Positions 1 through 33,158 of a stretch of 33,158 nt of DNA are shown piece by piece; the stretch's first letter is position 1; each line of letters begins with the position of its first letter. The notes below the pieces were generated by a model, which saw only the letters and a list, made by a program, of their open reading frames with translations, was not told the origin of the DNA and did not search any database. A program made the position numbers and the translations under genes. This DNA is from Propylenella binzhouense (GTDB taxonomy: Bacteria > Pseudomonadota > Alphaproteobacteria > Rhizobiales > Afifellaceae), in NCBI RefSeq assembly GCF_009866965.1, contig NZ_SPKJ01000043.1, forward strand, positions 1-33,158. Direction: 5' to 3'.

Positions 1-809
1 CGGCCGGCCGCGAGCCCCGGCGGCAGCGGGCGGCCCGCAAGCGCCGGCCCGGCGGGCGTCGGCTCGACCCGGAGGAGGTTGGAGCGGCCGAAGAAGCGGG
101 CGACCGCGACGCTTTCCGGCCGCTCGTAGAGCCGGCGCGGGCTGCCGACCTCCGCGACGCGCCCGTGCTCCATCACGGCGACCGTATCGGCCATCTCCAT
201 GGCCTCGTCCTGGTCGTGGGTGACCATCACCGTCGTGACGCCGATCCGGGCATGGAGCCGCCTGATCTCGTCCTTCATACGCTCGCGGAGGTTCCGGTCG
301 AGCGCCGAGAGGGGCTCGTCCATGAGCAGGAGCTGCGGCTCGAACACGATCGCGCGCGCGATCGCCACGCGCTGCCGCTGTCCGCCGCTGAGCTGCCGCG
401 GCGCCCGCGCGAGGAGATCGCCGATCTCGAGCATCTCCGCGACGCGGCGCACGCGCCCGGCGATCTCCCTGCGCGCCATGCGGCGGGCCCGCAGCGGATA
501 GGCGATGTTCTCCGCCGCGCTCATATGCGGGAAGAGGGCGTAGTTCTGGAACACGATGCCCATGCCGCGGCGCTCGGCGGGCCGGTCCGTGATGTCTTCG
601 CCGCCGAGGAGGACGCGGCCCCCGTCCGGCGCCTCGAAGCCGGCGATGATCATGAGCATGGTGGTCTTGCCGCAGCCGGAGGGGCCGAGAAGCGCCGCGA
701 AGGCGCCGGCGGGGACCTCGAGATCGACATCGCGGAGCGCGGCATGCGTGCCGAAGCGCTTGCTCACGCCCCGGATCTCGAGCCGCGCCCCGCGGCCGGC
801 GCTCACCAT
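1..809 (-). CDS. Polyamine/opine-type ABC transporter ATPase (PotA-like), 3' end outside window
   Basis: Cytoplasmic nucleotide-binding subunit that powers the importer encoded just upstream. About 269 codons are visible before the left edge. In order: Walker A GPSGCGKTT (about residues 41-49), Q-loop in VFQNYALFPHM, signature LSGGQRQRVAIARA, Walker B LLLMDEPLSALD, and switch His in VTHDQDEA. The sequence runs on into ARFFGRSNLL, the start of the C-terminal TOBE region typical of PotA/FbpC-type ATPases; the rest is missing. The ATG at 809 lies inside the last codons of the amidohydrolase gene (GATGGTGA, 7-base overlap), so the two are translationally coupled; a GTG at 806 is an alternative start. 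Family call is secure; substrate cannot be read from the ATPase. Confidence 0.93.
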   Translation of the reverse strand, partial: MVSAGRGARLEIRGVSKRFGTHAALRDVDLEVPAGAFAALLGPSGCGKTTMLMIIAGFEAPDGGRVLLGGEDITDRPAERRGMGIVFQNYALFPHMSAAENIAYPLRARRMARREIAGRVRRVAEMLEIGDLLARAPRQLSGGQRQRVAIARAIVFEPQLLLMDEPLSALDRNLRERMKDEIRRLHARIGVTTVMVTHDQDEAMEMADTVAVMEHGRVAEVGSPRRLYERPESVAVARFFGRSNLLRVEPTPAGPALAGRPLPPGLAAG

Positions 810-2260
810 CGGGCGAAGGCCGGCGGCGCCGCCTCGCCGATGGCGCGGCCGGCGAAATCGTATTCGGGGAAGCGGCTATAGACGGCGTGGGCGCCGCGGC
901 GCACCGCGGCGAGCAGGTCGCCCTCGTCCGCCATGGTGAGCCGGCCGTCCTCGACGCGCACCTCGCCGTCCACCATGACGTGCTTCACGTGGGCGGCACT
1001 GCCGATATGGACGAGCGCCTTCACCGGGTCGAGCATGGGCCCGAAGGCGTAGTCGCCCATGTCGACGACCAGAAGGTCGGCCTTGGCGCCGGCGGCGAGC
1101 CGGCCGAGATCCGCGCGCCCGAGCGCCTTCGCGCCGTTCACGGTCGCGGCGTTGAAGACGTCGCGGGCCGGCGCCGCCCGGAAGTCGTGCGAATGGACCT
1201 TGCCGAGCATCGAGGCGAACTTCATCTCGTTGAACATGTCCTGCGGATAGCTGTCCGTTCCGAGCGTGATGTTGATGCCGAGCCTCGCATAGGTGCGGAA
1301 GCTCTCGAACAGGATGCCGCGCCGCGCGAACACGAAGGGCGAGTGCGAGACATGGGCGCCCGCCGCGGCCACCTTCTCCAGGTCGTCGACGAGCGGGAAC
1401 CCGGTCAGCGAATGGCCGCCGTAGAATAGGCAGTGGCCGAGGATGACGTCGGGACCGAGCAGCCCCTCCTCGGCGAGATAGCCGATCGGCGTCGTGCCCT
1501 CCCGCCGCACCGTCTCGTGGAACTCCCAGATCGTCTCGGCGACATGGAGCGTGACCGGCAGCCCGAGCCGGCTCGCCGCCTCGCGCGTCCGCCGCAGCAG
1601 GGCCCGCGAGGTGAGGACCGCCTCGACCGGCACCAGGATGCCGCGGATGCGGTCGTTGTAGCGGCCGTTGTTGCGCAGCGCCGCCTCGCAGGCGGTCTCG
1701 AACTGCCGCTCGCCGTCGTCCTCGAGCCAGTCATAGGCGAGCCGGCCGGTCTCCGTGAACCGGTAGTGCGCGGAGGCGTAGCCCGGCGCGATATAGCCGC
1801 GGATGCCCATCTCACCGGCGATCTCGACCATCCGCTCGGTGTTGCCGCCGACCTCGCCGCCCATCTCGACAACGGTGGTGACGCCGCTCTTCAGGAGCTC
1901 CCCGATGGCGTAGCGGATCCCCGCCACGGGATCCTCCGGCGCGAGGAAGGAGGCGCCGTCCCGCCCGGCCGGCAGGTAGTTCAGGAACCCGCAGGAGAAG
2001 AGGTCGAGCCGGCCGCAATCGGCCATCATCCGGTCGCCGACATGGCTGCAGAGATGGGCGTGCGAGGAGATGAAGCCGGGCAGCAGGAAGCCGTCGGGAA
2101 AGCTCCGGAGCGCGGCGCCGTCGGGCGTTCCGTCCCGGCGCGGGCCGACATAGGCGACCGTGTTCCCTTCGATGCCGACCTCGCCGTCCTCGATCAGACG
2201 GTGCTCGCCGGAATGGAAGCCGAGCACCCATCGGGCACGGTAGATGGTCGAACCGGACAT
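803..2260 (-). CDS. AtzA/TrzN-type metal-dependent amidohydrolase
   Basis: A 485-residue cytosolic hydrolase of the amidohydrolase superfamily (cytosine deaminase / chlorohydrolase branch). It should hydrolyse a C-N or C-Cl bond on a ring or amidine-like substrate using one metal. The expected ligands are visible: HAH (His67, His69) after LPGFISS, His239 in LHVAET, His276 in ILGHC, and Asp336 in LGTDS. This is the H-H-H-D pattern and spacing of AtzA. The C-terminal LGRLAAGAKADLLVVD is the usual return to the composite beta domain. I chose ATG 2260 because AGGAGA lies about ten bases upstream. The gene sits inside the ABC operon, between the permease and the ATPase, so the imported compound is probably its substrate. 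Deaminase, guanidinase and dechlorinase activities cannot be separated by eye. Confidence 0.9.
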   Translation of the reverse strand: MSGSTIYRARWVLGFHSGEHRLIEDGEVGIEGNTVAYVGPRRDGTPDGAALRSFPDGFLLPGFISSHAHLCSHVGDRMMADCGRLDLFSCGFLNYLPAGRDGASFLAPEDPVAGIRYAIGELLKSGVTTVVEMGGEVGGNTERMVEIAGEMGIRGYIAPGYASAHYRFTETGRLAYDWLEDDGERQFETACEAALRNNGRYNDRIRGILVPVEAVLTSRALLRRTREAASRLGLPVTLHVAETIWEFHETVRREGTTPIGYLAEEGLLGPDVILGHCLFYGGHSLTGFPLVDDLEKVAAAGAHVSHSPFVFARRGILFESFRTYARLGINITLGTDSYPQDMFNEMKFASMLGKVHSHDFRAAPARDVFNAATVNGAKALGRADLGRLAAGAKADLLVVDMGDYAFGPMLDPVKALVHIGSAAHVKHVMVDGEVRVEDGRLTMADEGDLLAAVRRGAHAVYSRFPEYDFAGRAIGEAAPPAFARW

Positions 2261-2283
2261 GAAGGCGTTCTCCTGTGAATGGC

Positions 2284-3087
2284 TCAGGCGGTCCGCGAGG
2301 CGCGGGCATGCCTGAGAACGAGGACGAGGATGCCGAGCACCAGCGTGCCCGCGACCAGGACCGTGGAGGCGGCCGCCACCGTCGGGTCGAATTCGGAGCG
2401 AATTCCCTCCCACATGCGGCGCGGCAGAGTCCGCGTCGTGGAACTGCCGACGAAGAGCGCGATCAGGAGCTCGTCGAACGAGGTCAGGAAGGCGAGGACC
2501 GCGCCGGAGAAGATGCCGGGCGCCGCGAGCGGCAGCGTCACCGTGCGCAGGACCCGGATGCGGCCGGCCCCGGACGCGCGGGCCGCGCGGACAAGGTCCG
2601 GGTCGAGGCCGCGCAGCGCGGCGAGCGTGGTCAGCACCACGAACGGGAGCGCCAGGCAGAGATGGCCGAGCACGATGGCGAGCTCGCTTCCGGCGATGCC
2701 GTAGCGGGTGAAGCTCATATACATCGCGAGCGCCACCACGACCGGCGGCATCAGGATCGGCAGCGTCAGCGCCGCGGCGAGCGCGTTGGCGGCACGGCGC
2801 GACATCGCGGCGAGCGCGAGCGCGGCCGGGACGCCGAGCCCGACGGCCGCGGCCGTCACGATCGCGCCGATCCGGATGCTGCGGAGCGCCGCCTCGGTCC
2901 AGTCCGCCCGCGCGAAGAAGTTCGAGAACCAGCGAAGCGAATAGCCGGGCGGCGGAAAGCGGATGAACTCGCTCGTCGAGAACGACATCAGCACCATGAT
3001 CGCGAGCGGCACGAGGACGAAGAGCCCGACCAGGATCACGACGGCCCAGGCGAGCGCGATGCGGAGGTTGGCCGGCCGGCGGCTCAT
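2284..3087 (-). CDS. ABC transporter permease, PotC/PotI-like
   Basis: Inner-membrane permease of 267 residues with about six transmembrane segments, the first at residues 12-35. The cytoplasmic EAA loop is recognisable as LVRAARASGAGRIRVLRTV followed by LPLAAPGI, which docks on the ATPase. The motif LTSFDELLIALFVG near the C-terminus is typical of the PotC/YdcV group. ATG 3087 overlaps the TGA of the upstream permease (ATGA), so the two permeases are translationally coupled and should form a heterodimer. The amidohydrolase starts 23 bases downstream. Confidence 0.93.
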   Translation of the reverse strand: MSRRPANLRIALAWAVVILVGLFVLVPLAIMVLMSFSTSEFIRFPPPGYSLRWFSNFFARADWTEAALRSIRIGAIVTAAAVGLGVPAALALAAMSRRAANALAAALTLPILMPPVVVALAMYMSFTRYGIAGSELAIVLGHLCLALPFVVLTTLAALRGLDPDLVRAARASGAGRIRVLRTVTLPLAAPGIFSGAVLAFLTSFDELLIALFVGSSTTRTLPRRMWEGIRSEFDPTVAAASTVLVAGTLVLGILVLVLRHARASRTA

Positions 3088-3968
3088 CGCGCGGGCCGCG
3101 CGAAGCGCAGGCGGGACAAAGCGGCGGCCGCGGCGAGCAGCGCGGCGACGATCCCGACCAGGATCACCGCGGCGGCGGCGGCGTTCGGCCAGTTGAGGGC
3201 GACGTTCACCAGCATGTCCACATAGACGGCGAGCATCACGTTGCCGCGCCCGCCGAGCATGATGGGCGTGATGTAGAAGCCGACCGCGAGGACGAACACG
3301 ATGAGGCCGCCGGTCGCGAGGCCGCGGGCGATCAGCGGCAGGATCACCGTCGCGAAGAGCCGCAGCGGCCCCGCACCGAGCGAGCGGCCCGCCCTCAGCA
3401 GTTCCGGTTCGATCGCCGCGACCGCGTTCGCGACCGGGAGGATCATGTAGGGCAGCAGGACGTGCACCATGCCGACGCCGACCGCGCCCCAGTTGAAGAG
3501 GAGCTGCAGCGGCTCCGAGACGATGCCGGTTCCCGTCAGAGCGGCGTTCACGACGCCCTCGCGGCTGAGGAGATAGAACCAGGAATAAGTCCGCACGAGC
3601 GAGCTGATCCAGAGCGGCGTGACGACCGCGAGGAGCGCGATCCGGCCGGCGAGCGGCGGCAGCGCGCGGACGGCGAGGCAGAACGGCACCGCGATCAGCG
3701 CCGTCGTCACGGTGACGGCGGCGGCGACGAGGACGGTGTTGCGCAGGATCGTGGTGGCCGCCGCGGAGGCGAAGAAGCGCGCATAGGACGACAGCGGCTC
3801 CGCCCCGGTGAAGGAGACCGCCACCATCCCGCCGACGGGCACGACGAAGAACAGCGCCAAAGCGAGCGCCGCCGGCACGCCGAGCGCGAGCGGGAACCAG
3901 TCCCGCCGCGCGCCGGCGCGGGCATCTCTGCGCTCCCGGCGTTCGGACATGCCGGCGGCGGGCGTCAC
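3084..3968 (-). CDS. ABC transporter permease, PotB/PotH-like
   Basis: Inner-membrane permease of 294 residues, the first of the heterodimer. A basic cytoplasmic N-terminus (RRERRDARAGARRDW) precedes a long first membrane helix (about residues 26-52). The EAA loop reads LLRAGRSLGAGPLRLFATV followed by LPLIARGLATG. The segment LVRTYSWFYLLSREGVVN is characteristic of PotB/YdcU-type permeases. The longest start is a GTG at 3968, 13 bases after the binding-protein stop; an internal ATG at 3950 is possible, and neither has a strong ribosome site. Confidence 0.92.
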   Translation of the reverse strand: MTPAAGMSERRERRDARAGARRDWFPLALGVPAALALALFFVVPVGGMVAVSFTGAEPLSSYARFFASAAATTILRNTVLVAAAVTVTTALIAVPFCLAVRALPPLAGRIALLAVVTPLWISSLVRTYSWFYLLSREGVVNAALTGTGIVSEPLQLLFNWGAVGVGMVHVLLPYMILPVANAVAAIEPELLRAGRSLGAGPLRLFATVILPLIARGLATGGLIVFVLAVGFYITPIMLGGRGNVMLAVYVDMLVNVALNWPNAAAAAVILVGIVAALLAAAAALSRLRFARPAR

Positions 3969-3981
3969 GGCCCCGCTATGC

Positions 3982-5085
3982 TCAGAGCACGGACCATTCG
4001 TGGAATTTCTCCACGATCGTGCCGAGATTGTCGGCCCACCACTTGGAATCCTGCACGTACATCCTGGCGAGGTTGTCCGGATAGCTCGGCAGCTCGGCTG
4101 CGCGGCCGGGCTTCAGCCCCGCGAGCACCTCGGCATTTGCCGGGCCGCCGGCATATTCGTTGAAGATCGCGATCGAGGGCTGCACCTGCAGCAGGGCGTC
4201 GATGAGCTTCATGGCCGGGCCCATATCGGCCCCCTTCACGATCATCAGGTAGTCGAGCGAGGCCTGTCCGTCGTTCCAGGAGAGGTCGACCGGCGCGCCC
4301 TCCGCCTTCGCCGTCATCAGGCGGCCCGAATAGGTCGAGCCCGCCGTCACCTCGCCGGAGGTGAAGAGCTGCACGACCTCGCTCCCCGAGCTCCACCACT
4401 TGCGGACGCTCGGCTTGATCCGGTCGAGCGAGGCGAAGGCGCGGTCGACGTCGATCGGATAGAGCGCGTCCTTGGCGACGCCGTCGGCAAGCAGCGCGAA
4501 TTCGAGGTTCGGGTACTGGCCGTCATCGGCCGAGCAGAGCGTGCGCCCGCCCGGAAACTTGGCGGTGTCCCAGACGTCGGCCCAGCTCTGCGGGCTCGCG
4601 CCGCCGAATTTGTCGGTCCGGTAGCCGATATTGTACGACCAGTAGAAATAGCCGATCGCCTTGGGCAGGCGCAGCCCTTCCGGAATTCCGGCAAGCGCTG
4701 CGGGCGAGAGCGCCGAATAGTCGATCGGCTCGAAATACTCGCCCATCTCCTCGAGCGAGAGGATGGTGAGGAGATCCGTCTCCACCACGTCGAACTCGAG
4801 ATTTCCGCTGTCCACCATGGCCTTGATCCGGCTCGGGAAGGGCAGCGAATCCTCCACCACCTTGATGCCGCTCGCGGCCTGGAACGGTGCCAGCACGTGC
4901 TCCCGCTGCAGATCCTGCAGGCTGCCGCCCCAGGAGCAGAAGCGCACCTGCTCGGCGGCCAGCGCCGGCCGCGGCAGGAGCGGCGCCGCAAGCGCGGCGC
5001 CCGCGAGCCCGCCGGCTCCGGCCAGGAACCGGCGCCGGCTCATCCGGTCAAGAAAGGCAAGCCGCTTCTCTTCATCAACGCTCAT
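3982..5085 (-). CDS. ABC extracellular solute-binding protein, PotD-like (family 1), Tat-exported
   Basis: Periplasmic receptor of 367 residues that should deliver the substrate to the permeases encoded next. A twin-arginine signal is clear: SRRRFLAGAGG at residues 16-26, then an Ala/Leu-rich stretch and a likely cleavage after ALAA near residue 44. The mature part begins EQVRFCSWGGSLQDLQ, typical of PotD/spermidine-putrescine and thiamine-type binding proteins. Export by Tat means the protein folds in the cytoplasm first. ATG 5085 has GGGGAGA about eight bases upstream. It is the promoter-proximal gene of the minus-strand operon that continues through permease, permease, amidohydrolase and ATPase. 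Confidence 0.93.
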   Translation of the reverse strand: MSVDEEKRLAFLDRMSRRRFLAGAGGLAGAALAAPLLPRPALAAEQVRFCSWGGSLQDLQREHVLAPFQAASGIKVVEDSLPFPSRIKAMVDSGNLEFDVVETDLLTILSLEEMGEYFEPIDYSALSPAALAGIPEGLRLPKAIGYFYWSYNIGYRTDKFGGASPQSWADVWDTAKFPGGRTLCSADDGQYPNLEFALLADGVAKDALYPIDVDRAFASLDRIKPSVRKWWSSGSEVVQLFTSGEVTAGSTYSGRLMTAKAEGAPVDLSWNDGQASLDYLMIVKGADMGPAMKLIDALLQVQPSIAIFNEYAGGPANAEVLAGLKPGRAAELPSYPDNLARMYVQDSKWWADNLGTIVEKFHEWSVL

Positions 5086-5260
5086 CGAAATCTCCCCTTC
5101 TCGCGAACCCCGGTCGCGCTCCCTCCCTCAGGGATTTTCCCGCCGGCATGCCGGACCTGACGCGGCCACGCTGCTCCCGGGCGCGCCGCCAGTTTCGCCG
5201 GAACGGGCGATCCCGTCGATGCCAATCGCGAGTGCGGCCGCGATCGGCCGACGTCCTGCC

Positions 5261-5280
5261 GAGAAATGCCGAGAAATGCC
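5261..5280. repeat. Tandem duplication of a 10-base unit (GAGAAATGCC x2)
   Basis: GAGAAATGCC occurs twice back to back, preceded by another TGCC and followed by GGCGG. It is A-rich for this genome and sits about 185 bases upstream of the leftward binding-protein gene. It could be a regulator-binding direct repeat or a simple slippage duplication; nothing in the sequence decides between these. Confidence 0.6.
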
Positions 5281-5377
5281 GGCGGCTGTTCCCGGGACAG
5301 GAATAGGCTGGATGGCACGGAAGGCCCGGATCCCCGGTCCGGCCCAACGCTTCCCCTCTTAGTCGCAGGTTCCCTTT

Positions 5378-5393
5378 GCTTAAACGATAAAGC
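5378..5393. promoter_or_regulatory. Candidate LacI-family operator
   Basis: GCTTAAACGATAAAGC is a 16-base near-palindrome. The half sites are GCTTAAAC and, on the other strand, GCTTTATC, which agree at six of eight positions, and the centre is CG as in PurR/LacI-family operators. It lies in the most AT-rich part of the intergenic region, 137 bases upstream of the LacI-family regulator start and about 290 bases from the divergent binding-protein gene. The regulator's own autoregulatory site is the simplest reading; control of the leftward operon is possible too. Confidence 0.55.
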
Positions 5394-5529
5394 TCCCTTC
5401 GACGGATGTCTACGGGGACCTGCCGCGCCGACCGTGGCAACATCCGGACGGCTGAGCTCGAGGAGCAAAGTGCGTGCCAAGAAGACGGCGGCGGCATAGG
5501 ACAATCGCCGTGCAGATCGGAAGGTGATC

Positions 5530-6561
5530 ATGGCGAGCGACACGAAGGAAGCTCCGGGACACCCGCGCAAGGTGGGTATCAAGGACATCGCCCGCGCGGC
5601 GAACGTCTCGACGACTGCGGTGTCCTACGCGCTGAACGGCACCGGCCGGCTCGACGAGCAGACCCGGCTTCGCGTGATCCGGATCGCGGACCAGATCGGC
5701 TACCGCGTCAACCGCAATGCCCTCAACCTGCGGCGCAGGAAGTCCGGCGTGCTGGCGATAGCCGCGTCGGTCCCCGAGGGCCTCTCGAGCGTGCTCCCGA
5801 GCATGGACTTCTTCATGCAGATCTGGCACGGGGCCGTCGCCGCGTCGCTCAAGCGCGGCTACATGCTGCTCCTCATTCCCTTCGGCACCGCTCCCAAGGA
5901 TCTGGAAACCGTGCCGGTGGACGGCGGTATCGTCATCGATCCCGTCGCGAACGATCCGCTGGTCGGACATTTCGAGGCGAACGGGCTGCCCTATGTCACG
6001 ATCGGGCGCGACGCCGCGCGCGATCCCGAGCCGGCCTGGTGGGTCGACAACGACCACGGCACGCTGGCGCTGCAGGCCTTCCGCCATCTGAAGGAGCGCG
6101 GCGCCCGGCGGATCGGCCTCATCCTTGCCGCGCCGAGCTACGCCTACACCGTCGCCACGCGCGCCGCCTATCTCGACTGGATCGCGCAGGAGGGCGGCGA
6201 GCCGCTGATGGTCGTGGTGGAGGAGGCGCCGACTTCCACCGCCGGCTACAATGCCGCGCTCGCCATGCTGGACTCCCCGAAGCCGCCCGACGCGATCTAT
6301 GCGGCGATCGACCGCTTCGCGGTCGGGACGCTCTTCGCGGCGGCCGCCCGCGGGATTTCGGTCCCGCAGGACCTGAAGATCGTGTCGGGCAATGACGGCA
6401 TCCTCACGCGCACCGCCCATATCCCGATCACCGCGATCGACCTCGTCCCCAACCGCCTCGGCCGCGAGGCGATCGAGATGCTGCTCGACCGGATCGAAGG
6501 CGCCGCCTCGGACCGCCATCTGATCCTTAACGGACGGATCGAGGTGCGAGCGAGTTCCTGA
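5530..6561 (+). CDS. LacI-family transcriptional regulator
   Basis: A 343-residue DNA-binding repressor. The N-terminal LacI helix-turn-helix is at about residues 15-40 (VGIKDIARAANVSTTAVSYA), followed by hinge helix RNALNLRRRKSGVLA and a periplasmic-binding-protein-like ligand domain to the C-terminus. I chose ATG 5530 over the GTG at 5524 because GGAAGG at 5519-5524 would overlap that GTG but sits five bases before the ATG. The gene stands between the leftward ABC/amidohydrolase operon and the rightward ABC/UbiD operon, so either or both could be targets; the effector is unknown. Confidence 0.94.
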   Translation: MASDTKEAPGHPRKVGIKDIARAANVSTTAVSYALNGTGRLDEQTRLRVIRIADQIGYRVNRNALNLRRRKSGVLAIAASVPEGLSSVLPSMDFFMQIWHGAVAASLKRGYMLLLIPFGTAPKDLETVPVDGGIVIDPVANDPLVGHFEANGLPYVTIGRDAARDPEPAWWVDNDHGTLALQAFRHLKERGARRIGLILAAPSYAYTVATRAAYLDWIAQEGGEPLMVVVEEAPTSTAGYNAALAMLDSPKPPDAIYAAIDRFAVGTLFAAAARGISVPQDLKIVSGNDGILTRTAHIPITAIDLVPNRLGREAIEMLLDRIEGAASDRHLILNGRIEVRASS

Positions 6562-6607
6562 GCGAATCCAGGCACCTGGCCGGGAAGTCCGCGGACAAAC
6601 TGACGGC

Positions 6608-6636
6608 TTGACCCGTGCCGGGCCCGCCACTAGCGT
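6608..6636 (+). promoter_or_regulatory. Sigma70-type promoter for the TrpXYZ-like ABC/UbiD operon
   Basis: TTGACC at 6608-6613 and TAGCGT at 6631-6636 are separated by exactly 17 bases, preceded by GGC (CTTGAC is the usual alphaproteobacterial -35). This would place the start of transcription near 6643, about 24 bases before the permease start. It suggests the transport/UbiD genes have their own promoter rather than relying on read-through from the LacI gene. Confidence 0.6.
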
Positions 6637-6666
6637 CCGCCCGCCCACCTCGCAGGAACGAACTTC

Positions 6667-7566
6667 TTGGTCGCTCAACTCCAGGCGCTCGGCCTCAACA
6701 TGCTGGAGCAGGGCTTCCTGTTCGGATTTCTCGGCCTCGGCGTCCTCATCACCTTCCGGTTCTTCCGCTTTCCGGACCTGACGGCCGAGGGCAGCTATCC
6801 GCTCGGCGGAGCGGTGGCGGCCGCGCTGCTGGTCTCCGGCGTCCATCCGGTCGCCGCCACGCTGTCGGCCGCGCTCGCCGGCGCCGGCGCCGGCATGGTG
6901 ACCGCGCTCATCCACACCAAGCTGAAGATCAACAACATCGTCGCGGGCATCGTGGTGATGACCGCGCTCTATTCCGTGAACCTCCGGATCATGGGGCGCG
7001 CCAACATTCCCCTCCTGCGGGAGCCGACGGTCTTCGGGGAGGCCGTCGGCTGGCTGAACGGGTTCGGCCTCGGCTGGCGCGAGAACGTCTACACGACCAT
7101 CCTCGTCGCCTTCGTGCTGCTCGTCGCGGCCGGCGCGCTCCTGGTCTGGTTCTTCTCGACCGATCTCGGCCTCGCCGTGCGCGCCACGGGCCAGAACGAG
7201 CCGATGATCCTCTCGCTCGGCGTCGACACCGACCGGACGAAGATGGTCGGGCTCGCGCTCTCCAACGCCTTCATCGCGGTCTCCGGCGCGCTCGTCGCGC
7301 AGAACCACGGCTTCGCCGATATCGGCATGGGGATCGGCATCCTGGTGACGGGCGCGGCGGCCGTGCTGATCGGCGAGGCGATCTTCGGCGATCGCGGAAT
7401 CCTCACCTGGGTCGTGGCGGCGGTCGTCGGCGTGGTGATCTACCGCCTGCTGGTGGCGCTCGCGCTCCGGGTGGGTCTCGAGCCCGTCGACCTGCGGCTC
7501 GTCACCGCCGCGCTCCTCCTGATGGCGCTCGCGGTGCCGCGCTTCCGGCCGAGGCTCCTCCGGTGA
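6667..7566 (+). CDS. ABC transporter permease, TrpY-like (COG4120 / LivH fold)
   Basis: Inner-membrane permease of 299 residues with eight or nine hydrophobic segments. It resembles the single permease of the tryptophan-type ABC systems (the LivH/BPD_transp_2 superfamily): it has FRFPDLTAEGSYPLGGAV near the N-terminus, IHTKLKINNIVAGIVVM, the LGLAVRATGQNEPMILSLGV cytoplasmic segment and VAQNHGFADIGMGIGILV. No ATG lies at the expected start; TTG 6667 is used here because AGGA sits nine bases upstream and the next ATG (6703) would cut into the first helix. The permease should act as a homodimer, as no second permease is present. Confidence 0.9.
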   Translation: MVAQLQALGLNMLEQGFLFGFLGLGVLITFRFFRFPDLTAEGSYPLGGAVAAALLVSGVHPVAATLSAALAGAGAGMVTALIHTKLKINNIVAGIVVMTALYSVNLRIMGRANIPLLREPTVFGEAVGWLNGFGLGWRENVYTTILVAFVLLVAAGALLVWFFSTDLGLAVRATGQNEPMILSLGVDTDRTKMVGLALSNAFIAVSGALVAQNHGFADIGMGIGILVTGAAAVLIGEAIFGDRGILTWVVAAVVGVVIYRLLVALALRVGLEPVDLRLVTAALLLMALAVPRFRPRLLR

Positions 7567-8372
7567 CCCCGGCCATGCTGGCGCTCGAGCGGGTGAGCAA
7601 GTCCTTCCTGCGCGGCACGCCGAACGAGGTGCGCGCCCTCCGGGACGTCGATCTCGCCGTCGCCGCCGGCGACTTCGTCACCGTGATCGGCTCCAACGGC
7701 GCCGGCAAGTCGACCATGATCAAGGCGGTCGCCGGCTTCGCGATCCCGGACGAGGGGCGCATCCTCCTCGAGGGCCGCGACATCACCCGCCGGCCGCCCT
7801 GGCGGCGTGCGGCCACGATCGGCAGGATCGCCCAGGATCCGAACGAGAGCACCTGCGCCGGGATGACGATCGAGGAGAACCTCGCGATGGCGGAGCGCCG
7901 CGGCCGGCCGCGCGGCCTTCGCCTCGCCATCCGGGGCGACGCGCGCCGGCGGTTCCGCGATGCGCTGGCGCCGATCGGGCTGGGGCTCGAGGACCGGCTG
8001 GCATCGCGGGTCGGGCTGCTGTCGGGCGGCCAAAGGCAGGCGCTCGCGCTGCTGATGGCGACGCTCTCGGGCTCGCGCCTCCTGCTCCTCGACGAGCATC
8101 TCGCCGCCCTCGATCCGAAGACGGCGGAGACGGTGATGCGGCTCACCGACCGCCTGATCGCGGAGCGGCGGCTCACCGCCCTGATGATCACGCACAACAT
8201 GCAGGACGCCATACGCTGGGGAAACCGGCTCCTGATGATGCATGGCGGGCGCATCGTGCTCGATGTCGGCGGCGCGGAGAAGGCGGCGCTGACGGTGCAG
8301 ATGCTGGTCGACAAGTTCCATGCGGTGAGCCACGCCGAAATGGTGGAGGACCGCGTGCTCTTGACGGCGTGA
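7563..8372 (+). CDS. ABC transporter ATPase, TrpZ-like (COG1101)
   Basis: ATP-binding subunit of about 269 residues. Walker A is GSNGAGKST, the signature is LSGGQRQALALLMA, Walker B is LLLLDEHLAALD, and the switch His is in ITHNMQDAI. The phrase DEHLAALDPKTA with His after Glu, rather than the usual DEP, is characteristic of the TrpXYZ-type ATPases. GTG 7563 overlaps the permease stop (GTGA); an in-frame ATG at 7575 is the alternative. It pairs with the permease upstream and the binding protein downstream. Confidence 0.92.
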   Translation: MTPAMLALERVSKSFLRGTPNEVRALRDVDLAVAAGDFVTVIGSNGAGKSTMIKAVAGFAIPDEGRILLEGRDITRRPPWRRAATIGRIAQDPNESTCAGMTIEENLAMAERRGRPRGLRLAIRGDARRRFRDALAPIGLGLEDRLASRVGLLSGGQRQALALLMATLSGSRLLLLDEHLAALDPKTAETVMRLTDRLIAERRLTALMITHNMQDAIRWGNRLLMMHGGRIVLDVGGAEKAALTVQMLVDKFHAVSHAEMVEDRVLLTA

Positions 8373-8418
8373 GCGCGATAAAGGCAGGTCTTCGCGCTCG
8401 AACGAGAGGATGCAAGCG

Positions 8419-9438
8419 ATGACAGGGATGCCTTCCGCCGCCCGCGCGGCCGCACTGGCCCTTCTGGCGATGATCGGCGCGGCCGCCGCCGCGCCGCCCG
8501 TTGCCGCCCAAGGCGCGCCGGAACCGGGCAGGACCTACACGATCGGCTTCTCGCAGATCGTCGACCACCCGGCGCTCAACGCCACCCGGCAGGGCTTCCT
8601 CGACGCGCTCAAGGAGGCCGGGTTCGAGGAAGGCCGGAATCTCGCCTTCGAGTACCAGAACGCCCAGGGCGACGTCGGCACGGCCCGCAGCATCGCGGAG
8701 CGCTTCATCGCCGGGAAGGTCGATCTCCTCGCCCCGTGCACGACCCCCGTCGTGCTCGCCACGATCCGCGCCGCGCGCGATTCGGGCATTCCCGTCGTGT
8801 TCGGCTGCGTGACGAACCCCGTCCAGGCGGGCGTGGTGGAGAGCGCCGACGCTCCGACGGGCACGAACGTCACCGGCTTCTACACGGTGCCCCCCGTCGC
8901 CCGGAACTTCGACATCTTCACCGCCATCGCGCCGGGCATGAAGACGGTCGGCACGATCTACAATTCGGGCGAATCGAATTCCGAGGCGCTCAACAAGCTC
9001 GCCAAAGCCGAGGCCGAGAAGCGCGGCATGACCTGGCTCGAGGCGCCGGTCACGTCGAGCGCCGAGGTGCTGACGGCGGTCCAGTCGCTCGCCGGCAAGG
9101 TCGACGCGATCATAACGCTGCAGGACAACACCGTCGCCTCCGCCTACGAGGCGATCGTGAAGACGGTCGAGGAGGCGAAGCTGCCCTGGTTCTCTTTCGA
9201 CGTGCAGGCGGTGAAGCGCGGCGCCATCGCGGCGCTCGCGCAGGACCAGTACCAGAACGGCGTCGACTGGGCGAAGAAGGTCGCCGTCCCGGTGCTCCTC
9301 GGCAAGGATCCGGGGACCATCGTGCCCGTCGAGGCGGAAGTCTTCGAGATCCAGCTCAACGCCGACGCGGCGAAGGCGGCCGGCGTGACGATCCCCGACG
9401 AGGTCAGGGCGAAGGCGAGCCAGGTCCACGGCGGGTGA
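8419..9438 (+). CDS. ABC substrate-binding protein, TrpX-like (ABC_sub_bind family)
   Basis: Periplasmic receptor of about 339 residues from the ABC_sub_bind (PF04392) family, which has a LivJ-like two-lobe fold. A Sec signal peptide runs to about residue 31 (AALALLAMIG then PPVAAQG). The mature part starts YTIGFSQIVDHPALNATRQG, a hallmark of the family. GAGAGGA at 8404-8410 overlaps the first ATG (8410) but lies eight bases before the ATG at 8419, which I prefer. Known members carry tryptophan or other amino acids in Firmicutes; proteobacterial members are mostly of unknown substrate. The following UbiD gene suggests an aromatic or unsaturated carboxylic acid. Confidence 0.92.
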   Translation: MTGMPSAARAAALALLAMIGAAAAAPPVAAQGAPEPGRTYTIGFSQIVDHPALNATRQGFLDALKEAGFEEGRNLAFEYQNAQGDVGTARSIAERFIAGKVDLLAPCTTPVVLATIRAARDSGIPVVFGCVTNPVQAGVVESADAPTGTNVTGFYTVPPVARNFDIFTAIAPGMKTVGTIYNSGESNSEALNKLAKAEAEKRGMTWLEAPVTSSAEVLTAVQSLAGKVDAIITLQDNTVASAYEAIVKTVEEAKLPWFSFDVQAVKRGAIAALAQDQYQNGVDWAKKVAVPVLLGKDPGTIVPVEAEVFEIQLNADAAKAAGVTIPDEVRAKASQVHGG

Positions 9439-10772
9439 GCGCGGAAGCCGGCGCGGCTTCCGGCATGCGCGCCGCGGTCGACCGGCTGCTCCGGGAGGGG
9501 CGGGTGCGGGTCGTCGAGCGCGCGGTGTCCGGACGCTTCGAGCTCGCCGCCGTCACCCAGGCCTCGCAGCGGGAGAGCGACGCCCCCCTCCTCTTCCGCA
9601 GGGTCGGGAACTCGCGCTTTCCGGTCGTCACCAACCTCTTCGGCAGCCGCGACCGGATGATGGCCATGATCGGCGCGGAGGATTCCTTCTGCCGGCGCTG
9701 GGCCGAGCTGATGCGCGCGCCCGGCGCGCCGCCCCGGATGGTGGGCGAGCCGGCCGGGCTCGAGGAGATCCGGCTCTCCGACCTGCCCGCTATCACCTAT
9801 TCGGAGCGCGACGGCGGGCCCTACATCACCGCCGGCGTGTTCCTGGCGAAGGAGCCGGAGAGCGGCATCCCGAACCTCTCCTTCCACCGCTGTCAGGTCG
9901 TCGGCGACCGCGAGCTGCGGGTGCGGCTCGGCAGCTCGCATCACCTGACGCGCTACCAGGCCGGCGCCGAGGCGCAGGGCGAGGCGCTCGAGGCCGCCAT
10001 CCTGCTCGGGGCGCCGCCGCCGCTCGTCCTCGCCGCGGCCGCCCCGCTCGCCTATGACGAGGACGAGATGGAGGTCGCCGCCAAGATCGCCGGGGCTCCG
10101 CTCGCGCTGCGCCGCTGCCGGACCGTCGCGCTCGACGTGCCGGCCGAAACCGAGATCGTCATCGAGGGCCGCATCCTGCCCGGCATTCGCCGCCCCGAGG
10201 GACCATTCGGCGAGTTCATGGGCTATTACGTCGAGATCGGCGACAACCACGTCTTCGAGGTGAGCGCGGTCGTCGCCCGCCCCGATGCCCTCTACCATGC
10301 CCTTCTCTGCGGCTCCCCGGAGGACCTGCGCCTGCTCGAGCTCGCGGTCGCGACCCGCACCTACCAGGCGCTCCTCGCCGCCAATCTCCGCGGCATCGTC
10401 GACGTCGCCTGCACCCCCTTCACCATGAGCACGGTCGTGAAGATGGAGCAGGCCTATGAAGGCCATGCCCGCCAGGTGCTGATGACGGCGGTCGGGGCCA
10501 ACCACGACTGGAACAAGACGGTCTTCGCGGTCGACGAGGACGTCGACATCGGCAATTTCGACGATGTCTGGTGGGCCTATCTCACGCGGGGACGCGCGGA
10601 TTCCCGCGCCTTCGTGCTCCAGGACCTGCCCGGCTTCTACCGCGACCCCATGAAGGACCATTGGGGCCGCCTCGCCATCGACGCGACGGCGCCGTTCGGG
10701 CGGAAAAGCGAGTTCGTCCGCAAGCGCGTGCCGGGCGCGGAGGCGATCCGGCTCGCCGATTATCTCGCCTGA
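9435..10772 (+). CDS. UbiD-family prenylated-FMN-dependent decarboxylase
   Basis: A 445-residue cytosolic (de)carboxylase of the UbiD/Fdc family, acting on an aromatic, heteroaromatic or alpha,beta-unsaturated acid with prFMN. Catalytic and cofactor residues are in place: Asn147 and Arg152 in NLSFHR, and Glu255 and Glu260 in EGPFGEF. The spacing matches Fdc1 Asn168/Arg173 and Glu277/Glu282. GGPYITAGV and GYYVEIGDNH are further family blocks. GTG 9435 overlaps the binding-protein stop (GTGA); ATG 9465 is possible. No UbiX-type flavin prenyltransferase is in the window, so prFMN must come from elsewhere. The coupled ABC importer presumably supplies the acid. Confidence 0.92.
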   Translation: MSAEAGAASGMRAAVDRLLREGRVRVVERAVSGRFELAAVTQASQRESDAPLLFRRVGNSRFPVVTNLFGSRDRMMAMIGAEDSFCRRWAELMRAPGAPPRMVGEPAGLEEIRLSDLPAITYSERDGGPYITAGVFLAKEPESGIPNLSFHRCQVVGDRELRVRLGSSHHLTRYQAGAEAQGEALEAAILLGAPPPLVLAAAAPLAYDEDEMEVAAKIAGAPLALRRCRTVALDVPAETEIVIEGRILPGIRRPEGPFGEFMGYYVEIGDNHVFEVSAVVARPDALYHALLCGSPEDLRLLELAVATRTYQALLAANLRGIVDVACTPFTMSTVVKMEQAYEGHARQVLMTAVGANHDWNKTVFAVDEDVDIGNFDDVWWAYLTRGRADSRAFVLQDLPGFYRDPMKDHWGRLAIDATAPFGRKSEFVRKRVPGAEAIRLADYLA

Positions 10773-10778
10773 GGCGCA

Positions 10779-10794
10779 GGCGGCCGGCGCCGCC
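10779..10794. terminator. Weak hairpin between convergent UbiD and MFS genes
   Basis: GGCGGC and GCCGCC pair around a CGGC loop, six bases after the UbiD stop. There is no T-tract on either strand, so intrinsic termination is doubtful, and in this GC-rich DNA a 6-bp arm is not rare. Confidence 0.25.
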
Positions 10795-10849
10795 GCCGGT
10801 CCGCTCAGCCGCCCGCGGGCAGGCCCTCCGCCGTCCCCCTGACGATCTC

Positions 10850-12109
10850 CTATTCCGCGGGGACCGCCTGCCTGACGCCGTAGGTCCCGAGGTCGAGCCG
10901 GCGCAGCTTTGGCGCGCGCCAGGCCACGGCGACGACCACGCCGATCGTGAGCAGGCCGCCGGCGACGACCGCCCGTGTCGGCCCGAGGAGCGAGGCGGTG
11001 AAACCCATCTGGGCGGCGCCGAGCTCGTTCGACGAGCTGACGAAGACCATCCGCACGGCCGCGATCCGGCCGCGCATGTGCTCCGGCGAGGCGAGCCGCA
11101 GGATGGCGTGCCGGATGACCATGCTGAGCCCGTCGCAGACGCCCGCGAGGAAGAGCACGGCGAGCGACAGGTAGAAGTTGGTCGAGAGGCCGAACGCGAC
11201 CATGCAGAGGCCGAAGCCGGCGATGATCAGGTGCAGCGCCAGCCCGGCGCTGGTGCGCGGCATGAAGCGCACCGCCAGCACCGCCGCGGTCAGCGCACCG
11301 GCCGCGATCGCCGACCGGAGCAGGCCGAAGCCGGAGGGACCGACCTTCAGGATGTCCGTGGCGAAGATCGGGAGCAGCGCCGCCGCGCCGCCGAAGAAGA
11401 CGGCGAAGAGGTCGAGCGCCATCGAGCCGATCAGCACCTCGTTCGCGAAGACGTAGCGCACGCCCTCGTAGATGCGCCCGAGCGGGCCCGGGCCGCCGGG
11501 CGGATGAACCGGGACGGGCTTCTCCGAGATCCCGAAGGCGAACACGCCCCAGGCGGTGGCGAAGAGCGCCGCGAGCACGCCGTAGGTCGCGACCGGGCCC
11601 CATGCGGCCCAGGCGAAGCCCATCGCGACCGGTCCGAGCATGTCGGAGACGCGCGCAAGCGTCGAGATCACCGGCACGCCCTTCAGGACCAGCCGCACGG
11701 GCAGGACCTGGGCCTCGAGGCCGACCGCCGCCGGCGTCTGGTAGGCGCGGACGGTGGCCGACAGGAAGCCGGCCGCGAGCAGCATCGTCACCAGCCAGGC
11801 CTCGGTCGCCGCGACCAGCATCAGCCCGCAGCAGACGAGGCCGAGGAGCGCGATCGTGCCGAGCACCAGCCTGCGGCGGCTGCGCCGGTCGGCGATCTCG
11901 CCGCCATGCAGCGACAGCGTGAGCGCGGGAATGACCTGGACGATCCCGAGGAGCGCGATGTCGAGCGCGAGCTTCCGGGCCTCGTAGACGTGGAATGCGA
12001 GCATGACCGTCAGGGCCGAGGCCGCGAAGCGCTCGATCGAATTCGCGGTCACGAAGGCCCGGAACTCCCGGTTGCTCCAGAGTTCCTGATCAAAGAAGCG
12101 CCGGAGCAT
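10850..12109 (-). CDS. MFS transporter, EntS-like (MFS_3)
   Basis: Inner-membrane major facilitator of 419 residues with about twelve hydrophobic segments. Characteristic features are the N-terminal NREFRAFVTANSIERFA, the loop 2-3 motif GEIADRRSRRRLVLG, and the second-half motif LRLASPEHMRGRIAAVRMVF that marks the EntS/enterobactin-exporter-like subgroup. Export of a small molecule is the family expectation, but the substrate is unknown. It stands alone on the minus strand, convergent with the UbiD operon, and 135 bases downstream of the leftward binding-protein gene. The start ATG 12109 lacks a good ribosome site, so the N-terminus is uncertain by a few codons. Confidence 0.88.
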   Translation of the reverse strand: MLRRFFDQELWSNREFRAFVTANSIERFAASALTVMLAFHVYEARKLALDIALLGIVQVIPALTLSLHGGEIADRRSRRRLVLGTIALLGLVCCGLMLVAATEAWLVTMLLAAGFLSATVRAYQTPAAVGLEAQVLPVRLVLKGVPVISTLARVSDMLGPVAMGFAWAAWGPVATYGVLAALFATAWGVFAFGISEKPVPVHPPGGPGPLGRIYEGVRYVFANEVLIGSMALDLFAVFFGGAAALLPIFATDILKVGPSGFGLLRSAIAAGALTAAVLAVRFMPRTSAGLALHLIIAGFGLCMVAFGLSTNFYLSLAVLFLAGVCDGLSMVIRHAILRLASPEHMRGRIAAVRMVFVSSSNELGAAQMGFTASLLGPTRAVVAGGLLTIGVVVAVAWRAPKLRRLDLGTYGVRQAVPAE

Positions 12110-12198
12110 TCGGAGGGTCCCCGCAGAAGGCGACCGGCCGCCCGGCCGGTCCGGAACCGCGCCATTGCCGCAGAGGCGCGCGCGGGTATTCGCAATGC

Positions 12199-12228
12199 CG
12201 CGCCGGCCGTCGGAGGAAGGCCGGCGCG
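12199..12228 (-). terminator. 10-bp perfect stem-loop downstream of binding protein 1
   Basis: CGCGCCGGCC at 12199-12208 pairs perfectly with GGCCGGCGCG at 12219-12228 across a ten-base loop. It lies 17 bases beyond the stop of the leftward binding-protein gene and before the MFS gene in the same orientation. There is no U-tract, so it may slow transcription or protect a 3' end rather than terminate by itself. Confidence 0.45.
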
Positions 12229-12244
12229 CCGTTCGGCGCCGTGG

Positions 12245-13822
12245 CTATTCCACGGTGACCTGCGTGAAGTCCTGGTACCAGCTCTGCGCCTGCACGAAGC
12301 CCTTCACGTTGGGGGCGAGCGCGCGCGGGTTGAGGTCGTGGACGATGAAGAGCCGCGGCGCATCGTCGACGACCAAAGCGTGCGCCTCGGCGATCTTGGC
12401 GTCCTGCACCTCCGGGGAGAAGCTCGCAAAGGCCTCGGCCATCAGCTTGTCCACCTTCTCGTTCTTGTACCGCCCCCAGTTGGAAGTGCCGCCCATGCTG
12501 GTGACGTTCGAATAGAGGTTGGTGGGATCGCCGAAGGGCTGGCCGTGGTTGATCGCGTCGCGATGCGGCACGCCCTCCGCGCCGGGCGGCGTGCGCATGC
12601 CCTGGAGCACCGTGCCCCAGTCCGCCACCTCGTACTCGACCTTCACGCCGACCTCGGCGAGCATCTGCTGGATGAACTCGGCCATCGGCAGCGGCACCAT
12701 GTTGCCGGAGCCCGCGGTCGGCAGCAGCACCTTGAAGGAGAGCGGCCTCTTGTCCGGGCCGTAGCCCGCTTCCGCCAGGAGCGCCTTCGCCTTCTCCGGA
12801 TCGTAGGTGTAGATCTGGGTCGGCTTGCCGAAATACTTGTTCTCCTTCTGGTAGATTCCGATCGCCGGGACCGCGGTGCCGGACAGCAGCGCCACCATGC
12901 CCTCCCGGTCGATGGCGTAGTTGAGCGCGCGCCGCACGCGGACGTCCTGGAGAGGCCCCTCCTCCTTCATGTTGAAGCGCCAGGACCAGATGTGCAGGTA
13001 GGGCTTCGTCACGATCTGAAAGCCGGCCGCCTGCAGGGACGGGATGGAATCCGGCATCGGGAACTCGATCCAGTCGACCTGGCCGGAGCGGAGCGCGGCG
13101 ACCCGGGTATTCGCGTCCGGGATCGGCAGCAGGATGAGCTTCTCGAGCTTGGGGATGCGGGTCTTGTCCCAGTAGTCCTCGTTGCGCTCGAGCTCGATCG
13201 AGGTCTGCCGGGTCACGCTCACGACCTTGAACGGGCCGGTGCCCGCCGGATGCGCCTGGAAGGCGATCCAGTCGCGGCCGACCTTCTCGTACTGGCGCGG
13301 ACTCACGATGAAGACGCGCGAGATCGGGTAAGGCAGCATGCTGAACGGCACCTTGGTCGTCAGCGCGATCTGGCTGTCGCTGATCTTCTCGTACGAGGCG
13401 ATCTGCGAGGTATAGGTGGCGTAGGACGCGGAAGCCGTATCGTATTGCGGGGCGTCCTTGTTCAGGTGCCGGTCGAGGTTCCAGATCACGTCGTCGGCGG
13501 TCAGGAGAGACCCGTCGTGGAAGTGCACGCCCTGCCGCAGGGTGAAGATCCAGCGCTTGCTGTCGTTCGGATCCACGTGCCACTCGGTGGCGAGCCCGGG
13601 GGTGAGGTCCGCAGGCGCATCCGTCTTCGTGAAGTCCCAGTTCACCAGCGCGTCGTAGATCGTATAGCCGGCGAAGCGGCCGCCCTCGCTGCCATTGTCG
13701 GGTATGCCGCCCGTCGTCGGCACGTCGGAGGTCGTCATCGCGATGCGCAGCGTCTGGGCATGGGCGCCGGCGGCAAGGAGCGCGAGCGCGCCCGCCACAA
13801 TCAAGGTCCTGATGGGCTTCAT
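12245..13822 (-). CDS. Dpp/Opp-type ABC substrate-binding protein (family 5), paralog 1
   Basis: Periplasmic receptor of 525 residues with a Sec signal peptide (KPIRTLIVAGALALLAAGAHA, cleavage near residue 23). Family-5 landmarks are LTPGLATEWHVDP, FTLRQGVHFHDG, GTGPFKVV, NEDYWDK and the C-terminal VKGFVQAQSWYQDF. ATG 13822 has AAGGAG five bases upstream. It has no permease or ATPase beside it on this strand; it is clearly related, block by block, to the second binding protein at 21785-23398 and probably feeds the DppBCDF-like complex across the regulator. Its upstream region carries the shared 37-bp element at 14117-14153, giving a 5' leader of roughly 275 bases. Confidence 0.93.
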   Translation of the reverse strand: MKPIRTLIVAGALALLAAGAHAQTLRIAMTTSDVPTTGGIPDNGSEGGRFAGYTIYDALVNWDFTKTDAPADLTPGLATEWHVDPNDSKRWIFTLRQGVHFHDGSLLTADDVIWNLDRHLNKDAPQYDTASASYATYTSQIASYEKISDSQIALTTKVPFSMLPYPISRVFIVSPRQYEKVGRDWIAFQAHPAGTGPFKVVSVTRQTSIELERNEDYWDKTRIPKLEKLILLPIPDANTRVAALRSGQVDWIEFPMPDSIPSLQAAGFQIVTKPYLHIWSWRFNMKEEGPLQDVRVRRALNYAIDREGMVALLSGTAVPAIGIYQKENKYFGKPTQIYTYDPEKAKALLAEAGYGPDKRPLSFKVLLPTAGSGNMVPLPMAEFIQQMLAEVGVKVEYEVADWGTVLQGMRTPPGAEGVPHRDAINHGQPFGDPTNLYSNVTSMGGTSNWGRYKNEKVDKLMAEAFASFSPEVQDAKIAEAHALVVDDAPRLFIVHDLNPRALAPNVKGFVQAQSWYQDFTQVTVE

Positions 13823-14268
13823 AGGAGCTCCTTTCCGGGAGAGCCAGAATCCGGGCTGCCGTCTCGTGCGGCCGACGATTCCTCCCAGGAGCAGCGGCTC
13901 GAAACCGGCCGCCTTATTGGAACGGAGCGCCCCGCGGGACGGCTCCGGACGCCGCTCTTGCGCGGCATTGCCGAACGCCGCCGGGGCGGAATCCGGATTG
14001 TCGTCGAGCCCGGCCGGCGGCCGGGCAGGCCCGCGCGGCTGCAGGCGTCCGCGGAGCCGGCCGGCGCGCATCTGCATGCCGCCCGGCCGCTCTGCCGGAA
14101 TGCAGGCTGTCGGAGAGGCTCAGGGTTGTCAAGCTACTTGATCTAAGATCAAGGTCCGGCGCCCAGCGCGGCCCCTCGCCCGAAGGAGGCCGCACGGATC
14201 GGCAGGCGCTTGGGCGGCGGAACGCTCCACCGCGCCGGGGCGCGGAGCGCGACGCGGCGGTCGGCGGC
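13823..14268. other. 446-bp intergenic region: long leader and promoter of binding protein 1
   Basis: The right third holds the promoter/operator element at 14104-14153. Between it and the binding-protein start lies about 275 bases of very GC-rich DNA, which would be a long 5' leader. I found no recognisable riboswitch, small gene or repeat. The frame upstream of the ATG is open but Arg/Pro-rich and looks non-coding. The stretch 14154-14268 carries the 3' flank of the regulator gene with nothing recognisable. Confidence 0.5.
14104..14153 (-). promoter_or_regulatory. Operator/promoter of binding protein 1 (copy 1 of shared 37-bp element)
   Basis: Reading leftward: CTTGATCTTAGATCAAG (14153-14137) is a perfect 8-1-8 palindrome. 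It is followed by TAG and CTTGA, which forms a second, smaller palindrome (TCAAG-n3-CTTGA). The last half overlaps a TTGACA -35 box (14132-14127). A weak -10 candidate CAGCCT lies exactly 17 bases on (14109-14104). A poor -10 with operator halves directly upstream of and touching the -35 suggests activation or competition by a dimeric regulator, most simply the XRE-cupin protein next door. Confidence 0.7.
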
Positions 14269-14925
14269 TCAGAGGCTCGGGGGCGTGTTCACCCAGAGGA
14301 TCCGGGCCACGCGCTCGCCGCGATTCTCGTATCCGTGGGGCAGCGAGGACGGGAAGAAGAGCAGGTCGCCCGACCGCATCGTGTAGGCCTTGTCGTCGAC
14401 GACGACATCCAGCTCGCCCTCGATCAGATATCCGAGTTCCTCGCCGACATGCTGCACCATGCCGTCGCTGCGGACGCCGGGCGGTATGTTGAGGATGTTG
14501 GCCTGCAGGAGCCCGCTCTTCGCGATCGGGATGATGCGCTCGAACCACGCGCCGGAACGCCCGAGCTCAGGGTCCTCGACGATCCTCGCGCGGCGTTCGG
14601 CCGGAAAATGGTGGACGGGGCTCGCGGCCTGGTCGCCTTCGGCGAAGAGCTCCGCGATGCTGGTGCCGAGCGCGCTCGCCAGCCGGTGCAGGAACGAGAT
14701 CGAGGGGGTCAGCTTCTCGTTCTCGAGCTTCGACAGCATGCTCTCCGAGCAGCCCACGATCTCCGCCAGCTCCTTCAGCGTGTGGCCTCTGACGAGACGC
14801 GCATGCTTGAGCTTCGAGCCGATGTGATATTCCGGCTGCTCCGCCCGCCGCCTGGAATCGGGGAGATCCGCAGGCTGTTCTGTGGCGAGCTCCGCCGCCC
14901 GCCTCGTGCCTGGCGCTTGAACCAC
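14269..14925 (-). CDS. XRE-cupin transcriptional regulator
   Basis: About 218 residues: a Cro/C1-type helix-turn-helix (about residues 35-90, including KLKHARLVRGHTLKELAEIV and GCSESMLSKLENEKLTPS) followed by a small C-terminal cupin (LGYLIEGELDVVVDD, SGDLLFFPSSLPHGYENRG). This is the PuuR/SutR-like architecture, in which the cupin usually senses a small metabolite. The start is uncertain: GTG 14925 has AGGGA seven bases upstream and is preferred; ATG 14973 would add 16 basic residues. The gene lies between the two copies of the 37-bp palindromic element, which makes it the prime candidate for binding them. Its effector is probably the imported compound or a hydrolysis product. Confidence 0.9.
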   Translation of the reverse strand: MVQAPGTRRAAELATEQPADLPDSRRRAEQPEYHIGSKLKHARLVRGHTLKELAEIVGCSESMLSKLENEKLTPSISFLHRLASALGTSIAELFAEGDQAASPVHHFPAERRARIVEDPELGRSGAWFERIIPIAKSGLLQANILNIPPGVRSDGMVQHVGEELGYLIEGELDVVVDDKAYTMRSGDLLFFPSSLPHGYENRGERVARILWVNTPPSL

Positions 14926-15263
14926 GTCGTTTCCCTGATCTTCGCGATGCCGGCCTGAACCGGCCGATCGCATTTCCCGCTGTTCTTCGTTCCGGAACGC
15001 TCTGCCCCGCACGGGCACCGCACCCGCCTTGTTGCAGCCTTCACACCGCCCTGACAAGCTCGCCGCAAAGCCCGCCCGGGCCAGGCGGCACGTCGGCCCG
15101 CGAGATGTAGCGGCGACTTGATCTTTACTCAAGCTGCTTGACAAGCCTGTGCCGGCCCGCCACGCTGGACCCATCGACCGGTCCGAGCGCGCCTGATGCG
15201 ACGCACGACGACCGCTTCGAATGCGGAACCCGTGCAACGTCCCGGCGCCGCGAGGAGCAGATC
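14926..15263. other. 338-bp intergenic region between regulator and first amidase
   Basis: This divergent region carries copy 2 of the 37-bp operator/promoter element (15117-15153), pointing to the amidase, and the ribosome site GAGGAG at 15252-15257. The 190 bases between the element and the regulator start must hold the regulator's promoter; no clear -35/-10 pair is visible on the minus strand. Confidence 0.5.
15117..15166 (+). promoter_or_regulatory. Operator/promoter of the amidase-dpp operon (copy 2 of shared 37-bp element)
   Basis: CTTGA-n7-TCAAG (15117-15133), then CTG, then CTTGA overlapping TTGACA (15138-15143). The -10 candidate CACGCT is at 15161-15166, exactly 17 bases after the -35. 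Base by base, 30 of 37 positions (15117-15153) equal those of the copy at 14153-14117 read on the other strand. The predicted transcript would begin near 15173, about 90 bases before the amidase ATG. Confidence 0.72.
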
Positions 15264-17618
15264 ATGAACGAAATTGCGACCGTCCCCGCGACCGAGGTCA
15301 CCGCCTACCGGCAGCCGTTCCAGCTGGAAGAGGCGACCATCGACGAGATGCATGCCGCGATCAGGGCCGGCGAGATCACCGTCGTGCAGATCGTGCAGCA
15401 CTATATCGACCGCGCCGGGGCCTTCAACGGATGCGCCAGCCTGCTGGTGACCGAGGACGGCGCGCCGGTGCCGCAGGTCGCGGGCGCGGTACGGGCGACG
15501 GCGCCGCTCCAGTTCCCGACCGAGACCGTGAAGGCGTCGGACGTCCTGCCGGACCTCGACAGGTACAAGGGCCCGCCGCTCGAGTTCGGGCGCATGGAGG
15601 CGACCGCCTCCGATCCGGGCGTCCATCAGCAGTACGGCATGATCGTCGGCAAGCCCGATGCCGGCCAGGTGAACGCGCTCGCGACGCTGAACATCCGCGG
15701 CGAGCGCTCCGTCACCTGCCGGGGCGATTTCGACCGCCATCCCGACGACGGTCCGCTGCCGCCCGGGGCGCCGGCGGTCGCGGAGATCTTCCGCCGCTAT
15801 CCCGATGCGCTCGAACAGGCGGCCGCGCTCGATGCGGAATACGGCTGCAACCCGGACCTGGAGAAGCTGCCGCTCTACGGCGTCGTGTTCTCCTTCAAGG
15901 ATCCGTTCGACACGAAGGACATGCGCTCGACCGGCGGCGGCGACGCCGCCTACGACGTGGACTTCCCGGCCGAGGACCACGTGCTCGTCGCGCAGATCCG
16001 CAAGAAGGGCGGCATCATCTTCGCGAAGGCCGTGAACACAGAATATAACGGCCGCGCCGGCAACCCGGGCGGCCGCCACAAGCCCGACAAGGTGCTGCCG
16101 TCCGTGCTCGGCTACCAGCGCAGCAGCTGGGCCGGCAATCCGTCCAACCCCTACGACACCACCCGCGCCGCCTCGCTCGGCTCGAGCTCGGGCTCCGGCG
16201 TCTCCGTCAGCGCCAATCTCTGCATGATCAGCCTCGGCGAGGAGACGCGCGCCTCCTGCCGCGGCCCCTCCAACCACAATTCGATCGCGCTCATCCTGCC
16301 GCACAAGGCGATGATCGGCTTCGACGGCGGCGCGATCGGCGCCGACATCTATTGCGACCGCACGGGCGTCCATGCCCGCAAGATCGCCGACGCGGCGAAG
16401 GTCCTCGACGCGCTGAAGGATCCGGAGGCCGGCTATTACGATCCGCGCGATCCGTTCACCACGGTGCCGCGGAGCTCGGTCCTCGCCACGCCCTATCTCA
16501 GCCATGCCAAGGGCAGCGGCGAGCCCGGCGCGCTGGCGGGCGTCCGGCTTGGCGTGGTGCGGGAATCGATGCTCGCCGCCGGCTCGAAGGCGGCCGAGCC
16601 GATCGTGGCCGCCGCCGCCGCGGAGATGAAGGCCGTCCTCAAGGACCATCTCGGCGCGACGCTCGTCGAATCGACCGACCCGAAATGGCAGCCGGATCCC
16701 GACCTCGAGGTCATGAAGGTCGACTTCCGCAAGGCGCTCGCGCGGCTCGTCCCGGTCTTCATGCCGGACCTGATGTTCCGGCTGAAGGCCGACGGCACGC
16801 CCCTCTTCAAGGAATTCGCGGACGCGATCCAGCCGACCGAATTCATGCCCGGCAAGACGTTCGGCGCCGGCACGATGACGCCGATCGACTATCTCGTCGC
16901 CATGGCCGACGGCGTGATCGAGCCGCCCTCGAACCTCGACATCGCGACGGTCCAGCAGCAGGAGCTGGCGACCTCGTTCCGCTTCCACCTGCCGCAATAT
17001 CTGACGCGGCGGGCGCGCGACTGGAAGGCGAAGGGCGTCACCGAGACGCTGGTGAACTTCGAGGAGCTCAACCGGCGCTCCAAGTTCTGGGGCGACGACC
17101 AGCGGGCGGCGTTCCTGAACTGGCAGGAGACGAGCGATCCCCGCAACCCGCTCGACGGGCGGCAGGGCGTGAACGAGAGGATCATGCTGCGCGAGCTGCT
17201 CCGCCGCACCGACATGATGGTCATCCTGGAGAACAGGCTCGACGCCTTCGTGCGCCTCCACACGCCGCTGCCGCCGGCGAAGATCGGCGGCGCCAACGAG
17301 CCCGGCACGATCCAGAACCTCCGCCAGGAATCCTTCTACGGCCCGAATGGCGGGCTGACGGAGGTGCTGATCCCCGCCGGCTTCGTGCGGACGGTCTACG
17401 ATCCGGTGCTGAAGCTCAACGCGGAGGGCACGGCCTATGTGCCGACGCTCTCCGACGTGCCGACCGAGCTGCCGGCGCCGGGCCTTCCGTTCTCCTTCGT
17501 GTTCCGCGCCGAGCCCGGCAAGGAGGACATCATCCTGCGGGTCGCGTCGTCCTACGAGAACGCCTCGAAGCGGCGGGTCCCGCCGCCTGCGTTCGGGCCG
17601 ATCCCGATGCGGCGATGA
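15264..17618 (+). CDS. Divergent, extra-long amidase-signature hydrolase
   Basis: A 784-residue serine hydrolase of the amidase signature family, well above the usual 450-550. The Ser-Ser-Lys triad can be placed by alignment with peptide amidase (Pam): Lys212 in FSFKDPFD, cis-Ser307 in LGSSSGSGVS, and nucleophile Ser331 in GEETRASCRGPS, with the canonical 24-residue gap between the serines. The nucleophile loop (TRASCRGPSNHN in place of TGGSIRxPA) is strongly altered. Extra length lies in an N-terminal insertion between residues 60 and 200 and a long C-terminal half. ATG 15264 has GAGGAG six bases upstream. It lacks a signal peptide, so it acts in the cytoplasm. It leads the dpp-type operon and should cleave an amide bond in the imported compound. 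Confidence 0.85.
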   Translation: MNEIATVPATEVTAYRQPFQLEEATIDEMHAAIRAGEITVVQIVQHYIDRAGAFNGCASLLVTEDGAPVPQVAGAVRATAPLQFPTETVKASDVLPDLDRYKGPPLEFGRMEATASDPGVHQQYGMIVGKPDAGQVNALATLNIRGERSVTCRGDFDRHPDDGPLPPGAPAVAEIFRRYPDALEQAAALDAEYGCNPDLEKLPLYGVVFSFKDPFDTKDMRSTGGGDAAYDVDFPAEDHVLVAQIRKKGGIIFAKAVNTEYNGRAGNPGGRHKPDKVLPSVLGYQRSSWAGNPSNPYDTTRAASLGSSSGSGVSVSANLCMISLGEETRASCRGPSNHNSIALILPHKAMIGFDGGAIGADIYCDRTGVHARKIADAAKVLDALKDPEAGYYDPRDPFTTVPRSSVLATPYLSHAKGSGEPGALAGVRLGVVRESMLAAGSKAAEPIVAAAAAEMKAVLKDHLGATLVESTDPKWQPDPDLEVMKVDFRKALARLVPVFMPDLMFRLKADGTPLFKEFADAIQPTEFMPGKTFGAGTMTPIDYLVAMADGVIEPPSNLDIATVQQQELATSFRFHLPQYLTRRARDWKAKGVTETLVNFEELNRRSKFWGDDQRAAFLNWQETSDPRNPLDGRQGVNERIMLRELLRRTDMMVILENRLDAFVRLHTPLPPAKIGGANEPGTIQNLRQESFYGPNGGLTEVLIPAGFVRTVYDPVLKLNAEGTAYVPTLSDVPTELPAPGLPFSFVFRAEPGKEDIILRVASSYENASKRRVPPPAFGPIPMRR

Positions 17619-17664
17619 TCCGCTCCGGCGGCCCCCCGGCGGACGGAACAATGGGCTTGCGCGC

Positions 17665-17718
17665 TTGTGCGGAATGGTGCGTACTGCCGATTGGATAGGC
17701 ATACGCAGGATTGCACAA
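17665..17718 (+). repeat. 54-bp imperfect inverted repeat between amidase and dppF-like gene
   Basis: The arms pair in blocks: TTGTGC (17665) with GCACAA (17713), AAT with ATT, TGCGTA (17678) with TACGCA (17702), and TGCC (17685) with GGCA (17698), around the nine-base centre GATTGGATA. That is 19 pairs with small asymmetries. It is AT-richer than its surroundings and sits 112 bases before the next start codon. It could be an RNA hairpin that adjusts expression of the transporter genes, or a regulator site. The half-site GTCAAGCAG (17725-17733) of the shared operator lies just to the right. Confidence 0.6.
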
Positions 17719-17829
17719 CAAATAGTCAAGCAGGCGCGGCATCCGCCGGGTTCGACGGATGCAAGCGCCGGCAGAGGGACGGAAACACCGGGAGGACGAG
17801 GGCGGAGACGGAGCGGGGAAGGTGACCAC

Positions 17830-18867
17830 ATGCCCGAGCTGGAACAGGCGCCCGACCGCGGCGGCCCCGCGCAGCCCCTCCTGATCGTGAAGGGGCTGGC
17901 CAAGCACTTCCCGATCGGCTCGGTCTTCAGGGGGCGGCAGGTCGTCCGCGCCGTGGACGGCCTCGATCTCACCATCGCCAAGCGCGAGACGCTCGGAATC
18001 GTGGGCGAATCCGGCTGCGGGAAATCGACCGCGTCCCGCCTCATCATGTCCCTGATCGCCCCGACCGCCGGCGAGATCGTGTTCGACGGCGAACATGTCG
18101 GGACGGCCGGCGGCATCAGCCTCAAGGAATACCGCCGCCAGGTGCAGATGGTGTTCCAGGACAGCTACTCGTCCCTGAACCCGCGCCTGACCATCGAGGA
18201 ATCGATCGCCTATGGCCCCAGGGTGCACGGCATCCCCCACGCCAAGGCGGTCGCGCGGGCGAAGGAGCTGCTGGAGGCCGTCGGCCTCGCGCCGGGCCAA
18301 TATGCCCGCCGCTTCCCGCACGAGCTTTCCGGCGGACAGCGCCAGCGGGTGAACATAGCCCGCGCGCTCGCCCTGCTGCCGCGCCTCATCATCCTCGACG
18401 AGCCGGTCTCCGCGCTCGACAAGTCGGTGGAGGCGCAGGTCCTGAACCTCCTCCTCGACCTCAAGGAGCAGTTCGGGCTGACCTATCTCTTCATCAGCCA
18501 CGACCTCAACGTGGTCGAGCACGTCGCCGACAGGGTGCTCGTGATGTATCTCGGCAAGGTCGCCGAGGTCGGGCCGGGCGACGCGATCTTCCGGCGCCCG
18601 GCGCATCCCTACACGAGCGCGCTGCTTGCCAGCCGGCCCTCGATGGATCCGACCCGCCGGCGCACGGAGCCGCCGCTCAGCGGCGACCCGCCGAATCCGA
18701 TCGATCCGCCCTCCGGCTGCCGGTTCCGCACGCGCTGCGCTCTCGCGCGCGACATCTGCGCGAACAGCGCGCCGGATCTCGCCGAGATCGGGCACGCGCA
18801 TTCGGCCGCCTGCCACGCGGTCGTCCCGGACAGCGGCTACGCCGACAGCCGGAGGATGGTGGCATGA
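17830..18867 (+). CDS. Dipeptide/oligopeptide ABC transporter ATPase, DppF/OppF-like
   Basis: ATPase subunit of 345 residues. Walker A is GESGCGKST, the Q-loop is in MVFQDSYSSLNPR (the DppF/OppF form), the signature is LSGGQRQRVNIARA, Walker B is LIILDEPVSALD, and the switch His is in ISHDLNVV. The C-terminal oligopeptide-transporter domain has HPYTSALLA and the Cys cluster GCRFRTRC-x6-C. ATG 17830 follows GGGGAAGG with seven bases between; the 211-base gap to the amidase, with its inverted repeat, hints at extra control here. It couples by a 4-base overlap to the DppD-like gene. Confidence 0.95.
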   Translation: MPELEQAPDRGGPAQPLLIVKGLAKHFPIGSVFRGRQVVRAVDGLDLTIAKRETLGIVGESGCGKSTASRLIMSLIAPTAGEIVFDGEHVGTAGGISLKEYRRQVQMVFQDSYSSLNPRLTIEESIAYGPRVHGIPHAKAVARAKELLEAVGLAPGQYARRFPHELSGGQRQRVNIARALALLPRLIILDEPVSALDKSVEAQVLNLLLDLKEQFGLTYLFISHDLNVVEHVADRVLVMYLGKVAEVGPGDAIFRRPAHPYTSALLASRPSMDPTRRRTEPPLSGDPPNPIDPPSGCRFRTRCALARDICANSAPDLAEIGHAHSAACHAVVPDSGYADSRRMVA

Positions 18868-19877
18868 CCGGACAGCCGCTCGTCCGCGCGCGGGGCCTCC
18901 GCGTCAGCTTCATCTCCCGGGAGGCCACGGTCACCGCGGTCAACGGCATCGACCTCGATCTCGACGAGGGCGAGGTGCTCTGCATCCTCGGCGAAAGCGG
19001 CTCGGGAAAATCGGTGACGCTCCGCGCTCTCCTCCGCCTCAATCCGAAGGGCAAGACCGTGATGACCGGCGCGCTCGCCGTCGCCGGCCACGACATCATG
19101 ACGATCCCCGACGGCAGGCTGTCCGCCGTGCGCGGCAAGGTCGTCTCGATGATCTTCCAGGAGCCGATGACCGCGCTCGATCCGGTCTTCACCATCGGCT
19201 ACCAGATCGCCGAGACCCTGATCCGGCACGAGGGCATCAGCCGCCGCGAGGCGGACAGGCGGGCGCTCGAGCTGCTCGAGCTCGTGCAGATCCCCTCGGC
19301 CAGGCGGCGGCTCGGCGCCTATCCGCACGAGCTTTCGGGCGGGCTGCGGCAGCGGGCGATGATCGCGATGGCGATCTCCTGCCGGCCGAAGCTGCTGCTC
19401 GCCGACGAGCCGACCACCGCGCTCGACGCCACGGTGCAGATCCAGATCCTCCTGCTCCTGCGCAGCCTGCAGCAGGAGCTCGGCATGGGGGTGATCTTCG
19501 TCACGCATGATCTCGGCGTGGCCGGCGAGATCGCCGACCGGATCGCCGTCATGTATGCCGGGCGGATCGTCGAGCTCGGATCGACGGTCGACGTGATGCG
19601 GCAGCCGTTCCATCCCTACACGCAGGGCCTGATGGGCGCGACGGTCCATTCCGGGACGCGCGGCAAGCGCCTGACGACGATCCCGGGCGCGCCGCCAGAC
19701 CTGCGCTTCCCGTTCGAGGGCTGCGCCTTCGCGCCGCGCTGCAGCCATGCCTCGGATGCCTGCCGCGAAAGCATGCCCGCGTTCCGGCATCCCGGGCCCG
19801 GCCGCGCCGTGCGCTGCATCCGGGTCGAGGACGCCGAAATCAAGCACAGCCCGAAACGCGTTTCGGCAATGGCCTGA
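18864..19877 (+). CDS. Dipeptide/oligopeptide ABC transporter ATPase, DppD/OppD-like
   Basis: Second ATPase of the heterodimeric motor, 337 residues. Walker A is GESGSGKS, the Q-loop is in MIFQEPMTALDPV (the DppD/OppD form), the signature is LSGGLRQRAMIAMA, Walker B is LLLADEPTTALD, and the switch His is in VTHDLGV. The C-terminal HPYTQGLMGA and GCAFAPRCSHASDAC complete the oligopeptide domain. Its ATG overlaps the DppF-like stop (ATGA). The order F-D-B-C-A is the reverse of the common A-B-C-D-F arrangement. Confidence 0.95.
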   Translation: MTGQPLVRARGLRVSFISREATVTAVNGIDLDLDEGEVLCILGESGSGKSVTLRALLRLNPKGKTVMTGALAVAGHDIMTIPDGRLSAVRGKVVSMIFQEPMTALDPVFTIGYQIAETLIRHEGISRREADRRALELLELVQIPSARRRLGAYPHELSGGLRQRAMIAMAISCRPKLLLADEPTTALDATVQIQILLLLRSLQQELGMGVIFVTHDLGVAGEIADRIAVMYAGRIVELGSTVDVMRQPFHPYTQGLMGATVHSGTRGKRLTTIPGAPPDLRFPFEGCAFAPRCSHASDACRESMPAFRHPGPGRAVRCIRVEDAEIKHSPKRVSAMA

Positions 19878-19888
19878 GCGGAGGTCGG

Positions 19889-20842
19889 ATGCTCTTCTAC
19901 ATCGTCCGCCGCGTCGTCTACGTGATTCCGATCGCGCTTGCGGTGAGCCTCGTCTGCTTCCTGCTGGTCCACATCGCGCCCGGCGATCCGATCGACGCGA
20001 TGGTGCAGCCCGATACGCCCCAGGAGGTGATCGACCGCGTCCGCAGCGAATACGGCCTCGACCGGCCGCTCCCCGTCCAGTTCGGGCTGTGGCTCGCAAA
20101 GCTCGTCCAGGGCGATTTCGGCACCTCGCTCATCAAGGGCAGGCCCGTGCTGCCGGACCTCGTTTCCGCGAGCGGCGCGACCTTCGTGCTGGCCTGCACG
20201 GGCGGCCTGCTCGGCGTGCTCGCCGGCTGCATCCTCGGCGGAATCGCCGGCGTCTACCGCGAGAGCTGGCTCGACCGCGTGCTCCTCGGCACCGCGGTGG
20301 CCGGCGTCTCCGTGCCCCATTACTGGCTCGGCATGGTGATGGTCATCATCTTCTCGGTGAACCTCAACCTGCTGCCGGCAATGGGATCCGGCCCCGGCGG
20401 ATCGACGGCCTGGGCCTGGGACTGGGCCCATCTCCGCTACCTCATCCTGCCGTCGGTCACGCTGGCGGTGATCCCGGCCGGCATCGTGACGCGCACCGTG
20501 CGCGGGCTCGTCAGCGACATCATCAGCCAGGACTACATCACCACGCTGCGCGGCAAGGGCCTGCGCCGCGCCGGCATCGTCCGGCACGTCGTGCTCAACG
20601 CCGCGCCGACCGTCCTCGCGGTGGTCGGGCTCCAGCTCGCCAACCTGATGGGCGGATCGATCCTCGTCGAGACCGTGTTCGCCTGGCCCGGCACCGGCAT
20701 GATGCTCAACACGGCGATCTTCCAGCGCGACCTTCCGGTGCTGCAGGCGACGACGCTGCTCCTCGCGCTCTTCTTCGTCGTGCTGAACCTCGTCGTCGAC
20801 CTCATCCAGACCGCCATCGACCCACGGATCAGCCGCCGATGA
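19889..20842 (+). CDS. Dipeptide/oligopeptide ABC permease, DppB/OppB-like
   Basis: Inner-membrane permease of 317 residues with six membrane segments. It starts MLFYIVRRVVYVIPIALAV, the usual N-terminus of DppB. It has the periplasmic HIAPGDPIDAMV and LGLDRPLPVQ-like segments, the EAA loop DYITTLRGKGLRRAGIVRHV, and VETVFAWPGTGMMLNTAI near the end. GGAGG lies a few bases before ATG 19889, and there are 11 bases to the preceding ATPase stop. It forms the channel with the DppC-like protein. Confidence 0.95.
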   Translation: MLFYIVRRVVYVIPIALAVSLVCFLLVHIAPGDPIDAMVQPDTPQEVIDRVRSEYGLDRPLPVQFGLWLAKLVQGDFGTSLIKGRPVLPDLVSASGATFVLACTGGLLGVLAGCILGGIAGVYRESWLDRVLLGTAVAGVSVPHYWLGMVMVIIFSVNLNLLPAMGSGPGGSTAWAWDWAHLRYLILPSVTLAVIPAGIVTRTVRGLVSDIISQDYITTLRGKGLRRAGIVRHVVLNAAPTVLAVVGLQLANLMGGSILVETVFAWPGTGMMLNTAIFQRDLPVLQATTLLLALFFVVLNLVVDLIQTAIDPRISRR

Positions 20843-21741
20843 GCACGACATTCGCACCGGAAGTCCTCGGCGCCGCCAAAGCCGCCGCGCGTGCCGGCGG
20901 CCAGGACACCTATTGGCGCGGGGTCGGCCGCAGGCTGCTGCGCGACAGGGTGACCCTCGTCTGCGGGGCGATCCTCGTCGTCATGGCGCTCCTGATCGTG
21001 CTCGCGCCGCTGATCGCGCCCTACGGGCCGACCGACGGCAGCATCGCCCGGCGGCTGAAGCCGATCGGCACGCCGGGCTACCTGCTCGGGACCGACGAGC
21101 TCGGCCGCGACATGCTGAGCCGCCTGCTCTATGGCGGCCGCTTCTCCTGGTTCGTCGGGATCACGCCCGTCGTGCTCGCCTTCTTCATCGGCGGGACGAT
21201 CGGGATCATCGCGGGATTCGCCGGCGGCAAGACCAACATGGCGATCATGCGCGTGACGGACGTGTTCTACGCCTTCCCGTCCGTGCTGCTCGCCGTCGCC
21301 GTGAGCGGCTCGCTCGGCGCCGGCATCCTGAACGCGATCATGTCGCTGACCATCGTCTTCATCCCGCCGATCATCCGCGTCGCGGAGAGCGTGACGACCG
21401 GCGTGCGCAACCTCGACTATGCCGAGGCGGCCCGGGCGACGGGCGCGGGCGCCCGCTCCATCGTGCTCGTGCACGTGCTGCCGAACGTGCTCGGCCCCAT
21501 CTTCATCTATGCCACGAGCCTCGTCGGGGTCTCGATGATCATCGCCTCCGGCCTCTCCTTCCTGGGCCTCGGCATAAAGCCGCCCGACCCGGAATGGGGG
21601 CTGATGCTCAACACGCTGCGGACGGCGATCTACTCGCAGCCGATGATCGCGACGCTGCCGGGCATCTGCATCTTCCTGACCAGCGTCTGCTTCAACTTCG
21701 TGAGCGACGGGCTGCGGACCGCGATGGACGTGCGGGCCTAG
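20839..21741 (+). CDS. Dipeptide/oligopeptide ABC permease, DppC/OppC-like
   Basis: Inner-membrane permease of 300 residues. It has the N-terminal helix of the OppC_N region (LVCGAILVVMALLIVLAPLI), LGTDELGRDMLSRLLYGGR, the EAA loop DYAEAARATGAGARSIVLVH with LPNVLGPIFIY, and the C-terminal GLSFLGLGIKPPDPEWGLML, all standard for DppC. ATG 20839 overlaps the DppB-like stop (ATGA). Confidence 0.95.
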   Translation: MSTTFAPEVLGAAKAAARAGGQDTYWRGVGRRLLRDRVTLVCGAILVVMALLIVLAPLIAPYGPTDGSIARRLKPIGTPGYLLGTDELGRDMLSRLLYGGRFSWFVGITPVVLAFFIGGTIGIIAGFAGGKTNMAIMRVTDVFYAFPSVLLAVAVSGSLGAGILNAIMSLTIVFIPPIIRVAESVTTGVRNLDYAEAARATGAGARSIVLVHVLPNVLGPIFIYATSLVGVSMIIASGLSFLGLGIKPPDPEWGLMLNTLRTAIYSQPMIATLPGICIFLTSVCFNFVSDGLRTAMDVRA

Positions 21742-21784
21742 CCTGCGCGCGCCCTCCCCTTCACCCCTGCGAGGATGGATCGAG

Positions 21785-23398
21785 ATGAAGAGCCTTTGCT
21801 TCGGCACGACGCTGCGCGGCTTCGCCGCCGCCGCGCTGATCGCCGCCACCGCGCTCTCCGCAACCGCGGAGCGCGCAGCGGCCGGGAGCCCGCTGCGCAT
21901 CGCGAGCTCGCTGAGCGACATCCCGAATCTCTGGGCGGCCCCTGACGGCGGCTTCGAGGGCGTCCGCTTCGGCGGCTACACCATCTTCGACGCGCTCGTG
22001 CTCTGGGACCTCTCCTCCGCCGACAGGCCGTCGCGCCTGGTCCCCGGCCTCGCCGAATCCTGGTCGGTGGACCCCGCCGACCCGAAGCGCTGGATCTTCA
22101 GGCTGCGCGAGGCGCGCTTCCACGACGGCTCGCCATGGAACGCCGACGCGGCGATCTGGAATCTCGATTCGGTGAAGAACAAGGACGCGCCGCAGTTCCA
22201 CCCCGGACGGGCCGGCGCCGCCGGCAGCCGGACGCAATCCATCGCCGCCTACGGGAAGATCGACGACCGCACGATCTTCATCGAGACCAAGCAGGTGAAC
22301 GGGCTGCTTCTCTACGAGCTCTCGAGCCTCTTCTTCGCGAGCCCCGCACGCTTCGCCGAGGCCGGCAACGACTGGAACGCGTTCGCCCAGAACCCTTCCG
22401 GCACCGGCCCCTACCGGTTCGTGTCGCTGAAGAAGGGCACGGAACTGCACCTCGAGGCCAACAGGGACTACTGGAACCCGGCGCGGGTGCCGAAGACGCA
22501 GGACCTCTTCGTCCTGCCCGTGCCGGACGCCAACACGCGCGTCGCCGCGCTCCGCTCCGGACAGGTCGACCTCGTCGACACGCTCCCGCCCGATGCGATC
22601 CCCTCCCTCCAGGCGGCCGGCTACACGATCACCGAGAACACCTATCCGCACACCTGGCTCTGGCGCCTGAGCTTCACCGAGGATTCCCCCTTCGCCGACA
22701 TCCGCGTGCGCAAGGCCGCCAACCTCGCCATCGACCGCGCGGCGATCGTCGAGTTCCTCGGCGGCCACGCCACCGCGGCGGAAGGGTTCGCCCCGCCCGA
22801 CGCGCCCTGGTTCGGCAAGCCGGATTTCAAGCTCGCCTACGATCCGGAGGCGGCGAAGGCGCTGCTCGCAGAGGCGGGCTACGGGCCGGACAAGCCGGTC
22901 GAGGTCAAGATCGTCATCTCCTCCTCCGGCGGCGGCCAGATGGTGCCCCTCTCCATGAACGAGATCATCCAGGAGAACCTGCGGGCGGTCGGCATCAACG
23001 TCACCTACGACGTGCGCGATTTCACCGCGATGATCACCATGCTCCGGCAGGGCGCCAAGGAAGCCAAGGCGAACGGGATCAACGTCGCCATGACGATGCA
23101 GGAGCCGGCGACCGGCATCGTCAGCTACACCTCCACGCTGGCGCCGCCCGCCGGCAGCAACTGGGGCTTCTACAACGACCCGGAATTCGACGCCGCGCTG
23201 AAGGCGGTCCGCGCCGAGTTCGATCCGGAGGCCCAGGAGCGCGCGCTCGCCCGCGTCAACGAGGCGCTGACGAACGCGGCCGCCGCTCTCCTCGTCGTGC
23301 ACGACAAGGGCCCGCGCGCGCTCTCGCCGAAGCTCAAGGGCTTCGTCCAGGCGCGCAACTGGTACCAGGACTTCACCACCATCGAGGTGGCGGACTGA
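21785..23398 (+). CDS. Dpp/Opp-type ABC substrate-binding protein (family 5), paralog 2
   Basis: Periplasmic receptor of 537 residues with a Sec signal peptide (about residues 1-34, ending AERAAAG). It parallels paralog 1 throughout: RFGGYTIFDALVLWD, LVPGLAESWSVDP, GTGPYRFV, PVPDANTRVAALRSGQVD, LLAEAGYGPDKP and LKGFVQARNWYQDF all have counterparts there. It is the fifth transporter gene of the operon, 43 bases after the DppC-like stop and one base before the second amidase. Two binding proteins for one permease complex suggests two related substrates or two affinities. Confidence 0.94.
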   Translation: MKSLCFGTTLRGFAAAALIAATALSATAERAAAGSPLRIASSLSDIPNLWAAPDGGFEGVRFGGYTIFDALVLWDLSSADRPSRLVPGLAESWSVDPADPKRWIFRLREARFHDGSPWNADAAIWNLDSVKNKDAPQFHPGRAGAAGSRTQSIAAYGKIDDRTIFIETKQVNGLLLYELSSLFFASPARFAEAGNDWNAFAQNPSGTGPYRFVSLKKGTELHLEANRDYWNPARVPKTQDLFVLPVPDANTRVAALRSGQVDLVDTLPPDAIPSLQAAGYTITENTYPHTWLWRLSFTEDSPFADIRVRKAANLAIDRAAIVEFLGGHATAAEGFAPPDAPWFGKPDFKLAYDPEAAKALLAEAGYGPDKPVEVKIVISSSGGGQMVPLSMNEIIQENLRAVGINVTYDVRDFTAMITMLRQGAKEAKANGINVAMTMQEPATGIVSYTSTLAPPAGSNWGFYNDPEFDAALKAVRAEFDPEAQERALARVNEALTNAAAALLVVHDKGPRALSPKLKGFVQARNWYQDFTTIEVAD

Positions 23399-23399
23399 G

Positions 23400-24887
23400 A
23401 TGGACGCGCGCGCCCCATTCCGGGTCGAGGAGGCCTCGGTCGCGGATATCCACGCCGCCTACCGGGCGGGCACCGCCACGGCGCGGAGCGTCACGCAGGC
23501 CTTCCTCGACCGCATCGCGGCCTATGACCGGCGGGGGCCGCAGCTCTGGTCGATCGTGCAGACCAATCCGGATGCGCTGCGCGACGCGGCGGCCCTCGAC
23601 CGCGCCTTCGCCGAAACCGGCGGCTTCGTCGGCCCGCTTCACGGAATCCCGGTGCTCGTCAAGGACAATTACGACGTCGCCGGCCTGCAGACGACCGGCG
23701 GATCCTCCGCGCTTCTCGGCTGGGTGCCGGAGCGGGATTCGACCGCCGTCGCGAAGCTGCGCGCGGCGGGCGCGGTGATCCTCGCCAAGACCACCATGTC
23801 GGAATGGGCGCGCGGCGGCTTCGACAACATCAATTCGGTGCTGCCGACCTTCGCCCGCAATCCCTACAACACGGCGCATGCCACCGGCGGCTCCTCGGGC
23901 GGGACCGGCAGCGGCGTCGCCGCGAGCTTCGGCGTGATGGGCCTCGGCTCCGACACGTTCGGCTCGATCCGCAATCCGTCCTCCAACAACGCCCTCGTCG
24001 GCCTGCGCCCGAGCTGGGCGCTGGTCTCCCGGGCCGGCATGATCGGCCTCTACGACGCCCGCGACACCGCCGGACCGATGGCCCGGACGGTGAGCGACCT
24101 CGTCGCCCTTCTCGACGTCATCGCGGGCGTCGATCCGGCCGATCCGGCGACGCGGGAGGCGGAAGGCAGGATTCCGCCGTCCTATGCCGCCTCGCTCGAT
24201 CCGGACGGGCTGAAGGGCAGGCGCCTCGGCGTGCTCCGCCAGGCCTTCCCGCCGCAGCGCTCCGATCCGCAGGTGCTGGCGCTCCTCGATCGCGCGCTGG
24301 CGGATCTCAGGCGCGCCGGCGCGATCGTGGTCGACCCGTTCGAGATCTCCGGGTTCGACGCCTTTCCGCCGCGGCCGCACCCGCTGAGCGAGGTGCGCGC
24401 CGCCATCGAGCGCTATCTCGCCACCACGGGCCCGGGCTTTCCGAAGAGCCTCGCGGAGGTCGTCGCCGCGGGGACGTTCCACCCGCTGCACGAGGTGAGC
24501 CTGCGCGCCACGGCGACCGCCCCGGCACCGGAAGACGATCCGGTCGTCCACGCGCTCGAAGCGCTCGAGGCGGAGATGCGCGCGGCCTATTCCGAGGCCA
24601 TGGACCGGGCCGGGATCGATGCCTTCGTGCTGCCGGTGGCGAGCTATCCGCCGAAGCTCAACGGCGACCGCAACGTGACGCCGCCGGGCGCCACGACCTG
24701 GATCGCCTCCGGCCTGCACTGGCCGGCGATCGCGGTGCCGATGGGCTACACCTACGAGGACCTGCCCTCGGGGCTGCAGATCGTGGCGCGGCCCTGGAGC
24801 GAGCCGATGCTGATCGCGATGGCCTTCGGCTACGAGCAGGCGACCCGCCACCGCCATCCGCCGTCGACGGTGCCGCCGCTCCAGTGA
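23400..24887 (+). CDS. Peptide-amidase-like amidase
   Basis: A 495-residue amidase-signature enzyme of normal length. The triad is intact: Lys88 in VLVKDNYD, cis-Ser165 in GGSSGGTG, and nucleophile Ser189 in GSDTFGSIR, with 24 residues between the serines. The N-terminus (VADIHAAYRAG, LDRIAAYDRRGPQL, GPLHGIPVLVKDN) and the DTAGPMARTVSD block look most like peptide amidase (Pam), which removes the C-terminal amide of peptides. No signal peptide is present, so it is cytoplasmic here. The start lies one base after the binding-protein stop, and the AtzH-like gene follows 13 bases later. An AtzE-type role is possible from that neighbour, but no AtzG-like subunit is visible. Confidence 0.92.
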   Translation: MDARAPFRVEEASVADIHAAYRAGTATARSVTQAFLDRIAAYDRRGPQLWSIVQTNPDALRDAAALDRAFAETGGFVGPLHGIPVLVKDNYDVAGLQTTGGSSALLGWVPERDSTAVAKLRAAGAVILAKTTMSEWARGGFDNINSVLPTFARNPYNTAHATGGSSGGTGSGVAASFGVMGLGSDTFGSIRNPSSNNALVGLRPSWALVSRAGMIGLYDARDTAGPMARTVSDLVALLDVIAGVDPADPATREAEGRIPPSYAASLDPDGLKGRRLGVLRQAFPPQRSDPQVLALLDRALADLRRAGAIVVDPFEISGFDAFPPRPHPLSEVRAAIERYLATTGPGFPKSLAEVVAAGTFHPLHEVSLRATATAPAPEDDPVVHALEALEAEMRAAYSEAMDRAGIDAFVLPVASYPPKLNGDRNVTPPGATTWIASGLHWPAIAVPMGYTYEDLPSGLQIVARPWSEPMLIAMAFGYEQATRHRHPPSTVPPLQ

Positions 24888-24900
24888 GGACCTGCCCGGG

Positions 24901-25284
24901 ATGATCGAGGAGATCGACAACGAGGAGACGGTCGCCGAGGTGCGCGACTGCTTCCTGCGCTACAACCGTGCGCTCGACGCGGGCGACGTCGACGCGCTCA
25001 ACGGCTTCTTCTGGAATTCGCCCGCCACGGTCCGCTTCGGCCCGGGGGAGACGCTCTTCGGCTACGACGCGATCGCGGGCTTCCGGTCGAACCGGTGGCG
25101 CGGCGCCGGGCCGGCCCGGCGGATCGAGGAGGTCGTCGTCACGGCCTATGGCCGCGACGTCGCGACGACCAACGCCCTCATCCGCAGCGGGAACGGCGCC
25201 CTCAGCCGGCAGTCGCAGACCTGGATCAGGCGGCCGGAGGGCTGGCGGATCGCTGCCGCCCATGTGAGCGCGGCCCCGGCCTGA
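24901..25284 (+). CDS. AtzH-like protein (DUF3225, NTF2 fold)
   Basis: A 127-residue protein of the NTF2-like superfamily, resembling AtzH from the cyanuric acid pathway. From established knowledge, AtzH acts on 1,3-dicarboxyurea to give allophanate, and Tyr22 and Arg46 were reported as needed. Here Tyr21 (CFLRYNRALD) and Arg45 (SPATVRFGPGE) fall at the same places with a one-residue shift. The rest (LFGYDAIAGFRSNR, SRQSQTWIRRPEGWRIAAAHVS) is the usual family ending. It closes the operon after the amidase, a common amidase-AtzH order, though the AtzG partner is missing. It may handle an N-carboxy or ureido product; that is inference. Confidence 0.85.
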   Translation: MIEEIDNEETVAEVRDCFLRYNRALDAGDVDALNGFFWNSPATVRFGPGETLFGYDAIAGFRSNRWRGAGPARRIEEVVVTAYGRDVATTNALIRSGNGALSRQSQTWIRRPEGWRIAAAHVSAAPA

Positions 25285-25293
25285 TGGCCCTGA

Positions 25294-25313
25294 GCGCCGC
25301 GTCGCTGCGGCGC
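25294..25313. terminator. Hairpin between convergent AtzH-like and SDF genes
   Basis: GCGCCGC and GCGGCGC pair perfectly (7 bp) around a six-base loop. It lies in the 48-base gap between two convergent stop codons, the place expected for a bidirectional terminator. No T-run follows on either strand. Confidence 0.4.
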
Positions 25314-25332
25314 GGCCGGAGGCGGCGGCCGG

Positions 25333-26706
25333 TCACGCGCTTCCTTGCGCCGCTTCGGCCGGAAGCGGCTCGGCCATGCCGGAACTTTCCTGCGCCGCCT
25401 CCCGGGAGCGGGGCGCGATCGCCGCGGTGCTCGCCGTCACGGTGCAGACGCTGCCGATCGTCATGAAGGTGTCGGACACCGCGTCGACCGCGACGAACAG
25501 GATGAAGGCGGCCTCGAACGGAAGCTTGAGATAGCCGCACAGGATCGACATCTGCGTCAGGATCACCAGCCCGGCCATGCCGGAGGTCGTGAGCGCCAGC
25601 AGCGCCGAGGACATTCCGACGAGGACGAGGTCCGGGACCGAAAGGGTCCGGCCGTAGAGCTGCGCGATGAAGAGGACGCCGCTCACATAGAGGAAGATCG
25701 CGCCGGTGCGCAGCAGTGCCGCCTGCAGCGGCGCCAGCAGTTCGACGACGACCTGGTCGAAGTTCAGCCGCTCGACCAGGAGCTCGATGATCCAGGGGAT
25801 CGACGCGACGGTGGAGCGCGTCGTGATCACCACCATCAGGAGCGGCTGGAAGGCCTTGATCGTGGACCAGTAGCCGCGCCCGGACCTCGCCGCGACGATC
25901 GCGATGGAGGCGAGGAAGACGCAGAGGCTCGAAAGCCCCATGACGAGCAGGAAGCCGCCCATCAGCCGGAGCGGCTCCGGCCCCATCGAGGCGATCTGGT
26001 CGGCGATCAGCGCGAAGGTTGCGAGGGGCAGCGCCCAGATGAACCAGTTGGTCAGGATGATGCAGGCCCGGTAGACGGCGTCGAGCCCGCGCGCGAAGCT
26101 CATCGAGGATTGCCGCGGCACCTGCCCGACGGCGAGCCCGAAGAAGATGCAGAAGAGCAGGACCTGGATCGTGTCGCCGCTTGCGAGCGAGCCGAAGACG
26201 TTGCTCGGGACGAGATTGAGGAAGATCGTCAGCGGCCCGGTGGTCTCCTCCGCCTCCGGCGGCGGGGTGAGCGTCAGCTCGAGATCGGTCGAGACGGTGC
26301 CCTGCGCGTTGATGAACTTGCCCAGTTCGATGCGCGACTGGGGATCGTCGATCCGGCCGGGCTCCAGCACCATCGCCAGCGAGCCGCTCAGGGCGACCCC
26401 GACGAAGGAGACGATCAGCACCGCGATGCCGACCCGGCCGAGATATTTCGCGGATTGCGGATCCTGCACCATCGACGTGATCGAGAAGATCACGGAGGAG
26501 ACCAGGAACGGCAGGACTACCATCTTCAGGAGGTTCAGATAGGCGTAGGCGACGGGGCTCAGCGCGTGGGCCGTCGCGGGGAAATGCAGGCCGCAGAGGA
26601 CGCCCGCGCCGATGAGCACGAGGGTCGTGAACGGCGATCTCAGGACGCGCTTCACGATCGCGAGGTGCCTGCGCCCTCCGCCTGCCGAAGATGCCGCCGC
26701 ATTCAT
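25333..26706 (-). CDS. Divergent SDF-family (DctA/GltP-like) carrier lacking canonical cation residues
   Basis: Inner-membrane protein of 457 residues with the hydrophobic pattern of the dicarboxylate/amino acid:cation symporter family. Landmarks align with GltPh: TRSTVASIP (residues 296-304) for hairpin 1, PLQAALLRTGAIFLY (326-340) for the NMDGT helix, TSGMAGLVI (374-382) for hairpin 2, and DAVSDTFMTIGSV (408-420) for helix 8. The NMD motif is replaced by Leu-Arg-Thr, and the GltPh Arg397, Asn401 and Asp405 positions appear as Met415, Ser419 and Val423; Asp408 and Asp412 remain. The Na+ and substrate sites therefore differ from known members. It follows a periplasmic binding protein by three bases, which is unusual for this family. 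Confidence 0.85.
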   Translation of the reverse strand: MNAAASSAGGGRRHLAIVKRVLRSPFTTLVLIGAGVLCGLHFPATAHALSPVAYAYLNLLKMVVLPFLVSSVIFSITSMVQDPQSAKYLGRVGIAVLIVSFVGVALSGSLAMVLEPGRIDDPQSRIELGKFINAQGTVSTDLELTLTPPPEAEETTGPLTIFLNLVPSNVFGSLASGDTIQVLLFCIFFGLAVGQVPRQSSMSFARGLDAVYRACIILTNWFIWALPLATFALIADQIASMGPEPLRLMGGFLLVMGLSSLCVFLASIAIVAARSGRGYWSTIKAFQPLLMVVITTRSTVASIPWIIELLVERLNFDQVVVELLAPLQAALLRTGAIFLYVSGVLFIAQLYGRTLSVPDLVLVGMSSALLALTTSGMAGLVILTQMSILCGYLKLPFEAAFILFVAVDAVSDTFMTIGSVCTVTASTAAIAPRSREAAQESSGMAEPLPAEAAQGSA

Positions 26707-26709
26707 GGC

Positions 26710-27561
26710 CTAGGCACCGCGCTCCGCCATGTAGCGCGCGATGATCTCGTCGGTCTTCATCACCGCGCCGCCCCGCGCCAGGTCGAGGAAGAGGTCGGCG
26801 AACGCCGCGAGGTGGGGCGCATCCGGCCGGATCCCGATCGCCAGCGTGTCGAGGCGGTCGGACAGGGTGATCGAGCGCGCGACCACCGTCATCGACGGGT
26901 CGTCGACGAGGAGCTTCTTGATCTCGAAATCGTCCCGGTAGGCCATGTCGATCTCTTCGGACCGCACGGCCTCCACCATCGACGACCAGTCCGCGAATTC
27001 GCGGATGCGCGCGCCGGGAAAGCTGGTCCGCGCGAACTCGGCGAAGGAGGAATGCGCGATGACGCCGAGGTCGCCCCGGAAGTCGCGGACGACGTCTTCG
27101 GCGGGCCTGCCGCCGGCCAGGCGGGCGAAGCGGACCCGGTTCGTGATCAGCCCGTGATGGAGCGTCGCATAGGGTTGCGAGTAGCGGATGATCCGGCCCC
27201 GCTTCAGGGTCCGGCTCAGCTTGCACACGGCGAGGTCAGTCCGGCCTCGCGCGACCAGTTCGACGGCGGCGTCGAAGGTGTTCGCCGAACGGTCGAAGGC
27301 GAGCTCGACCTCGAGCGCGGCGGCAATCTCGCGGGACATCTCGACGTCGAGGCCGGCATCGCGGCTGCCGGCGGCAGAAAAGAACGGGAGCGACGAGAAG
27401 CCGGGCGTCGCCACCCGCAGCGAGCCTGCATTCAGGATGTCGCGCAGGTCCCGGGTGCCGCGCTCCTGCGCGAAGGCGCGCGGCACCGCAGCCGAGCCCG
27501 CCGCACCCATCAGAAGCGTTCGTCGCGAAAGGCCGATGAGCGTCCTTGCGCCTGCAGTCAT
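26710..27561 (-). CDS. Family-3 (amino-acid-type) periplasmic solute-binding protein, Tat-like signal
   Basis: About 283 residues with the SBP_bac_3 fold: after the signal come LRVATPGFSSLPFFS, GLDVEMSREIAAALEVE, VARGRTDLAVCKLSRTLKR and MVEAVRSEEIDMAYRDD. A twin-arginine-like motif SRRTLLMGA (residues 12-20) precedes a cleavage site near AFAQ at residue 31. ATG 27561 has AGAGGA close upstream. No ABC permease or ATPase is nearby; its only operon partner is the SDF carrier three bases downstream. It is either the receptor of that carrier or a stray ABC receptor. The substrate is likely an amino acid or a small organic acid. Confidence 0.88.
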   Translation of the reverse strand: MTAGARTLIGLSRRTLLMGAAGSAAVPRAFAQERGTRDLRDILNAGSLRVATPGFSSLPFFSAAGSRDAGLDVEMSREIAAALEVELAFDRSANTFDAAVELVARGRTDLAVCKLSRTLKRGRIIRYSQPYATLHHGLITNRVRFARLAGGRPAEDVVRDFRGDLGVIAHSSFAEFARTSFPGARIREFADWSSMVEAVRSEEIDMAYRDDFEIKKLLVDDPSMTVVARSITLSDRLDTLAIGIRPDAPHLAAFADLFLDLARGGAVMKTDEIIARYMAERGA

Positions 27562-27804
27562 TCCGTCCTCTCGGCGCGGACCCGGATCGTCCGGCGAGTG
27601 ATCACATCCGGATCGCACCGGCAGTTCAGGCTAGGGCCCTCCGGTTAAGAAAGCGAAACCAAGCGGTTGCGGCCGGCCGGCCGGTTTCCGGAAGGTTCCG
27701 GCCACGCGAAGCTCTCGCGCATCGCCGGGTTCTCGACCAGGATACAAGCGGGCCAGCCGGGGCACGGCCCGCGCCCGACGAAAGAACATCGCAAGGGGAG
27801 AGAC

Positions 27805-28566
27805 ATGGCGGAGGACGGGCAGCCGCTTCGCGGCAAGGTCGCGCTCATCACGGGAGCGGCGCGGCGGATCGGGCGGGCGACGGCGCTCTCGCTTGCCCGG
27901 TCGGGCGCCTCCATCGTGATCAACGCCCGCAGCTCGGCGGCGGAGATCGAGAAGGTCGCCGACGAGGTCCGCGCGCTCGGCGCCGGGGCGATGACCCATC
28001 TCGCCGACGTGACGGACGAGGAGGCGGTGGCCGCCATGTTCGAAGCCGTCGATGCGCGCTTCGGCCGGCTCGACGTGCTGGTCAACAACGCCGCCGACCG
28101 GCGCGAGGCGCCGTTGACGGAAATGAGCTTCGCCGACTGGCGGGCGATCACCGGCACCATTCTCGACGGCGCGTTCCTGTGCGCGCGGAGCGCGCTGCCG
28201 CTCATGGTCCGCTCGGGCGGCGGCGTTGTGATCAATATCGGCGGCATGACGGGACACACGGGCGCCTACAACCGGGCCCATGTCTGCACCGCGAAGGCGG
28301 GGCTCGTCGGCCTGACCAAGGCGATCGCGGTCGAATTTGCCGGGCGCGGGATCACGGCGAACTGCGTCGTGCCGGGCAAGATCGGCGGCGAGCGCGCGAG
28401 GTCCGCCGGCGCGGGCGGGTCGGTGCCCGGGACCGGCCAGCCGATCGTCGGGCGCGAAGGCCATCCCGAGGAGGTGGCGGAGATGGTGCGGACGCTCGCG
28501 GTGCCGACCGGCCGCTTCATCACCGGCCAGACCATCCATGTCAGCGGCGGGATGTACTTTCCGTGA
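27805..28566 (+). CDS. SDR-fold protein lacking the catalytic Ser and Tyr
   Basis: A 253-residue short-chain dehydrogenase/reductase fold. The nucleotide loop is TGAARRIGRA (residues 16-25), with Arg in place of the first Gly as in pteridine-reductase-like members, followed by NNAADR and the C-terminal GRFITGQTIHVSGGMYF. The active site is altered: the usual INISS is INIGG, so the catalytic Ser position is Gly147, and the YxxxK motif reads VCTAK, with Val160 where Tyr belongs; Lys164 is kept. The only Tyr nearby is Tyr155. ATG 27805 follows AGGGGAG. The 3' end overlaps the convergent MmgE/PrpD gene by 26 bases. It may use another acid/base or act as a non-redox enzyme. Confidence 0.92.
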   Translation: MAEDGQPLRGKVALITGAARRIGRATALSLARSGASIVINARSSAAEIEKVADEVRALGAGAMTHLADVTDEEAVAAMFEAVDARFGRLDVLVNNAADRREAPLTEMSFADWRAITGTILDGAFLCARSALPLMVRSGGGVVINIGGMTGHTGAYNRAHVCTAKAGLVGLTKAIAVEFAGRGITANCVVPGKIGGERARSAGAGGSVPGTGQPIVGREGHPEEVAEMVRTLAVPTGRFITGQTIHVSGGMYFP

Positions 28567-29968
28567 CCGGATCGGCCTGAAGCAGGGGCCGGAGGCTCCG
28601 CACGTCCGCACAGGTATCGAGTTCCCAGGCGGCCGCCGCGAGCTGCCGGGCGGCGGCGGCGCCGACGACCGGACCCGCGAGGTCGATGCATTTCGCCGCG
28701 ACGTCCGCGCGCCCCATCGGGTTGTCCGGCGTCCCGTGGACGGCGTAGGTCCGATGGCTGAGCACCCGGCCGTCGCTCAGCTCCAGGGTGACGATTGCCT
28801 GGCGCCCGGGCTTCGCGCGGGTGAGTTCCGCGCTCGGCCGAAGCTCGATCCGGCTCCGCAGCGCCAGCACCGCCGGATCCCGCATGCGCCCGTAATCGTG
28901 CGCCATGGCGAAGCCGAGCCCGCGGTCGAGCAGGGCGACGGCGGCGAGATGCTGCGCGCAGATGTCCGGCATCGAGCGGTCGCTGACGAGCGCGGCGCGG
29001 TCGTCCGGCAGCTCCAGGACGACCCGCTCGATCGCATCGGGATGGAAATCGTGCGCCGCGAGGAGCGCGGCGACGCTGTCGAGCACCGCCTGGACGGGCG
29101 AGCCGACGCACCATTTCTTGATCGAGGCCTCCATCACGCCGTGCCGGGCGCCGAGCTCCGTCACGAGCGCCCCGGGCCGCGCCTCGTCGGCGAAGGCGCT
29201 GAAGAAATTGTGCGGCCCGGTGAAGGGATCCTGCACGCCGGTGAAGCCTGCCGCCACCAGAGCGGCGGCCGTGACGCCGTTGCGCGCGCCCATGCCGCCG
29301 AAATCGAAGGCCTTCTCGACATGCTCCTCGTCGCGCTGCCAGAACCGGATCCCGGAGGCCTGCTGGATGGCGTAGGAGAGGGCGGAACGCACCTCCTGCG
29401 GGCCGAAGCGGCAGAGCGCGATCGCCGCGGCCGCCGCCCCGAAATTGGCGCCCAGGCAGTGCGAGCTGTGGCTGCCGGCCTCCGGCGAGGCATAGCCGAG
29501 CGCGAGCGAGAACCGGGCCCCGAGATCGTAGCCCGCGGCGACCGCCTTGATGAGGTGCGCGCCGCTCATGCCGCGGCTCTCCGCGACGGCGAGCGCGGCC
29601 GGCACGACGGCGCAGCCGGGGTGATAGCGGCCGGGAAGATGGCTGTCGTCGGTCTCGTCGGCATGCGCCATGATGCCGTTCGCGAGCGCCGCATTGACGG
29701 GATCGGTGAGGATGCGCGTCCCGACGAGCGTGCAGGCCGGCCGGCCGCCCTGGGCCGCGGCATAACCGATCGCGAGCCGCCCCGGTTTGAGCCGGGACCC
29801 GGAGATCATCGCCGCCAGCGTGTCGAGAACATGGTGCTTCGTCTTCTCGACCACCGCCGGCGGAAGCTCCTTCCCAAGGACAGCCGAAAGGTGATCCGAC
29901 AGCACCGCGGCGACTTCTGCGGCGCCGGAGGCCCGAAGACCGGCATCATTCTGATTTTCCGCCAGCAT
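28541..29968 (-). CDS. MmgE/PrpD family protein
   Basis: A 475-residue protein of the MmgE/PrpD family, which includes 2-methylcitrate dehydratase, cis-aconitate decarboxylase and iminodisuccinate epimerase. Family blocks seen are HHVLDTLAAMISGS near residue 44, ANGIMAHADETDDSHLPGRYHPG (about 96-118), KAFDFGGMGARNGVTAAAL and IKKWCVGSPVQAVLD. ATG 29968 is preceded by AAGGAG with about six bases between. It is divergent from the TctCBA operon across 84 bases and overlaps the SDR gene tail to tail. The neighbouring tricarboxylate transporter suggests it works on an imported polycarboxylate. Confidence 0.92.
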   Translation of the reverse strand: MLAENQNDAGLRASGAAEVAAVLSDHLSAVLGKELPPAVVEKTKHHVLDTLAAMISGSRLKPGRLAIGYAAAQGGRPACTLVGTRILTDPVNAALANGIMAHADETDDSHLPGRYHPGCAVVPAALAVAESRGMSGAHLIKAVAAGYDLGARFSLALGYASPEAGSHSSHCLGANFGAAAAAIALCRFGPQEVRSALSYAIQQASGIRFWQRDEEHVEKAFDFGGMGARNGVTAAALVAAGFTGVQDPFTGPHNFFSAFADEARPGALVTELGARHGVMEASIKKWCVGSPVQAVLDSVAALLAAHDFHPDAIERVVLELPDDRAALVSDRSMPDICAQHLAAVALLDRGLGFAMAHDYGRMRDPAVLALRSRIELRPSAELTRAKPGRQAIVTLELSDGRVLSHRTYAVHGTPDNPMGRADVAAKCIDLAGPVVGAAAARQLAAAAWELDTCADVRSLRPLLQADPVTESTSRR

Positions 29969-29977
29969 GCCGACTCC

Positions 29978-30005
29978 TTGTCGCCGGATGACAACGTGTT
30001 ACTCT
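29978..30005 (+). promoter_or_regulatory. Promoter and candidate operator upstream of tctC-like gene
   Basis: TTGTC and GACAA form a 5-7-5 inverted repeat at 29978-29994. It overlaps a possible -35 TTGTCG (29978-29983) with -10 TACTCT (30000-30005) 16 bases on. The arrangement suits a dimeric repressor such as a GntR- or LysR-type protein, but no such regulator is encoded in the window. The site also covers the ribosome site region of the divergent MmgE/PrpD gene. Confidence 0.45.
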
Positions 30006-30052
30006 TCCCGTGATCTGCGGCGAACAAAAATGCGCAGACGGGAGGAACGAAC

Positions 30053-31024
30053 GTGAGCCTGATCTCGAAGGTCCCGCTCGGGGCCGGAATCGCTGCGGCT
30101 GTGCTCGCTCTCTGCACGGTGGCCTCCGCGCAGGACAAGTACCCGGTCGATACGGTGACGCTCGTCACCCATTCGAGCCCGGGGGGCGGCACCGACGTCT
30201 ATCTCCGCGAGATGGCGCCGCATCTGCAGAAGGTGCTCGGCGCGAACATCGTGGTCGAGAACGTCCGGGGCGGCAGCGGCGCCAAGGCGATGGCCCACGT
30301 CGCGCAGGCGAAGCCGGACGGGTCGGTGCTCTACGGGACGACGCCGAGCTTCGTCAACACGTCGCTGCTCAGCAAGCCGCAGTTCACCTATGCGGATCTC
30401 GAGCCGGTCATGAACATCTTCATGGACCCGCAGGTCGTCTACACGACGACGAAGAGCGAGTACAAGACGCTCGCCGAGCTGGTCGAAGCCGCGAAGGCGA
30501 AGCCCGGGACGATCTCGATCGGCGTGAGCACGCCCGGCTCGCTCGACCGGCAGGTGATGGAACGGCTCAAGAAGCTCACCGGCATCGAGGTCAACATCGC
30601 GACCCATGACGGCGGCGGCGACCTCCTCGTCAACGTGCTCAACGGAACGCTCGCCGCCGGCATCGGCGAAGTGCAGGAGCTGCGCGGCCAGATCCAGGCC
30701 GGGGAGATCCGGCTCATCGCGAGCTATACCGAGAAGCGTCTCGATAACTTCCCCGACGTGCCGACCGCGCGCGAGCAGGGCATCGACCTCGTGGTGCGGA
30801 AGTTCCGCGGCCTGGCCGGGCCCAAGGGCATGCCCGCCGAGGTCTTCGCGGCCTGGGAGAAGGCGATTCCGGCCGTGCTCGACCTCCCCGAGTTCAAGAA
30901 GTGGTACCAGGCGGGCGGCCTGATCCCGACCGTCATGAACCACGAGGAATATGCGAAGTTCATGACGGATTTCGTCGCCGAGCAGAAGCAGTTCTTTGCC
31001 GATTACGGCGTGACCAGCGACTGA
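30053..31024 (+). CDS. tctC: Tripartite tricarboxylate transporter substrate-binding protein (TctC/Bug family)
   Basis: Periplasmic receptor of 323 residues with a Sec signal (about residues 1-25, ending VASAQD). The mature start DTVTLVTHSSPGGGTDVYLR holds the Bug-family PGGGTD loop that binds a carboxylate, followed by VVENVRGGSGAKAMAHVA and the PVMNIFMDPQVVY segment. GTG 30053 has GGAGG seven bases upstream, a better choice than any ATG. The membrane subunits follow directly. Bug proteins bind citrate, tartrate, aspartate, nicotinate, terephthalate and others, so the ligand cannot be told. Confidence 0.95.
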   Translation: MSLISKVPLGAGIAAAVLALCTVASAQDKYPVDTVTLVTHSSPGGGTDVYLREMAPHLQKVLGANIVVENVRGGSGAKAMAHVAQAKPDGSVLYGTTPSFVNTSLLSKPQFTYADLEPVMNIFMDPQVVYTTTKSEYKTLAELVEAAKAKPGTISIGVSTPGSLDRQVMERLKKLTGIEVNIATHDGGGDLLVNVLNGTLAAGIGEVQELRGQIQAGEIRLIASYTEKRLDNFPDVPTAREQGIDLVVRKFRGLAGPKGMPAEVFAAWEKAIPAVLDLPEFKKWYQAGGLIPTVMNHEEYAKFMTDFVAEQKQFFADYGVTSD

Positions 31025-31034
31025 CGCCGGCGCG

Positions 31035-31517
31035 ATGTCGCGCGACTTCTATGTCGGGCTCGTGATCCTGGCCGGCGCCGCCCTCTACTGGACGGCCGCC
31101 GGCAGGATCCCGATCAGCTTCCTCGACGGCGTCGTCACGGCCTCCACGATGCCGCGGACGCTCGCGCTGGTGCTCGGCATGCTCGCGCTCGCGCTGATGG
31201 GGCAGAGCGTGGCCGCCCGGCTCCGGAACAGCCCCGCCGCCCCGGCGGAGGACGGCGAGCGTCCGACCTGGCGGCAGCATGGCCGGGCGCTCGGCATGCT
31301 CGCCATCGGCATCGGCTTCCTCGCGGCCCTGCCGGTGCTCGGCTACGCCCTCTCGGTCGGGCTCCTCCTCGCCGTCGCCGCCTTCTTCAACGGCCGGCAG
31401 CGGCCGCTGCCGCTCCTCGCCTTCGGGCTCCTCGGAGCGATCCTCTTCTACGCGCTCTTCGTGCTCGTGCTCCGCGTGCCGATGCCGGGCGGCGTCTGGC
31501 CGGAGCTTCCGGGATGA
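31035..31517 (+). CDS. tctB: Tripartite tricarboxylate transporter small membrane subunit (TctB)
   Basis: A 160-residue membrane protein with four predicted helices and the TctB pattern FYVGLVILAGAALYWTA at the start, then a positively charged loop and LGYALSVGLLLAVAAFF. It starts 11 bases after the TctC stop and is followed by TctA after 40 bases. The small subunit is poorly conserved in the family, so the call leans on position and topology. Confidence 0.92.
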   Translation: MSRDFYVGLVILAGAALYWTAAGRIPISFLDGVVTASTMPRTLALVLGMLALALMGQSVAARLRNSPAAPAEDGERPTWRQHGRALGMLAIGIGFLAALPVLGYALSVGLLLAVAAFFNGRQRPLPLLAFGLLGAILFYALFVLVLRVPMPGGVWPELPG

Positions 31518-31557
31518 AAGCGGGGCCGGACCGCGGCATAAGCCGGCCTGGCCGGGC

Positions 31558-33063
31558 ATGAACGGGATCGCGCATGCCTGGGCTGCACTCACCGGAACGC
31601 CGGCGGTGTTCGCGGCCTTCGCCGGCGTCGCCTGGGGCATGCTCGGCGGAGCGCTCCCCGGCATCTCGCCCTCGATCGCGATGGCCCTCCTCCTTCCCTT
31701 CACCTACGGCCTCGACCCGATCACCGCCGTCGTGCTGCTCGGCGCGGTCTATGTCGGCGCGGAATATGGCGGCTCGATCCCGGCCATCCTGATCCGCACG
31801 CCCGGGACGAACTCCGCCGCCGCGACCGTTCTCGACGGCTATGCCATGCATCTCCAGGGCAGGGGCGGCGAGGCGCTCGGCCTGTCGCTCATCTCCGGCG
31901 TGATCGGCGGCCTCGCGGGGCTCCTCCTCCTCATCGTGCTGACCGATCCGCTCGCCCGGGTGGCGCTCCTCTTCACGCCGGCCGCCTATTTCGCCCTCGG
32001 CGTCCTCGGCATCAGCGTGATCGCCTCGCTCTCGTCCGGATCGATCGTGAAGGGGCTCATCGCCGGCGTCGTCGGCCTGATGATCGCCACCGTCGGCACG
32101 GACCCGCTCTCCGGCGTCAACCGCTTCACCTTCGGGCGCGCGGAGCTTCTCGGCGGGATCGAGTTCATCCTGGTGATGATCGGCGTCTTCGCGCTGACCG
32201 AGATCTTCACGCAGTCCGGGCTGCCGGACTGGGACAAGTCGCGCGCCCGCGACACGCACATCAAGCTGCCGAGCTGGGCCATGCTGAAGCGCCTCAGGCT
32301 CGCCCTCGGGCTCGGCATCGGCATCGGCACCTTCGAGGGCGTCATGCCTGGCGCGGGCGGCACCATCGCCTCCTTCATGTCCTACAACGAGGCGCGCCGC
32401 TGGTCGAAGCACCCGGAGGAGTTCGGGAAGGGCTCGCCGGAGGGCATCGCCGCGCCGGAGGCCGCGAACAACGTCGTCGCCGGCACCGCGCTCGTCCCGA
32501 CGCTCGCCTTCGGCATACCGGGCTCGAACTCGACCGCCATCCTGCTCGGCGCGCTGATGATCCACGGCCTGGAGCCGGGGCCGCTGCTCCTCTCCAGGAA
32601 TCCGGACGTGGTCTACGGCCTGTTCGGGGGGCTCCTCGTCGCCAACCTCGCGCAGCTCGTGATCGGCATCCTGATCATGACGCCGGCGATCTGGCTCGTG
32701 AACCGGCCGAAGCCCTATCTCCTCGCCGCGATCTACGTGCTCGTCTTCTCCGGCATCTACACGATCGACCACAGCCTGTTCGATCTCGGCATCGTGCTCG
32801 CCGCCGGCGTGCTCGGCTATCTGATGCGCTGGTTCGGCTTCCCGTTCCTGCCGCTCGTGCTCGGCCTCGTGCTCGGCTACATGATCGAGGCGAACTACCG
32901 GCGCGCGCTCGTCATCTCGAACGGCAGCCACAGCGTGTTCCTGCAGGATCCGGTGAGCGCGCTCCTTCTCGGCCTCGCGGCGATCTTCATCCTCGGCTCG
33001 GCATTCCGCGGCTTCCGCGATGCCCGCCGGCGCGGCGCGGCGCGGCGGGAATCGGCGGCATGA
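31558..33063 (+). CDS. tctA: Tripartite tricarboxylate transporter large membrane subunit (TctA)
   Basis: A 501-residue polytopic protein with about twelve membrane segments. Family blocks are GGALPGISPSIAMALLLPFT (about residues 30-49), EYGGSIPAILIRTPGT, VMPGAGGTIASFMSYNEARR, and APEAANNVVAGTALVPTLAF followed by GIPGSNSTA. ATG 31558 was chosen because the domain begins a few residues later and upstream frames are not family-like. It couples by ATGA to the last gene. Confidence 0.95.
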   Translation: MNGIAHAWAALTGTPAVFAAFAGVAWGMLGGALPGISPSIAMALLLPFTYGLDPITAVVLLGAVYVGAEYGGSIPAILIRTPGTNSAAATVLDGYAMHLQGRGGEALGLSLISGVIGGLAGLLLLIVLTDPLARVALLFTPAAYFALGVLGISVIASLSSGSIVKGLIAGVVGLMIATVGTDPLSGVNRFTFGRAELLGGIEFILVMIGVFALTEIFTQSGLPDWDKSRARDTHIKLPSWAMLKRLRLALGLGIGIGTFEGVMPGAGGTIASFMSYNEARRWSKHPEEFGKGSPEGIAAPEAANNVVAGTALVPTLAFGIPGSNSTAILLGALMIHGLEPGPLLLSRNPDVVYGLFGGLLVANLAQLVIGILIMTPAIWLVNRPKPYLLAAIYVLVFSGIYTIDHSLFDLGIVLAAGVLGYLMRWFGFPFLPLVLGLVLGYMIEANYRRALVISNGSHSVFLQDPVSALLLGLAAIFILGSAFRGFRDARRRGAARRESAA

Positions 33064-33158
33064 GGCTCCACGAGGTCCGGGTCGTCCGCCCCGGCGAGCG
33101 CATCCCGCGCGGGCGCGAGCTCGCCTGGCGGCTGGCGGCGGCGGCGACCGACGACGCG
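33060..33158 (+). CDS. Start of a second MmgE/PrpD-type gene (cut by right edge)
   Basis: Only 33 codons are visible. The ATG overlaps the TctA stop (ATGA), so it belongs to the tct operon. The start MRLHEVRVVRPGERIPRG followed by RELAWRLAAAATDDA resembles the N-terminus of a PrpD subgroup whose members read roughly HxVRxxRSAExLPRxxQLAWKIAExAADP. If so, the tct operon carries its own MmgE/PrpD enzyme in addition to the divergent one. The short length limits certainty. Confidence 0.55.
   Translation, partial: MRLHEVRVVRPGERIPRGRELAWRLAAAATDDA

Follow-up and report, generated by a model that had tools for sequence, protein, structure and literature searches.

Among secondary transporters, the literature recognizes TRAP, TTT and TAXI-GltS as receptor-dependent, the last of them described in 2025 (PMC12344293); in the passages of two other papers that name the users of receptors, these are the ABC, TRAP and TTT systems alone (PMC9602780, PMC3454389). 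In TAXI-GltS, as outlined in its description, the gene for a soluble TAXI receptor is linked to that of an elevator-type secondary carrier of the GltS (ESS) family, outside TRAP and TTT, and fusions of the two are known; it was also suggested that some feature of the elevator mechanism permits the use of a receptor, an idea that further receptor-dependent classes would test (PMC12344293). The proteins of the SDF/DAACS family (PF00375), which includes GltPh, GltTk, DctA, GltP and the EAATs, are textbook elevator carriers and a model for Na+ coupling. The Na+-coupled carriers are reported to share the signature N310, M/S311, D/E312 and D/E405, and the H+-coupled carriers L311 and N405; in GltPh, Met311 moves beside the substrate upon Na+ binding (PMC12668577). 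Uncoupled SDF proteins also exist. The Ext-Int clade of Bacillota, whose ancestor kept the Na+ residues, lacks the Na+ and H+ signatures and is often encoded beside amino-acid enzymes, and uptake driven by use of the substrate has been proposed; the account of this clade, the basis of our comparison, mentions no receptor in the part concerned (PMC12668577). An SDF protein can also be linked to a membrane sensor; for instance, in Escherichia coli the active canonical transporter DctA serves as co-regulator of the histidine kinase DcuS, a unit that is presented, in the relevant part of its description, with no receptor (PMC4280142).

The window analyzed in this work is a stretch of 33,158 nucleotides from Propylenella binzhouense, in which a gene for a periplasmic receptor of the SBP_bac_3 family is followed on the same strand by a gene for an SDF-family carrier (Table 1). 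A preliminary description of the window had placed both reading frames correctly, and the spacing of three bases that it gave is borne out (26707-26709, between the receptor TAG and the carrier ATG). An AtzH-like gene (24901-25284, plus strand) and an amidase gene flank the pair on one side, and a short-chain dehydrogenase gene and a MmgE/PrpD gene on the other. The statement that no ABC permease or ATPase lies around holds for the operon, where the immediate neighbours are the AtzH-like and short-chain dehydrogenase genes and neither component of an ABC importer is encoded with the receptor; it does not extend further, given that permease-like frames (19889-21741, plus strand), identified by eye and adjoining an SBP_bac_5 gene, are found about 3.6 kb from the pair. 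The carrier is the sole SDF match of its genome at E ≤ 0.001, and none of the ten genomes searched from the same family has an SDF match at E ≤ 1e-10 (0/10), so the carrier gene is patchy.

Table 1. Features of the receptor-carrier pair in the window
Feature	Position	Strand	Basis or remark
SDF-family carrier, 457 aa	25333..26706	-	PF00375, 178.8 bits; AlphaFold2 model; Z 40.8 / 40.2
SBP_bac_3 periplasmic receptor, 283 aa	26710..27561	-	PF00497, 45.7 bits; model pLDDT 91.4; 3k4u, Z 22.9
Carrier HP1 tip TTRSTVASIP, residues 295-304	25795..25824	-	Aligned with the Ser-rich HP1 of canonical SDFs
Carrier L332-R333-T334-G335-A336 replacing NMDGT	25699..25713	-	Arg333 at the Met311 position; Arg/Lys there in 140/145 rows
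Carrier TM8 stretch D408-V423	25438..25485	-	Retains the equivalents of Asp390 and Asp394; positions 397/401/405 are Met415/Ser419/Val423 (alignment)
Lengthened carrier TM3-TM4 loop, residues 116-167	26206..26361	-	Possible receptor docking site
Receptor twin-Arg signal motif SRRTLL, residues 12-17	27511..27528	-	Sequence; twin-Arg also in L071-L076
Receptor Arg121 of the TxxR motif	27199..27201	-	Kept in 99/101 receptor rows; nearly invariant in receptor profile A5
Receptor Asp210, first Asp of the YRD(D/E) motif	26932..26934	-	Kept in 94/101 receptor rows

The Pfam scores of both proteins exceed the family cut-offs (27.9 bits for PF00375 and 26.4 bits for PF00497). At E ≤ 0.001 the carrier matches SDF alone, and not the membrane subunits of TRAP (DctQ/DctM) or TTT (TctB/TctA), systems that share with the pair a receptor and a secondary carrier but draw both from different families. 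The receptor, which also matches PF10613 weakly, and the carrier likewise differ in family from the TAXI receptor and from GltS. The AlphaFold2 model of the carrier (pLDDT 88.6, pTM 0.87) matches ASCT2 (8qrs; rmsd 2.8, 378 residues) and GltPh (6uwl; rmsd 2.9, 382 residues) about equally, GltPh being tied with ASCT2 and EAAT3; with Z about 40, the fold is predicted to stay a GltPh/ASCT2-like elevator. For the receptor model, the best match is 3k4u (rmsd 3.2, 229 residues), and the best matches as a whole are amino-acid receptors and cyclohexadienyl dehydratases, which are tied. Arg121 and Asp210 are conserved in the receptor, and from the family we take them to bind the alpha-carboxylate and the amino group, respectively. 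The receptor had been called Tat-exported; a twin-arginine signal is indeed present, as it is in the six nearest relatives, and Tat export would follow from this signal. Across the signal peptides counted (n=84), the twin-Arg pattern appears in 18 and a lipobox-like one in three. Both genes are under purifying selection, with dN/dS values against six relatives that range from 0.21 to 0.57 in the carrier and from 0.27 to 0.46 in the receptor.

Relatives were fetched by the carrier alone, and a scan of genome contigs yielded 73 loci, in all of which the gene immediately upstream of the carrier, in the same orientation, encodes an SBP_bac_3 homologue (73/73). The four plasmid records with carriers of this type that were examined, among the 30 listed of 419 matching records, show the same arrangement (4/4). 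In a sample of 385 genomes of the class (E ≤ 1e-22), the 29 carriers listed comprise 19 of the group and ten canonical SDFs, and a receptor is linked to 17 of the 19: directly upstream in seven, with only a cyclase ORF between in eight, divergent in one, and as two receptor genes downstream in one; the exceptions are L029, at a contig edge, and L042, without an adjoining receptor. Among the 30 best loci opened from 398 genomes of the phylum, the receptor accompanies eight of nine group carriers, one of the eight being the window itself (L151), and the ninth carrier (L155) starts at a contig end. The reverse search, in which the receptor profile A5 was run on the 385 class genomes with at most six candidates scored per genome, gave 20 matches at E ≤ 1e-40, distributed over 17 genomes, which are the same 17 that hold the carrier group. 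Presence in 12 of these is by construction because they supplied rows of the profile; the information lies in the remaining 368 genomes, not one of which gives a match at this threshold. A contig is shared with the carrier by 18 of the 20 matches, the remaining two being G304:C289 and G411:C9.

As a control, the same receptor profile was applied to 47 distinct canonical SDF loci, in most cases including 1.5 kb of flank to either side, and a soluble receptor was found beside none of them (0/47). The set was formed by 27 canonical SDFs and 21 from the phylum sample, L162 being identical to L041; the 27 derive from 28 Asn310-bearing rows, from which L031 (N-Q-H-G, with adjoining receptors) was not counted as canonical, and not every one of the 47 loci has the full NMDGT, Asp312 being present in 21 of the 28 rows. 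One apparent case of a canonical SDF with a receptor (L005) was discarded, given that its neighbour also has ion-channel domains and is GluR0-like; since this neighbour scored 46.9 bits, distant members are within reach of the profile. The adjacency of receptor and carrier (73/73 against 0/47) is therefore not due to chance, and the doubt raised in the preliminary description, that the pair might not be conserved in other genomes, can be set aside. That description had recommended a search for fusion as well as adjacency; fusion, which would serve as proof of contact, was not found among the ORFs searched, in contrast to the fusions reported in the description of TAXI-GltS (PMC12344293). Two long frames were considered as fusions and rejected. 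That of L012 (947 aa) encodes a canonical SDF preceded by an open stretch; that of L150 (726 aa) shows no domain other than SDF, located at its end, and the receptor is encoded there by a distinct ORF.

The carrier residues were compared in columns numbered after GltPh, a numbering that we assume from the motifs. The rows were divided by the Asn310 column, so that the lack of Asn310 in 145 rows is by definition and the state of the other columns is not; before the residue and loop counts, identical domains were dropped, together with three SDF fragments shorter than 300 aa and any rows containing runs of X. The carrier aligns with GltPh through the hairpins, as had been proposed (HP1, TM7, HP2 and TM8), and the individual residues had been read correctly: Leu332-Arg333-Thr334-Gly335 align to the N-M-D-G of NMDGT, and Met415, Ser419 and Val423 fall at 397, 401 and 405. 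In consequence, the window carries neither the published Na+-coupled signature (Leu332, Arg333, Thr334 and Val423 occupy its positions) nor the H+-coupled one (Arg333, Val423). Two of the proposed losses nonetheless fail to define the group. Arg397 is kept in 133 of the 145 rows, and Met was seen in its place only in the window, L071 (a Mesorhizobium MAG), L072 and L073 (Kaistia), L074 (Bosea sp. 117), L152 and L153; this loss is confined to the subclade of the window. Asp405 is absent from all 145 rows, but it is a poor diagnostic, as Asn occupies this position in 14 of the 28 Asn310-bearing rows. The group is marked instead by the loss of Asp312 (Asp in 0/145), usually by the loss of Asn310, and usually by Arg or Lys at 311 (Arg in 131 rows, Lys in nine); among the 28 Asn310-bearing rows, Arg311 occurs once. 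Asp or Glu is found at position 390 in 144 of the 145 rows and at 394 in 128, and no loss is claimed at positions 92-93 (Na3 residues Thr92/Ser93), where the alignment is ambiguous. The TM3-TM4 loop measures 44-55 residues in 143 of the 145 rows and 21-44 in the 27 canonical rows.

In a tree of 100 rows, obtained with a quick method whose supports are uncertain, a branch (SH-aLRT 99) separates the 28 canonical rows from all the remaining ones except the second SDF of L047, a very long branch that falls beside the canonical side. Asn310 is retained despite adjoining receptors in the second SDF of L154 and in L156 (both N-R-H-G) and in L031; these rows were considered as an early stage, but the tree puts three of the rows that keep Asn310 inside the group, and we make no claim on the order of the changes.

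The group thus resembles the rest of the SDF/DAACS family in profile, predicted fold and the alignment of HP1, TM7, HP2 and TM8, and departs from it by the absence of the Asp312 and Asp405 equivalents, the Arg at 311, the longer TM3-TM4 loop and the receptor-paired gene. With TAXI-GltS it has in common a receptor gene linked across genomes to a secondary carrier, and it combines other families, SBP_bac_3 and SDF. The pair had been proposed as a third kind of receptor-dependent secondary transporter, a place taken meanwhile by TAXI-GltS (PMC12344293); a receptor-linked SDF would be the fourth, after TRAP, TTT and TAXI-GltS. In the open-licence full-text literature, a scope that leaves aside subscription papers and the TCDB, no paper on an SBP-SDF pair was found. 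One paper of 2010 may already have tabulated a protein that has the two domains: the SDF InterPro domain is listed in its Figure 6 legend, which concerns a network of domains drawn from 100 glutamate-receptor-like sequences, and the accompanying passages do not discuss it (PMC2950845). Neither the two families nor the association of a receptor with a secondary carrier is new; what appears to be new is their combination here, with the Na+ residues lost.

We lean slightly towards the reading that the pair is a two-component, receptor-dependent and Na+-independent elevator carrier for an amino acid. The SBP_bac_3 protein would capture the amino acid in the periplasm, and the loaded receptor would pass it to the SDF elevator, perhaps by docking on the lengthened TM3-TM4 loop. 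In this elevator, side chains that coordinate Na+ at Na1 and Na3 are missing and a fixed Arg charge at 311 may take the place of the bound cation, for which reasons Na+ should not be needed for transport. Other carrier folds (CaiT, ApcT) offer precedents for a fixed Arg or Lys in the role of the cation. Direction and drive would be set by the affinity of the receptor and by consumption of the substrate in the cell; the latter is suggested by the racemase gene that adjoins the carrier in most of the fetched relatives (52/73). A second SDF of the same type follows also in 52 of the 73 loci, and both genes are present in 40. The four racemases tested pass the NCBIfam cut-offs of the cysteate racemase CuyB and of the amino acid (aspartate) racemase subfamily (asp_race). 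Given these matches and the conservation of Arg397 and Asp394, the substrate for most of the group is likely aspartate- or cysteate-like. This assignment is weakest for the window, whose pair has no adjoining racemase (five PF01177 matches lie on other contigs of its genome) and whose carrier has no Arg397; since its subclade has Met at this position, the specificity may have shifted away from acidic substrates, or Arg333 may have taken over. The wider neighbourhoods of L071, L072, L074-L076 and L078, examined for hints of the substrate, contain mixed genes, with no common pathway among the 20 ORFs tested. Against this reading count the absence of a fusion among the ORFs searched, the receptor-linked rows that keep Asn310, the receptor-less L042, a Na2 site that may survive, and the cyclase and T6SS neighbours described below, which also point to signalling. 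A receptor-linked SDF group would supply the test of receptor use in a well understood elevator fold, and it is in addition a natural experiment on how Na+ is replaced once its ligands are lost.

The main rival, which we regard as unlikely, is that the pair works as a sensor or transceptor: the loaded receptor would alter the state of the SDF protein, this state would be read by a partner, and there would be little or no net transport. The partner could be a dCache cyclase in some lineages and the control of type VI secretion (T6SS) in Burkholderiales. A gene with dCache and class III cyclase domains is found near the pair at 13 distinct loci (L053, L054, L056-L059, L061, L062, L064, L078, L128, L132 and L133, of which L128 and L132 are on the same contigs as L051 and L052), and was confirmed in Pfam at seven (L053, L056, L059, L064, L078, L128 and L133); at nine of the 13, in small alphaproteobacterial genomes, it is in the same stretch as the receptor and the SDF gene. 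The cyclase profile had no match at the canonical SDF loci, within their short flanks. T6SS genes occur in the same fetched stretch at 49 of the 73 loci, all of them betaproteobacterial according to their record titles, and on both sides of the module, on the same strand, at 45. For instance, at L091, checked individually, the order is ClpV, VgrG, MORN, receptor, SDF, racemase, SDF, TssK, TssL, TssM, and L046 (520051-529232) falls inside the T6SS-b cluster published for plasmid pBPHY01 of the legume symbiont Paraburkholderia phymatum (510771-535444; PMC5732942). T6SS clusters contain several ORFs of unknown function, according to the portion of that paper that deals with them, and the words racemase and symporter are absent from its text (PMC5732942). 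No T6SS match was obtained in L001 (4.4 kb around the window pair) or in L051-L070. The loss of the cation residues and the precedent of DctA, co-regulator of DcuS (PMC4280142), are also consistent with a sensor, although the neighbour here, at the 13 loci, is a dCache cyclase and not a kinase. In contrast, the adjoining racemase suggests that the substrate enters the cell, the residues of the substrate site are largely kept, and no signalling gene adjoins the window pair; when one such cyclase was used to query its genome, in a run that had no positive control, nothing matched at E ≤ 0.001.

A related reading is in our view quite unlikely: an SDF protein with a fixed Arg in place of Na+ coupling would be gated by the loaded receptor and would signal the state of extracellular amino acids, e.g. 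those from lysed neighbours, with or without net transport, its output being type VI secretion in Burkholderiales and the synthesis of cAMP/cGMP in some other lineages. An unexplored link between the capture of amino acids and signalling or attack is suggested by the cyclase and T6SS genes nearby.

It is distinctly doubtful that the pair is a receptor-dependent carrier still driven by ions, either by H+ or through a surviving Na2 site. The Na2 ligands of GltPh are mostly backbone, hence a surviving site would be invisible in the sequence, and the receptor pairing fits this reading too; TRAP and TAXI-GltS use Na+, according to the account of the latter (PMC12344293). The residues of the window nevertheless disfavour coupling, as neither of the two published signatures is present. 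Finally, it is very improbable that the two genes are chance neighbours, i.e. an orphan ABC receptor or a periplasmic cyclohexadienyl dehydratase-like enzyme beside a decaying SDF gene, because in spite of a receptor fold common to many ABC receptors and dehydratases, the pairing holds in 73/73 loci, selection is purifying, the carrier fold is predicted with high confidence and the amino-acid-binding residues are kept.

No entry of the viral structure library matched at E ≤ 0.001, and 20 phage records have weak matches, five of which were listed. In the public annotation of the Gemmobacter pair, the two products are named "cation:dicarboxylase symporter family transporter" and "transporter substrate-binding domain-containing protein", names under which the pairing is hidden.

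A second, strongly diverged SDF gene comes after the first in 52 of the 73 contig loci that pair the receptor with an SDF carrier; L044-L047, L079-L131 and others have this arrangement. In the alignment, most second-SDF rows have in common a G-x-R-N motif at TM8, and 51 rows carry Asn at position 398 (GltPh numbering); this raises the question of whether the two carriers might form mixed trimers. In Burkholderiales, type VI secretion (T6SS) gene clusters enclose the receptor-SDF(-racemase)-SDF module, flanked by VgrG/MORN on one side and TssK on the other. This location is found in 49/73 contig loci, some of which may overlap, and in the plasmid loci L044-L046; L091, L087, L139 and L046 are examples, and one such module-bearing cluster has been published, T6SS-b of Paraburkholderia phymatum.

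Asn310 is kept, with His at 312 (N-R-H-G or N-Q-H-G), in receptor-linked SDFs of loci L154, L156 and L031. Operon-like triplets of receptor, dCache/class III cyclase and SDF occur at L053, L054, L057-L059, L061, L062 and L064, in alphaproteobacterial genomes of 0.8-1.6 Mb. At locus L005 a canonical NMDGT-type SDF is directly followed by a GluR0-like channel, a glutamate channel adjoining a glutamate-type carrier.

In the window, the TctC-type receptor is followed by ORFs that by eye resemble TctB and TctA, and this stretch is an ordinary TTT system, separate from the SBP_bac_3/SDF pair. An amidase and then an AtzH-like protein, adjoining dipeptide-type ABC genes, look like a catabolic cluster.

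Coordinates of the features discussed
Feature	Location	Strand	Domains or residues
GluR0-like ligand-gated channel	L005:2796-4037	+	SBP_bac_3, Ion_trans_2, Lig_chan
Receptor-linked SDFs	L154:63-1370 and 1387-2787		Asn310, His312
TctC-type receptor	window 30053-31024	+	PF03401
Whole TTT stretch	window 30053-33063	+	
Amidase, AtzH-like protein	window 23400-25284	+
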